Translations under genes and position numbers: made by a program
Origin: Acidiferrobacterales bacterium
Lineage (GTDB): Bacteria; Pseudomonadota; Gammaproteobacteria; Acidiferrobacterales; JAJDNE01
NCBI GenBank assembly: GCA_022340825.1
Contig: JAJDNE010000008.1
Coordinates: 1-56,429, forward strand
Length of the DNA: 56,429 nucleotides
Reading direction: 5' to 3'
Part shown: positions 1 through 56,429 of the stretch, one piece after another
How the letters are laid out: every line of letters begins with the position of its first letter
Numbering within the stretch: position 1 is the first letter of the stretch
The notes under the pieces: generated by a model
The model's input: the letters and a program-made list of their open reading frames with translations, nothing else
The model's database searches: none
Told to the model about the DNA's origin: nothing

Positions 1-1
1 C

Positions 2-127
2 ATCAATCATCGGCTGCGCGGGCTAGCTGGTATCCATGCCCTAAAAGAGCTGGACGATAGTCTGAACGAGTCGCAGGGCCTGCAAGCGTTTGTCGACCGC
101 TTAAGCCAGATTCATGACAGAATATTA
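2..127 (+). pseudogene. Internal fragment of a presequence protease (M16C), opposite strand to the main gene
   Basis: Reading the plus strand from base 2 gives an open 42-codon stretch that resembles the internal linker/C-terminal half of PreP-type M16C proteases: the segment HRLRGLAGIHALKELDDS matches the family's conserved GLAGI-x-ALK-x-LDDSL region. It has no start codon in the window and continues off the left edge. It is collinear with the codon register of the minus-strand gene that begins at 1918, but points the other way, so the two pieces of one gene meet head to head at about 119-130. The homology is from memory of the family; the opposite orientation is directly visible. Confidence 0.7.
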
Positions 128-1918
128 CAGGCACCGGGTGTAGTACGGGAGTACTTGCAACAATTCGTCATCCAGCCCAGGAAGATCGGCAACATATTGC
201 TGGTAAACCAGTCCATTGGTGCCTTGCGGATAAAACGCAGCCGGAAAACCACCGACATCAATGGATTCATGCTTTGGTATTGGCATGGTGACAGGGACAT
301 CTTCCAGGCCAACCTTGGGAAGCACCTCGGGATCGTCTTCTTCCTGCTGACGCTTTGCCAGATCCTTGGCTTGCTGAATGAGCTGTTGCTTTTCCTCGTC
401 CGATAGTTTCGCTTTCAGCTGTTGCAGCTTTTCGTGTTCTTCCTGTTCCCGCTTCTGACTCAACGTCATGTCGGGCGACATGGTCAGTCGCACGCGATGT
501 GGATTGTCGAGCAACAACTGCCTTGTCAGGCGCTTGATGAAATCAGGGTCCTTGATTTCGCCGCGCAATTGCTCCAATACCGGATCAAGATTTAGTAGTG
601 CCACCGGATCGCCGCGATGAATTGCCGGCGACAAGCCTTCCAGTATCAGCTGCAACCCATAGGGGTACCCATCTCCCTTGATCTCGCGCTGATTCAGTTC
701 CAGTTGATGCAACACCGCCTCAACCATTTCCTGCGGCACGCCGTTGTCTGCGACGTCCTGCAATACGCCCAGGATCAACTTCTCAACGGCTTCGGCATTT
801 TCGGGTTTTGAGCCCTCGACGCCACACATAAAACTCATCTCGCGATTGGAATCTTCCAGACCGCAAAGGGGTGACGGTGCGGCAGCGAGTTTTGTCGTTT
901 CCAACGCATGCCGCAAAGGCGAGGCGCCATTGTCGAGCAAGACGCTCGATAGCAAGTGGGCCCGCATCAGTTCCATAGAATCCATGCTCTTGCCCAGCAA
1001 CCAGCCAAGCACGATGTGTGTCTTGTCGCCACCCGATTCGCTTTCATCCAGTGCGTAGCTATCTTCCACGACAAGGGGGGCGCTATACCGTTGCTCGTCT
1101 TTTACCTCGATTACCTTTTCGAGACGATCGAATTGTGCCAGCGCACGCTCTTCGAATCTGGCCTGGTGCTCTACCGCCGGGATATCGCCGTAAGTCATAA
1201 ACACTGCATTCGACGGGTGATAATGGCTTTGGTAAAACTCCTTTAGTTCGTCATAGCTCAACGAAGGGATATCAGCCGGCTCACCGCCGCTGTTGTAGTG
1301 ATAGGTCGTGGTCGGAAACAGGTGTTCAGTCAGGCGCTGCCAGAGCGTGCTGATTGTGGAACTCATGGCGCCCTTCATTTCGTTGAAAACCACACCCTTG
1401 TAAACCAGGTCCGACTCGGAATTCCCGGTTTCCTCGAACTCGATCCGATGTCCTTCCTGGGCAAAATCCAGCTCGTCCAGCCGTGAGAAAAACGCTGCAT
1501 CCAGATAGACATCCAGCAGATTGTTGAAATCCTTTCGGTTCTGGCTGGCAAAGGGATACGCTGTCCAGTCGCTACTGGTGAAGGCATTCATGAATGTATT
1601 CAGCGACCGGCGAATCATCATGAAGAACGGGTCACGTACCGGATAGTGCTTGCTGCCGCACAATGCGGTGTGTTCAAGGATATGTGCAACACCCGTGGAA
1701 TCCATGGGTACGGTGCGGAAGGCGACCAGAAACACGTTCTCGGGATTGTCTGCAGCCAGGTGCAGGTACTGGGCGCCGGTCTTGCGGTGCCGGTATTCCT
1801 CCACCACCAGATTCAGCGATTCAATCTTTTCCGACCTGAGCCATTCAAAGGCTGGATGTACTTTTTCAGGGGCCTCGATTGGCCGCACCATGGCATTTCC
1901 AGTCTGTTGCGTCGTCAT
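125..1918 (-). CDS. Presequence protease PreP-like M16C metallopeptidase, N-terminal part, truncated
   Basis: This is an insulinase-family zinc peptidase of the PreP/Cym1 (M16C) type, which in bacteria degrades short unfolded peptides. The inverted zinc motif HxxEH is HILEH at residues 79-83, with Glu82 as catalytic base and Glu180 (in FNEMKGA) as the probable third ligand. A coiled, charged linker with many Lys/Glu/Gln (about residues 480-525) joins the two halves, as in PreP. Family members run to about 970 residues, but this frame stops after 597, just after PYYTRCL, where relatives continue with a TEVG-like sequence. The sequence beyond the stop is protease sequence on the other strand. 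The protein as read lacks most of its second half and would be inactive. It starts at an ATG and stands alone. Confidence 0.85.
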   Translation of the reverse strand: MTTQQTGNAMVRPIEAPEKVHPAFEWLRSEKIESLNLVVEEYRHRKTGAQYLHLAADNPENVFLVAFRTVPMDSTGVAHILEHTALCGSKHYPVRDPFFMMIRRSLNTFMNAFTSSDWTAYPFASQNRKDFNNLLDVYLDAAFFSRLDELDFAQEGHRIEFEETGNSESDLVYKGVVFNEMKGAMSSTISTLWQRLTEHLFPTTTYHYNSGGEPADIPSLSYDELKEFYQSHYHPSNAVFMTYGDIPAVEHQARFEERALAQFDRLEKVIEVKDEQRYSAPLVVEDSYALDESESGGDKTHIVLGWLLGKSMDSMELMRAHLLSSVLLDNGASPLRHALETTKLAAAPSPLCGLEDSNREMSFMCGVEGSKPENAEAVEKLILGVLQDVADNGVPQEMVEAVLHQLELNQREIKGDGYPYGLQLILEGLSPAIHRGDPVALLNLDPVLEQLRGEIKDPDFIKRLTRQLLLDNPHRVRLTMSPDMTLSQKREQEEHEKLQQLKAKLSDEEKQQLIQQAKDLAKRQQEEDDPEVLPKVGLEDVPVTMPIPKHESIDVGGFPAAFYPQGTNGLVYQQYVADLPGLDDELLQVLPYYTRCL

Positions 1919-2095
1919 AGAGTTCTGTTTTCCACAATAAAATTCGTTAGTGCCCTGATTCTACCTCGCCACCGGCCAGCTTCTACACTTCTGGACGATG
2001 CCCCCACAATCCGCAGGGTTCCGAACGCCGTACAGTAACCATTGGTCAAGCGCAGAAGAATACCGTTATCCTTAATATATATGGGATCGAACACC

Positions 2096-2422
2096 ATGAA
2101 CCAAGTCGCTGACATCATTTTGTTGCTCGAGGCCGAGTTGCGTCGCATCGGCCTTTGGGAAGAGGCAGCGCCAGAGAAACAGGCATTGGAAAGTACCCTG
2201 CCGTTTTGCCATGACTCGCTCGAGTTTCACCAGTGGTTGCAATGGGTACTCATACCAAAAACGCGGGAACTGATTGAAAAGGATATAGCTTTGCCGACAA
2301 CCAGCGATATTGCGGCACTCGCCGAGTACCGGTTTGAGCAAATGCCTCAGGAAACCGATGCGCTGTTGAAGTTAATACGGGAATTCGATCGACTGCTAAG
2401 CGAGGGAAAAACGTCGCCGTGA
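2096..2422 (+). CDS. YqcC family protein (DUF446)
   Basis: The 108-residue product matches the YqcC/DUF446 family, small helical cytoplasmic proteins of unknown role that in enterobacteria sit beside the tRNA pseudouridine synthase truC. The family pattern is visible: an N-terminal helix with EAELRRIGLW, then PFCHDSLEFHQWLQWVLIPK in the middle, and an acidic helical C terminus. I chose the ATG at 2096 because the family begins with this helix and a GGGA at 2083-2086 lies in front of it; in-frame starts at 2042 and 2081 are possible. No truC homologue is beside it here. Confidence 0.85.
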   Translation: MNQVADIILLLEAELRRIGLWEEAAPEKQALESTLPFCHDSLEFHQWLQWVLIPKTRELIEKDIALPTTSDIAALAEYRFEQMPQETDALLKLIREFDRLLSEGKTSP

Positions 2423-2431
2423 TTTTCCGGC

Positions 2432-3532
2432 TCAGGACTTTATCTGGTTTCGACCACCAGCCTTGGCGCGATACAGCGCCTTGTCGGCCAGCGACACCAG
2501 ACGAATCGCGCTCTGGGAAGCGGTAGGTACCAGCGTGGCTACACCGATGCTTAGCGTGACCACCGATTCATCCGGAACACCAATATGTTCCAGGCTGAGC
2601 GCCTCTACGGATTGCCTTAGTGTTTCGGCAAGAGCCCTGGCGGTCGCGTCGTCGGTCTCCGGCAGTATTACGGCAAACTCTTCGCCGCCATACCGCGCGA
2701 CGATATCACCGGCGCGCCGCATCTGGCGCATCAATTCCCCGGCAATTTGCCTGAGACAGACGTCTCCTGCGATGTGACCATAAGTATCGTTATAGTGCTT
2801 GAAGTGATCGACATCGATCATCAGCATTGAAATCGGGCGCTGCATTCGCATCATCCGGCGCCATTCCTGCTCAAGACTCTCATCGAAGAAACGGCGATTA
2901 AAGACGCGCGTCAGGCTATCTTCAGTGGTCAGCTGGCGTAACTCCTCTTCCAGCTGCTTTCGATCAGTAATATCGCGAGCAATCGCCACCACGTAAGAGC
3001 GGGAATCCAGCTCAATTAGCCGCGAATTGATCTCCATGGGGATGCGCCGACCGTTCCGGTGCTGGTGATATTCCTCGTAGATCACACCATTGGCGGAAAC
3101 GCCCTTTTTCGCGATCTGCCCCAGAGACATGTTCTTGTCAGTGTTTACAGTAATGGTCGAGAGATGCGAACCGACCAGGTCTTCGCGGGCATATCCCAGT
3201 CGCTGATAGGCGGCGCGATTAGCATCGAGGATGGTACCGGTGTCGGGATCGATAATAAAAATACCGTCGTTGATTTGATCGAGAAGATATCGGAACAACG
3301 CCTGTTGTTCGCCGATGCTCTGCCAGGGGTTGGGACCTTTAGGATCGGTCGACTGCCCCGGGACGGACTCGCCAACGCCAGAGGTGTCTGCCGTTACATC
3401 CGTAGCGGCGGCAGTCTGTGCACCCGGTGATCTTGAATTAAAATCGCGATTCGACAAATTCAGATTCCCTGTTACCCCGATGATCCCGATTCTTGCGTCG
3501 AGAGGCCTCTGGTCCAGTGAACCCGATATCAC
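2432..3532 (-). CDS. PAS-GGDEF diguanylate cyclase
   Basis: The protein has a low-complexity N terminus (1-70), one PAS domain (about 78-190, ending in the PAC-like DITDRKQLEEEL) and a GGDEF domain (about 200-366). The active-site loop is GGEEF at 282-286. An RxxD inhibitory site (R273-D276) lies exactly five residues before it, so the enzyme should both make cyclic di-GMP and be inhibited by it. There is no transmembrane segment, so PAS sensing is cytoplasmic; the ligand cannot be told. The start is a GTG; a TTG about 24 codons downstream, preceded by AGGGAA, is an alternative that would keep both domains. It converges on yqcC with a 9-base gap. Confidence 0.9.
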   Translation of the reverse strand: MISGSLDQRPLDARIGIIGVTGNLNLSNRDFNSRSPGAQTAAATDVTADTSGVGESVPGQSTDPKGPNPWQSIGEQQALFRYLLDQINDGIFIIDPDTGTILDANRAAYQRLGYAREDLVGSHLSTITVNTDKNMSLGQIAKKGVSANGVIYEEYHQHRNGRRIPMEINSRLIELDSRSYVVAIARDITDRKQLEEELRQLTTEDSLTRVFNRRFFDESLEQEWRRMMRMQRPISMLMIDVDHFKHYNDTYGHIAGDVCLRQIAGELMRQMRRAGDIVARYGGEEFAVILPETDDATARALAETLRQSVEALSLEHIGVPDESVVTLSIGVATLVPTASQSAIRLVSLADKALYRAKAGGRNQIKS

Positions 3533-3894
3533 CGGCTGGGCTTTTCATCTTGATCCAGGCACACAGTCTAGAGAGTTGCACTCCTGTCCGGAAGCACAAA
3601 AATCAAATCGTTGAGCACCGTCCTAAGAAATTACTTTTAGAAACCTTATTTAACCTACTGTATTAATTACTGTTTATAATTGTGAGGGATATTCAAATTT
3701 TCGAGGGATAATGCAAGTGTTTTGGCGAACCCGGCGCTTCATTATCCGGCCCTGCCAAATCGTCGCCCTTGACTTTTTTCTAATCAAGCCGGATCTAATA
3801 TTACTGGATCAGGCCGAAAGCCCCATTTTCACTTTCAAGTTACAATGAGTCCGGTCCAGCAAACGTCAAACGATGATCAGTTGGTAGAGCAAGC
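3533..3894. other. Divergent intergenic region between the cyclase and DUF1178 genes
   Basis: This 362-base gap carries no convincing gene. Its central part (about 3630-3720) is AT-rich and should hold the promoters of both flanking genes. A TTGACT at 3769-3774 followed by TCTAAT (3794-3799) or TAATAT (3796-3801) is a possible promoter for the rightward gene, but the spacers of 19 and 21 bases are longer than ideal. I see no clear hairpin or operator. Confidence 0.4.
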
Positions 3895-4323
3895 ATGATT
3901 ATTTACGATTTGATTTGTGAACACAGTCATCGCTTTGAAGGCTGGTTCAAATCCGCAACGGATTTCACTGCCCAAAAAAGTGAAGGCATGCTTAGCTGTC
4001 CTATGTGCAGCAGCCGCAATGTCACCAAACTACCTACTGCCAGCCGCATTAACCTTAAACGCGATGATTCGAAGGCCCCGGATCACGTCATGGCGGATGT
4101 CAGTTCAACTTTAATTGAAAAAATTCAGGATTATGTCGACAGTCACTACGACGATGTTGGCAAAGACTTCCCGGAAGAGGCCAGAAAGATTTACTACGGC
4201 GAGACAAGCGCACGAAACATCCGCGGCACAGCATCAGTGGATGAGGTACAAGCACTCAACGAAGAAGGTATTCCTGCCTTGCCAATACCCGGCGCGCCGA
4301 TTGACAAAACCAAGCTGAACTAG
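3895..4323 (+). CDS. DUF1178 family zinc-ribbon-like protein
   Basis: The 142-residue product belongs to DUF1178, a proteobacterial family of unknown function. It opens with the typical MIIYDLICEHSHRFEGWFKS and carries a cysteine pair CPMC at residues 35-38, with an earlier Cys at position 8, which together look like a small metal-binding knuckle. The second half is helical and acidic. The ATG at 3895 gives exactly the family's N terminus. It may be a single-gene transcript; the next gene, DUF2788, lies 127 bases downstream on the same strand. Confidence 0.9.
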   Translation: MIIYDLICEHSHRFEGWFKSATDFTAQKSEGMLSCPMCSSRNVTKLPTASRINLKRDDSKAPDHVMADVSSTLIEKIQDYVDSHYDDVGKDFPEEARKIYYGETSARNIRGTASVDEVQALNEEGIPALPIPGAPIDKTKLN

Positions 4324-4450
4324 AGCAAGACCAGCCAACCCGGTCGCGTTGCCCCAAACCACGGAAATTTGGCAATATCGTGGCTAATATAGGCCTATAT
4401 ATTAGTATTTTATTAATTTATAATGCTCGCTAGGTAACGGGCGAAAACAG

Positions 4451-4660
4451 ATGGAAAATATAACAATCGAGCAATTTGAAGACTGGTCATTCGTGCTGGG
4501 CACTACTGGCTTGATGCTCTATATGGCCTTCATCATCTACCGCCTTGGTAAAGACTCCAACGCGGGCAAGTTTGGCTATTTTGTCCTGTTCCTCGCCCTC
4601 GGCCTCGGCATGTTCGGGTTTATCGCCAAATCTGTCATTGTTGAAATCCTGAACATCTAA
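4451..4660 (+). CDS. DUF2788 small membrane protein
   Basis: A 69-residue protein with two predicted membrane helices (about 14-31 and 41-62) separated by the short polar loop RLGKDSNAGK. The sequence agrees with the DUF2788 family, inner-membrane proteins of unknown function in gammaproteobacteria. Its last four bases overlap the 3' end of the convergent SRAP gene. The ATG at 4451 follows an A-rich stretch with no strong Shine-Dalgarno sequence. Confidence 0.85.
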   Translation: MENITIEQFEDWSFVLGTTGLMLYMAFIIYRLGKDSNAGKFGYFVLFLALGLGMFGFIAKSVIVEILNI

Positions 4661-5322
4661 CCTTCCCCCGAGCCGTCGGGCTCGATGCACTCCGGCCCCT
4701 CGTTGCGGGCATTGTTCACATATTTGGAAACACGATAACGCTCCAGGGCGTCTTCCGGCGCCGGCACCATCAGTCGATCAATGGCTTCGCGCTCGTTGCC
4801 GGCCAACCACTGCTTCATACCTTCATCTGAAAGAATGACCGGCATGCGATTGTGGATAGGCGTCATCAGGTCATTTGCCGCAGTGGTAATCACACAGCAT
4901 TGCATGACACCGTCTTTGGAGATTTGATAAATACCGGCAAGCCCCATGGCACTCCCCTGCGCCGGCTTGAAGTAGTAGGGAATCTTTTCTTCCTTGCTAC
5001 GCTTCCATTCGTAGAAACCGTTGACTGGTATAACGGTGCGGGTGTTCGCCACCTGTTTCTTGAAAGATGGCTTGTCCCAGATGGTTTCGGCCCGGGCGTT
5101 GATCAACGGACCGGAGAACTTCCCCGGCTTCGCCCAGGGCGGGACGATGCCCCACTCCATCTCGGCCAGCTGCGGGCCGTCGGCGCCGAACACGGTATAC
5201 AGCTCGGCGCCGGGGGCGACATTGTGACGGGCGCTGAATCGTTCAGGTGAGAGTGACAACCCGAAGCTATCCAGCAATTGCTGGATGCCCTGGTGATCGT
5301 GGATATTCATGCGCCCGCACAT
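4657..5322 (-). CDS. SOS-response-associated peptidase (SRAP/HMCES/YedK family)
   Basis: SRAP proteins crosslink to abasic sites in single-stranded DNA through their N-terminal cysteine and so shield them during replication. The catalytic set is present: Cys2 in MCGRM (exposed after Met removal), Asn75 in INARAET, Glu105 in NGFYEW and His157 in IHNRMP. The length of 221 residues is normal. The gene converges on DUF2788 with a 4-base overlap and is followed upstream by a methyltransferase gene on the same strand, which ends 39 bases before its start. I see no LexA box in front of it. Confidence 0.93.
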   Translation of the reverse strand: MCGRMNIHDHQGIQQLLDSFGLSLSPERFSARHNVAPGAELYTVFGADGPQLAEMEWGIVPPWAKPGKFSGPLINARAETIWDKPSFKKQVANTRTVIPVNGFYEWKRSKEEKIPYYFKPAQGSAMGLAGIYQISKDGVMQCCVITTAANDLMTPIHNRMPVILSDEGMKQWLAGNEREAIDRLMVPAPEDALERYRVSKYVNNARNEGPECIEPDGSGEG

Positions 5323-5361
5323 CGCGCCACCTTGTGGTACAGAAGTTAAATTTGCCTGTAA

Positions 5362-6174
5362 CTACTTGCTACCCCACGCCAGGTGGAAGTCATGCGGCAC
5401 CACCAGTTGCCCGTCGACAATAAAGTCACGGGCCAGTTTCCCGATTTCATTGCGCACTTCTTTCCGAGCCTCTTCCGGCAAGGCGTCATATTGCATCTTT
5501 AAAATGTCACTTGCCTCGACATGGTCCCAGTAGGCATCGAAAGAATCGAAATTATAATTAAACGTCTTCGTTTCGATGGTGAAATCACTGAACCCGGCCT
5601 TGAACAGCATGTCTTCCAGCACACCCGGCCCGCCCAATGATGTCACCTTGGCAACCGGCGGATGCAACTCTTGCGGTAAGCGCGGCGCCATGACCTTGTA
5701 CGACCAGTGCATGGTGGGCATGGTTTCCGGGGTACTCCAGACGGCCAGAGCGAAATGGCCACCTGGCTTGAGTACACGGAACATCTCTTTAAGGCCCTGC
5801 AACGAGTCCTCAAAGAGCATCACACCAAACCGGCAGAGAACCCGGTCGAAACTGTTGGCGTCGAAAGTGAGCGCTTCTGCCGGCATCGTCTCGAAACGGA
5901 TATTGTTCAATCCGAGGTCCTTTACCTTTTTGTTCGCGACACGAACCATGCCTTCGGCAGCATCGACGCCAATAACTTCGATCTCACCCGCCATCTGCCG
6001 GGCCAGGGACAACGCCGGCTCGCCGGTACCCGACGCGAGATCAAGGATTCTGTCGCCCGGTTTCGCCTGCAACTGTTCGATTAATGCCTCACCGACAGGC
6101 GCGAGCTGCGGCAGCCACATATCGAATTTTTCGGCTATTTTGTTCCAATCTGGCTGGTTTTCTGATGCGCTCAT
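5362..6174 (-). CDS. Class I SAM-dependent methyltransferase
   Basis: The 270-residue protein has a standard Rossmann methyltransferase core. Motif I, ILDLASGTG, is at residues 43-51, followed by an acidic residue at the end of strand 2 (VIGVDAAEGM) and the motif RVLKPGGHFALAVWS typical of UbiE/Coq5-like enzymes. The C-terminal half is a substrate domain I cannot assign, so the substrate is unknown. It is clearly similar in plan to the methyltransferase at 8910-9755, on the other side of yajQ and the antiporter. It starts at ATG 6174. Confidence 0.85.
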   Translation of the reverse strand: MSASENQPDWNKIAEKFDMWLPQLAPVGEALIEQLQAKPGDRILDLASGTGEPALSLARQMAGEIEVIGVDAAEGMVRVANKKVKDLGLNNIRFETMPAEALTFDANSFDRVLCRFGVMLFEDSLQGLKEMFRVLKPGGHFALAVWSTPETMPTMHWSYKVMAPRLPQELHPPVAKVTSLGGPGVLEDMLFKAGFSDFTIETKTFNYNFDSFDAYWDHVEASDILKMQYDALPEEARKEVRNEIGKLARDFIVDGQLVVPHDFHLAWGSK

Positions 6175-6332
6175 TCAATTCTCCCCTCTATCTCAATATA
6201 TTGTTATGAACTGCATTTTCAGACGGAAGAATACCACACAGCCAATGAGATGGCGTTTGACCTCTTGTCGGCCGGCGTTTATTTTTGGTTCTCGGAAAAA
6301 ACAAATACCTGCAAATCGGGGAGAAAATACCG

Positions 6333-6815
6333 ATGCCGTCATTTGATGTCGTCTCCAAAATAGACCAGCACGAACTCAATAATGCGCTTGACCAGGCCAA
6401 CCGGGAAGTCGGCAATCGCTTCGACTTCAAGGGCAGTGACGCCAAGTACAAGGAAGCGGATGGCGTGATTACGCTCGACGCCGAGTCTGACTTCCAGCTG
6501 CAGCAAATGATCGACATTCTGTTCAACAAGATCTCCAAACGCGGAATCGATCTGAAGGCACTCGACACTGCCGAGCCTACTGTTTCGGGAAAACGGGCTC
6601 TACAAAAAGTTACCGTCAAGCAGGGTGTGGATAAGGAGCTCGCAAAGAAAATCGTCAAGCTGGTCAAGGACTCGAAGATGAAAGTCCAGGCAGCGATACA
6701 GGGCGACCAGGTGCGAATCACCGGAAAGAAACGAGACGATCTTCAGGAAGCGATTGCACAGCTAAAGAAGGCAGAACTGGGTCTACCGTTACAATTTGAG
6801 AACTTCAGAGATTAA
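6333..6815 (+). CDS. yajQ: YajQ family nucleotide-binding protein
   Basis: A 160-residue YajQ homologue. Some members of this family bind cyclic di-GMP and others bind nucleotides or RNA, so the ligand here is not certain. The family start MPSFDVVSKID is exact, and the duplicated alpha/beta fold is apparent, with FDFKGSDA early and the C-terminal LPLQFENFRD. The ATG at 6333 is fixed by a GGGGAG at 6318-6323, nine bases upstream; an in-frame start at 6285 would add residues foreign to the family. It appears to be transcribed alone between two minus-strand genes. Confidence 0.95.
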   Translation: MPSFDVVSKIDQHELNNALDQANREVGNRFDFKGSDAKYKEADGVITLDAESDFQLQQMIDILFNKISKRGIDLKALDTAEPTVSGKRALQKVTVKQGVDKELAKKIVKLVKDSKMKVQAAIQGDQVRITGKKRDDLQEAIAQLKKAELGLPLQFENFRD

Positions 6816-6906
6816 TTACACGCTATCGACTAGAAGCAGCCAGTTGTAACCAATATCCAGACCAAGGATGCGCCTGGCAGGAAACAAATTACTAAGACTA
6901 ATTGCG

Positions 6907-8754
6907 CTAACGATTTTTGTTGATCCCTTTTCCGATTAGGTCAATATACGATTCATCAGTTAGTTCTTTTACTTTATCCACAAACGCTTTATTTTCCTGC
7001 ACCGGTACATCGGGTTTGTAAAGTGAGGCCATTTCAACCATCGCTTTACGATCTCGCGCGTCGAATTGATCCACCAGTTCCTGGGCATTTTCGAGCGAGT
7101 AACCGAGCGCCTCGAACACGCTTCGTCCCATCCGCAAGGAACTATCATAGGTCTCACGAATGATGTCACGACAACCCGCTGCCCATAAATCGTAAACATG
7201 AAATCGATCGATAGCGCGCGCTACGATGTATACATGTGGATGATGCTGGCTGATATGGCGAACTAGCTCAGTGATACTCTCTTTATCGTCTATTGCGACA
7301 ACAAGTACTTTAGCCTTATCGATTCCAGCGGCATGCAGGAGTTCCGGGCTACGTCCATCTCCGAAATAAGCTTTAATGCCAAACCGACGCAGCATTTCCA
7401 GCTGTGAAGCACTGTAGTCAATAACGGTTGTTTTATACCCTGCGGCCGTCAATATACGGCGAACAAGACCACCTACGCGACCGTTGCCGACGATAATAAT
7501 GTCATTTCTCTCATCAATTGCATCGGCTTCCCTCGATTTCTTTGCCATCCTTGCGGAGAACACCTTCTCCAGGGCAATAAAACAAATTGGCGTAAGCAGC
7601 ATCGAAAGAGCGACCACCAGCATTAGCTGCGAAGCCAGTTCAGCGGGAATAACATGATTGGCGACCGTGAAGGACAACAGCACGAATCCAAATTCACCCG
7701 CCTGCGCCAATCCAATGGCCAACAGCCAACGATCAAAACCTTGCAATTTGAACACCAGCGCAAGTACACAAAGAACAAGTGCTTTTATCAGCATCAAGCC
7801 GGTTGTCATGGCGACAATGGCACCGAGATTCGAGAACAACAAATCAAAGTTAATGCTCGCACCAACCGTGATAAAAAACAGGCCGAGCAATAGTCCCTTG
7901 AAGGGATTGATATCTGCCTCCAGCTCGTGTCGATATTCACTATTTGCCAACACAACACCTGCCAGAAAAGTACCCAATGCAGGGGATAACCCGACCAGGG
8001 ACATCAACAGTGCAATACCTATTACCATCATTAGTGCCGCAGCGGTAAACATTTCTCGCAGGCCTGCCAAGGCAATGAAACGGAATAACGGACGGGTCAG
8101 ATACGTACCTACGAACAAAACAGTCGCCACGGAAAAAACTGTAACAATAGCAACCTGCCAGCCCGCCAGTCCTTCCACAAGATTAATGCTATGGGGACCG
8201 TTATCACTACTGGCCATGGTGCCAGCCTGGGCGACAAGTTCTGGCAACGCCAACAACGGGATAAACGCCAGCATCGGGATAACGGCAATATCCTGAAACA
8301 GCAGCACTGAAAATGCCGATTGCCCACCGTCAGAATTTAGTAAACGCTTTTCGTTTAATGTTTGAAGAACAATTGCTGTCGAGGAGAGTGCAAACACCAG
8401 ACCGATCGCCAAGGCGATCGACCAGGGTTGCCCTAACGCCATGGCGATTGCCATTACGATTGAGGCAGTAGTGATAACCTGCAGCCCTCCCAGCCCCAAT
8501 AGTTTGTCTCGCATTGACCAGAGCTTCCTGGGCTCAAGCTCCAAACCGACGAGAAACAGCATCATGACAACACCAAACTCCGCAAAGTGCTGTAACGAGA
8601 CGACATCCACATGAAGAATGGCGAGGACAGGGCTAATCGCAATGCCTGCAATAAGATAGCCAAGCACCGAACCCAGGCCGAGTTTCGTGGCAAGCGGCAC
8701 AGAAATAACGCCTGAAACCAATAAAACTGTGGCAATCAACAAAAAATCTATCAT
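6907..8754 (-). CDS. CPA2 family cation:proton antiporter with RCK domain (KefB/KefC-like)
   Basis: The 615-residue protein has an antiporter domain with about 12-13 membrane helices (1-400) and a cytoplasmic Rossmann RCK/TrkA-N domain (from about 415) with the dinucleotide motif VGNGRVGG. Family signatures are FLVGLELEPRKLW and the FLAGVVLANSEYRHELEADI segment. Such proteins exchange K+ or Na+ for protons and are gated by nucleotides or glutathione adducts; I cannot tell which ligand applies. No KefF/KefG-like ancillary gene is next to it. It starts at ATG 8754, 155 bases downstream of the second methyltransferase, and is probably transcribed separately. Confidence 0.92.
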   Translation of the reverse strand: MIDFLLIATVLLVSGVISVPLATKLGLGSVLGYLIAGIAISPVLAILHVDVVSLQHFAEFGVVMMLFLVGLELEPRKLWSMRDKLLGLGGLQVITTASIVMAIAMALGQPWSIALAIGLVFALSSTAIVLQTLNEKRLLNSDGGQSAFSVLLFQDIAVIPMLAFIPLLALPELVAQAGTMASSDNGPHSINLVEGLAGWQVAIVTVFSVATVLFVGTYLTRPLFRFIALAGLREMFTAAALMMVIGIALLMSLVGLSPALGTFLAGVVLANSEYRHELEADINPFKGLLLGLFFITVGASINFDLLFSNLGAIVAMTTGLMLIKALVLCVLALVFKLQGFDRWLLAIGLAQAGEFGFVLLSFTVANHVIPAELASQLMLVVALSMLLTPICFIALEKVFSARMAKKSREADAIDERNDIIIVGNGRVGGLVRRILTAAGYKTTVIDYSASQLEMLRRFGIKAYFGDGRSPELLHAAGIDKAKVLVVAIDDKESITELVRHISQHHPHVYIVARAIDRFHVYDLWAAGCRDIIRETYDSSLRMGRSVFEALGYSLENAQELVDQFDARDRKAMVEMASLYKPDVPVQENKAFVDKVKELTDESYIDLIGKGINKNR

Positions 8755-8909
8755 TCAGTTAATACCCCGCTCTGGAGATCAAAAACCGTGGAAATGTTTT
8801 GCTTCGCGAAGTTCTGTTATTGGCTGGAATCAGGCAGATCAGTCCAGGTACCGCTTTTAAAAAAGCAACCAGCCTGAAGTGGACTTTTTAATCGAAATAC
8901 TACCCCGGT

Positions 8910-9755
8910 TTATCGTTCTGGTTTGCTGCCCGAGCCAACCAGTACCTGGGAGGGTGCTTCGATACCGCTTCCAGATCCCAGCGTGCCAAGATACTCCCGC
9001 ACCTCCGCCCATGCGGCCGCTTGCGTCTCGTCGGTACAGTCACTGATCACGGCCCGGTAAGCACCGAACGCCTCCTGCATCATAACCAAAGTCTGATCTG
9101 CCGGTGGCATACGGAAGAAAATATCCAGACTGCTTACTTCTGGATTTTCAAAACCGGCATCACTAAACAATTTTTCCAGCAATCCCGGCGCTGCCAGTGC
9201 AAACAGGCCTGGTGTTCCCGGAGGTGGCGGGCTCTTGCCGGCATGTTTTAACAGTATTTGCATCGGCACCAGAAAAAACTGGTTCGCCTGGGGCACCGAA
9301 AACACCACGACCGAGGCTTTGCCCCCCGGCTTCAACGCGGTAAATATCTTCGACAACACTTTACCCGGCTCGGGAATAAGCATTAATCCAAAGCGGCTAA
9401 TGACAGAATCAAAACCCTGATTTTCGAGTTCCAGCTCCTGGACAGAACCCAGCAGTGTTTCTATATTCGACAAGCCAGCGGCGGCGGCATTCTTTTTAAC
9501 GTGGTCGAGCATCGTCTGTGAAATATCGTTTGCAATAACCTGCCCGTTTGCACCTGCCCTTCTAGCAGCAGCCAACGTTTGGCTGCCAGCACCACTGGCC
9601 AGGTCCAGCACCCGCTTTCCCTCTTCAACGCCAGCCATATCGAGCATTGCTCTAGTTGCTTCCTCAACAGACTGCGTAAAAATATCTTCCCACTTCGCCC
9701 ACCCGGGTGCCGCCTTTTCCCAGTGAACACGCGCTTCATTCGATTCCAAAATCAC
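8910..9755 (-). CDS. Class I SAM-dependent methyltransferase
   Basis: A 281-residue protein with motif I VLDLASGAG at 49-57, an Asp/Ser at the end of strand 2 (VIANDISQTM) and the conserved TALKPGGKASVVVFS. It shares the overall plan and several motif sequences (LDLASG, FGLML versus FGVML, LKPGG) with the methyltransferase at 5362-6174 and may be its paralogue. The residues SPPPPGTPG in the middle form a flexible loop. The substrate is not recognisable. The start is a GTG at 9755 behind GAGAGG; a TTG two codons later has better spacing. Confidence 0.83.
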   Translation of the reverse strand: MILESNEARVHWEKAAPGWAKWEDIFTQSVEEATRAMLDMAGVEEGKRVLDLASGAGSQTLAAARRAGANGQVIANDISQTMLDHVKKNAAAAGLSNIETLLGSVQELELENQGFDSVISRFGLMLIPEPGKVLSKIFTALKPGGKASVVVFSVPQANQFFLVPMQILLKHAGKSPPPPGTPGLFALAAPGLLEKLFSDAGFENPEVSSLDIFFRMPPADQTLVMMQEAFGAYRAVISDCTDETQAAAWAEVREYLGTLGSGSGIEAPSQVLVGSGSKPER

Positions 9756-9816
9756 TACCTCTCTTCTATTTATTTTTACCCTTCTCTAGGGTCCGCTTTG
9801 GGTCGATAGCGGTCGT

Positions 9817-10911
9817 CTATTCCTTTTCCGCTGGCGTTGCAATTCCCTCAACCTCGATGGTTGCATGGCTCACCTGCGGCGCTTTTTGTTTTACGTTTTC
9901 CACCAACTCTTCAATAATACTTTCGGTGCGCTCGATTGTCGCCTGCACTGCGGCACGCGTCCTGATGTATTGATCGATTCCGGGTTTCTGCCGCTTGTCT
10001 CCTGGAATCGTTTCAAGCAGCCTGGTGGTGTATTCGTCGATGGTTTCCTGCAAGCCTGACATAATGGCCTCTTCGCGCAATTCGATCTCACCCACCAGAA
10101 TCGTGTGCTGCTCATCTACCACAATACTGCGAACGTCATGGTAACGCTCGACCTCCCAATGGCTTTCGACAACTTCCTTGAATGCCTGCTCTGCCTCCGG
10201 GTCTCGTACATCAACCAGGAAACGCATGTTGGCCCACCCCAGGAACATGGCAATAAAGGCCAGTAAGGCAGCAATCATGGCAGAGAACGCGATATCCCAG
10301 CGCAAGTCGCCGGTCAGTTCCGCCAGCCCGATACCTGCCGTGGCAAGCAACAAGCCGAACACGGCAACACTGTCTTCCAGCACCACGGCCACCAACGTCG
10401 GATCATCCGATTGCGACAGGTAGCGGATCGGATTGGTGAATCCATCCGCACGCATTCGGCCAACAAACTCTTTCATTGCGACAACGAAGGAATAGCCTTC
10501 CAGCAATATTGCGACAGTCAGCACCACAATCGATACCCATATCGCCGGTATCTGCGAACCCAATATCGAAACGACTTCAATCGCATCAGTCGTTCCCAGC
10601 TTGTGCCACGCATGCCACGCATGGGCCATGCCCAGACCGGAACCGATGGAAAATAGTCCAATGGCACTCCACAGGTTCCACAGATATTTCTTCTGGCCAT
10701 GACCAAAGGCGTAACGCTGGTCTGCCGGCCGCTCACTCTCCATCAGGCCGCGATACAGGAATCCCTGGTTGGCGGTGTCCATAAAACTATGGATTGCCTC
10801 GTTCAGCATCGACGCAGAGCCGGTAGCCAGCGCGGAAAGGAATTTGAGTATGGTGACGACGGCATTCGCGGTAATCGCGATAATGACTGCCCGTTTGGAT
10901 CCGTGTGCCAT
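9817..10911 (-). CDS. Cation diffusion facilitator (CDF) family transporter
   Basis: The 364-residue protein is a CDF-type divalent cation/proton antiporter. The family signature SMLNEAIHSFMDTANQ, with its His and Asp metal ligands, lies in membrane segment 2, and a second acidic/hydrophobic helix carries VVLEDSVAVFGLLLA. About six membrane segments are followed by a cytoplasmic metallochaperone-like domain and a long charged tail. It resembles the YdfM/ZT_dimer group with extended C terminus; the metal cannot be read from the sequence. I place the start at the ATG at 10911 (MAHGSKRAVI) rather than an upstream in-frame codon at 10977, because the longer form adds a non-family stretch. It is divergent from the hydrolase gene. 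Confidence 0.88.
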   Translation of the reverse strand: MAHGSKRAVIIAITANAVVTILKFLSALATGSASMLNEAIHSFMDTANQGFLYRGLMESERPADQRYAFGHGQKKYLWNLWSAIGLFSIGSGLGMAHAWHAWHKLGTTDAIEVVSILGSQIPAIWVSIVVLTVAILLEGYSFVVAMKEFVGRMRADGFTNPIRYLSQSDDPTLVAVVLEDSVAVFGLLLATAGIGLAELTGDLRWDIAFSAMIAALLAFIAMFLGWANMRFLVDVRDPEAEQAFKEVVESHWEVERYHDVRSIVVDEQHTILVGEIELREEAIMSGLQETIDEYTTRLLETIPGDKRQKPGIDQYIRTRAAVQATIERTESIIEELVENVKQKAPQVSHATIEVEGIATPAEKE

Positions 10912-11017
10912 TTTTATTTTTCTGAATTTGGAAGACGCTAGCGGAGTATATCCCCAACAGACTCGCCGCAGGAACACACGCGACAGGCCCAGCCAACCTT
11001 GCTAGTCTTTTCGCGCC

Positions 11018-11911
11018 ATGACAGACAACAACACGATGGAATTCAGCCGCACTATCGAGCGCCCGGACGGCGGTACGGTCGGCTATCGGATCAAACGCGC
11101 TGAGAGCGCCCGCCCCCTGTTGGTAATGATTCATGGGCTGGCGAGCAACCTGACTCGCTGGTCTGAATTTGTCGATTACACGCGTCTTGACCGGGAATGG
11201 GACCTGTTGCGTATTGATCTGCGCGGACATGGCACCTCCATGTATCGCGGTCATTTGAGCATGGACATGTGGTGCGATGACCTGTCAGCAGTACTCACGG
11301 CGGAAGGCTATGATCAGGCCACGATCGTCGGTCACAGCCTTGGCGCCCAGGTCGGCATGCAATTCTTCGCGCGCCATCCACAGCAGGTGTCGGGCCTGAT
11401 CATGATCGACCCGGTATTCCCGGAAAACCTCAGCGGCCGCCTGCTCAAAGCCAGGCGCCTGAAAGTGCTGGTGTGGCTGGCGATTCGCTTTCTCTGGTTG
11501 ATGAACCGGCTTGGCATCGGCCGGCGCCATTTTCCACCGCGCGACTTGCGCAAACTCGACGAGGAGACGCGCGAGATATTAAACGCAAATCCGGATATCG
11601 AAATTGGCCAGTTGTATACCAACCCGTTTGTCGATCTCGAATTTATGCCGGTAGCCAATTACATGCAGGACACTCTGGAAGTGACGCGGCCGCTACCGCC
11701 TCTGGAAAGTATTACCTGCCCGGTACTGGTGCTGTTATCAGCTGGCGCCAGTGTCAGTGATCCACAAAAGAACCTGGCGATGATTCACCGAATGCCATCG
11801 GTCGAGATAACAACGATTGAGGCAAATCACTGGCTGTTGACAGAGCGGCCTAAAGAGGCGCGCGAAGCGATCGAAGACTGGTGTGACAGGAACATTCCAC
11901 ACTCATCCTGA
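11018..11911 (+). CDS. Alpha/beta hydrolase
   Basis: A 297-residue alpha/beta-hydrolase-fold enzyme. The oxyanion HG is at 39-40 (MIHGLASN), the nucleophile elbow GHSLG at 105-109 puts the catalytic serine at 107, and the C-terminal histidine is in EANHWLLTE. A helical cap lies between about 140 and 220. The substrate is unknown; such proteins include esterases and haloperoxidase-like enzymes. It begins at an ATG and ends six bases before the stop of the convergent permease gene. Confidence 0.88.
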   Translation: MTDNNTMEFSRTIERPDGGTVGYRIKRAESARPLLVMIHGLASNLTRWSEFVDYTRLDREWDLLRIDLRGHGTSMYRGHLSMDMWCDDLSAVLTAEGYDQATIVGHSLGAQVGMQFFARHPQQVSGLIMIDPVFPENLSGRLLKARRLKVLVWLAIRFLWLMNRLGIGRRHFPPRDLRKLDEETREILNANPDIEIGQLYTNPFVDLEFMPVANYMQDTLEVTRPLPPLESITCPVLVLLSAGASVSDPQKNLAMIHRMPSVEITTIEANHWLLTERPKEAREAIEDWCDRNIPHSS

Positions 11912-11917
11912 TTGCGT

Positions 11918-12988
11918 TTACGAAGGCGCTTCCTGATCCACCGCTTCTACCTTCGGCCAGGACGTAATCAATACCTGCACACCGCTTGCCAACGGGATGG
12001 CAAAGAACACCCCCCAGAAACCCCAGACTCCGCCAAATACCAGCACGGCGACAATAATAGCGATCGGGTGCAGGTTCACCACTTCTGCAAACAGCAATGG
12101 TACCAGCACGCTTCCGTCGAGCGCCTGGATCAGGCCGTAGGCAATCAACACATAGAAGAATTCGGGTGACGTGCCCCATTGAAACAGGGCAATCAAGACA
12201 ACAGGAATGGTTACGACCACCGCCCCGATATACGGAACAATGACTGACAGCCCGACAAAGACGCCGAGTAATACGGAATAGTTAAGCCCCATGATGGCAA
12301 ACGTCACCGCAGTTACTGCACCGACGATCAACATCTCCCAGAACTTGCCGCGCACGTAGTTGCCTATCTGGCCGTCCAACTCCTTCCACACACGGGTCAT
12401 CAACGATTTTTCGCGAGGGAAAAAACGCTTCATCCAGCTGAAAATAAGATCCTTGTCTTTAAGAAAGAACAGTACCAGCAAAGGCATCAATACCAGGTAA
12501 ACAACCGTGGTAATCAAACCAGGCAAGCGGGCCAGCGAAAATGATAGCAGTCCCTGACCGAAGCCGGTCACCTGTTTGCGCATCGCTCCAATGGCTTCGA
12601 CCACCTGCTCCTGGCTAATAAGCGGATATTGCTCGGGCAACTCCAGCAACATCTTCTGGCCTTTGCCCAGCATGCTCGGGAGTTCGCTAACGAACAGGGT
12701 TAACTGGGCAGAAACCAGCGGGGTTAGACCAAACAGAATAAAAATCAGGAATGCGATGAAGAGCATAAATACCAGCCAAACAGCTCGCGTTCTCGGCACA
12801 TGGAACCGCACCATCATCTCCACGACATCGTCCAGAAGATACGCGATTACGATGCTGGCAAATACCGGCAGCAACATGCTCCCCGTCGTTAAAACGATTG
12901 TAAAACCGACAACGATCAGCAGCGCCAGAAACGCTGCCTGCGGGTCTGAAAAATTTCGATGATAAAAATCAGCGAGCAAGCGAAACAT
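11918..12988 (-). CDS. AI-2E family transporter (PerM/TqsA-like permease)
   Basis: This 356-residue multi-spanning membrane protein has the AI-2E_transport pattern: two N-terminal helices, a soluble middle region rich in ELPSMLGKGQKMLLELPEQYP, then a bundle of helices with LGVFVGLSVIVPYIGAVVV and LVPLLFAEVVNLHPIAII near the C terminus. Members are implicated in autoinducer-2 export or sodium/proton antiport; most have no proven substrate. It starts at ATG 12988 and its 5' side is followed upstream by the DUF1614 gene, 68 bases away on the same strand, so clpB-degQ-DUF1614-permease could be partly co-transcribed. Confidence 0.9.
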   Translation of the reverse strand: MFRLLADFYHRNFSDPQAAFLALLIVVGFTIVLTTGSMLLPVFASIVIAYLLDDVVEMMVRFHVPRTRAVWLVFMLFIAFLIFILFGLTPLVSAQLTLFVSELPSMLGKGQKMLLELPEQYPLISQEQVVEAIGAMRKQVTGFGQGLLSFSLARLPGLITTVVYLVLMPLLVLFFLKDKDLIFSWMKRFFPREKSLMTRVWKELDGQIGNYVRGKFWEMLIVGAVTAVTFAIMGLNYSVLLGVFVGLSVIVPYIGAVVVTIPVVLIALFQWGTSPEFFYVLIAYGLIQALDGSVLVPLLFAEVVNLHPIAIIVAVLVFGGVWGFWGVFFAIPLASGVQVLITSWPKVEAVDQEAPS

Positions 12989-13056
12989 TTTTATTATTCA
13001 TCCCTGGAAAGTAATTGAACGCGTCCGGCGACAATTATACGCGCGCCGACTGGCAC

Positions 13057-13743
13057 TCAGGCAAGTAGCACTGCAAGAATACCCGTTAGAAATATGCCGT
13101 CAAAGGTACCGGCGCCACCAATCGATGCGATGGGTGGACCCATGCGGCGAATGTCTTTCATCCGCAGAATATCGGCACCGATAAGTACGCCAAGCGTGCC
13201 GGAGATATAGGCCAGGGGTGCGCTGTATTCCTGCCCGAGCAAAACACCCACCACCGCCGCAGTAAGTGGCGCGACAAAAATTGGCATGCCGATTCCAAGC
13301 CCGCCGACCGGGCGACTGGCAAAACGGCTAACAATCGCGACGGTCGCAATTCCGGCGACTACCGTCAACCATGGAATGGCATGGTGGTTCAACAACGAAA
13401 CCGAAAACAGAACCGGGATAATGCAGCCACCCACATTTACCGCCACCAGTGTTTTACCTTCGTAGGGGCGCTCGGGTACACGCAACAGACCTTGCAATAT
13501 TGGCGGGAGGGGTTGTGGCGCTTCTGGCGAGTCGGCATCCACCAGGAACAAAGGTAGATTAATGGCGCTGCCAAACAACGATGCGAACAACAACAAATAG
13601 ACAGTTGTTGATGGCACTCCCAACTTGTCAAAAGCGATGGATATGGCGCCGATCTGAACGACGATCAACAGGACTACCAGAACGGCAATAAAGGCAATCA
13701 GCTGAAATGGCGAGTATGGCGAGCGCAGAACCGAAGGCCTCAA
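13057..13743 (-). CDS. DUF1614 family membrane protein
   Basis: A protein of about 228 residues with six or seven membrane helices, matching DUF1614. Its C-terminal signature is visible: IGADILRMKDIRRMGPPIASIGGAGTFDGIFLTG. The function is unknown; the conserved GAGTFDGI motif suggests a transporter or membrane enzyme. The start is uncertain. The longest frame begins at a GTG at 13773 that sits inside the degQ terminator hairpin, so I prefer the TTG at 13743, which yields the family-like N terminus RPSVLRSPYSPF. It is preceded by GGGGG at 13752-13756, which is itself part of the hairpin stem. Confidence 0.8.
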   Translation of the reverse strand: MRPSVLRSPYSPFQLIAFIAVLVVLLIVVQIGAISIAFDKLGVPSTTVYLLLFASLFGSAINLPLFLVDADSPEAPQPLPPILQGLLRVPERPYEGKTLVAVNVGGCIIPVLFSVSLLNHHAIPWLTVVAGIATVAIVSRFASRPVGGLGIGMPIFVAPLTAAVVGVLLGQEYSAPLAYISGTLGVLIGADILRMKDIRRMGPPIASIGGAGTFDGIFLTGILAVLLA

Positions 13744-13746
13744 ATG

Positions 13747-13782
13747 AAAAACCCCCGGTGGCGCAATTACCACCGGGGGTTT
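13747..13782 (-). terminator. Rho-independent terminator of degQ
   Basis: A perfect 10-base-pair stem, CCCCCGGTGG (13752-13761) with CCACCGGGGG (13770-13779), encloses an eight-base loop. On the minus strand it is followed by TTTTT (13747-13751), and it lies ten bases beyond the degQ stop codon. It overlaps the beginning of the DUF1614 reading frame. On the plus strand only TTT follows, so it should act mainly leftward. Confidence 0.9.
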
Positions 13783-13791
13783 ATGTGAGAA

Positions 13792-15249
13792 TTATGGCTC
13801 GACCGGGATGAAGCGCCGATTGCCACGACGGACAATCCAGAGCAATACGGCTTCGTCGGAACGTAGTGCAGAAGCAAGTTTCTGGAATTCCTCGACGGAA
13901 CGTACCGGGGTACGCACCTGCTTGCGAGTAATCGCAAGTATGACATCACCAGGTGCCAGACCCGCTTTCTCGGCTGGTGTACCCACTTCCACATTGGTAA
14001 CGAGTACACCCGCGGTGTTGGGCTCCAGTCCAAGCTGACTGGCGATTTCGGGGCTTAAATCCCTGGTACGGATACCCGCAAGCGCAGTGCCCTTACCTGT
14101 CTGACTGTCTTCATCGTGGAGACCGGCGATTCGTTTTGGCTGCTCCACGATCTTGGCTGTAAGAACCTTAGAACTCTTGTCGCGAACCACCTTAACGCGA
14201 ACACTTTTACCAATCGGTGTTGCGGCGACAATATTTCGCAGCGCAGAAGCATCCGCGACTTTCTTGCCGTCAAATTCAAGAATAACATCACCGGGCTTGA
14301 TACCGGCTTTGGCTGCCGGCGTGTCTTCGATAGTCTCGCTAACCAGCGCACCCGTCGCGTCTTTCAATCCGAACTGCTTGGCGAGCGCAGGCGTGACTTC
14401 CTGGATGGAAACACCAAACCAGCCTCGCGTCACCTTGCCATGTTTAATCAACTCCGCCATGACACTGCGGGCCATATTGGAAGGAACGGCAAAGCCGATC
14501 CCCATGTTGCCACCCGAGCGCGAAAAGATCGCGGTATTGATACCGACGACTTCACCGTCAGTATTTACCAACGCGCCACCCGAGTTGCCCGGGTTAATTG
14601 CCGCATCGGTTTGAATAAAATCCTCGTAATCGGCGATGCCGACGTTTGCCCGACCCTTGGCACTGACGATTCCCATGGTGACCGTTTGGTTGAGGCCCAG
14701 CGGACTACCGATGGCAAGAACATAACCACCGACTTCGAGCTTGTCCGAATCACCCCATGGCAGGACGGGCAGGTCTTTACCTGAAATCTTGATAACGGCA
14801 ATATCGGTTTTGGGATCAGTGCCGATAATCTTGCCTTCGAACTCGCGCTTGTCATTGAGCACGACCTTGATCTCATCCGCCTTTTCGACCACATGGTTAT
14901 TGGTAACGATGTAGCCGGCAGAATCAACAATCACACCGGAACCGAGACTTCCCTCGCGATGCTTCTTCGGTTCCTGACCGAACGGATCGCCGCCAAACGG
15001 CTGGTTGAACGGATCACCAAAAAAAGGAAACGGTGATCCACCTTCGCTCTGCACCACGCGGGTCGTGGAAATATTCACCACCGCCGGCATAGTCTTTTTT
15101 ACTACTTCGACAAAATTTGGTGGCGAGGCAGGTAACGCAGCCTGGCTACGTGTGGAGACTGCTGTGCCTGTTAAAAAGGTTATCGCCAGCAGGGTGGCGA
15201 TCATTGCCTGAAACTTCACTCCCCGACGCGGGGCCTTAACGATGCTCAA
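13792..15249 (-). CDS. degQ: DegQ/DegP-family periplasmic serine endoprotease
   Basis: A 485-residue HtrA protease with an N-terminal signal peptide (MSIVKAPRRG then a hydrophobic stretch ending near SQAALPA), a trypsin-like domain with His119 (TNNHVV), Asp149 (KTDIAV) and Ser223 (GNSGG), and two PDZ domains (about 260-345 and 375-480). It degrades or refolds misfolded envelope proteins. The start is a TTG at 15249, set by a strong GAGGAG at 15257-15262, seven bases away; longer frames would run into clpB. It follows clpB by 31 bases and probably shares its heat-shock transcript, ending at the terminator at 13747-13782. Confidence 0.93.
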   Translation of the reverse strand: MSIVKAPRRGVKFQAMIATLLAITFLTGTAVSTRSQAALPASPPNFVEVVKKTMPAVVNISTTRVVQSEGGSPFPFFGDPFNQPFGGDPFGQEPKKHREGSLGSGVIVDSAGYIVTNNHVVEKADEIKVVLNDKREFEGKIIGTDPKTDIAVIKISGKDLPVLPWGDSDKLEVGGYVLAIGSPLGLNQTVTMGIVSAKGRANVGIADYEDFIQTDAAINPGNSGGALVNTDGEVVGINTAIFSRSGGNMGIGFAVPSNMARSVMAELIKHGKVTRGWFGVSIQEVTPALAKQFGLKDATGALVSETIEDTPAAKAGIKPGDVILEFDGKKVADASALRNIVAATPIGKSVRVKVVRDKSSKVLTAKIVEQPKRIAGLHDEDSQTGKGTALAGIRTRDLSPEIASQLGLEPNTAGVLVTNVEVGTPAEKAGLAPGDVILAITRKQVRTPVRSVEEFQKLASALRSDEAVLLWIVRRGNRRFIPVEP

Positions 15250-15280
15250 CGTGTCACTCCTCACTAATTGATTATTGCTA

Positions 15281-17884
15281 TCAGGCAACTTCCGTTTGTG
15301 GTGCGGCCTTGCCCTTCTCGAACACAAAATCGCCCTCACGGACATCGACCTTAATGACGTCACCAGGACCGAACTCCCCACGCAGGATCTCCTGTGCCAG
15401 CGGATTCTCGATCGCCTGCTGGATGGCACGCTTCAGTGGTCGGGCACCGTACACCGGATCGAAACCTGCTTCAGAGACTTTGTCCAGCGCAGCGTCGGAA
15501 AGTTCCAAACCCATCTCGCGACCGGCGAGTCGATTGCGCAGGTATTGTACCTGTATATTGGCGATGGCGTGCACCTGATCTTTTTGCAGCGGGTGAAACA
15601 CCACCAACTCGTCGATACGATTGATAAACTCCGGACGGAAATGACTGGTCACGGTTTCCATCACCGCGGCCTTCATCTTGTCGTAATTCTCTTCTCCGGA
15701 GAGCTCCTGGATGATGTGTGATCCAAGATTGGACGTCATCACAATAACCGTATTGCGGAAATCTACCGTCCGGCCCTGGCCATCGGTCAGTCGACCGTCA
15801 TCGAGTACCTGCAACAAAACGTTGAATACATCCGGGTGCGCCTTTTCTACCTCGTCAAGCAGGATTACCGAATAGGGTTTACGTCGAACCGCCTCGGTGA
15901 GGTAGCCGCCCTCTTCATACCCGACATACCCGGGTGGTGCACCGATAAGCCGCGCTACCGAATGCTTCTCCATGAACTCCGACATATCGACGCGCACCAT
16001 GGCGTCTTCCGAATCAAACAGGAATGCGGCCAGCGTCTTGGTGAGCTCGGTCTTGCCGACACCGGTAGGACCCAGGAACAGGAATGATCCGTAGGGGCGG
16101 TTCGGTTCCGACAGCCCCGCGCGAGAGCGGCGCACCGCATTGGACACCACGCCAATTGCCTCGTCCTGGCCGATTACCCGCTCGTGCAAGACTTCTTCCA
16201 TTCGCAGCAGTTTCTCGCGCTCGCCTTCCATCATTTTCGATACCGGTATACCGGTCCAGCGCGAAACCACTTCCGCGATCTCGTTTTCGGTAACGGAGTT
16301 ACGCAACAATGTGAGCTCCTTGCCCTCGGCTGCCGCCGCGGTCTCCAGCTGTTTCTCCAGCTCGGGGATGCGCCCATACTGCAACTCGGACATACGTCCC
16401 AGGTCGCCGGCACGTCGCGCGGTATCTAGCTCCATGCGGGCACGGTCAATTTCTTCCTTGATGTGCTGGGTACCGTGAACGGCGGCCTTCTCGGCCTTCC
16501 AGACTTCATCAAGATCGGCATACTCTTTTTCGAGCTTGCTGATTTCAGTCTCGAGACTGACCAGGCGTTTCTTCGATGCCTCGTCTGATTCCTTCTTCAA
16601 TGCCTCGCGCTCGATCTTCAACTGGATCAGGCGTCGATCAAGCTTGTCCATTGCCTCCGGCATGGAATCGATCTCCATGCGTATACGGGATGCCGCCTCG
16701 TCGACGAGATCGATTGCCTTGTCCGGTAGTTGACGATCGGTAATATAGCGATGCGACAGCGTAGCCGCAGCAACAATCGCCGGGTCGGAAATATCGACGC
16801 CGTGATGGATCTCGTATTTTTCTTTCAGGCCGCGAAGAATCGCAATGGTGTCGTCCACTGTCGGCTCGTCCACCAGTACTTTCTGGAAGCGACGTTCTAG
16901 TGCGGCATCTTTTTCGACATACTTCCTGTATTCGTCTAGTGTGGTTGCGCCAATGCAATGCAGTTCCCCGCGCGCCAATGCCGGCTTCAGCATATTGCCG
17001 GCATCCATGGAACCTTCCGCTTTACCTGCGCCCACCATGGTATGCAGCTCATCAATAAACAGGATGACCTGACCTTCCTGCTTGGAGAGATCATTCAGGA
17101 CAGCCTTAAGACGTTCTTCAAATTCGCCACGGAACTTGGCGCCCGCAATCAATGCACCCATGTCCAGTGAAAGCACGCGCTTGTTCTTCAGGCCTTCAGG
17201 GACTTCGCCGTTAATAATGCGTTGCGCCAGCCCTTCGACAATCGCCGTCTTGCCCACGCCGGGCTCGCCGATCAGAACCGGGTTGTTCTTGGTGCGACGC
17301 TGCAACACCTGGATCGAGCGCCGGATTTCGTCATCTCGACCAATCACTGGATCCAGTTTGCCCTGCTCGGCGCGCTCGGTAAGATCGACGGTATATTTCT
17401 CAAGCGCCTGTCGCGCCTCTTCGGCATTCGGGTCTTGCACCTTTTGCCCTCCACGCATGGTATCGATTGCCTTTTCGATGGCGCCACGGGAGACGCCAGC
17501 TTCCTTCAGCAAACGGCCTAGTTCGCCCTTGTCTTCCAGGGCGGCCAGGATAAAGAGTTCGGTTGAAATATACTGGTCGTCGCGCTTCTGAGCGAACTTG
17601 TCCGTCAGATTCATCAGGCTCGCGAGCGAATTGGAAATATGAATATCGCCACCCGCACCTTCAACGGGCGAAATGTGGTCCAAGGCCTCGCTAATTTTCG
17701 TGCTGAGACTGTCGACATTGATATCGGCTGAGGAAAGCAGATGGCGGGTGCTGCCACCGTCCTGATCGAGCAACGCCGCCATGACATGGACCGGCTCAAT
17801 AAACTGGTGGTCGCGTCCCACCGCCAGGCTCTGGGCATCCGCCAATGCCTGTTGAAACTTGGCAGTCAATTTATCCATTCGCAT
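15281..17884 (-). CDS. clpB: ATP-dependent chaperone ClpB
   Basis: The 867-residue disaggregase has an N-terminal Clp repeat domain (1-145), a first AAA module with Walker A GEPGVGKT at 206-213, a coiled-coil M domain (about 410-525) rich in Lys/Glu that identifies ClpB rather than ClpA or ClpC, and a second AAA module with GPTGVGKT near residue 605. It works with DnaK to dissolve protein aggregates in the cytoplasm. Length and start ([14 protein letters not shown] 17884) match the family. A near-consensus sigma-32 promoter lies 40-70 bases upstream. degQ follows 31 bases downstream on the same strand. Confidence 0.97.
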
Positions 17885-17923
17885 GAGAAAAAGCCTTTAT
17901 TTCCAGTGTTTTCGTTACCTAAC

Positions 17924-17952
17924 AGGTGGGGCAAAGGCACATCTATTTCAAG
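17924..17952 (-). promoter_or_regulatory. Sigma-32 heat-shock promoter of clpB
   Basis: On the minus strand CTTGAAA (17946-17952) is followed after 14 bases by CCCCACCT (17924-17931). The sigma-32 consensus is CTTGAAA, a spacer of 11-16 bases, then CCCCATNT, so the first box is exact and the second differs at one specified base. It sits 40 bases before the clpB start codon, the expected distance. Confidence 0.88.
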
Positions 17953-17971
17953 GGCATGCGGCGGTGCGGTG

Positions 17972-19465
17972 TTATTCAGCCCTCACCGGGGGATAGGGAT
18001 GTAACTGGTCGAGCGGAATACTACGGCCAGCACTCTGAACGATGCGTACATGCTTGCGCGTGAATTGCCGGGCATGGGTCAAGCCGCAGGAATGGGCCAG
18101 CAAATCCAGCTCATGATTGATACCGAGGGAATAAGTTGCCACCCGACGCCCCTTTTCTTCCGGTACCAGCCCTTTTTGCAGGCGGTGATTGTGCGTGGTG
18201 ACGCCTGTGGGACACGTGTCTTTATTGCACTGCATCGACTGAATGCAGCCAAGGGCGAACATGAATCCTCGCGCTGTGTTGATGAAATCCGCACCGACGC
18301 ACAGCGCCCAGGCCGCCCGGTCTGAGGTTACCAGGCGCCCGGAAGCAATAACGCGAATGCGCTGCCTGAGCCCCGCTGCAACCAAAACATCCACCGCTAT
18401 CGGCAAGGCCTCGTTGAGTGGCAGGCCAACATGATTGGCGAGCGCCTGTGGAGCGGCCCCGGTTCCGCCATCGCCACCATCAACAGTAATAAAGTCAGGC
18501 GCGCTATCGAGTCCCCGTCTTAGTATCGCGTTACCCAACATTTCCGGGTACGAACCGTCGGCGATAACAGTCTTGAAGCCTACTGGTCGACCCGTGACGT
18601 CGCGCACTCGCTGGATCATGTCAAGCAGATCATCTGGGGAGGCAATATCGACATGACGATTGGGACTGCGTGATGCAATGTAAGCCGGGATACCACGAAT
18701 TCGGGCGATCTCTTCGGTGACCTTTATCGCTGGCAAAATGCCGCCCTTGCCCGGCTTGGCGCCCTGCGCAAGCTTGATCTCGAAAGCGTTGACGTGTTGT
18801 GCAACTTCTCTCAGTTTCTGGTCGCTGAGCTTGCCAGCGTCATCGCGCACACCATATTTGGCGGTGCCGATCTGAAAAATCCGGTCACACTCCTGCTCCA
18901 GGTGGTGAGACGATAGCCCCCCTTCCCCGGTGTTCAACCAGGAGCCAGACGCGGCGGCACCGCGTGCCAGTGCTTTAACTGCAACCGAAGACAGTGCGCC
19001 ATAACTCATGCCGGAAATATTTACGATGCGCTTGGCCTCAAATGGCTGATCGCCACAGTAGCCGCCTATAGATAGCGGTGGGCTGGGCTCGCAATCTTCT
19101 TCCAGCTGTGGGTAGGGTGAATTGATAAAAATCGCAGTACCGGGCTCACGCATATCATTGGTCGAACCAAAACCAATCATGCCGCCCATTCCCTTGGCAG
19201 TTTTGTATACCCACGAACGGGTCATGCGATTGAACGGAAGTTCCTCACGATCATTGGCGAAAAAATACTGACGCAAGGCTACGCCAATATCCTCCATGAA
19301 GTAACGCAAGCGGCCGATCACCGGGAAGTTGCGTCGGACCGCATGCTCTTTCTGGGAAATATCCTGCAGAAACATAATAAACAGGATCAGCATAACGATG
19401 CCGGCGGCCCAGCCCATTACGACAATGGTCAGGTGAATAACAGATAAGAGATTGCCCAACTCCAT
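17972..19465 (-). CDS. FMN-binding glutamate synthase family protein
   Basis: A 497-residue protein with an N-terminal membrane helix (about 10-33) followed by a glutamate-synthase-like TIM barrel. The FMN/substrate segment KLAQGAKPGKGGILP and the barrel loop TVDGGDGGTGAAP are intact. A cysteine group CIQSMQCNKDTCPTG matches the 3Fe-4S cluster loop of GltB. The glutamine amidotransferase domain of GltB is missing, as in the archaeal-type and stand-alone family members, whose substrate is unknown. It is probably membrane anchored by the N-terminal helix, with the barrel in the cytoplasm. It starts at ATG 19465; the UMF1 gene is 85 bases upstream on the same strand. Confidence 0.9.
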   Translation of the reverse strand: MELGNLLSVIHLTIVVMGWAAGIVMLILFIMFLQDISQKEHAVRRNFPVIGRLRYFMEDIGVALRQYFFANDREELPFNRMTRSWVYKTAKGMGGMIGFGSTNDMREPGTAIFINSPYPQLEEDCEPSPPLSIGGYCGDQPFEAKRIVNISGMSYGALSSVAVKALARGAAASGSWLNTGEGGLSSHHLEQECDRIFQIGTAKYGVRDDAGKLSDQKLREVAQHVNAFEIKLAQGAKPGKGGILPAIKVTEEIARIRGIPAYIASRSPNRHVDIASPDDLLDMIQRVRDVTGRPVGFKTVIADGSYPEMLGNAILRRGLDSAPDFITVDGGDGGTGAAPQALANHVGLPLNEALPIAVDVLVAAGLRQRIRVIASGRLVTSDRAAWALCVGADFINTARGFMFALGCIQSMQCNKDTCPTGVTTHNHRLQKGLVPEEKGRRVATYSLGINHELDLLAHSCGLTHARQFTRKHVRIVQSAGRSIPLDQLHPYPPVRAE

Positions 19466-19550
19466 GATGACTCCGCGTTTATCATTGTTCTTTTTGTTGA
19501 CCCGGTTTGCCGGTCAAAGGTTCCGCACCTGGTGGTCAAGCGCCAACAGG

Positions 19551-20831
19551 TCAGGAGATAGCAGGTGTATCGGCGGCAACGCGACCGCGCTTCTCATTCA
19601 CGGTCCTGAGAAGAAACAGGCCGACAATAAAGAAGGCATTAGTAGACAAGATCGCCAGCCGATGATTGCCGTCAGATAGATAGGTAATCAGGCCATAGCT
19701 GAAGGGCCCAAGAATCGCAGCTAGCTTGACTGCCAGGCCCCAGAGACCGAAAAACTCGGCAGAACGGCCGGGAGGTGAAAACTGACCAATCAGGGCGCGA
19801 CTCGCAGACTGACTGGAACCGAGGGCCAGACCAATCATGTTGGCCACCACCCAGAAAGTCATGCGATCGGTGCTTGCGTAGGCTGTCACCAGCGCGCCGA
19901 TCCACAGCAACAGTATTAGTGTCAGCGTGTTTATTGAGCCAAGCTTGTCCTGAAGTCGGCCGAAGAAAAAGGCCCCGACCGCGGCAGTCACGTTCACCAC
20001 GAGGATCATCATGACAGTATCTTGTGTCGTGAAGCCCATCACTTGCTGGGCGTAGATCGCCGCCAGCACGATCACGGTATAGATCCCGCTTTGGAAGATC
20101 GCCAGTGTTAACAGAAAACGAAACAGATCCTGGTAGTGACGCGCCTCGCGCCAGGTTTCCAGCACACGCTTGAATCCAATAAACAGGAAATGCTCGCCTT
20201 GCGGCAGCCTGCTCTTGATTGCGCGTTCTCGTAACCAGATAAATGTCGGTAGCGCAGCAAGCGCGAACATGCCGGCTGTGATAAGCATGGTAACGGGTAC
20301 AAACTGGTTTGCTGTCTGGCCCCGGGCCTCGGCCCATGACACATAAGCCAGACACATTCCCAGCACGAGCAACCCGCCAAAGTAACCCAGCGACCAGCCA
20401 TAACCTGAAATGCGTCCCATATCGTCCGGAGGTGAGATTTCCGGCAGGAACGCGGCGACAATATTTTCGCCGGCTGAAAACATAACCGTTGCAGCAACCA
20501 CCAGGCAGATTGCCCACACTATTTCACCCGGCTTAATGATCGCGAGTGATGCGGTAAAGGCGATACAACCGAGCGTGGTGATGGCGAGAAAACGTTTCTT
20601 GTGTGCACCGAAATCAGCCATCGCGCCGACTACCGGTGCAGTGATCAGAACGAGACCATTGGCAATAGCCATTGCAATCGTCCAGAGGAAAGTGGCACCA
20701 CCCTGTCCCGCTTCCGCAGCGATGACTCCAACAAAATAGGCATTAAAAATCGCGGTCAGAACGACCGTGGTATACCCGGAATTGGCAAAGTCATACATTG
20801 CCCACGCGAATATTTCGCGCTTGGGTGCCAA
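19551..20831 (-). CDS. MFS transporter of the UMF1/Atg22-like family
   Basis: The 426-residue protein has about 12 membrane segments and the UMF1 signature at its N terminus, FAWAMYDFANSGYTTVV, followed by FLPEISPPDDMGRISGYGWSLGY. These are permease-like proteins related to yeast Atg22; bacterial substrates are unknown, although amino-acid efflux has been proposed. The start appears to be a TTG at 20831; the frame stays open a short way upstream without a better start and no good ribosome site is visible, so the N terminus is uncertain by up to about 20 codons. The ArsR regulator gene ends 115 bases upstream on the same strand. Confidence 0.85.
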   Translation of the reverse strand: MAPKREIFAWAMYDFANSGYTTVVLTAIFNAYFVGVIAAEAGQGGATFLWTIAMAIANGLVLITAPVVGAMADFGAHKKRFLAITTLGCIAFTASLAIIKPGEIVWAICLVVAATVMFSAGENIVAAFLPEISPPDDMGRISGYGWSLGYFGGLLVLGMCLAYVSWAEARGQTANQFVPVTMLITAGMFALAALPTFIWLRERAIKSRLPQGEHFLFIGFKRVLETWREARHYQDLFRFLLTLAIFQSGIYTVIVLAAIYAQQVMGFTTQDTVMMILVVNVTAAVGAFFFGRLQDKLGSINTLTLILLLWIGALVTAYASTDRMTFWVVANMIGLALGSSQSASRALIGQFSPPGRSAEFFGLWGLAVKLAAILGPFSYGLITYLSDGNHRLAILSTNAFFIVGLFLLRTVNEKRGRVAADTPAIS

Positions 20832-20946
20832 TTGGGAAGGATGTGTGGGTTCCAGAATCAGTTCCGATTGTTGAGTTGGTCGGCACCCTTCCGTGTCGCC
20901 TCAGTACACCGACCCTGGAGGGTCCAGTCTATTCCGGAATTGCTGA

Positions 20947-21288
20947 TCAGGCGGCGACTGTTCCGTTTTGCTGACTGCTTGCACCGTGCTCGGCGGAGCG
21001 CTGTGTCAGTTTAAGCACGTTGGCGCAATATTCATAGTTCACTTTGTAGTACACCTCTTTGCCACGCTTTTCGCAGGTCAATACCTTGGCATTACGAAGT
21101 ACTTTGAGGTGGTGCGAGATGGCGGGACGACTGATGTCAAACACGGCGGCGATTTCATTGACACAGAGTTCTTCGCGCGGTTCAAAAATTAACAAAATCT
21201 TGTGGCGGGTGGGGTCTCCCAGGGCGGCGAAAAAATCGGAAAATTTATCCCAGCCCGAGGGCAAGTCCTGCGCGTACTGCTTGAACAT
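20947..21288 (-). CDS. ArsR-family winged-helix transcriptional regulator
   Basis: A 113-residue winged-helix protein with the ArsR/SmtB plan: LGDPTRHKILLIF, then the recognition helix ISRPAISHHLKVLRNAKVL, then the wing KRGKEVYYKVNYEY. The metal-binding ELCVCDL motif of classical ArsR is replaced by ELCVNEI, with only one cysteine, so arsenic or zinc sensing by that site is unlikely. It may respond to another signal or be redox active through single cysteines. It lies upstream of the UMF1 permease gene on the same strand and has a good promoter of its own. Autoregulation is likely by family but not shown. Confidence 0.88.
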   Translation of the reverse strand: MFKQYAQDLPSGWDKFSDFFAALGDPTRHKILLIFEPREELCVNEIAAVFDISRPAISHHLKVLRNAKVLTCEKRGKEVYYKVNYEYCANVLKLTQRSAEHGASSQQNGTVAA

Positions 21289-21339
21289 ACGATACGTGTC
21301 TCCTGCTCGATTGCCGCCAACGTCTGCGGCAGAAAATGC

Positions 21340-21367
21340 AGGATAACGCCAACACCCTGTATGTCAA
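21340..21367 (-). promoter_or_regulatory. Sigma-70 promoter of the ArsR-family gene
   Basis: On the minus strand a perfect TTGACA (21362-21367) is followed after 16 bases by TATCCT (21340-21345). It lies 52 bases before the start codon of the regulator at 21288. The egtD stop codon lies only 20 bases further upstream. Confidence 0.65.
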
Positions 21368-21386
21368 TATATTTGAAAATAATTAA

Positions 21387-22415
21387 TTACTTAATTTTTC
21401 TCATCTTTACGCTGGCGGGACTGAGTAAAACCAGTGAAAAATAGCCATTTTCTGGCTCGAAATGGTCCACTAGCGAGAGGCCGGCAGCAGCTGTCAGGCT
21501 GGCCAAGGCTTCGGGCGTGAATTTACGACTGATTTCAGTATGGATCGACTCCCCTGGCTCAAATCGTACGTTCATATCGAGCCCATCGATACGCACTGTT
21601 TGCGAGGAAACCGAGTGCAAGTGCATCTCGATTTGAGACTTGTCCTCGTTGAAAAACGCGCGATGTTCAAACTGCTCCGGATCAAAATGGCCATCGAGCT
21701 CCCGATTGATAACATTCAGAATATTGCGGTTGAATGCAGCGGTATAACCCTGGGAATCGTTATAGGCAGCATGCAAAACACGAGGGTCTTTCACCCGATC
21801 GACACCGAGCAATAGATAGTCGTTTTGCCCCATCATCCCTCGCAAGCTTGCCAGAAAATCCCGCGCATCGAATTCGTTCAGATTGCCCAGCGTACCGCCA
21901 AGAAATACATATAGGCGCGAACCGACACTACCTGGCAAGTTGTCAAACCCGGCTGAATAATCACCCACCAGCGCGTTGATCTTTAGCCACTCATACTGAT
22001 CCAGCAAGCGATTACCAGCGTCAATTAACATTTCCTCGCAAACATCGAGTGGTAGGTAACTCGCGTGACAGGCATTGGCTTCGCACGCATTTAATAGATG
22101 AGTGGTTTTGTGGGAAGTGCCACTGCCCAGTTCGAGAATTGTGTCAGGACGCACCTCTTCAATAATCTCACCGGCCTTCTCTTCCAGTAACGCTGCTTCA
22201 GTCCTGGCTGGATAGTACTCCGGCACCTGACAGATCTTGTCGTACAACCTGGAACCGAGTTCATCGTAGAAATATTTTGGCGGAAGAATTTTCTGCGGAC
22301 GCGACAAGCCATCGCGGACGTCGCGTGCGAGATCACCGGCTGGATCTAGCACGGCAAGCTGCTGCACCACAAATCTGGAGTTTTCGCGGGTTGATGAACG
22401 TCGACACGCTTCCAT
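21387..22415 (-). CDS. egtD: L-histidine N-alpha-methyltransferase EgtD (ergothioneine biosynthesis)
   Basis: EgtD trimethylates histidine with S-adenosylmethionine to give hercynine, the first step to ergothioneine. The 342-residue protein matches the family: the N-terminal PPKYFYDELGSRLYDKI, the SAM motif LELGSGTSHKT, LYVFLGGTLGNLNEF in the middle and the C-terminal EISRKF. The start is ATG 22415 with GAGGAG (22421-22426) five bases upstream. It is divergent from egtC-egtB across a 322-base gap, so the pathway genes are split over two transcripts. The ArsR gene follows on the same strand. Confidence 0.94.
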   Translation of the reverse strand: MEACRRSSTRENSRFVVQQLAVLDPAGDLARDVRDGLSRPQKILPPKYFYDELGSRLYDKICQVPEYYPARTEAALLEEKAGEIIEEVRPDTILELGSGTSHKTTHLLNACEANACHASYLPLDVCEEMLIDAGNRLLDQYEWLKINALVGDYSAGFDNLPGSVGSRLYVFLGGTLGNLNEFDARDFLASLRGMMGQNDYLLLGVDRVKDPRVLHAAYNDSQGYTAAFNRNILNVINRELDGHFDPEQFEHRAFFNEDKSQIEMHLHSVSSQTVRIDGLDMNVRFEPGESIHTEISRKFTPEALASLTAAAGLSLVDHFEPENGYFSLVLLSPASVKMRKIK

Positions 22416-22737
22416 TCGTTCTCCTCACCTGGGCTTAAGCCCCTTGTCTCTAGTTATCTTTTTTCTTGTTTAAGTAATGATGGGTAAATCATACCATCCG
22501 GAATACAAAATGCTCACGGACACAGGCATTAAACACGTATAACTCGCCGTACACTCGTAATTCCAATGGGAATTGTTGATTCGTTCGGATGATGTTAACG
22601 ATTCTGACAGTAGTTAATATGACAAGTTCGTTAAATTTCCAACGCACTCGATTGATTCCGGGTATTGGTCGCGGTCGACACCCATTTCTGGATCACCGGA
22701 GATGTCACACTTAATTCTGATGCGGTATATTCACTGA
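22416..22737. other. Divergent control region between egtD and egtC
   Basis: This 322-base gap contains no gene and is AT-rich in its left half. For egtC, TATATT at 22726-22731 lies only six bases before the ATG at 22738, with no Shine-Dalgarno sequence between them and only a poor -35 box, so a leaderless transcript is possible but weakly supported. For egtD the ribosome site is clear but the promoter is not. I see no obvious operator palindrome. Confidence 0.35.
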
Positions 22738-23511
22738 ATGTGCCGCATTGCAGCGTACCTGGGTCCAGAAATCCCGTTAAGAAATTTCCTGCTCGACCCT
22801 GACCATAGCCTCATGGTTCAGTCATGGGCGCCCAGGGAGATGAAGGAAGCCAAGCTGAACGCTGACGGCTTCGGTTTTGGCTGGTTTGCAAAAGATGGCA
22901 ATCCGGCAATTTATACCAATCCAATGCCGATCTGGACCGATCCCAATCTCGATGGTCTCGGTCGAGTGCTGACAACGGATTTATGGCTGGCCTATGTTCG
23001 AAGCGCCACTCGCCGTACTGACGTCTCGCACGCCAATACCCAGCCTTTTTGTGAAGACAATCTACTCTTCACTCACAATGGTTATATTGACCAGTTTGGG
23101 GAGACCCTGCGCCATCACATTCGCCACGCGCTTACCACCGAGTGCGAAAAGACCATTCACGGGAATACCGATTCCGAGTACCTGTTCGCCTTATTGCGAC
23201 AACATCTGGCACAAAACAACCAACTTGACGTTGCGTTGCCCGAGATGTTTCGGCTGCTAACAAAATGGGCAGGTGACGTCAGGCTGCTACTTAATATTGT
23301 CATTGCGCAAACGAATGCAATTGTTGCTACCCGCCACGCGATTAACGGTGATTCGCCATCTTTGTACTACTCGGTTTCCGACCCCCTGTTCCCGGACAGC
23401 AAGCTGGTTGCCTCGGAACCACTCACGGATCGCAGCAACTGGATTGAAGTCCCGGAACATCACATCTTGTTGTTGTCCCGAGATAGTGAGCCGGTTCTGA
23501 CTGCATTATGA
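22738..23511 (+). CDS. egtC: Class II glutamine amidotransferase EgtC (gamma-glutamyl hercynylcysteine sulfoxide hydrolase)
   Basis: A 257-residue Ntn-type amidotransferase. Cys2 in MCRIAAYLG would be the nucleophile after Met removal, followed by NADGFGFGWF, YVRSAT and FTHNGYID, the substrate-pocket motifs of the family. In the aerobic ergothioneine pathway EgtC removes the gamma-glutamyl group from the EgtB product. Its overlap with egtB by ATGA (23508-23511) and the nearby egtD support this role. Its presence implies that EgtB uses gamma-glutamylcysteine rather than free cysteine; this is inference from the known pathway. Confidence 0.93.
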   Translation: MCRIAAYLGPEIPLRNFLLDPDHSLMVQSWAPREMKEAKLNADGFGFGWFAKDGNPAIYTNPMPIWTDPNLDGLGRVLTTDLWLAYVRSATRRTDVSHANTQPFCEDNLLFTHNGYIDQFGETLRHHIRHALTTECEKTIHGNTDSEYLFALLRQHLAQNNQLDVALPEMFRLLTKWAGDVRLLLNIVIAQTNAIVATRHAINGDSPSLYYSVSDPLFPDSKLVASEPLTDRSNWIEVPEHHILLLSRDSEPVLTAL

Positions 23512-24665
23512 CGGGGACGTTGCTAAGCGATCTCGGTCAACGCCAGCAACAACTGCTATCGATCATTGACGCCACGCCAGAAGTGGACTGCTATCGACAG
23601 TTTCATCCGGACCTCAGCCCGCTCGCGTGGCACCTCGGACACTGTGCTTTTATTGAATCTTACTGGATCTCAGATCGCGTACTCGGCAATGATCGTCGCA
23701 CCCGTGAAACTGAACCGCTATATTTCCCGGAGCTCAGCCCCAAGACAAAACGTGCGGCGCGCATGCCGGGAAAATCGGAACTGCTGGCTCAAGCGAAAAA
23801 AGATTTTGCAAAAAACATCTCCTTGCTCGCTGAGATTGATAAAAGTGGCCAATCCCAAGCACTGTTAGCCAACGGCTATCTGCTCTATTTTTTACTCCAG
23901 CACCACTGTCAGCATCTGGAGACCATGGCGCAGATACTTCAGCAACGTGCATACCAACAGGACTGGCAATCCTATGAAGCACGCGGCATCGATCCTGTCG
24001 AACCTTCGGGCGACAGAATTACTGTCGACGCCAGCAACGTAGAAATCGGAAACCCGAACGAAGCGATCGCTTACGATAACGAGCGGCCAGTCTGGTCCAC
24101 AACAATCGATAGCTTTGGAATTAACAAGCGTCCCGTATCAAACAGTGAGTATCTCGGGTTCATGCGCGCGGACGGATACCAGAACAAGGACTGGTGGAGC
24201 CCGCGAGGCTGGCACTGGCGGCAATCATTGGCCATCGACGCACCGGATCACTGGCGACAGGATACTGACGGAAACTGGTACAGCCTGACCGCTACCGGCC
24301 CTGCCAATCTTGGTGGCGACGACGCGGTCTATGGTATCAGCTTTTTTGAAGCCGAGGCCTATAGCCACTATGCCGATGGCCGACTACCGCATGAGCTCGA
24401 ATGGGAAATGGCAGCAGCCAGACAGGTCATTGCACCCGACCAGGCGTGGGAGTGGTGCAGCAACCATTTCTTCCCCTACCCGGGATTTCACCCGTTTCCT
24501 TATGATGGCTACTCGTTGCCGTGGTTTGACGACCAGCACCAGACATTGCGCGGCGCCAGCCTGCATACACTAGCACCTGTTCGACGTCCTACCTTCCGCA
24601 ACTTCTATACGCCGGAAAAACGTCACGTGTTCGCCGGCGTACGAGTTGCCTTCGATCTCGACTGA
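23508..24665 (+). CDS. egtB: Hercynine oxygenase EgtB-like (DinB and FGE-sulfatase domains)
   Basis: A 385-residue non-haem iron enzyme with an N-terminal DinB domain and a C-terminal formylglycine-generating-enzyme-like domain. Likely iron ligands are a histidine in WHLGH (42-45) and the pair H132xxxH136 in QHHCQH. The C terminus RRPTFRNFYTP followed by FAGVRVA is typical of EgtB. It would join hercynine to a cysteine-containing thiol with oxygen to form a sulfoxide. It overlaps egtC by four bases. The selenoneine synthase SenA is a close relative, but the neighbouring egtC and the absence of senB and senC favour EgtB. The sulfoxide lyase egtE and the ligase egtA are not in the window. Confidence 0.9.
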   Translation: MTGTLLSDLGQRQQQLLSIIDATPEVDCYRQFHPDLSPLAWHLGHCAFIESYWISDRVLGNDRRTRETEPLYFPELSPKTKRAARMPGKSELLAQAKKDFAKNISLLAEIDKSGQSQALLANGYLLYFLLQHHCQHLETMAQILQQRAYQQDWQSYEARGIDPVEPSGDRITVDASNVEIGNPNEAIAYDNERPVWSTTIDSFGINKRPVSNSEYLGFMRADGYQNKDWWSPRGWHWRQSLAIDAPDHWRQDTDGNWYSLTATGPANLGGDDAVYGISFFEAEAYSHYADGRLPHELEWEMAAARQVIAPDQAWEWCSNHFFPYPGFHPFPYDGYSLPWFDDQHQTLRGASLHTLAPVRRPTFRNFYTPEKRHVFAGVRVAFDLD

Positions 24666-24745
24666 GTCGCCGTCTGGTGTTTTTTCACATGACGCGATAA
24701 GTTGTCGTCCAGCACCAGGAACAATAAGAAAGCTGTGAGGAGCGC

Positions 24746-26116
24746 ATGGATACCTACACTCAACTACTGAACCAATTGAGCGGCATCGTCTGGGGCCCGG
24801 CGATGCTGATTTTCCTGGTCGGCACCGGCGTGTTTCTCACGTTTGGTTTGCACCTCATGCCGCTACGCAAAATTGGTTACGCATTCAGCCTGTTGTGGAA
24901 GGGCCGCAAGCAGACGGGGGAATCCGGCGACATTACACCATTTAATGCGCTCATGACTGCGCTGTCTGCGACGGTCGGCACCGGCAACATCGCAGGAGTT
25001 GCCACGGCCATCGCGCTGGGTGGGCCCGGTGCTGTTTTCTGGATGTGGATCACAGCTCTGGTTGGCATGGCGACCAAATATGCAGAGGCTGTGCTGGCAG
25101 TAAAATATCGTGAAGTGGATTCGCGTGGACGCTACCAGGGCGGTCCGATGTATTACATCAAGAACGGTCTTGGCGAAAAATGGAGATGGTTGGCGTTTCT
25201 GTTTGCCGCTTTTGGAACGCTGGCCGCATTCGGTATTGGCAATACGGTCCAGGCCAACTCAGTTGCCCACGCGGTGTCGACAAACCTCGGTATCCCGTCC
25301 TGGGTTACCGGCGTCATTCTGGCGGTGCTGACTGCACTAGTACTCATTGGCGGTGTCAAACGTATCGCATCTGTCGCGGGCAAACTGGTGCCGTTCATGG
25401 CAGCGGCGTATGTACTTGGCGCGCTGGTTATAATCCTGATGCAAATTGGCCAGGTACCCGCTGCGCTAGGACTGATCATTAGTGATGCCTTCACCGGCAC
25501 TGCTGCCAGCGGTGGCTTTGCCGGTGCAACCGTAATGATGGCGATTCGCTTTGGCGTTGCGCGCGGTGTCTTTTCCAATGAAGCCGGTCTTGGTACTGCG
25601 CCAATTGCCCATGCTGCGGCCCGAACCAACAATCCCGTACGTCAGGGCGTCATCGGTATGCTCGGCACCTTTATCGATACGATATTGATATGCACCATGA
25701 CCGCACTAGTTATTGTGCTAAGTGCTGGCTGGATGCAGGTTGACGGCGAATCGGGAAATCAGATTTCAGGTGCCGCGCTGACATCGTTGGCCTTTGGCAA
25801 GGCGCTACCCAGCATTGGTGAATACATTGTTACCTTTGGCATTATCTTCTTTGCCTACACAACGCTGCTCGGTTGGAGCTTCTACGGTGAGCGCTGCGCC
25901 GAATATCTTTTCGGCGTAAAAGTTATCTCTCTCTACCGTGTGCTCTGGGTTATCGCGATACCTGTCGGTGCACTGGCGGAACTGAATCCATTGTGGCTGC
26001 TGGCCGACGTGATGAATGGGCTGATGGCTATTCCCAACCTCATAGCACTGATCCTGCTAAGCCCGGTGGTTTTCAAAATAACCCGCGATTACTTTGCCAG
26101 CCCCGATGCGCGATGA
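24746..26116 (+). CDS. Sodium:alanine symporter (AGCS) family protein
   Basis: A 456-residue, roughly 11-helix inner-membrane symporter that takes up alanine or glycine with sodium. Family signatures are present: [23 protein letters not shown] near residue 65, the [12 protein letters not shown] loop and [17 protein letters not shown]. It starts at an ATG preceded by GAGGAGC. I see no glycine riboswitch in its 80-base leader. nadC begins inside its last codons, so the two are translationally coupled. Confidence 0.93.
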
Positions 26117-26930
26117 AGTGATTGAAAAAAATGTTCGCGATGCGCTGCTGGAAGACATCGGTAGCGGCGATCTCACTGCTGCCCTGATCCCCGACGAAAT
26201 CGTCAACGCACACGTCATTGCCCGAGAGCCGGCAATCATTTGCGGTCGCCACTGGTTCAACGAAACGTTCCTGCAGGTAGATCCTTCTGTCACCGTCGCA
26301 TGGCTGGTCGAGGACGGAGATCGCATAGAAGCAGACACCATGGTTTGCCGCCTACATGGTCCTGCTCGCGCCCTCTTGACTGCCGAGCGCACGGCGCTCA
26401 ATTTCCTGCAGACGCTTTCCGGTACCGCGACACAGGCGCACCGATATGCCGATGCAGTGGCACATACGAAAACGCGTGTGCTCGATACCCGAAAAACCAT
26501 CCCGGGTTTACGCGATGCGCAGAAATATGCGGTGACTTGTGGTGGTTGCCACAACCACCGTCACGGACTGTACGATGCAGTATTGATCAAGGAAAATCAC
26601 ATTCGAGCGGCTGGCTCGATTGCAGCGGTACTCGAGCGCGCCAGGCACGACAACCCGCCCGGCACACTTATCGAGATAGAGGCAGAGAATCTGGATCAGT
26701 TGCAACAGGCCATCGATGCCGGCGCCGAACGGGTGCTGCTCGACAATTTCTCTCCGGCAGAGTTGAAAAAGGCGGTCAAGCATGCCGGCAGCAGAGTTGA
26801 ACTGGAGGCATCGGGTGGCATCACGCTTGAAAATATTGCTGCCTTTGCTGAAACCGGTGTCGATTTTATTTCTGTTGGTGCATTGACCAAACATCTTCGC
26901 TCAGTCGACTTGTCTATGCGTATTGAGTAG
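26106..26930 (+). CDS. nadC: Nicotinate-nucleotide pyrophosphorylase (quinolinate phosphoribosyltransferase)
   Basis: NadC converts quinolinate and PRPP to nicotinate mononucleotide in de novo NAD synthesis. The active-site region [19 protein letters not shown], then [17 protein letters not shown], is intact, and the C-terminal [10 protein letters not shown] and [11 protein letters not shown] are typical. I use the ATG at 26106, giving 274 residues and an 11-base overlap with the upstream symporter gene; a TTG at 26094 is a weaker option. nadA and nadB are not adjacent. A terminator follows at 26963-26991. Confidence 0.96.
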
Positions 26931-26962
26931 GTGTTGTCCCCAGAGACGCAAAAACGCTGCCT

Positions 26963-26991
26963 GTCTTTACGCCAGATATAAAGACTTTTTT
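26963..26991 (+). terminator. Rho-independent terminator after nadC
   Basis: The inverted repeat GTCTTTA (26963-26969) and TAAAGAC (26979-26985) with a nine-base loop is followed directly by TTTTTT (26986-26991). It is AT-rich, so of moderate strength, and lies 33 bases beyond the nadC stop codon. Confidence 0.7.
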
Positions 26992-27040
26992 AGCTTGCCG
27001 GGCCTGTGCTAGCATGTTTTTCTAGCCCCCGAGAACAGTG

Positions 27041-27532
27041 ATGAATCAAGTACGCCAACTCTCTGCCAAGTTTTTCCGCACACTGGCCATGAGTATATTT
27101 TTCGTTGCGCTGCTACCTCTTTCGGCGGTGGCTGATAAAACCATCACCGACCCGCCGACACCGGAAAAGGACAAACGCTACCTGTTCAGTGTCACGCTGC
27201 ATACCCATGATGAGATCGATTCGATGCTAACCCGTGCTGAAACACTGTCCAGAAACCTGAACGTCAAATCAAAAGATCACGCGGGCATTGCTCTGGTGTT
27301 ACACGGCCCAGAGATCGAGATGTTTACCAAAAAGAATTACGGCAAATACCAGAAGTTGGTCGACAAGGCAGCACGCCTGGATTCGAGTTCGGTGATAGAA
27401 ATAAAGATATGCAGAACCGCGATGGATGACATGAAAATCAAGAAGGACGATCTGCCGGCGTTTGTCGAGATTGTTCCCTACGGCCCGGACGAGGAAGAGC
27501 GGTTGCTCCGCCAGGGCTATACTTACTTGTAG
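27041..27532 (+). CDS. Exported DsrE-family protein
   Basis: A 163-residue protein with a signal peptide (hydrophobic core around MSIFFVALLPLSAV, likely cut after AVA before DK) and a DsrE/DsrF-like fold, as in LFSVTLHTHDEIDSMLTRAETL and AGIALVLHGPEIEMF. DsrE-fold proteins often carry sulfur on a cysteine; here the only mature cysteine is in KICRTAMDDMKI at about residue 127, close to where family members place it. The periplasmic role is unknown. The ATG at 27041 follows a GTG at 27038 in the same frame. It converges on the deformylase gene with a 10-base overlap. Confidence 0.75.
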   Translation: MNQVRQLSAKFFRTLAMSIFFVALLPLSAVADKTITDPPTPEKDKRYLFSVTLHTHDEIDSMLTRAETLSRNLNVKSKDHAGIALVLHGPEIEMFTKKNYGKYQKLVDKAARLDSSSVIEIKICRTAMDDMKIKKDDLPAFVEIVPYGPDEEERLLRQGYTYL

Positions 27533-28044
27533 GCCTTGCGTCGAAACAGTTCGCGCGGACTCATGACGCGATCAAGAAATAGCTTGCCATCCAGATGATC
27601 GATCTCGTGCTGTATCGCGCGCGACTCGAAACCATGGCAGTGATACTCCCTTGACTCACCGAGCTCGTTGCTGGCTTGAACGCGAATTGCATCAGCGCGC
27701 AGCACATTACCGGTGTAATCTGGTACCGACAAGCAACCTTCCCGCCCTGTTACTTCACCGTCCCGCTCGACAATTTCAGGATTAATCAACACCAACCTGC
27801 CGTTGCGACTGCTTTTCGGTTTTCGGTTGCGATCGCCTTCCAGAACCGGGCTCACATCAACAATCGCTACGCGCTGCGCGACACCAACCTGGGGTGCGGC
27901 AATCCCGACGGCGCCAGGCCCGACAAGCATTGTCTCCTGCAAATCAACTACAAGCTGCACTAGCGATCGGTTGAAATCAGTGACCGGCAACGCGGGATCC
28001 GACAAGCGGGTATCGGGATAGGTAAGTATTTCCAGAACCGCCAA
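27523..28044 (-). CDS. def: Peptide deformylase, second-type paralogue
   Basis: This metal-dependent hydrolase removes the formyl group from new proteins. Motif II EGCLS (102-106, Cys104) and motif III QHEIDH (145-150, His146, Glu147, His150) are intact. Motif I reads AVGIAAPQ, with Ala45 in the place of the usual first glycine. The 173-residue length is normal, but the gene is not linked to fmt, so the main deformylase may lie elsewhere and this may be a second copy. The start is a TTG at 28044, three bases after the upstream ACT gene's stop, so translation is probably coupled. Confidence 0.9.
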   Translation of the reverse strand: MAVLEILTYPDTRLSDPALPVTDFNRSLVQLVVDLQETMLVGPGAVGIAAPQVGVAQRVAIVDVSPVLEGDRNRKPKSSRNGRLVLINPEIVERDGEVTGREGCLSVPDYTGNVLRADAIRVQASNELGESREYHCHGFESRAIQHEIDHLDGKLFLDRVMSPRELFRRKAYK

Positions 28045-28047
28045 GAA

Positions 28048-28569
28048 CTAGCCCACCAGAATGTCGATGGGCTCGACATCGACCTTTAGCCCTTTTTTGT
28101 TTAAAAGCTGAACGGCCGAATCCAGCGCATCGGCACCGTTTTCGACGAAACCATCAATCACTATCACATAGACTGGCGAGTCGCCGGTACCGCTCACTTC
28201 GGAATTCAGGTCGAGAATGGTGAGACCGGCCCCGGCCAGGTCCCCGGTCACGTCGGCAACGATTCCGGTACGGTCGGCACCATAAACACGAATCTGGACA
28301 TTGGGCTCTGGATGCTGATGCAGTTCCGCCTGAATACGATCTATGTGGACATGCAGCCCCATTGACGTGCCCACCGGATCTATTACCTGAGCGAGGTCGC
28401 TTGCACTGCCCTCCCCCCGCACCATCATCATGATCGTGAAATTTCCGCCGAGGCGTGCCATCGAGCTCTCACCGAGACCCCAGCCACCCTCGGACAACAC
28501 CCGACTCAGGCCGGCGACAATCCCGGGCTGATCATGCCCTACCACGGTTACCATATACCAGTTGCTCAT
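28048..28569 (-). CDS. Tandem ACT-domain protein, GcvR-like
   Basis: A 173-residue protein made of two ACT domains (about 5-85 and 90-170): the first opens with VTVVGHDQPGIVAGLSRVL, the second with IRVYGADRTGIVADVTGDL. ACT pairs of this kind bind amino acids and resemble GcvR, which modulates GcvA in glycine cleavage control. There is no DNA-binding part. I choose the ATG at 28569 because GGGAG lies five bases upstream; an in-frame GTG at 28575 also exists. The deformylase follows by three bases. Confidence 0.85.
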   Translation of the reverse strand: MSNWYMVTVVGHDQPGIVAGLSRVLSEGGWGLGESSMARLGGNFTIMMMVRGEGSASDLAQVIDPVGTSMGLHVHIDRIQAELHQHPEPNVQIRVYGADRTGIVADVTGDLAGAGLTILDLNSEVSGTGDSPVYVIVIDGFVENGADALDSAVQLLNKKGLKVDVEPIDILVG

Positions 28570-28627
28570 ATACACTCCCTGCCTTAGGCGCTACTGCCGC
28601 TATTCTAACCTGTTAGGGCCAGAAACA

Positions 28628-28849
28628 ATGTTGATTACCGTGATTGTCTGGATCTATATCGCACTGATGATAGCAATCACCCGATGGCCGGATGTTGGTG
28701 CTATGGTGTTTACCTTTCTGATCCTCGGTGGTATCCCGCTGGTACTGGTTATCTTTATTGTTGTCCGTGGCAGCAAACTGGACGATATTCGCCGTCAGCA
28801 ACGGGCCCGACGCGATGAACAGGAGAAGAATGATTCAGTGCAGGGTTGA
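28628..28849 (+). CDS. Small membrane protein of unknown function
   Basis: A 73-residue protein with two hydrophobic helices (about 2-18 and 24-46) and a strongly charged C-terminal tail (KLDDIRRQQRARRDEQEK). The hydrophobic/charged layout and codon use look genuine, and it is the only plausible gene in this gap. The ATG at 28628 is chosen because the longer frame from 28562 would cover the ACT gene's start. It overlaps the ZIP gene at its 3' end by 15 bases. I do not recognise a family. Confidence 0.6.
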   Translation: MLITVIVWIYIALMIAITRWPDVGAMVFTFLILGGIPLVLVIFIVVRGSKLDDIRRQQRARRDEQEKNDSVQG

Positions 28850-29620
28850 GTGAGTTACATAGATGACCAATACGCCGGCGATAATCAGCAAAAGCTGCTG
28901 AATCGACCCTGAAATATCGGTGCGACGGTGCAGGCCCGGAATCAAATCGGCAACGGCAATGTAGATAAAGCTGGCGGCAGCGATCGAAAGCACATAAGGC
29001 ACGATCGATAGCACCTCCTTTAAAAAGAAGTAGGCCGCGACCCCGCCCACTATCGTTGTCAGGCTCGAGAGCGCATTAAACAGCAGTGCTTTGCTACGAC
29101 TAAATCCACCATGGAGGAGTATGGCAAAGTCGCCTACTTCCTGCGGAATCTCATGAGCGATAATGGCGAGACTGGTGACAATTCCCAAATGGAAATCCGT
29201 GACAAAGGCCGCAGCAATCAATACGCCATCCACCAGGTTATGAACGCCATCACCGATCAGTATCAGACTGGCTGCCGCCTTTTCCTTGGAGTGATCGAAA
29301 TCGGGGACGTGGGCCTCACATTGGTCACTGTGGCAATGGCGCCAGAGAACCAACTTCTCCATCACGAAGAAGATTAATAGGCCCGCCAGAACCGCAATAC
29401 CAATGCCGTGAGCACCCTTGACACCCGGATACTCCAGGGCGTGAGGGATTAGACCGAGAAAAGCTGCACCAAGCAACGCACCAATGGCAAAGCTGACCAG
29501 TGCTGGCAATATCCGGCTCCGGACTCTTTCTGGCAACAACAGGAAGGTGGAGGCAGCCAGCACGCTGAGCACCCCACCCAACAGGCTGAACAGGACAATC
29601 CAGAATAGTAGAGATTCCAT
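28835..29620 (-). CDS. ZIP family metal transporter
   Basis: A 261-residue, eight-helix ZIP transporter that brings zinc or another divalent metal into the cytoplasm. The two metal-site motifs are clear: HNLVDG in helix 4 and HEIPQEVGD in helix 5. The loop between helices 3 and 4 contains a His/Cys/Asp cluster (CHSDQCEAHVPDFDH), which may capture metal. It starts at ATG 29620. The CDF exporter at 9.8-10.9 kb would act in the opposite direction, but the genes are not linked. Confidence 0.92.
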   Translation of the reverse strand: MESLLFWIVLFSLLGGVLSVLAASTFLLLPERVRSRILPALVSFAIGALLGAAFLGLIPHALEYPGVKGAHGIGIAVLAGLLIFFVMEKLVLWRHCHSDQCEAHVPDFDHSKEKAAASLILIGDGVHNLVDGVLIAAAFVTDFHLGIVTSLAIIAHEIPQEVGDFAILLHGGFSRSKALLFNALSSLTTIVGGVAAYFFLKEVLSIVPYVLSIAAASFIYIAVADLIPGLHRRTDISGSIQQLLLIIAGVLVIYVTHSTLH

Positions 29621-29681
29621 CAGGTTTTCAAATCAATAAATAATCGGCGAATCATACCGGAAACCTTGTGCGAATCACGGG

Positions 29682-30440
29682 CTAATTTTCCAACCAGATC
29701 AGCGAAGCCATGCGCCCGGTTACTCCATCGCGGCGATAGGAGAAGAATCGTTCGGCATCGGTCATAGTACAGAACTGTCCACCGTACACCTGACCGGCAC
29801 CCAGTCCCTGCAGCTGCAGTCGGGCAAGGTAATAGAGGTCAGCCAGCCAGTGTTCGTCGTCGATCGCGTGAAACCCTTCTGTTGCAGCCGGGTCAGCGGT
29901 GACGAAAGCGTCATAGACATCCTGCCCGACTTCGAATCTCTCCGGTCCGATGGCAGGACCGAGCCAAACCAGCAACTCGCTAGGTGCTGCAGTGAACGCA
30001 TCCACCGCACTGTTAATCACACCATCAGCCAATCCGCGCCAGCCGGCATGCACGGCAGCCACCTCGGTCCCCGCCTTGTTACACATCAACAGAGGCAGGC
30101 AATCTGCCGTCAGTACCACGCATACCTGGTCGACTTGATTACTATAACTGCCGTCAGCCTCAGGCACGCTGCCGGGATCACCGTGTCGCGCAATTTGCCT
30201 GCCATGTACCTGGTTGAGCCACATCGGCTCATCCGGCAAATGCAATTGCTGACGCAAGAGGTTCCGGTTCGACGCCACACTCTCAGGTTGATCGCCCACG
30301 TGTGCAGCCAGATTGAAACTGTCATAGGGCGGCCGACTAACACCTTGCTCGCGCGTGGTGACCATTGCATGCACCCTGGCTGGTGCCGGCCAATCCGGAA
30401 CAATGTAATGATTACTGGTCAAATCGGGATCCCGGATCAT
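29682..30440 (-). CDS. pgeF: Peptidoglycan editing factor PgeF (YfiH, laccase-domain protein)
   Basis: The 252-residue protein belongs to the YfiH family, once called polyphenol oxidase/laccase-domain. In E. coli it removes wrongly inserted amino acids from peptidoglycan precursors. The metal-site residues appear in NQVHGRQI, LTADCLPLLM and HAGWRGLADG. The ATG at 30440 overlaps the rluD stop as ATGA, the usual rluD-pgeF arrangement in gammaproteobacteria. Length is normal. Confidence 0.93.
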   Translation of the reverse strand: MIRDPDLTSNHYIVPDWPAPARVHAMVTTREQGVSRPPYDSFNLAAHVGDQPESVASNRNLLRQQLHLPDEPMWLNQVHGRQIARHGDPGSVPEADGSYSNQVDQVCVVLTADCLPLLMCNKAGTEVAAVHAGWRGLADGVINSAVDAFTAAPSELLVWLGPAIGPERFEVGQDVYDAFVTADPAATEGFHAIDDEHWLADLYYLARLQLQGLGAGQVYGGQFCTMTDAERFFSYRRDGVTGRMASLIWLEN

Positions 30441-31411
30441 TCGCCATGTTGTTGCAGGTCGGCGCGCAGAACGGCGATTAGTTTTTCCATGTCCACAGGC
30501 ATAGGTGCCTCCCAGAACATTTCCTTACCGGTAATCGGATGGATAAGGCCCAGCTTTCTCGCATGCAGCGCCTGACGTCGGAAATTGCGTAAAGTGCTAA
30601 CAAACATATCGTCACTGTCGGGCGGCAACTTTAGACGGCCACCGTAAACCGGATCACCCAGCACCGGGAAATGAATATAGGCCATGTGCACACGAATCTG
30701 GTGCGTTCGGCCAGTCTCGAGTTTTACATCGACCAGCGTATGTGCCCGAAAACGCTCGATCACGCGATAGTGGCTGATTGCTGGCTTGCCGCGACTGACC
30801 ACGGCCATGCGTTTTCGGTCTTTCGGGTGTCGACCGATCGGCTCATCGACAGTACCACCGGAAATCATTACACCATTAACAATGGTCGTGTATTGACGAT
30901 GCAGTTCGCGAGTTGAAAGCTGGTCGATCAAACTCAGTCTTGCGCGCTCGGTCTTGGCGATCACCATTAATCCCGACGTGTCCTTGTCCAGTCGATGCAC
31001 AATGCCAGCCCTCGCTAATGAACGTAAAGCGGGCGCGTGACTCAACAAGGCATTCAACAAGGTATTGTCCGGATTGCCGGCGCCAGGGTGCACCACCAGC
31101 CCGGCTGGCTTGTTGAGCACCAGAATCTGATCATCCTCAAAGACAATATCGAGCGGTATCGTCTGTGCCGCCCAGTCCTGCATCGGGGCCTCGGGCACAT
31201 TGATCAGGACGGTCTCTCCGCCGAGAAGCTGATCGCGAGGGCGAACCTGCTTGTGATCGACCAATACGTCACCAGCTTTGACCCAGCGTTGTAACTGCGA
31301 ACGTGAAACCTCGGGCACCAGGCCGGCCAACAATGCATCCAGGCGCGTGGCCTCAACGCCACGTACCACGCAAAACGTTAACGAGCCCCGATCCTGGTTC
31401 AAATTTTCCAT
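30437..31411 (-). CDS. rluD: 23S rRNA pseudouridine synthase RluD
   Basis: RluD makes three pseudouridines in helix 69 of 23S rRNA. The 324-residue protein has an S4-like RNA-binding domain (about 18-80, QRWVKAGDVLVDHKQV) and a RluA-type catalytic domain with HRLDKDTSGLMV, which contains the catalytic Asp. GRHPKDRKRMAVV and the C-terminal QALHARKLGLIHP are also typical. It is divergent from bamD across 66 bases, a conserved pairing, and overlaps pgeF. Confidence 0.96.
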   Translation of the reverse strand: MENLNQDRGSLTFCVVRGVEATRLDALLAGLVPEVSRSQLQRWVKAGDVLVDHKQVRPRDQLLGGETVLINVPEAPMQDWAAQTIPLDIVFEDDQILVLNKPAGLVVHPGAGNPDNTLLNALLSHAPALRSLARAGIVHRLDKDTSGLMVIAKTERARLSLIDQLSTRELHRQYTTIVNGVMISGGTVDEPIGRHPKDRKRMAVVSRGKPAISHYRVIERFRAHTLVDVKLETGRTHQIRVHMAYIHFPVLGDPVYGGRLKLPPDSDDMFVSTLRNFRRQALHARKLGLIHPITGKEMFWEAPMPVDMEKLIAVLRADLQQHGE

Positions 31412-31477
31412 AAATTTACTGACTGATGAATTCGCGGTAAGCTTGCGCCCGCATTTGTCAGCAGGCCCGATTTCCTC

Positions 31478-32287
31478 ATGAATTTCAAGTTATTCAGCGC
31501 CCCGTTTCTCATCCTGATGCTTCTCAGCGCGGGTTGTGCCAATCTCAAGGAAGAAACCGACAGTACCAAAGATTGGTCGGCAGAACGATTGTATCAGGAG
31601 GCGAAAGACGAGCAGGAAAAGGGTAATTTCGAAGCGGCGATTTCCAACCTGGAGAAACTGGAGGCCCGCTACCCCTACGGCAACTATGCAGCGCAGGCGC
31701 AACTCGACGTTGCCTATATTTACTACAAGGACAACGAGCCAACCCTGGCGCTCGCGGCCACCGAGCGATTTATCCGGCTGCACCCGACTCATCCCAATGT
31801 TGACTATGCCTACTACCTGAAGGGGCTAATTTATTTCAACGTCAAGCGTGGAGCGTTTGACTTTTTGCTCGGAAAAAACGTCGATTACTCGGACCGCGAT
31901 CCCAAGGCCATGCGCGATGCCATGGCTGCGTTTCAGGACCTGGTCAAACGCTTCCCTGACAGTAAATATGCGCCGGACGCGTACCAGCGTATCGTTTACC
32001 TGATTAATCTTATGGCCAAGTACGAAATCCATGTTGCGCGCCATTATTACGACCTGGAGGCATATGTCGCCACCGTCAATCGCTGCAAATTCGTACTGGA
32101 AAACTACCAGCAAACGCCGGCGACAGAAGACGCACTCGGCATCATGTCCATGGCCTACATGAAAATGGGGTATACAACACTGATGGATGATGCGCTGCGA
32201 GTTTTAAAGTTGAACTTCCCGGAAAGTAACTATTTCAAACGCATCGCGCAGATGAAAAATGCTGAGGGCGAAGACGACGCCGGCTAG
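31478..32287 (+). CDS. bamD: Outer membrane protein assembly factor BamD
   Basis: BamD is the essential lipoprotein partner of BamA in inserting beta-barrel proteins. The lipobox LSAGC puts the lipidated cysteine at residue 20 after a short signal peptide. The mature part contains five TPR-like repeats, for example AERLYQEAKDEQEKGNFEAA and the characteristic RGAFDFLLGKNVDYSDRDP. The 269-residue length is typical. It is divergent from rluD and converges on glnB with an 18-base gap; no clear terminator is seen there. Confidence 0.96.
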   Translation: MNFKLFSAPFLILMLLSAGCANLKEETDSTKDWSAERLYQEAKDEQEKGNFEAAISNLEKLEARYPYGNYAAQAQLDVAYIYYKDNEPTLALAATERFIRLHPTHPNVDYAYYLKGLIYFNVKRGAFDFLLGKNVDYSDRDPKAMRDAMAAFQDLVKRFPDSKYAPDAYQRIVYLINLMAKYEIHVARHYYDLEAYVATVNRCKFVLENYQQTPATEDALGIMSMAYMKMGYTTLMDDALRVLKLNFPESNYFKRIAQMKNAEGEDDAG

Positions 32288-32305
32288 CGCCGCCTCGCCT
32301 GAAGA

Positions 32306-32650
<345 letters not shown>

Positions 32651-32704
32651 CTAATCCTTTTACAAATAGGATGCTGACAAAGTTCGCTAAACATACCACA
32701 ACTC

Positions 32705-34333
32705 TTATTCACTTTCGTCCTCCCGATAACCCGAAGTAATGGGGTACCGGCGGTCTCGACCGAAGGCCCTGGGTGTCACCCGCACACCCGGGGCGGCCTG
32801 GCGACGTTTGTATTCGTTGCGGTCGACCATGCGAATCACTCGGCGTACGGTCTCAGGATCGTAGCCCTCGGCAATAATATCCTCCGGCGTCGCGTCCTGC
32901 TCAACATAGTCCTCAAGGATAGCGTCCAGCACATCGTATTCGGGCAATGAGTCAGTATCCTGCTGATCGGGCGCCAACTCAGCTGAGGGTTCGCGCTCGA
33001 TGACACGTTCGGGTATCACCTGACCAAGCCGGTTCCGGTAGCGGGCCAGGCGATAGACCATGGTCTTCGGTACATCTTTAATGGCAGCGAAGCCGCCGGC
33101 CATATCACCGTAGAGGGTTGCGTAACCTACCGCCATCTCACTCTTGTTGCCGGTGGTCAGCACCATCCTGCCGGTCTTGTTGGAGATCGCCATGAGCAAC
33201 ATCCCGCGGATGCGGGCCTGCAGATTTTCTTCTGTCGTGTCTGTAGCCATGCCGGCAAACCGCTCTGACAACGCAAGCTCGAACGCGGTAAACATCTCCT
33301 TGATGGGAATAACGGAATACTTGACCCCGAGTGTCTCTGCCTGCAGCTTTGCGTCCTCGAGGCTCATGTCCCGCGTATAGCGCGACGGCATCATCACCGC
33401 CTCGACCTGATCCTCCCCAAGCGCATCGACGGCGATGGTCAACGTCAACGCCGAATCGACACCGCCGGACAGCCCGATGACAACACCGGGAAAACCGTTC
33501 TTCCGCACATAGTCGCGAACGCCGAGAACCAGCGCACCGTAAACGCTTTCGTCGTCGGCAGATTCAGGCGCGATATCGCCCGGTACGGGATTTCCTTGCT
33601 CATCAACATCGACCACAATGAGTCGCGGCTCGTACGAGGGCGCGCGATGGGTCAATTCACCCTCGCGATCGACGACAAACGAACTGCCATCAAATACCAA
33701 CTCATCCTGGCCCCCGACCTGGTTCACATAAAGCACCGGCACATTATTGGCGCTGGCACGCTCGCGCAACAGGCTTTCCCGTTCTCGCCATTTATTAATA
33801 TGAAACGGCGACGCGTTCAGGTTGAGGATAAGTTGCGCGCCATGCGCTACCGCCTGCTGAATCGGTCCGGGCTCCCAGACGTCTTCACAAATGGTGATGG
33901 CCATCGACAGTCCTTTAACCTCAACCAGGCAGGGTTCGGCACCAGCGGTGAAATAGCGCTTTTCATCGAAGACAGCATAGTTGGGCAGGCATTGCTTGCG
34001 GTAGACGGCAATCAACTCACCGGAGCGAATGATCGCAGCGGCATTAAAGCGAACACCATTCTCAATCAGCGGATAACCGACGACAATAGTCAGATCAATT
34101 GCAGCGTCTTCCAGTCGTGCCAGCGCGCGCCCTACTTCAATATACAGGCCCGGCCTTAGCAGTAGATCTTCCGGAGGGTAACCGGTCAGCGTAAGCTCCG
34201 GAAAGACGATAACATCTGCAGCAAGCTCGTCTTTTGCCGTTCGTGCCGATGCGATGACCTGCTCGACATTGCCTGCCATATCCCCGACCAGCAGGTTCAA
34301 CTGGCCCATGACAATGCGGAGACCGTTTTTCAT
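32705..34333 (-). CDS. nadE: Glutamine-dependent NAD+ synthase
   Basis: The 542-residue enzyme has an N-terminal nitrilase-type glutaminase domain (1-260, with Glu in [16 protein letters not shown] and the nucleophile in ICEDVW) and a C-terminal ammonia-using NAD synthase domain with the PP-loop [11 protein letters not shown]. It turns nicotinic acid adenine dinucleotide into NAD with glutamine nitrogen. Its ATG overlaps the sucD stop codon (34330-34333), so the two are coupled; glnB follows. Confidence 0.96.
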
Positions 34334-35205
34334 CCGCCGCTCAATACGGTATGCATTCGCTGCCCCATCTCGGCCGGCGATCGGACTGTATGTACACCGG
34401 CTGTCTCCAGCGCCTCGTATTTCTCGTCAGCAGTACCCTTGCCACCGGCGATGACGGCACCGGCATGACCCATGCGTTTGCCCTTGGGTGCGGTGACGCC
34501 GGCGATATAGGCAACGACCGGTTTTGATACATGCGCCTGAATATATTCAGCTGCTTCTTCCTCGGCCTGTCCGCCGATTTCACCGACAAGGATAATGCCC
34601 TCGGTCTGCGGATCTGACTCGAACAGTTTCAGACAGTCAATAAAATCCAGCCCGTGAATGGGGTCGCCACCAATACCTACACAGGTACTCTGGCCCAGCT
34701 TTGTCGTCGTCGTCTGATGCACCGCCTCGTAAGTGAGGGTGCCGGAACGCGAAACGATGCCAATTCTCCCGGGGAGGTGTATCGAACCTGGCATGATGCC
34801 GATCTTGCATTCACCCGGCGTGATCACGCCGGGGCAGTTCGGCCCGATCAGACTGGCATCATGGTCGGCCAGTGCCGCCTTCACACGCAACATATCGAGT
34901 ACCGGGATACCTTCGGTGATACAAACGATGGTCTGAATGCCTGCAGCGGCAGCCTCAAGAATAGAATCGGCGGCGAATGCCGCGGGCACATAAATCATGG
35001 TTGCATTGGCGCCGGTTTCTTTGACGGCATCGCGCACGGTATCGAATACCGGTCGGTCGAGATGGCGTTGACCGCCCTTGCCAGGGGTAACACCGCCAAC
35101 CAGTTGCGTGCCATAGGCAATTGCCTGTTCCGAATGGAATGTGCCCTGCTTGCCGGTAAAGCCCTGACAGATCACCTTGGTCTCTTTATTGATCAGAATA
35201 CTCAT
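34330..35205 (-). CDS. sucD: Succinyl-CoA ligase alpha subunit
   Basis: SucD binds CoA and carries the phosphohistidine of succinyl-CoA synthetase in the TCA cycle. The CoA-binding N terminus [19 protein letters not shown] and the C-terminal [14 protein letters not shown] with the active histidine (GHAGA) are intact; 291 residues is normal. It follows sucC by 14 bases and overlaps nadE by four. Confidence 0.97.
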
Positions 35206-35219
35206 CGATACTTTCCTGG

Positions 35220-36383
35220 TCAGACGGTTGCCGCAGCAACAGCTTTTTGCGCAGCATCAGTCAGTTCACCGGCTGCGGTTATGGCAAGACCGCTTTGTTC
35301 GAGCAGTTCACGACCCTGTGCGGCATTGGTGCCCTCCAGTCTCACCACAATCGGGATTGAGGTCTGGATCTCCCTGACCGCCGACACAATACCCTCGGCA
35401 ATCAGGTCACAACGAACAATACCTCCAAAAATATTGACCAGTATGGCTTTGACGTTTTCATCTGACAGAATAATTTTTAGTGCCTCGGCGACCTTGTCCG
35501 ATGTTGTGCCACCACCAACGTCGAGAAAGTTCGCAGGGCTGCCGCCGTGAAGCTGAATCAAGTCCATGGTTGCCATCGCCAGGCCAGCACCATTGACCAT
35601 ACAACCGATATTGCCCTCAAGTGCCACATAGTTCAGCCCGAACTGATGCGCCTTGTGCTCCTTCGGGTCTTCCTGTGTCGGGTCACGTAGCTCCTCGATA
35701 CCCTTCTGGCGATACAGCGCGCTGTCATCAATATTGATCTTGGCGTCGAGTGCCACCAGCTCACCGTCGGATGTCACCACCAGGGGATTAATCTCCAGCA
35801 GGCTAAGGTCACGCGCCAAAAACAGGTGATATATCGCCATCATCATCTTTACCAGCGCGCCAATCTGTTGCCCTTCCAACGCCAGACCAAAGGCGATTTC
35901 TCGACATTGGTACGCTTGCAGACCGGTGATCGGATCAACAATTGCCTTCAATATTTTTTCGGGTGTTGCGGCGGCAACCTCCTCGATCTCGGTACCGCCT
36001 TCCGCCGAAGCGATAAACACTATTCGTTCCAGACCACGATCCACCAGGCAAGCGAGATACAATTCCCGCTCAATTGCGCAGGGAGTTTCAACCAAAATGC
36101 GATCCACGGGCTGACCCTGAGCAGTCGTCTGGTGCGTCACCAGTCGCGTGCCAAGCAGGCTGTCGACCGCCTTTTCCAGCTCATCGCGCCCGGCGACCAC
36201 TTTGACGCCACCGGCCTTGCCACGCCCGCCGGCATGCACCTGGGCCTTTACCACCCAGCCGTCTCCGCCTAGTTCGTCCGCAACTGATAATGCCTCGCGC
36301 ACGGAAAAGGCGGCCTTGCCCGTGGGTACTGGCACGCCGTTTTCGTGCAGCAGCGCCTTGGCCTGATACTCATGGAGATTCAT
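35220..36383 (-). CDS. sucC: Succinyl-CoA ligase beta subunit
   Basis: SucC provides the ATP-grasp nucleotide site of succinyl-CoA synthetase. The 387-residue protein begins with [20 protein letters not shown], the family's standard start, so I use the ATG at 36383 rather than the in-frame codon at 36434. The [13 protein letters not shown]-like segment appears here as [13 protein letters not shown], and [13 protein letters not shown] is near the C terminus. It leads the row sucC-sucD-nadE-glnB and is divergent from the FemAB-like gene. Confidence 0.97.
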
Positions 36384-36550
36384 TTTGAAGAAGCCTTTGT
36401 TGGTATTAGTATTGAAACGCCTATTTTCGGACAAAAACTGCGTTGCGTCGACTAACTCTGACCGGCCACCCGGGTTGTGGGGATTATTTCACGCGGTGAT
36501 TGGTTATATTGACACCCACGGACCGACAATCGGGAATCCCCACCGAATAG

Positions 36551-37720
36551 TTGAAAAGTACAGTGAACAACGACAGCAGTCCAAGACAAATCCAGCTCGC
36601 GAAGAATATTGAAACTGTCGACGCAGAACAGTGGAACCGGTTAGCCGGTGACCAGAATCCGTTCTTGCGACACGAGTTTTTGCTCGCATTGGAACAAACC
36701 GGTTGCGTCGGTGACGGCACGGCCTGGCAACCCCGTCACCTGCTACTGATAGAGAAAGGCACCCTGGTCGGCGCAGTTCCGCTTTACCTGAAGTATGATT
36801 CCTATGGTGAATACGTATTCGATTGGGCATGGGCCAACGCATATCAACAAAACGGTCTGTCCTACTATCCAAAGCTGGTTGCCGCAGTCCCGTTTACACC
36901 TGTTACCGGATCGCGCATGTTGGCCAATCCTGGTGAGCATCAGGACACGATTCGCCGGCAATTGATTGAAGCCGCACTCGCGCTGGCCAATTCGCTGAAT
37001 GTCTCCTCCCTGCACTGGCTGTTCACACCGTCATCGGAGACCGGGCTACTGGTACAACATCAGCACCTGAAACGAACTGGTTACCAGTTTCACTGGGCCA
37101 ACGCAGGCTATTCATCGTTTGATGATTTTCTTGAGACCTTTTCGTCCTCCAAACGCAAAAAGGTGAAACGTGAGCGGCGCCACGTGCGCGACGCCGGAAT
37201 CGAAATGGAGATCGTTGAAGGGCGCGCCATTGACGATAATCTGTGGCGCAAGTTCTATGCCTTTTATCGCTCTACTATCGAGTGCCGTGGTGCAATCCCG
37301 TACCTGAATCTGGATTTTTTTCGCGAAATCGGTCGAAGCATGGCGGACAATATAGTCCTGGTCCTGGCACGACAGGAAGATCGTTACGTCGCTGGCGCAC
37401 TGAACCTGAAAGGCAGAGACACCCTCTTTGGCCGATACTGGGGCTCACTTGAAGAGTACAACAGCCTGCATTTCGAGACCTGTTATTACCGTGCAATTGA
37501 TTACTGCATTGAAAACGACCTGCAGCGTTTTGAAGCTGGCGCACAGGGTGAACACAAATTGAGTCGTGGATTTCTTCCTTCCAGCACCTACTCGGCTCAC
37601 TGGCTCAGGCACCCGGAGTTCTATCGCGCGATTTCGGAGTTTCTGGAGCGGGAACAGCACGGGGTAGAAGACTACGTGGATTTACTCGAACGACACTCGC
37701 CCTATAAAAAGGCACCCTGA
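36551..37720 (+). CDS. FemAB-like/GNAT acyltransferase (COG3146, formerly DUF482)
   Basis: A 389-residue protein of the DUF482/FemAB-like family: two GNAT folds, the first with PFLRHEFLLALEQTG and WQPRHLLL, the second with SSKRKKVKRERRHV and the typical ending FEAGAQGEHKLSRGFLPSSTYSAHW. Members are thought to transfer aminoacyl or acyl groups, perhaps in cell-wall work, but the reaction is unproven. The start is ambiguous between TTG 36551 and GTG 36563; neither has a strong ribosome site. The aat gene follows by 21 bases, so the two are likely co-transcribed. Confidence 0.88.
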   Translation: MKSTVNNDSSPRQIQLAKNIETVDAEQWNRLAGDQNPFLRHEFLLALEQTGCVGDGTAWQPRHLLLIEKGTLVGAVPLYLKYDSYGEYVFDWAWANAYQQNGLSYYPKLVAAVPFTPVTGSRMLANPGEHQDTIRRQLIEAALALANSLNVSSLHWLFTPSSETGLLVQHQHLKRTGYQFHWANAGYSSFDDFLETFSSSKRKKVKRERRHVRDAGIEMEIVEGRAIDDNLWRKFYAFYRSTIECRGAIPYLNLDFFREIGRSMADNIVLVLARQEDRYVAGALNLKGRDTLFGRYWGSLEEYNSLHFETCYYRAIDYCIENDLQRFEAGAQGEHKLSRGFLPSSTYSAHWLRHPEFYRAISEFLEREQHGVEDYVDLLERHSPYKKAP

Positions 37721-37741
37721 ACTCGTTACAATTACGCTACC

Positions 37742-38473
37742 ATGTTTGTGTTGCCTGCAGATAGCGTCAATTTTCAGTTCCCTCCGGTGGACCTGGCATC
37801 ACCGGAAGGATTGCTCGCGATTGGCGGAGATCTTCGTAGCGAACGACTGCTGGCCGCGTACCGTGCCGGTGTCTTCCCCTGGTACAACATGGGCCAACCG
37901 ATACTGTGGTGGTCCCCAGACCCGCGCGCTGTTTTGTTTCTGGACAAGCTGAAAGTATCACGCAGCCTGTCGAAGACGTTGCGCAAAGGCAAGTTCAAGG
38001 TAACGCTGGACACCCGTTTCCGCGAGGTCATTCAGGCGTGTTCGGGAGAACGCAAGAACCAGGAAACACCGGGTACCTGGATACATCCTGAGATGATCGA
38101 GGCGTATTGCGAACTCCACCAGCAGGGCTATGCCCACTCGGTGGAGGCCTGGTACGACACCACTCTGGTTGGTGGGCTCTACGGGGTTTCACTTGGCGGT
38201 GGTTTCTTCGGTGAGTCCATGTTCAGTCGTGTTTCTGATGCCTCCAAGGTGGCACTGGTTCACCTGGTACATCAACTACAGCGCTGGGACTTTGATTTCG
38301 TGGATGCACAAATTTCGTCGGCACATATGACACGTCTCGGCGCAGAGCAAGTACGACGGTCGGATTTCATGAAGATGTTAGCGAAGAGTCTGGAAAAACC
38401 GACTCGCCAGAACATCTGGAAATTCGACGATGACCTTGAGATCACTGCGAGACAAGCTGGCAATCAACCATGA
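37742..38473 (+). CDS. aat: Leucyl/phenylalanyl-tRNA--protein transferase
   Basis: Aat adds leucine or phenylalanine from tRNA to the N terminus of proteins that begin with Arg or Lys, marking them for ClpS-ClpAP. The 243-residue protein shows FPPVDLASPEGLLAIGGDL near the start, AYRAGVFPWYN, WWSPDPRAVL and GGLYGVSLGGGFFGESMFS. Its stop overlaps the bpt start by four bases. Confidence 0.96.
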   Translation: MFVLPADSVNFQFPPVDLASPEGLLAIGGDLRSERLLAAYRAGVFPWYNMGQPILWWSPDPRAVLFLDKLKVSRSLSKTLRKGKFKVTLDTRFREVIQACSGERKNQETPGTWIHPEMIEAYCELHQQGYAHSVEAWYDTTLVGGLYGVSLGGGFFGESMFSRVSDASKVALVHLVHQLQRWDFDFVDAQISSAHMTRLGAEQVRRSDFMKMLAKSLEKPTRQNIWKFDDDLEITARQAGNQP

Positions 38474-39204
38474 GTCTTAGCCAGGAACTGCCGAAGATCT
38501 TCATCTCCATGCCGCACGAGTGCGGTTATTTGCAAGACAAGATCGCGACGACAATTTTTGTCGATCCCAAGGCAAATATTTCCAACGCGGTTTACAGTCT
38601 GCTCGCACTCCAGGGTTTTCGTCGCAGTGGCAATCTTGTCTACCGCCCGCATTGCGAGGGATGCGATGCCTGTGTTCCGGTGCGAATTCCGGTTGCCGAA
38701 TTTCACCCCACTCGAAGTCAACGCCGAGTGTGGCAACGCAACCAGGATCTGGCTATCAGAGAATTAAGTGCCGAATATACTGATGAGCACTTTTCATTGT
38801 ACAGACGCTACCAGCGATCTCGGCATGCCGGTAGCAGCATGGATACCGACGACCCTGATCGATATCGAGACTTTCTCTTTGGCTCAATAGCCGATACGCG
38901 CATGATTGAAATGCGCGCGCCGGCTGCTGGCTCGGGCAAGGGTAAGCTGTTGTGTGTTGCTGTGATCGATGTTCTGGATGATGGGCTGTCCGCCGTTTAC
39001 ACGTATTTCGAGCCCGATGAAACCCGCCGTGCATTAGGCATCTTCTCAGTCCTCTATGAAGTTGAAATGGCTAAAACACTGGACCTGGCACATGCCTACC
39101 TCGGGTATTACATCGCTGAATCTGCCAAAATGAACTACAAAATCAATTATCAACCTCTGCAGGCCTTTAAAAACGGAAACTGGCTTTGGTTAAAAAAAGA
39201 TTGA
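38470..39204 (+). CDS. bpt: Arginyl/leucyl-tRNA--protein transferase Bpt
   Basis: Bpt transfers leucine onto N-terminal Asp or Glu, extending the bacterial N-degron rule. The 244-residue protein has the family's cysteine cluster CEGCDACVPVRIPV (with Cys also in HECGYL), SRRHAGSSMD-like SRHAGSSMDTDD and the C-terminal YYIAESAKMNYKINYQPLQ. It overlaps aat by ATGA; the pair provides both leucylation branches. clpS and clpA, which read the signal, lie 4 kb downstream. Confidence 0.95.
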   Translation: MSLSQELPKIFISMPHECGYLQDKIATTIFVDPKANISNAVYSLLALQGFRRSGNLVYRPHCEGCDACVPVRIPVAEFHPTRSQRRVWQRNQDLAIRELSAEYTDEHFSLYRRYQRSRHAGSSMDTDDPDRYRDFLFGSIADTRMIEMRAPAAGSGKGKLLCVAVIDVLDDGLSAVYTYFEPDETRRALGIFSVLYEVEMAKTLDLAHAYLGYYIAESAKMNYKINYQPLQAFKNGNWLWLKKD

Positions 39205-39277
39205 ACGTAACAATTCTGTAATGGTCTATAATTAAAGTGAGCATACCGAACCAGAACCACTGGAAAGGAGTTGCGAG

Positions 39278-39508
39278 ATGCTTAGCTTTATCTACCGCCT
39301 GGTTAAGCAGTTTGAGTCCAAGCACGGCTACCCACCCAATCTCCTGGAAATCTCCCCAATTCACTTCGCCCAACTGCGCCACAGCCTGCCAATGCTGTCG
39401 CAGCGTGCGGAAATGAGGCGCTTTCTGGGTATGCGTATTATCGTCAGCCGGGATGCGGTACACCCGCATGTCGCCTGGAGCGCTATCGCGGAGGTAGAAA
39501 CCGCCTGA
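39278..39508 (+). CDS. Small conserved-looking protein between bpt and infA
   Basis: A 76-residue frame starting at ATG 39278 with a good AAGGAG at 39262-39267. It has a plausible fold: an N-terminal helix (LSFIYRLVKQFESKHG), then YPPNLLEISPIHFAQLRHSLP, then a beta-like ending RIIVSRDAVHPHVAWSAIAEVE. The ribosome site, codon use and position within the aat-bpt-infA row make it a real gene. I do not recognise a named family and give no function. Confidence 0.7.
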   Translation: MLSFIYRLVKQFESKHGYPPNLLEISPIHFAQLRHSLPMLSQRAEMRRFLGMRIIVSRDAVHPHVAWSAIAEVETA

Positions 39509-39645
39509 GACTGAAGAAATTTCCCACACTATCCGGGTAAATACTTTCCCGGGCGCTTTACCTCTATGCGTGCTTCCGGCATCATACGCGCGCATTTTCC
39601 GGCGATGGCCTCCATCGCACCGAATTGACTCCCTAGAGGAATAGC

Positions 39646-39864
39646 GTGGCCAAAGAAGATCATATCGAAATGGAAGGTACCGTCGTCGAGACGCTGCCCA
39701 ATACCCTTTTCCGCGTCGAGCTGGAAAACGGTCACGTTGTGACCGCCCATATTTCCGGCAAGATGCGCAAGCATTACATTCGAATTCTCACCGGCGACAA
39801 GGTAACCGTTCAGCTCACCCCCTACGACCTGTCCAAGGGTCGTATCACCTTCCGTAGCCGCTAA
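39646..39864 (+). CDS. infA: Translation initiation factor IF-1
   Basis: The 72-residue OB-fold protein occupies the ribosomal A site during initiation. The sequence [19 protein letters not shown] and the C-terminal RGRI-type KGRITFRSR match the family. The start codon is GTG, read as Met, with AGAGGA (39635-39640) five bases upstream. Clustering of infA with bpt, aat, clpA and clpS is common in gammaproteobacteria. Confidence 0.98.
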
Positions 39865-39943
39865 AAATACCTTCCGGCTGTTAAGGCTCTTCTGCCGCTG
39901 CGTGCGTTATTCACCAGTGGCACATGTTAATTTTTAGGCAAAG

Positions 39944-39975
39944 AAAAACCCCATGACGCAATGCGTCATGGGGTT
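39944..39975 (-). terminator. Terminator of the exported DsrE gene
   Basis: A 12-base-pair perfect stem, CCCCATGACGCA (39949-39960) against TGCGTCATGGGG (39962-39973), with a single base at the centre, is followed on the minus strand by TTTTT (39944-39948). In practice the innermost pairs open to form a loop. It lies 20 bases beyond the stop of the gene at 39996-40589. It might also slow plus-strand transcripts leaving infA, but the plus-side U tract is interrupted. Confidence 0.9.
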
Positions 39976-39995
39976 CAAATTTTACAGCAACAGTC

Positions 39996-40589
39996 TTACG
40001 GCTGAACGTACTCCCACCCACGACTTTGGAAGTCGGCAATTGCTGAAATGCCAGCCGTCACATACTGCACACCCGGGATGAGCTCTGCGGTTGCATTGCC
40101 ATCCGTAAGAATGCCTTTGGCCATGTAGCCGCGCGTGGTGTTCTGGCAGAAATAGAACTTCACGCCTTGTGCAATCAGGTTGCGTACCTGGGCGTCTCCC
40201 GGGTTGGAATAGCCATTCGTGCCGTCTTGTACCACGGTCATTCCACCGGCACTGTGTACGATCGCGGCGATCTGATAATCGCGGCCCACCTTCATGCCAT
40301 TGGTGATTTCATAGTCGTCGATTACGTTCTGGATATTGTGGAGCGCATACGGCGGTGCCTGATTAATCTGGACCAACAACTTGACGCCGTGGCGTGTGTC
40401 CAGACATTTGGTTTTATCGGACGTGCCAGGACCGAACTCGGTATCGAGCGACAAACCTTTCACTAACCCGACTGGGCAGGCATTATTACCATGGTGATGA
40501 CCGTCTCCGGCTTGTGCAGGAGTTATACTTGCAAGAATGAATATTGCGCCAGCGACGGATGCCACTGTACTTATGAGTTTCAGCTTCAT
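39996..40589 (-). CDS. Exported DsrE-family protein
   Basis: A 197-residue protein with a clear signal peptide (cut after AQA before GDGHHHG). The mature part has a His-rich start, two further cysteines near residues 38 and 62, a DsrE-like core (VKLLVQINQAPPYALHNIQNVIDDYE, then DYQIAAIVHSAGG) and the family's late cysteine in GVKFYFCQNTTRGY. It is probably periplasmic and may bind sulfur or metal. It stands alone between infA and clpA, as an insertion into an otherwise common cluster. The start is ATG 40589 with GGAGAGAG in front; its terminator is at 39944-39975. Confidence 0.82.
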   Translation of the reverse strand: MKLKLISTVASVAGAIFILASITPAQAGDGHHHGNNACPVGLVKGLSLDTEFGPGTSDKTKCLDTRHGVKLLVQINQAPPYALHNIQNVIDDYEITNGMKVGRDYQIAAIVHSAGGMTVVQDGTNGYSNPGDAQVRNLIAQGVKFYFCQNTTRGYMAKGILTDGNATAELIPGVQYVTAGISAIADFQSRGWEYVQP

Positions 40590-40985
40590 TGTCTCTCTCC
40601 ATCCAGTATTGATGTGAACGACCAGAACAATTCCTTTGCCGTTAACGGTTCGGAATTAGTAGCCGCAAAACAGGAACCAATCAGGCTGTCGCAAACGCGA
40701 ACCAAACCTGACCTAGCTATGTAATGTGACTTGCTCCTAGTGGTCGCTATTTTTTATTTTACTGCTTGTTCGCAGCCTGGATCGGGGTGGTACCACATCA
40801 TCTAGTGCGGCGAATTGTTTTATTTCCGCCCACGATCTGGTGCAAAAGCCTACGCAATATTGCGCGGCTTTCCCACTATTTTTTTCTGGAATGATTTGAA
40901 ATGTGACGAATGTCACATAAGGCTATGAGTATCTGGCAAAATTGCTTAATGCCAATTCCGACATACGACGCCTGGCGACATGCGA
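40590..40985. other. Long gap upstream of the exported DsrE gene
   Basis: This 396-base gap between the DsrE gene and the end of clpA has no convincing gene on either strand. It contains a perfect CRP-type palindrome (40900-40919) and a separate 12-base palindrome CGCAATATTGCG at 40853-40864. Since the clpA end faces it from the right, these sites most likely serve the leftward DsrE gene, implying a leader of roughly 270 bases, or an unannotated small RNA. Confidence 0.4.
40900..40919. promoter_or_regulatory. CRP/Vfr-type operator
   Basis: TGTGA (40902-40906), six bases, TCACA (40913-40917) reproduces the CRP consensus half-sites exactly, and the outer bases AA and TAA extend it. The inner symmetry also gives TGTGAC-GAAT-GTCACA. 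I infer binding by a CRP/Vfr-class regulator, but other members of the superfamily recognise similar sites. Confidence 0.6.
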
Positions 40986-43226
40986 TTATATCTGGAACAC
41001 CAGCTCGTCGTCCTTGACCTCGAATTTTACATTGCCGCCATCGGCTAACTTTCCGAACAAGAGCTCATCAGCCAGAGGCCGTTTGATCTTCTCCTGGATC
41101 AGGCGCGCCATTGGCCGCGCACCCATGGCCGGGTCGTAGCCGCGCTTCGCCAGCCAGGCACGAGCTGCCTCGTCAAGCTCAATGGTGACATTCTTGTCTG
41201 CCAATTGGGATTCCAACTCAAGGATGAACTTGTCGACGACATGGCTAATGGTCTTCTCGTCCAGTGACTTGAAGTTGATAATTGAATCCAGCCGATTGCG
41301 GAATTCCGGACTGAAGATGCGATTGATCTCCTGCATCTCGTCACCCGTGTGGTCCTGATGCGTGAATCCCATCGATGCCCGTCCGATTTGCGCGGCACCG
41401 GCATTGGTAGTCATGACAATAATCACGTTTCGGAAGTCCGCCTTGCGGCCGTTATTGTCCGTCAGCGTTCCGTGATCCATTACCTGCAGCAACAGGTTAA
41501 ATACGTCACCATGGGCCTTCTCGATTTCGTCGAGCAACAGTACGGCGTGTGGATGCTTGTTAACCGCGTCAGTCAGCAACCCGCCCTGGTCAAAGCCGAC
41601 GTACCCCGGCGGTGCACCAATCAGACGTGAGACGGTATGCCGCTCCATGTATTCCGACATATCGAAACGAATCAGCTCGACGCCAAGCACGTGGGCCAGC
41701 TGCTTGGTGACCTCTGTTTTACCGACACCGGTGGGGCCGGCGAACAGATAGGAACCAATCGGTTTGTCTTCGGTACCGAGCCCGGCACGCGACAGCTTGA
41801 TCGAGGTTGAAAGCGCATCAATGGCCTCGTCCTGACCAAACACCACCATCTTCAGGTCGCGATCGAGCGTACGCAGCGCCTCACGATCGGACGTCGTCAC
41901 CTGCTTCGGCGGAATGCGCGCAATCTTGGCGACGATATTCTCGACATCATGGACACCAATCGTCTTCTTGCGCTTTGATGGCGGTAGCAGGCGCATGCTG
42001 GCACCGGCTTCGTCGATGACGTCAATGGCCTTGTCTGGCAGGTGGCGATCGTTTATGTAGCGATCCGCCAGCTCCGCTGCACTGCGCAGTGCCTGCTGTG
42101 TATAACGAACCGAATGATGTTCTTCAAACCGAGTGCGCAAACCACGAAGGATTTCGACCGTTTCCTCAACCGATGGCTCGGGTACGTCAATTTTCTGGAA
42201 TCGGCGCGACAGGGCACGGTCTTTCTCAAAGATACCGCGGTATTCCTGGTAAGTGGTTGAGCCAACACACTTGAGCTCGCCGGTGCTTAGCGCCGGCTTG
42301 AGCAAATTGGAGGCATCCATGGCGCCACCCGATGCCGCACCGGCACCGATGATGGTGTGAATCTCGTCGATAAACAGGATCGCATGCGGGTCTTTCTTTA
42401 ATTGCTGGATCACGGCTTTCAAGCGCTTCTCAAAATCACCGCGATACTTGGTGCCGGCCAGGAGCGCGCCCATATCGAGCGAGTAGATTGTCGCCTCTTC
42501 CAGTACCTCAGGTACTTCACCATCGACAATTTTCTTGGCGAGACCTTCGGCGATCGCCGTCTTACCAACACCGGCTTCACCAACGAATAACGGATTGTTT
42601 TTCCGGCGACGGCATAATACCTGGATCGTGCGGGTGAGTTCGTGATCGCGACCAATCAGGGGATCGATCTTGCCCTGCATTGCCTGTTCGTTCAGGTTAA
42701 CGGTAAAGACATCCAGTGGGCTTCGATCGGGAGCCTGCGTTGTGCTTTCCTCAACCTCTTCCGGCGCCGGCAATTCGGATTGACCTTCTTCCGGCACCTT
42801 GGAAATTCCATGAGAGATGTAATTCACGACATCGAAGCGGCTGATGTTCTGCTTGTGCAGGAAATAAACGGCATGGGAATCCTTTTCGCCGAAGATTGCG
42901 ACCAGCACGTTGGCACCGGTAACTTCTTTCTTACCGACACCCTGGACATGTAAAACCGCGCGCTGTATGACGCGCTGGAAACCGATCGTAGGCTGGGCTT
43001 CGGTCTCCTCGTCTCTGGTGAGACTTGGGACATTCTTTTCGAGAAATTCACCCAGATTGTCTCTGAGCTCATCGACCTTGCCGCCACAGGCACGCAGCAC
43101 TTTGGCTGCAGACGGGTTGTCCAGCAGGGCAGCCAATAAGTGTTCCACTGTGATGTACTCGTGCCCCCTGGACCGAGCATCCCGGAACGCGCTGTTGAGC
43201 GAAAATTCCAACTCTTGCGATAACAC
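40986..43226 (-). CDS. clpA: ATP-dependent Clp protease ATP-binding subunit ClpA
   Basis: ClpA unfolds substrates for ClpP and, with ClpS, reads N-degrons. The 746-residue protein has the N-terminal Clp repeat domain (1-140), an acidic linker, the first AAA module with Walker A GEAGVGKT at 216-223 and the second with GPTGVGKT near residue 497. It lacks the long M domain of ClpB. The start is a GTG at 43226 with GGAGGT close upstream. clpS lies 92 bases upstream on the same strand. Confidence 0.96.
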
Positions 43227-43318
43227 AACTACCTCCGTCGCCTTGCCTGTCTATATTACTACTCTGCCTGACATTAGTTTAGCTCGTCAGTTACAACCCG
43301 GAATTCTTTCTTGCGCCG

Positions 43319-43642
43319 CTAGTCTGGCTCCATGGCGCACTGGAGCGGATGCTGGTTCTCCTGTGAAAACTCTGTCACCTGTTGCACCTTGGTTTCTGCA
43401 ATCTCACGACTGAACACGCCACAGACACCGATCCCGGTTTGATGCACCTGCAGCATTATCCGGGTCGCGTTCTCCCGGTCCATGCGGAAAAACTTTTCCA
43501 GCACGATAACGACAAACTCCATGGGAGTATAATCGTCATTGAGCAGGATGACTTTAAACAAGGGCGGCTTGGCAAGCTTGGGGCGTGCCTCTTGTAGCGC
43601 CAGGCCGTCACCGTCATCGTAATCAGGGTTTTCCGTACTCAT
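43319..43642 (-). CDS. clpS: ATP-dependent Clp protease adaptor ClpS
   Basis: ClpS binds destabilising N-terminal residues (Leu, Phe, Trp, Tyr) and delivers them to ClpAP. The 107-residue protein carries the substrate-pocket motifs [20 protein letters not shown] and [24 protein letters not shown]. It is the first gene of a clpS-clpA transcript. The start is ATG 43642. Confidence 0.97.
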
Positions 43643-43996
43643 TTCCTGCTATCAACATTTAATATGTTAGACCATCAATCGGGGATATGTTCAGCAACAA
43701 TTCTCCGGGCAACCCGGTAAATTTCAACCTTACAATCTGGCATAGAAATTGTGAGCTAGCGTTAGTGTATTAGCAACTGCTAACAAGAATCGTTCTTAAA
43801 GCCCTTGACTTCAAAAAAAAATGGGGCAAAAGTGGCTGGTTCGGACCCTTGATGATTTTGGTGCAGGGAGCCGAAAAGGAAGTCTCGTGTTGTCACAGAG
43901 CAATCTGGCAGAAACCGAATTTATCGGACCGACACACGAATTTGAGTATCACTAGGAACTACCAGTATCACCATAAGCTACGCGGCAGGAGGTAGG
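43643..43996. other. Divergent control region between clpS and the cold-shock gene
   Basis: The 354-base gap holds no gene. Visible structures are a small hairpin CCGGG-CAA-CCCGG (43705-43717) and an inverted repeat TTAGCA-AC-TGCTAA (43770-43783). TTGACT at 43804-43809 could be a -35 box for the cold-shock gene, but no good -10 follows at the right distance. The length suggests a long 5' leader, as is usual for cold-shock mRNAs. Confidence 0.35.
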
Positions 43997-44212
43997 ATGG
44001 CAACAGGAACAGTCAAGTGGTTTAGCGCCAGTAAGGGCTACGGCTTTATCTCACCGGAAGATGGCGGAACAGATGTTTTCGCACATTTTTCTGCGATCGA
44101 GATGGATGGCTTCAAGACCCTCAAGGAAGGTCAGGCAGTGGAGTACGAGGTACAGGACGGTCCGAAAGGTCCGCAGGCCTCCAAGATCTCACCAGCAGGA
44201 TCCTCCGCTTGA
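43997..44212 (+). CDS. Cold-shock domain protein (Csp family)
   Basis: The 71-residue OB-fold protein has both RNA-binding motifs: [11 protein letters not shown] (RNP1) and VFAHFSAI (RNP2). It starts [16 protein letters not shown] and binds single-stranded RNA/DNA. The ribosome site AGGAGG (43987-43992) lies four bases before the ATG. It converges on icd and shares the terminator at 44232-44272. Which csp paralogue it is cannot be told. Confidence 0.95.
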
Positions 44213-44231
44213 ATTAACGACCCCAACAATT

Positions 44232-44272
44232 AAAAAAAGCCCGGCACTTCTTCACGACAAGCCGGGCTTTTT
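44232..44272. terminator. Bidirectional terminator between csp and icd
   Basis: The stem AAGCCCGGC (44237-44245) with GCCGGGCTT (44261-44269) has a 15-base loop. An A tract (44232-44238) on the left and a T tract (44268-44272) on the right make it a terminator for both the rightward cold-shock gene and the leftward icd gene. Confidence 0.92.
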
Positions 44273-44291
44273 GTTTGTGTCGATAGAAATC

Positions 44292-45545
44292 CTACATGTT
44301 GGCGATCATGGCATCGCCAAACCCGGAACAGCTGACCTTGGTAGCTCCTTCCATCAGGCGCTCAAGATCATACGTCACGGTCTTGGCCTGAATCGCACCC
44401 TCCATGCCCTTGATAATGAGGTCCGCGGCTTCGGTCCAGCCCATGTGACGCAACATCATCTCCGCTGACAGAATCAACGACCCCGGATTTACCTGGTCCT
44501 TGCCGGCGTATTTCGGCGCCGTGCCGTGGGTGGCCTCGAACATGGCAACGGTATCCGACATGTTCGCACCCGGCGCAATACCAATACCCCCGACCTGTGC
44601 CGCCAGCGCATCAGAGACGTAATCGCCGTTAAGATTAAGTGTTGCGATAACGCTGTACTCGTCCGGACGCAGCAGGATCTGCTGCAAGAAGGCGTCGGCA
44701 ATGACGTCCTTGATCACGATCTCCTTACCTGTGTTGGGATTCTTGAAAGAACACCAGGGCCCACCGTCAATCTCCTTCGCGCCAAACTCGCTCCTGGCCA
44801 ACTCATAGCCCCAGTTCTTGAACGCGCCCTCGGTAAATTTCATGATATTGCCCTTGTGCACCAGGGTTACCGAGTCTCGATCATTGTCGATCGCGTACTG
44901 AATGGCCTTGCGTACCAGGCGCTGGGTGCCTTCGCGTGACACTGGCTTAATACCGATTCCGGATGTGTCCGGGAACCGGATTTTGGCGACACCCATTTCT
45001 TCCTGCAGGAAGCGAATCACTTTCTTCGCCTCGTCGGTCTCGGCCGCCCACTCGATGCCCGCGTAAATATCTTCAGAATTTTCACGGAAAATCACCATAT
45101 TGGTCTTTTCCGGTTCCTTGACCGGGCTGGGCGTGCCGGCGAAATAACGCACCGGGCGCAGGCAGACGTACAGGTCCAGGTCCTGGCGCAAGGTCACGTT
45201 CAGTGAGCGGATACCTCCGCCGACAGGTGTGGTTAGCGGCCCCTTGATCGACACCACGTAATCCTTCACTACCTCGAATGTTTCCTCGGGCAACCAGACG
45301 CCTTCTCCGTAAGTGCTTACGGCTTTTTCACCGGCGTAGATTTCCATCCACGCAATCTTGCGTTTACCGCTGTAGGCCTTGTCGACTGCTGCGTCCACAA
45401 CCTTTTTCATCACCGGTGTGATATCTACACCGATACCGTCACCTTCTATAAAAGGAATGACAGGCTGGTCGGGAACGTTAAGTCCGTGATCACCGACAGT
45501 AATTTTTTTACCTTCTGCCGGAACGGAAATTTTGTCGAACGCCAT
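44292..45545 (-). CDS. icd: Isocitrate dehydrogenase (NADP+)
   Basis: Icd oxidises isocitrate to 2-oxoglutarate in the TCA cycle. The 417-residue protein follows E. coli-type Icd closely: [35 protein letters not shown] with the phosphorylatable serine, [14 protein letters not shown] and the cofactor segment [17 protein letters not shown], whose residues are those of the NADP form. It starts at ATG 45545. A promoter is seen at 45629-45656, and it ends at the shared terminator. Confidence 0.97.
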
Positions 45546-45628
45546 GGGTAACTCCAGTATTAATATTGATACGCTGGCCTGCCCTGCCCGTCTGTATTAG
45601 TCTCGCAACGCAGCGCCAAGAGGGACGC

Positions 45629-45656
45629 ATTCTACCACCAGACCACGGGTCTCCAA
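45629..45656 (-). promoter_or_regulatory. Promoter of icd
   Basis: On the minus strand TTGGAG (45651-45656) and TAGAAT (45629-45634) are 16 bases apart, and TGG directly precedes TAGAAT, giving an extended -10 element. It lies 83 bases before the icd start. The divergent rluE gene begins ten bases from its upstream end. Confidence 0.6.
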
Positions 45657-45665
45657 GTCTAATCA

Positions 45666-46220
45666 ATGAAAACCAGGGCACGCCTGATACTCCTGAACAA
45701 GCCATACGACGTCCTGTGCCAGTTCACCGACCAGGCAGGCCGGAGAACCTTGGCAGATTTAGTCGACATCCCCGATGTTTATCCCGCCGGGCGGCTGGAT
45801 CGGGACAGCGAGGGACTACTGCTATTAACCAATGACGGTGCGTTACAGAACAAGCTGAGCCACCCGCACCACAAGATGGAAAAGACCTATTGGGTGCAGG
45901 TCGAAGGCAAGCCCGATGAAAAAGCACTCAATCAGCTTCGTCAGGGTGTTGTGGTACAGGGCAGGAAAACCCTCCCGGCGAAGGTCAAGCCCATCAATGA
46001 ACCTGACTTGTGGCCACGGAATCCACCTATACGATTTCGCAAACAGATTCCGACCAGCTGGCTCGAAATCACATTGACTGAAGGTCGCAATCGACAGGTC
46101 CGGCGCATGACCGCCGCCATTGGCTTCCCTACCTTGCGACTGGTGCGCGTGGCGATTGGTCCATGGCATCTTGGCAATCTGGCGCCGGGCAAGTGGCGTG
46201 AGGTTGCCCCTGACTTATAA
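45666..46220 (+). CDS. rluE: 23S rRNA pseudouridine synthase RluE
   Basis: RluE (RsuA family) makes pseudouridine 2457 of 23S rRNA. The 184-residue protein has the catalytic motif [28 protein letters not shown], and [29 protein letters not shown] as conserved C-terminal part (shown here in overlapping short motifs: [16 protein letters not shown]). It lacks the N-terminal S4 domain, as RluE does. nudJ follows after nine bases, forming rluE-nudJ-mnmA. Confidence 0.93.
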
Positions 46221-46229
46221 TGCAGCACT

Positions 46230-46673
46230 ATGGTCTGGAAACCCAATGTCACAGTCGCATCCGTAATTGAGCGGGACGGTCGTTTTCTTTGTGTTGAAGA
46301 GGAAACCGATAGAGGGCTGATGATCAACCAGCCAGCGGGTCATCTCGAAGATGGTGAAAGCCTGATCACGGCAGTAATACGCGAAACACTGGAAGAAACC
46401 GCCTGGCAGTTTTACCCGACCGCGTTAATTGGCATTTACCGTTGGCGCCAACAGGACAAACACCTTACCTTTTTGCGCTTCGCCTTTACCGGTGACCTTA
46501 TTGAATTTGACGACAACCGGAGCCTTGATAATGGCATTGTTCGTACGCTCTGGTTAAGCCGCGATGAGTTGGGGCAAACACAACAACGGCACCGTAGCCC
46601 GCAAGTATTGCGCTGTGTTGACGACTACCTAAAAGGTACACGCCTGCCGCTGGATACGCTGCATGATCTCTGA
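46230..46673 (+). CDS. nudJ: NUDIX phosphatase NudJ
   Basis: NudJ hydrolyses nucleoside phosphates and hydroxymethylpyrimidine pyrophosphate in E. coli. The Nudix box is complete: GHLEDGE, seven residues, then RETLEET. The protein is 147 residues and starts with [14 protein letters not shown], close to the NudJ family start. Its place between rluE and mnmA is the common gammaproteobacterial order. Confidence 0.92.
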
Positions 46674-46681
46674 AATCAATA

Positions 46682-47815
46682 ATGCCCCGACCTGGAATTC
46701 CGATGGCTGGTAAAGAACACGTAGTCGTTGGAATCTCTGGTGGTGTCGATTCCGCCGTTGCCGCCATGTTGTTGTTGCAACAGGGTTACCAGGTTACCGG
46801 TGTCTTTATGAAAAACTGGGAAGAAGATGACGACCAGGAATATTGCGCCGCAGAAGAAGACTACCGCGTTGCGCGTGAAGTCTGCACCCAACTGGAGATT
46901 CCACTGCGCGCGATCAATTTCGCCAGCGAATACTGGGACCGTGTGTTCGCTTATTTCCTTGAGGAGTATCGCGCCGGGCGCACACCGAACCCCGATGTCA
47001 TGTGCAACAAGGAGATCAAGTTCAAGGCCTTCCTTGACTATGCCATCACCCTTGGCGCGGCGCGTATCGCCACCGGCCACTATGCACGTATTGACGAAGT
47101 TAACGGTTCGCACCGCTTGTTGCGTGGCAAGGACATAAACAAGGATCAAAGTTATTTTCTTTACGCGCTGGGCCAGCATGAACTCTCGTCTTCACTGTTT
47201 CCGGTCGGCGAACTGGAAAAACCGCGAGTGCGCAAGTTGGCCGAAGACGCAGGATTCGTGAATTACGATCGAAAGGACAGCACCGGGATCTGCTTTATCG
47301 GCGAGCGACGGTTCAAGGATTTTCTAGCCCAATATCTACCAGCCCAGCCCGGAGAGATCCGTGATCTCGATGGCAATGCCATGGGGCGACATGATGGCCT
47401 GATGTACACAACTATCGGTCAGCGTCACGGGCTTGGCATCGGTGGTCCGGGCGACCCCTGGTATGTCGCCGACAAAGACCTCAGGCAAAACATTCTCTAT
47501 GTCGTACAGGGGCAGGACCACCCGGCCTTGTACCGGGATCAATTGTTGGCAACAGATCTGACCTGGATCAGTGGCCAGGCGCCGGCGAATCATGCTTCCT
47601 GTAGCGCCAAGATACGCTATCGACAGCAAGATACGCCCTGCACGCTGGAATTCACCGATAACGGCGTCAATGTCAATTTTGTTCAGGCACAACGTGCTAT
47701 CACACCGGGGCAGTCGATCGTGTTTTATGACGGGGATGTCTGTCTCGGTGGCGGCATTATCCAGTCGCCGCAAAATCGATCTACGGTCGCCGGCGTTGCC
47801 ACGGTCGCGGCTTGA
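46682..47815 (+). CDS. mnmA: tRNA-specific 2-thiouridylase MnmA
   Basis: MnmA places sulfur at position 2 of the wobble uridine in Lys, Glu and Gln tRNAs. The PP-loop SGGVDS is in [15 protein letters not shown], and two catalytic cysteines lie in MCNKEIKF and [10 protein letters not shown]. The 377-residue length is typical. The ATG at 46682 is eight bases after nudJ; an internal ATG seven codons on (MAGKEHVVV) would also fit the family. The Tus-relay partners are not in the window. Confidence 0.96.
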
Positions 47816-47847
47816 GCCGACATTGCGCGTCGGCGTCGGCGTTCTGG

Positions 47848-47853
47848 TAGAAT
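47848..47853 (+). promoter_or_regulatory. Possible extended -10 promoter element of purB
   Basis: TAGAAT is directly preceded by TGG, the same TGGTAGAAT seen before icd. A TTGCGC at 47823-47828 could be the -35 box, though the 19-base spacer is long. It lies 48 bases before the purB start codon. This would allow purB to be expressed apart from mnmA. Confidence 0.45.
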
Positions 47854-47894
47854 CCGGGCTTCCGTGGCGAATCCCGCCACCAAACCAAAAATGA

Positions 47895-49309
<1,415 letters not shown>

Positions 49310-49331
49310 ATATTACCGATGGCAGACCTGT

Positions 49332-49835
49332 CTAGCGTCTCTTTTTCACCGCCTTTTTCTTGGCAGCTTTCTTTTTCGTAGTCTTTTTCTTGCTGGCCTT
49401 CTTCGCAGCAGGTTTTTTTACTGGCACTTTCCTGGCCGCCGGACGTTGTGCAGAAGCCGTGGATTTGCTGTTTTCCTGGGTTCTAGCGACGAAAAGAAAT
49501 ACCGCCAGTCCGATCACCGCAATGAATACAACAATATTAACGAAACCGTGTGGCATTGAGTGGCTCACCAGCATCTGGTGCCCGATCACGATGCCCGCTA
49601 ACAGCAAGGCCGATGCGGCTGCACCGGTGAAATCGGACTCGGGATTTTCTCCCATGACCAGCAAAATGATGGCCATTCCCAGCATATTGGCGGCAAGCAG
49701 GAAATGGGTCGTGCTGTTGTAAGCGTGCACACTGATCACCTTGTGTGCACTCATGGGGTCGGCGACCATGCCCAGGGCTACGAGTAAAAGTAGCGCGGCC
49801 CCGATTCTAAGCGCGATTTGAATTTGTGCTCTCAT
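49332..49835 (-). CDS. Four-helix membrane protein with histone-H1-like lysine/alanine tail
   Basis: The 167-residue protein has four predicted membrane helices (about 8-26, 43-61, 71-91 and 98-117), then a 45-residue tail of Lys, Ala, Pro and Thr with repeats such as AAKK and KKKTTKKKAAKKK. The tail closely resembles bacterial histone-H1-like proteins and the C-terminal tails of AlgP/Hc1 type, which bind nucleic acid; by the positive-inside rule it should face the cytoplasm. Joining such a tail to a helix bundle is unusual. No named family is recognised for the membrane part. It starts at ATG 49835 and is divergent from the DUF7931-like gene. Confidence 0.8.
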   Translation of the reverse strand: MRAQIQIALRIGAALLLLVALGMVADPMSAHKVISVHAYNSTTHFLLAANMLGMAIILLVMGENPESDFTGAAASALLLAGIVIGHQMLVSHSMPHGFVNIVVFIAVIGLAVFLFVARTQENSKSTASAQRPAARKVPVKKPAAKKASKKKTTKKKAAKKKAVKKRR

Positions 49836-49939
49836 ACTTATTGTTCCTCCACGTCGGTAGCGGCTATGCTATTATTTATAAGCACTTAATTATTTAGATT
49901 GGCGTCAAAATCGACTCCATCCTCCCATATCAATTGACG

Positions 49940-50458
49940 ATGGGCAACGACGAGAACGTAACAAACAACGATTCAGACAACCGATTCAGGGCGTCCGGTC
50001 GTGAAGCAATTATCGAGAACGTGGCACTTGCCTTTGAGAAGGCTCGCCATCAGGTCTCGATATTCTCTCCCATTCTCGACAGCAACTACTTTAATACGAC
50101 TCGCGTTAGTGATGCCCTGGCAAAAGTCTGCACCGGCGGTCGACCCAATCGTGTGCGAATTCTGGTACAGCGTGGTGATGAAACGATCCGCAATAACGGT
50201 CGCATTACCAGCCTGGCCCAGCGACTCAGTGATTTTATCGAACTGAAACAGCTGGAATCGGGAATCGCCACCCTCTCTGAAATGTTTATTGTTGTTGATC
50301 GGAATGGTTATCTGCGACAACCAGATTCAGAAAAACCCGAGTGCCTGGTCAGCTTCGGCACGAGCAATGAACTGGGAGCGTTGTCGCGACAATTTGATAC
50401 TCTCTGGGAGCGAAGTGAACGAATTCCCGGCCTGAACGTGCTGGGACTGGGGAGGTAG
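49940..50458 (+). CDS. DUF7931-like protein (possible phospholipase-D-like fold)
   Basis: A 172-residue cytoplasmic protein. The pattern REAIIENVALAFEKARHQVSIFSPILDSNYFN, described here as an N-terminal helix followed by a strand and a Leu-Asp-containing loop, plus NRVRILVQ and LAQRLSDFIELKQL resemble a PLD-like half domain found in gammaproteobacteria (DUF7931), but no HKD motif is present, so catalytic activity is doubtful. I use ATG 49940 over TTG 49934. Its stop precedes the NlpC gene by two bases and its 3' end supplies that gene's ribosome site. Confidence 0.65.
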   Translation: MGNDENVTNNDSDNRFRASGREAIIENVALAFEKARHQVSIFSPILDSNYFNTTRVSDALAKVCTGGRPNRVRILVQRGDETIRNNGRITSLAQRLSDFIELKQLESGIATLSEMFIVVDRNGYLRQPDSEKPECLVSFGTSNELGALSRQFDTLWERSERIPGLNVLGLGR

Positions 50459-50460
50459 AA

Positions 50461-50943
50461 GTGAGACTACCGACATCTGTTTACCAGCTTCTTGCCATAA
50501 GTATCGCGATCGCGATACTCACCGGTTGCTCCAGTGCGCCGGCACAGCCCAAATACAGTTATTCCGTTTACGGTGAACGCGCTGCGGCGTATGCGCAGAA
50601 GATGGTCGGCACTCACTACCATTACGGCGGCAATCGCCCCAGCGAAGGCTTCGATTGCAGCGGGCTGATTCAGTACAGCTACAACCTGGCCGGCCTGAAA
50701 GTACCGCGAAATACAAAATACCAGTTTCGGTCGACACGGTATGTACCGTCGAATCAGCTTCGGCGTGGCGATCTGCTGTTTTTTAACCAGCAAGGGAAGC
50801 GTTACTCGCACGTCGGTATCTATATTGGTAACGGCAAGTTTGTACACGCCCCGTCCACGGGGAAGCGCGTCCGTGTCTCCTCCCTGAAGAATCGCTACTG
50901 GAAGCGCAGTCTCGCGAGCACCCGCCGTTTCGAGGCGTTTTAG
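50461..50943 (+). CDS. NlpC/P60 family lipoprotein endopeptidase
   Basis: A 160-residue outer-membrane or inner-membrane lipoprotein (lipobox LTGC, Cys23) with an NlpC/P60 peptidoglycan endopeptidase domain. The catalytic set is Cys66 in FDCSGL, His117 in YSHVGIYIG and His129 in FVHAPSTG. It probably cuts cross-linked stem peptides. The start is GTG 50461, fixed by GGGGAGG at 50449-50455, which overlaps the upstream gene's final codons and stop. Confidence 0.92.
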   Translation: MRLPTSVYQLLAISIAIAILTGCSSAPAQPKYSYSVYGERAAAYAQKMVGTHYHYGGNRPSEGFDCSGLIQYSYNLAGLKVPRNTKYQFRSTRYVPSNQLRRGDLLFFNQQGKRYSHVGIYIGNGKFVHAPSTGKRVRVSSLKNRYWKRSLASTRRFEAF

Positions 50944-51256
50944 TTTCTCGGCCCACCTGACGGCGATAAACCGGCGCACTTAAACAACACTGGTCGGGTA
51001 AACTTTTCTCCAATTATCAAATCACTAGCGACAACTCCTGAGATAAATTCTCCGGAAACTGGAATTTGGTAAAAGTGCTGGTCGTCCCGGTTGCTGAATC
51101 GGCTATACTTAAACTAATTCGTCACGACGTTTTGACGGAAACTGTGTCGGCGCACCAGACTGCCCGCACAGTATGGGAGCCATTCCCTTAGAAGCATTGA
51201 TCATCATGATGAATCATTCGGTAACCACTACGTTGCCGTGATCGCAAGGAGGAGAT
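50944..51256. other. Intergenic region upstream of the PilZ gene
   Basis: A 313-base gap without a gene. TATACT at 51104-51109 could be a -10 box for the PilZ gene with a leader near 140 bases, but no matching -35 box is seen. The gap ends in the strong ribosome site AAGGAGGAG (51246-51254). No terminator for the NlpC gene is evident. Confidence 0.35.
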
Positions 51257-51592
51257 ATGCAACCTGAACGTCGCTGGAGTTCCCGCAGACCTATCGCCCT
51301 GAACGTCGCCCTGTATTACAACCGCATTGGATTACTCCCGTGCAAGACTCGCGACATGAGCACCGAGGGTATGTTCGTGCAGACCCGCCACGTCAGCCTG
51401 TCCGAAGGGATCACGGTAGACGCCGTACTCACCGACCAGGGCAGTTTCCCCGGACACCAATTGCGTTTACCGGCAAAAATCGTAAGGGTGAATTTCGATG
51501 GCGTCGGTCTGCGTTTTCACAATTTTGATATCGATACCTACCATTTTTTACGGACGGTACTGGAAACGCTTGAGCCTGTCAGCGCTGCCTGA
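51257..51592 (+). CDS. PilZ-domain protein
   Basis: A 111-residue single-domain PilZ protein, the usual receptor type for cyclic di-GMP. The arginine-rich start ERRWSSRRPI and the DMSTEGMFVQT segment (the D/NxSxxG motif) are present, so ligand binding is likely. A final helix (DTYHFLRTVLETL) resembles those of the two PilZ proteins at the right end of the window. It starts at ATG 51257 and is followed by hslO after 68 bases. Confidence 0.9.
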   Translation: MQPERRWSSRRPIALNVALYYNRIGLLPCKTRDMSTEGMFVQTRHVSLSEGITVDAVLTDQGSFPGHQLRLPAKIVRVNFDGVGLRFHNFDIDTYHFLRTVLETLEPVSAA

Positions 51593-51660
51593 CGATTGTT
51601 AGCCGCGCCTCGCGAACCAGTGTATTCTGCACTCTGGTTCAAGTTTCAGATCCATGTTTT

Positions 51661-52539
51661 ATGAGTCAACAAGATACCTTGCAGCGATTCCTTATCGAGG
51701 ACAGTTCGGTGCGGGGGGAACTGGTACACCTCGATAACACCTGGCGCACTGTTCTCGAGAAGCGTCACTACCCTACTCCAGTGCGAAACACGCTCGGTCA
51801 GTTCATGGCGGCGGCTTCGTTGCTATCTGCGACCCTGAAATTTCAGGGATCTCTGATTATGCAAATACGCGGTGACGGGCCCATCAGTTTACTGGTGGTC
51901 GAGTGCACCAGTGGCGGAGCCTTGCGCGCAACCGCGAAATGGAAAGGCGAACCGGAAACAGAAGACCTGTCGGAACTGTTTGGTAACGGCCAACTGGTGA
52001 TCACTATTGACCCCAGACTAGGCAAAGAGCGCTATCAGGGCATTGTTGAACTCAACGCATCAACCGTTGCCAAGGCACTTGAAGACTACCTGATGCAGTC
52101 TGAGCAATTGGCAACGCGGTTATGGCTGGCCTCGGACCAGCACCAGGCAAGCGGGATGTTGCTGCAAAAACTGCCGCAGGAAACAGACGAGGAAGAGACC
52201 GATGACTGGAACCGGGCGATCCACCTTGCTGAAACCCTGACCAGGGATGAACTGTTGATGGTGCCACCAAACGAAATTATTCGGCGCTTGTATCATGAAG
52301 AAACCATCCGGCTATTTGCCTCCGAACCGATGAGTTTTTCCTGTTCATGCTCAAGAGAGCGCGTTATTCGAGCGCTGCGGGTGATGGGGCCGGATGAGCT
52401 GGACAGCCTGATCCGGGAACGCGGAAACGTGTCTGTCGATTGCGAATTCTGCAACGAGCATTACGAGTTCGATGCCGTCGATGTCGAACAAATATTTGCC
52501 TCGGTTGATCAGATCGAGGCCCCGTCAACCCATCAATAA
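51661..52539 (+). CDS. hslO: Redox-regulated chaperone Hsp33
   Basis: HslO becomes an active holdase when oxidised, releasing zinc from its C-terminal cysteine centre. That centre is intact: CSC (within SFSCSCSRER) and CEFC (DCEFCNEHYEF), the CxC-CxxC pattern. The 292-residue length and MSQQDTLQRFLIEDSSVRGEL-like start (first residues MSQQDTLQRF) match the family. It is the first of three genes with cysteine-based features on this strand. Confidence 0.96.
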   Translation: MSQQDTLQRFLIEDSSVRGELVHLDNTWRTVLEKRHYPTPVRNTLGQFMAAASLLSATLKFQGSLIMQIRGDGPISLLVVECTSGGALRATAKWKGEPETEDLSELFGNGQLVITIDPRLGKERYQGIVELNASTVAKALEDYLMQSEQLATRLWLASDQHQASGMLLQKLPQETDEEETDDWNRAIHLAETLTRDELLMVPPNEIIRRLYHEETIRLFASEPMSFSCSCSRERVIRALRVMGPDELDSLIRERGNVSVDCEFCNEHYEFDAVDVEQIFASVDQIEAPSTHQ

Positions 52540-52635
52540 ACGCCACCGCAACCCGAACATTCCCCTGCGATTTCAGTTGGAACAGTTGTTTCACCGATAA
52601 CTAGCGCAGACAATAGCCTGAGCCCATGCTCCCCA

Positions 52636-53313
52636 ATGATTATGCCCGCTAAAGAAAACCGCAATCCGGATGCCCTGGTACTCATTAGTCCGCACTGTCC
52701 GCACTGTGCGCTGGTGTTGCAAGGCCTGCAGGAACTGGTCAAGGAAGGTGCCCTGTCTCGACTCGAAATCGTAAATATCGCCGCAGATCCAGGTCCCGCC
52801 GCCGAGCGCGGTGTTCGCTCCGTTCCCTGGACGCAGATCGGCCCGTTTATCCTGGAAGGCAGCCACTCTCCTGCAGAACTGCGGCACTGGGTCGAGCGTG
52901 TTGATGAGCCCGACGGTATGGCGTGGTATTTCGATGAGCAATTGAAAACGGGTGGGTTGGCCCGGGTTGAAAACATGATCAGGGAAGACCCTTCCTGCCT
53001 GACTGCCATCGCCAGGCTTGCCGGTGATCCCGATACGGCAATGCAAACGCGTGTAGGTATCGCCGCCCTACTCGAAAGCATTGAGGGCACCGGGATGGCA
53101 AGGAGTTTGAGTGCGGATTTGGCCAGGTTGACCAGTCACCCCGATGCACGTGTCCGCGCGGATGCCTGTCACTATCTAGCGTTAACTGAAAGCGAAGAAA
53201 GTATCGCACCTTTGGAGGCCTGCCTCGAAGACAGCGACGCAACCGTTAAAGAAATTGCGGCGGAGAGTATTGAGCACCTGAAACAGCATGTTGGGCATCA
53301 GGCTAATCGTTGA
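52636..53313 (+). CDS. Thioredoxin-like plus HEAT-repeat fusion protein
   Basis: A 225-residue protein. The N-terminal 90 residues form a thioredoxin fold with active-site CPHC at 21-24 and the cis-proline in RSVPWTQ (Pro64). The C-terminal half (about 110-220) reads as HEAT repeats, for example RVGIAALLESIEGTG and HPDARVRADACHYLALT, the latter very typical. It has no signal peptide, so it should act in the cytoplasm as a glutaredoxin/thioredoxin-like enzyme with a built-in protein-binding scaffold. The six-cysteine gene follows by six bases and hslO lies 96 bases before it. Confidence 0.85.
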   Translation: MIMPAKENRNPDALVLISPHCPHCALVLQGLQELVKEGALSRLEIVNIAADPGPAAERGVRSVPWTQIGPFILEGSHSPAELRHWVERVDEPDGMAWYFDEQLKTGGLARVENMIREDPSCLTAIARLAGDPDTAMQTRVGIAALLESIEGTGMARSLSADLARLTSHPDARVRADACHYLALTESEESIAPLEACLEDSDATVKEIAAESIEHLKQHVGHQANR

Positions 53314-53319
53314 TGTCAG

Positions 53320-53757
53320 ATGGACGAAAACCAATATCGACAGACCTACCAGCAAGTCAATGCGCTACCGTGCGTATTTGAGCGTGCCATCCTGCGTCAA
53401 TGTGCGATATGCCATCACGCACAACGTTTGAATATTGCCGAGCGTGAGGCGGTGAGCTGCCAGTCTGAATCTGATCGAAAGTTGTGCCGGGAGTTTCTGG
53501 GGCTCATGCATCAAAAGTCACAGTTCGCCGTCAAGGCTGACAACCCCGATGAACCGCTACCGTTCGGCAAAGAAATCAAGATTCAGTGTGGCGCCCTGCT
53601 TGGACTAAAGACAGAAATGTCTGCCGATACACCAATCGATATAAATCTGGTTCTGCTAGATGCGGTTAATAGATACAGCGAGCTTGAAGCATTTCCATTC
53701 GAAAGCCTCATTCGCGAAGTCACCGCATTTAAAACGCGCCGACCACGAAAAGACTAA
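53320..53757 (+). CDS. Six-cysteine protein of unknown function
   Basis: A 145-residue cytoplasmic protein with cysteines at 18, 28, 31, 47, 56 and 90. The CxxC pair (CAIC, 28-31) followed by HHAQRLNIAEREAVSC suggests a zinc or iron-sulfur site. No named domain is recognised, although the pattern is one I associate with conserved hypothetical proteins of sulfur-oxidising gammaproteobacteria. It follows the Trx/HEAT gene by six bases, so the two are almost certainly co-transcribed. It overlaps the convergent TlpA-like gene by four bases. Confidence 0.75.
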   Translation: MDENQYRQTYQQVNALPCVFERAILRQCAICHHAQRLNIAEREAVSCQSESDRKLCREFLGLMHQKSQFAVKADNPDEPLPFGKEIKIQCGALLGLKTEMSADTPIDINLVLLDAVNRYSELEAFPFESLIREVTAFKTRRPRKD

Positions 53758-54257
53758 AACCCTGCGCGGGCAAGCCAGAGACGCGCACGTAATCCAAGCT
53801 CCGAAGAGTAGCCAACTTCCACAAACCGGATCTTGCCTGAAGCGTCAATGATAAAAGTGGTTGGCACCACCCTGACACCGAACTGATGCGAAAGATCTCC
53901 GTGTTCGTCATTGATCACCGTAAATCCGATACCCTGTTCGTGCAGATGACGAGCGACCTCTTCATTGCCGCCCGACTGCATGGCTACCGTAATCACCGGG
54001 TGGTCCTTGCTTATTGCATCAATCGAATTCTGCTCGAACCGACAGATCCGGCACCAGCTGGCCCAGAAATGGATTAACAACGGTTTGCCCGGCGCCGCGG
54101 TTGAAACCGTGCGGCCATCCAGCGACCGGCCAGAAAGTACCGGCGCCTGCCCGCTGGCAATGTCCCGGTGTTGGTAGGCGCGAACACCGAAGAACACAAG
54201 CAAAAACGCGATCAGCCAGATCGCGTTTGTAACAAATGCACGACGATTGATTTTCAT
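53754..54257 (-). CDS. TlpA/ResA-like thiol-disulfide oxidoreductase
   Basis: A 167-residue membrane-anchored thioredoxin. One N-terminal helix (about 10-27) is followed by a periplasmic domain with active site CRIC at 69-72 (WASWCRICRFE) and the cis-proline in VVPTTFIID. It resembles the ScsD/TlpA group, which reduces or forms disulfides in the periplasm. Its ATG overlaps the stop of the truncated haemoglobin gene (54254-54257), so the two are translated together. Confidence 0.9.
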   Translation of the reverse strand: MKINRRAFVTNAIWLIAFLLVFFGVRAYQHRDIASGQAPVLSGRSLDGRTVSTAAPGKPLLIHFWASWCRICRFEQNSIDAISKDHPVITVAMQSGGNEEVARHLHEQGIGFTVINDEHGDLSHQFGVRVVPTTFIIDASGKIRFVEVGYSSELGLRARLWLARAGF

Positions 54258-54649
54258 TGTTCCACCTGGTTACGCATATGGTCTGCTGTACGGGCAAATG
54301 ATTCAGACAGTTCACGCCGAAGCGCCGGTTCGATTTCCAGCGAGTCCAGCGCACGCTCCATGCAAAGTAGCCACTGATCGCGTTCCGCTTCGCCGATCGG
54401 AACCATCAGGTGGCGTGCGCGCAGACGCGGGTGACCATACGTGGCAATGTATAGTGATGGCCCGCCGAGCCAACCGGAGAGGAACATGAAAAGTTTCTCA
54501 CTTGATCCAGCAAGATCATCCGGGTGCATCTGGCGAATTGTCTTTGTCTCAGGCAGTTGATCCATCTCCTGGTAAAAGCGCTCTACCAGCCTACGAACCG
54601 CCTGTTCGCCGCCGAGGCGCTCATATGGCGTTTCACTTCTTTCGTGCAT
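54254..54649 (-). CDS. Group II truncated haemoglobin
   Basis: A 131-residue truncated haemoglobin. The proximal histidine is His80 in GHPRLRARHLMVPIG and the group II Trp is at 93 (RDQWLLCM); YERLGG at the N terminus is typical. Such proteins bind O2 and detoxify NO or peroxide, often with thiol partners. It overlaps the upstream peptidase gene by 17 bases and the TlpA-like gene by four. Confidence 0.92.
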   Translation of the reverse strand: MHERSETPYERLGGEQAVRRLVERFYQEMDQLPETKTIRQMHPDDLAGSSEKLFMFLSGWLGGPSLYIATYGHPRLRARHLMVPIGEAERDQWLLCMERALDSLEIEPALRRELSESFARTADHMRNQVEQ

Positions 54650-55820
54650 CGCTTCGTTTCAATAATTTGCTGTAGTGTTTCGCGTTCTTGGTCAAACGCA
54701 GTTTCTGTTGCTGCCAGGGATCTGGCCAATTTAGTCCTGGGCGAACGAGCGCGCGACACAGCAACAGCAACCCCTGGATATCGTCTATATGAACGAACTC
54801 CGGTGCCGGACCCTGCAGTGCTGCACAATCCTGACCGCCCTCGAATCCCTGGTTGTGATAGTTACCCAGTGGGACCGTGATCCCGATTGCCGGCAGCCCC
54901 CAGATAGTTGCTGCTGCAGCCTCGCAGGCGCCGCCATCCATAATGCGTTGCTGATGCCTGCCGGGTAAGACACGGCTGGCAACATCGCTGAGCACTTTCA
55001 GATAGTCCGCCTGATACACCGTTCGGCGATCACCCAGACGCACAATCGGTCCCTTACCGAGAATGGCATTCGGCAATGTGCGCGACGCTTCCAGGCTGAC
55101 AAAAATGGTTTTACGTTTTGCTTTCGCCAGCCAACCCAACTCGAAATGGCCAATGGCACCGACAAAACCTACTTCTTCACCACGGGTCAGCAGGCCAATA
55201 AAGGGAGGTCTTTTCTTCCCGTCATGACCGTAGGCAGCAAAGGCAGTTTCCAGGATGGCGAACACACCCACCAGGTCATCTGCCGCCTTGGTATATAGCC
55301 GCTTGCCGCTTTGCCATACCGGTGCTCGAAACGCCAAGCCACCAAAGATCTCGCGTGCCGGGAACTGGCGAACCTGGGCAGGATTCTTCAGCTGGATTTC
55401 TGCGGTCTCGAGATAAAAGCCGGACTTGTGCAGTTTCGGTTTTCGAATCTGGCCATAACCGAAGACACCCTCCCGCGTCGCGAGCCAGACGTTGGCACCA
55501 CCAAGGTGTTTGAGCGGTGAGCCACCGTGCCAGTGGATGCGCAATCGACGATTGTCGAGCCAGCGTGCGCCATCAAACCCCGGGTGATCCATGTGTGCCG
55601 CCAGAATCCTGAGTGGTTCAGCGTCGGGATCGCGCAACAGCGCACGATAGTCTCTGGCGGAGCCAACACCGATAACAACATTGCCGACAGGGTCTACAAA
55701 GTGCGGAATTTGGCGGTGCAGAAGTTGACGAATTGCAACCTCGGCGACCAGGTCCTCTCGAAACGGGGATGTCGGCTGGGAGAGTATTTCGTACAGCAGA
55801 CGGGTTTGTCGCAGGTTCAT
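54633..55820 (-). CDS. M42-family metallo-aminopeptidase-like protein
   Basis: A 395-residue zinc peptidase of the M42/M20 clan. Metal ligands are recognisable in AHMDHPGFDG (His76, Asp78), KAADDLVGVF and TRGEEVGFVGA, whose double Glu holds the catalytic base. No signal peptide is present, so it should trim peptides in the cytoplasm. It is the first gene of the row peptidase-haemoglobin-TlpA. The ATG is at 55820. Assignment to M42 rather than a related deacetylase is by motif only. Confidence 0.85.
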   Translation of the reverse strand: MNLRQTRLLYEILSQPTSPFREDLVAEVAIRQLLHRQIPHFVDPVGNVVIGVGSARDYRALLRDPDAEPLRILAAHMDHPGFDGARWLDNRRLRIHWHGGSPLKHLGGANVWLATREGVFGYGQIRKPKLHKSGFYLETAEIQLKNPAQVRQFPAREIFGGLAFRAPVWQSGKRLYTKAADDLVGVFAILETAFAAYGHDGKKRPPFIGLLTRGEEVGFVGAIGHFELGWLAKAKRKTIFVSLEASRTLPNAILGKGPIVRLGDRRTVYQADYLKVLSDVASRVLPGRHQQRIMDGGACEAAAATIWGLPAIGITVPLGNYHNQGFEGGQDCAALQGPAPEFVHIDDIQGLLLLCRALVRPGLNWPDPWQQQKLRLTKNAKHYSKLLKRSDARKK

Positions 55821-55887
55821 AAAATAGACAATCGGGAATTGCGTCGTTGCCCCAGGGCAACGTTTTTACACTTCTAGCCCGGCACCC

Positions 55888-56232
55888 CTAATTGCTGTAA
55901 AGCAACTCCAGCAACGCGCTATAGGATTCCATATCGAGGTTGCCAAAACGAACACCTACACCATTTTCGGTAGCGCGTGCCACGGTAGCCGGAAGACGAA
56001 ACTCTTTAACTTTATGTTCTTCGCCACTCTCAAGTGTGACCAGGACTTCGACTGAAGTGAATGTTGGAAGGTCGCTCCAATCAGATCGAACAAACGCTCC
56101 CTCGAGGCTGACATCGGTAATCCAGCCTGCATGTGCACCTAGCCGCGCGTGATTCAGAACGGCTGGCCGCGTAATGGTTTTACGAGGATTTTCGCGCCGC
56201 TCGGCACCCCGCGATGGACTTGTTTGTTGCAT
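55888..56232 (-). CDS. PilZ-domain protein
   Basis: A 114-residue PilZ protein with the cyclic di-GMP motifs ERRENPRKTI and DVSLEGAFVRS (DxSxxG). Its C-terminal NLDMESYSALLELL resembles that of the partial gene immediately upstream and of the PilZ protein at 51.3 kb. I use ATG 56232; a GTG two codons earlier is in frame. It reads toward the peptidase gene 67 bases away. Confidence 0.9.
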   Translation of the reverse strand: MQQTSPSRGAERRENPRKTITRPAVLNHARLGAHAGWITDVSLEGAFVRSDWSDLPTFTSVEVLVTLESGEEHKVKEFRLPATVARATENGVGVRFGNLDMESYSALLELLYSN

Positions 56233-56324
56233 TCCCACCCCTACTTGGGTGTTAACATGAAATTTCAGGTCGGATTTTTCAATGACCTAAAACCCGAATT
56301 TACACCCACCTGCATTTAATTAAT

Positions 56325-56345
56325 ATTATAGTCGAATATAGTCGA
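56325..56345 (-). promoter_or_regulatory. Promoter -10 box with tandem 10-base repeats
   Basis: On the minus strand a perfect TATAAT (56325-56330) lies at the end of two direct copies of TCGACTATA (56337-56345 and 56327-56335) spaced by exactly ten bases, one helical turn. No -35 box is found at the usual distance. The element is about 93 bases before the PilZ start at 56232, so it probably drives that gene with the help of a factor bound to the repeats. Confidence 0.45.
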
Positions 56346-56360
56346 TACGGGGTGGAGCAC

Positions 56361-56429
56361 TTAGGCCAGCATCGTCAGGTCCAGCAGCGCCCCGTAAGTA
56401 TCCATGTCCAAACTGAGGAATTTCAGACC
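56361..56429 (-). CDS. Partial PilZ-like protein, C-terminal end
   Basis: Reading the minus strand from the right edge gives 22 codons ending in a TAA at 56361: GLKFLSLDMDTYGALLDLT and so on. This resembles the last 22 residues of the PilZ proteins at 55888 (VRFGNLDMESYSALLELL) and 51257 (LRFHNFDIDTYHFL). The rest lies beyond the window. It appears to be a tandem copy upstream of the complete PilZ gene, 128 bases away. Confidence 0.65.
   Translation of the reverse strand, partial: GLKFLSLDMDTYGALLDLTMLA

Follow-up and report, generated by a model that had tools for sequence, protein, structure and literature searches.

Does this Acidiferrobacterales bacterium carry a protease gene destroyed by an inverted join, or does the join exist in the assembled contig and not in the cell? 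The question is raised by the left end of contig JAJDNE010000008.1 (GenBank assembly GCA_022340825.1), which an initial annotation had read as a protease gene broken at a head-to-head junction, either through a real inversion or through a fold-back chimera. The window analysed here, 56,429 nucleotides, is the entire contig (C85); the assembly to which it belongs comprises 127 contigs, amounts to 2.19 Mb and is 86% complete.

A protease frame and its continuation on a second contig

As first described, a minus-strand M16C protease frame ends abruptly after 597 residues. Its product carries the Pfam domains Peptidase_M16 and Peptidase_M16_C in addition to the initial half of M16C_assoc; among solved structures, the best match is to the mitochondrial presequence protease and spans residues 30-594. 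The TAA stop codon of this frame (125-127) is made by the junction, the native gene encoding 988 aa. On the opposite strand, window positions 2-127 read as 42 codons that correspond to residues 711-752 of the same protease, which bears out the proposal that the first ~126 bases encode a later, plus-strand segment of the gene. The 42-residue fragment is protease sequence, matching protease loci in 50 of 85 relatives (E ≤ 1e-3). Divergent to the protease lies a small gene (2093-2422, 109 aa, within region 1915-2422), an arrangement kept in a genome of the same family, G001.

Table 1 Coordinates and supporting evidence for features around the left end of the window.
Feature	Position	Strand	Evidence
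Fold-back arm: sense strand of residues 711-752, equal to C13:576-702 save window base 120	1..127	+	blastn
5' 597 codons of PreP-type M16C presequence-protease-like gene	125..1918	-	ORF, Pfam domains, solved relative
Junction microhomology CAGGCACCGGGT	128..139	.	overlap of two blastn matches
Overlap with C13 left end (C13:1-237), bearing native gene continuation	128..364	-	blastn, 236/237 identical

Searching the 597-aa protein against its own assembly returned a second contig, C13, whose first 237 bases encode a stretch 100% identical to residues 519-597 within an open frame of 470 aa. At the nucleotide level, C13 matches the window twice: through its left end (237 bp, E 4.6e-119) and, on the plus strand, through C13:576-714, which equals window 1-139 at 138 of 139 positions (blastn, E 8.7e-66). 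Both matches are 99% identical and far beyond chance. C13 itself runs unbroken and in native order through both sites that are joined in the window, and it encodes the remainder of M16C_assoc together with the PreP C-terminal domain. When the part of C85 that precedes the overlap is placed before C13, the two give a single uninterrupted frame of 988 codons. The native protein thus contains the M16, M16_C, M16C_assoc and PreP C-terminal domains that it shares with the M16C protease PreP (~1000 aa; 6xos, 2fge); we noted no notable difference from PreP, and the in-frame part within the window is the first 597 of the 988 residues.

Comparison with the intact genes of relatives, as the initial annotation had suggested, supports the joined frame. 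A full-length protease frame (at least 930 aa) is kept in 75 of 80 public relatives; in four of the other five, the gene is cut at the end of the sequence stretch used. At L071:1024-3022 the longest protease frame measures 666 aa and stops inside its contig, unlike in the 75 other relatives, and possibly reflects a frameshift. In 81 alignments, the 988-aa protein is matched without a break over residues 580-780. Gene order agrees as well: in G001, the protease is flanked on one side by a homologue of the small window gene (2093-2419) and on the other (L004) by a homologue of the C13 gene downstream of the protease. Taken together, the single 988-aa frame, the unbroken proteins of relatives and the gene neighbours in G001 indicate C85 and C13 to be chromosomal neighbours, and the protease gene, as judged from these sequences, to be intact in the organism and to run from C85 into C13. 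The earlier wording of a broken protease gene thus does not hold for the organism, an intact copy having been assembled across the two contigs.

Anatomy of the junction

The head-to-head join had been placed at 119-130; it is real, but sits slightly further right, at 128-139. There, the two blastn matches share 12 nt, the native copy of which, CAGGCACCGGGT, occupies C13:703-714, while its reverse complement, ACCCGGTGCCTG, lies upstream in the native gene at C13:226-237. The two copies are 465 bp (155 codons) apart on C13, and the jump leaves 113 protease residues (598-710) absent from the window, so that the original estimate of 130-150 missing residues was about right. Within the 2.97-kb gene, this 12-bp pair is the sole perfect inverted repeat of at least 11 bp within 1 kb. 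Simulation of 400 genes of the same composition nevertheless produced a comparable 12-bp repeat by chance in 63, and such repeats occur somewhere in the genes of 17 of 76 relatives, making the repeat itself unremarkable. Its exact coincidence with the junction shows the join to have been made by pairing of those 12 bases, through what would have been either annealing or recombination at the inverted repeat.

A second property of the join is its distance from the contig end. When the 162 contig ends of the assembly were compared, nine end pairs overlapped by exactly 141 bp—the signature of de Bruijn assembly at k=141—and others overlapped over 60-307 bases, in most cases imperfectly, as is typical of mixed strains. 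The reversed arm plus the microhomology measures 139 bases. The contig therefore stops about one k-mer past the join, where k-mers no longer span it and, beyond the stop, become C13 read backwards. Two bases, at window 120 and 236, set the junction haplotype apart from C13, a divergence of the same order as in other contig-end overlaps. At its right end (window 56197-56429), C85 overlaps the left end of C75 in direct orientation over 233 bp, one of them mismatched; on that side the neighbour of C85 is probably C75, separated by an ordinary strain-variant break. Elsewhere in the assembly, a repeat of ~80-90 bp occurs in two direct copies at the left end of C81 (L186:1-90 and 487-576) and in one inverted copy in C114 (L218:195-273).

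Origin of the join

Between the two origins initially proposed, the chimera is much better supported, by the remainder of the gene on C13 and by the contig ending about one k-mer past the join, and an inversion is unlikely. The join shows what characterises a fold-back chimera: two segments of one locus are joined head to head in inverted orientation, complementary microhomology (12 nt) lies at the join, and the native arrangement is intact in the same sample. We consider it very probable that the locus has a technical origin, as a fold-back chimera at the contig end of a strain-mixed metagenome assembly, and an ordinary one, of a kind already described. The sequence feature is real in the contig, but the organism itself almost certainly lacks it.

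Such a molecule could form as follows. A single-stranded molecule with CAGGCACCGGGT at its 3' end (C13:714) would anneal to ACCCGGTGCCTG (C13:226-237), which lies 465 bases upstream, either on itself or on a sister strand. Extended backwards from there, the 3' end would place a sense segment head to head with the antisense of an earlier part of the gene. At a strain-mixed spot with presumably low coverage at the junction, the assembler may have left the protease gene along the chimeric reads; its path would then have halted roughly one k-mer later on meeting C13 in the opposite direction. A fold-back contained entirely within the window was rejected: no long inverted repeat is present in positions 1-4000, and the partner lies on C13.

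Two experimental sources of such joins have been described. In multiple displacement amplification (MDA), inverted joins with an intervening deletion made up 85% of 475 chimeras, mostly primed at 2-21 complementary nucleotides (Lasken and Stockwell 2007, PMC1855051). In ordinary sonicated libraries, fold-back chimeric reads form at natural inverted repeats when single strands pair through short repeats of this kind ahead of end repair, and enzymatic fragmentation gives rise to related palindromic chimeras (PMC10908179). As in the chimeras of the PDSM model, the window joins an original strand to its inverted complement at a natural short inverted repeat; those chimeras came from human DNA, whereas ours is deduced from a contig rather than from reads (PMC10908179). 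On palindromic chimeric contigs in metagenome assemblies, we found no useful literature.

The geometry of the junction fits, on our comparison, both sources. An origin in MDA of one cell or of a sample with little biomass would be a sub-case of the fold-back chimera; the inverted join, the 465-bp intervening deletion (published deletions being <10 kb) and the 12-nt priming correspond exactly to the published class (PMC1855051). Yet an inverted interior join was present at one pair only among the 162 contig ends compared, where a larger number would be expected after heavy MDA, and the strain-level SNPs at contig ends point to a population metagenome, not to one cell. The same single occurrence led us to reject a genome-wide chimera problem. 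Given its rarity and the population-like assembly, a fold-back during library preparation or PCR is favoured; the physical step was probably library end repair or PCR fold-back, with MDA the less likely source and, on its own, a rather doubtful one.

Inversion and duplication as alternatives

Alternatively, the 465-bp segment flanked by the 12-bp repeats could really be inverted in a minority strain or a fraction of the cells, as either an invertible segment or a one-off event; this would produce the left junction letter for letter as seen, the sequence being the same under either reading. The repeats flanking the segment are perfect, and a minority strain could explain the two SNPs that separate the junction haplotype from C13. 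We regard this reading as improbable, however. The second junction that an inversion must create is in no contig of the assembly, the one junction found sits at a contig end, and the repeat is, as the simulations and the relatives' genes indicate, of a length that arises by chance. Its two copies are complementary at 12 of 12 positions here only, as compared to 1-8 of 12 in 76 relatives, and a conserved invertible element was rejected on that ground.

The recombinase complement of the genome may likewise argue against inversion. We found no serine invertase (PF00239) in the genome, which is 86% complete, and only two tyrosine recombinases (PF00589), of 304 and 312 aa, which are of XerC/XerD size and encoded on other contigs. 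Moreover, the inverted state would truncate a conserved protease with no switch to another product. Intragenic invertons do resemble the locus in that they, too, have short perfect inverted repeats on either side of a segment of a few hundred bp within a coding sequence; the present case differs in its single junction, its unconserved repeat, its position at a contig end and the lack of a dedicated invertase among the genes found. That the segment is a real invertible element, whose stop codon would turn PreP off in some of the cells of the population, appears somewhat less probable still.

The weakest alternative is a true inverted duplication, in which the genome would contain the protease segment a second time, as an incomplete copy placed head to head. 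It agrees with the single-sided fold-back structure that is all the contig displays, but is very improbable, because the segment is on no further contig and a new palindrome would be needed at the same 12-nt microhomology, of which there is no independent sign.

Were the inversion real, the stop after residue 597 would inactivate the protease in the cells concerned, and the locus would act as an on/off switch, of which no example is known for this protease gene. Under the favoured technical fold-back, the locus serves as a caution only: a fold-back at a contig edge leads automatic annotation to call a conserved protease truncated, and the join hides the adjacency of C85 and C13.
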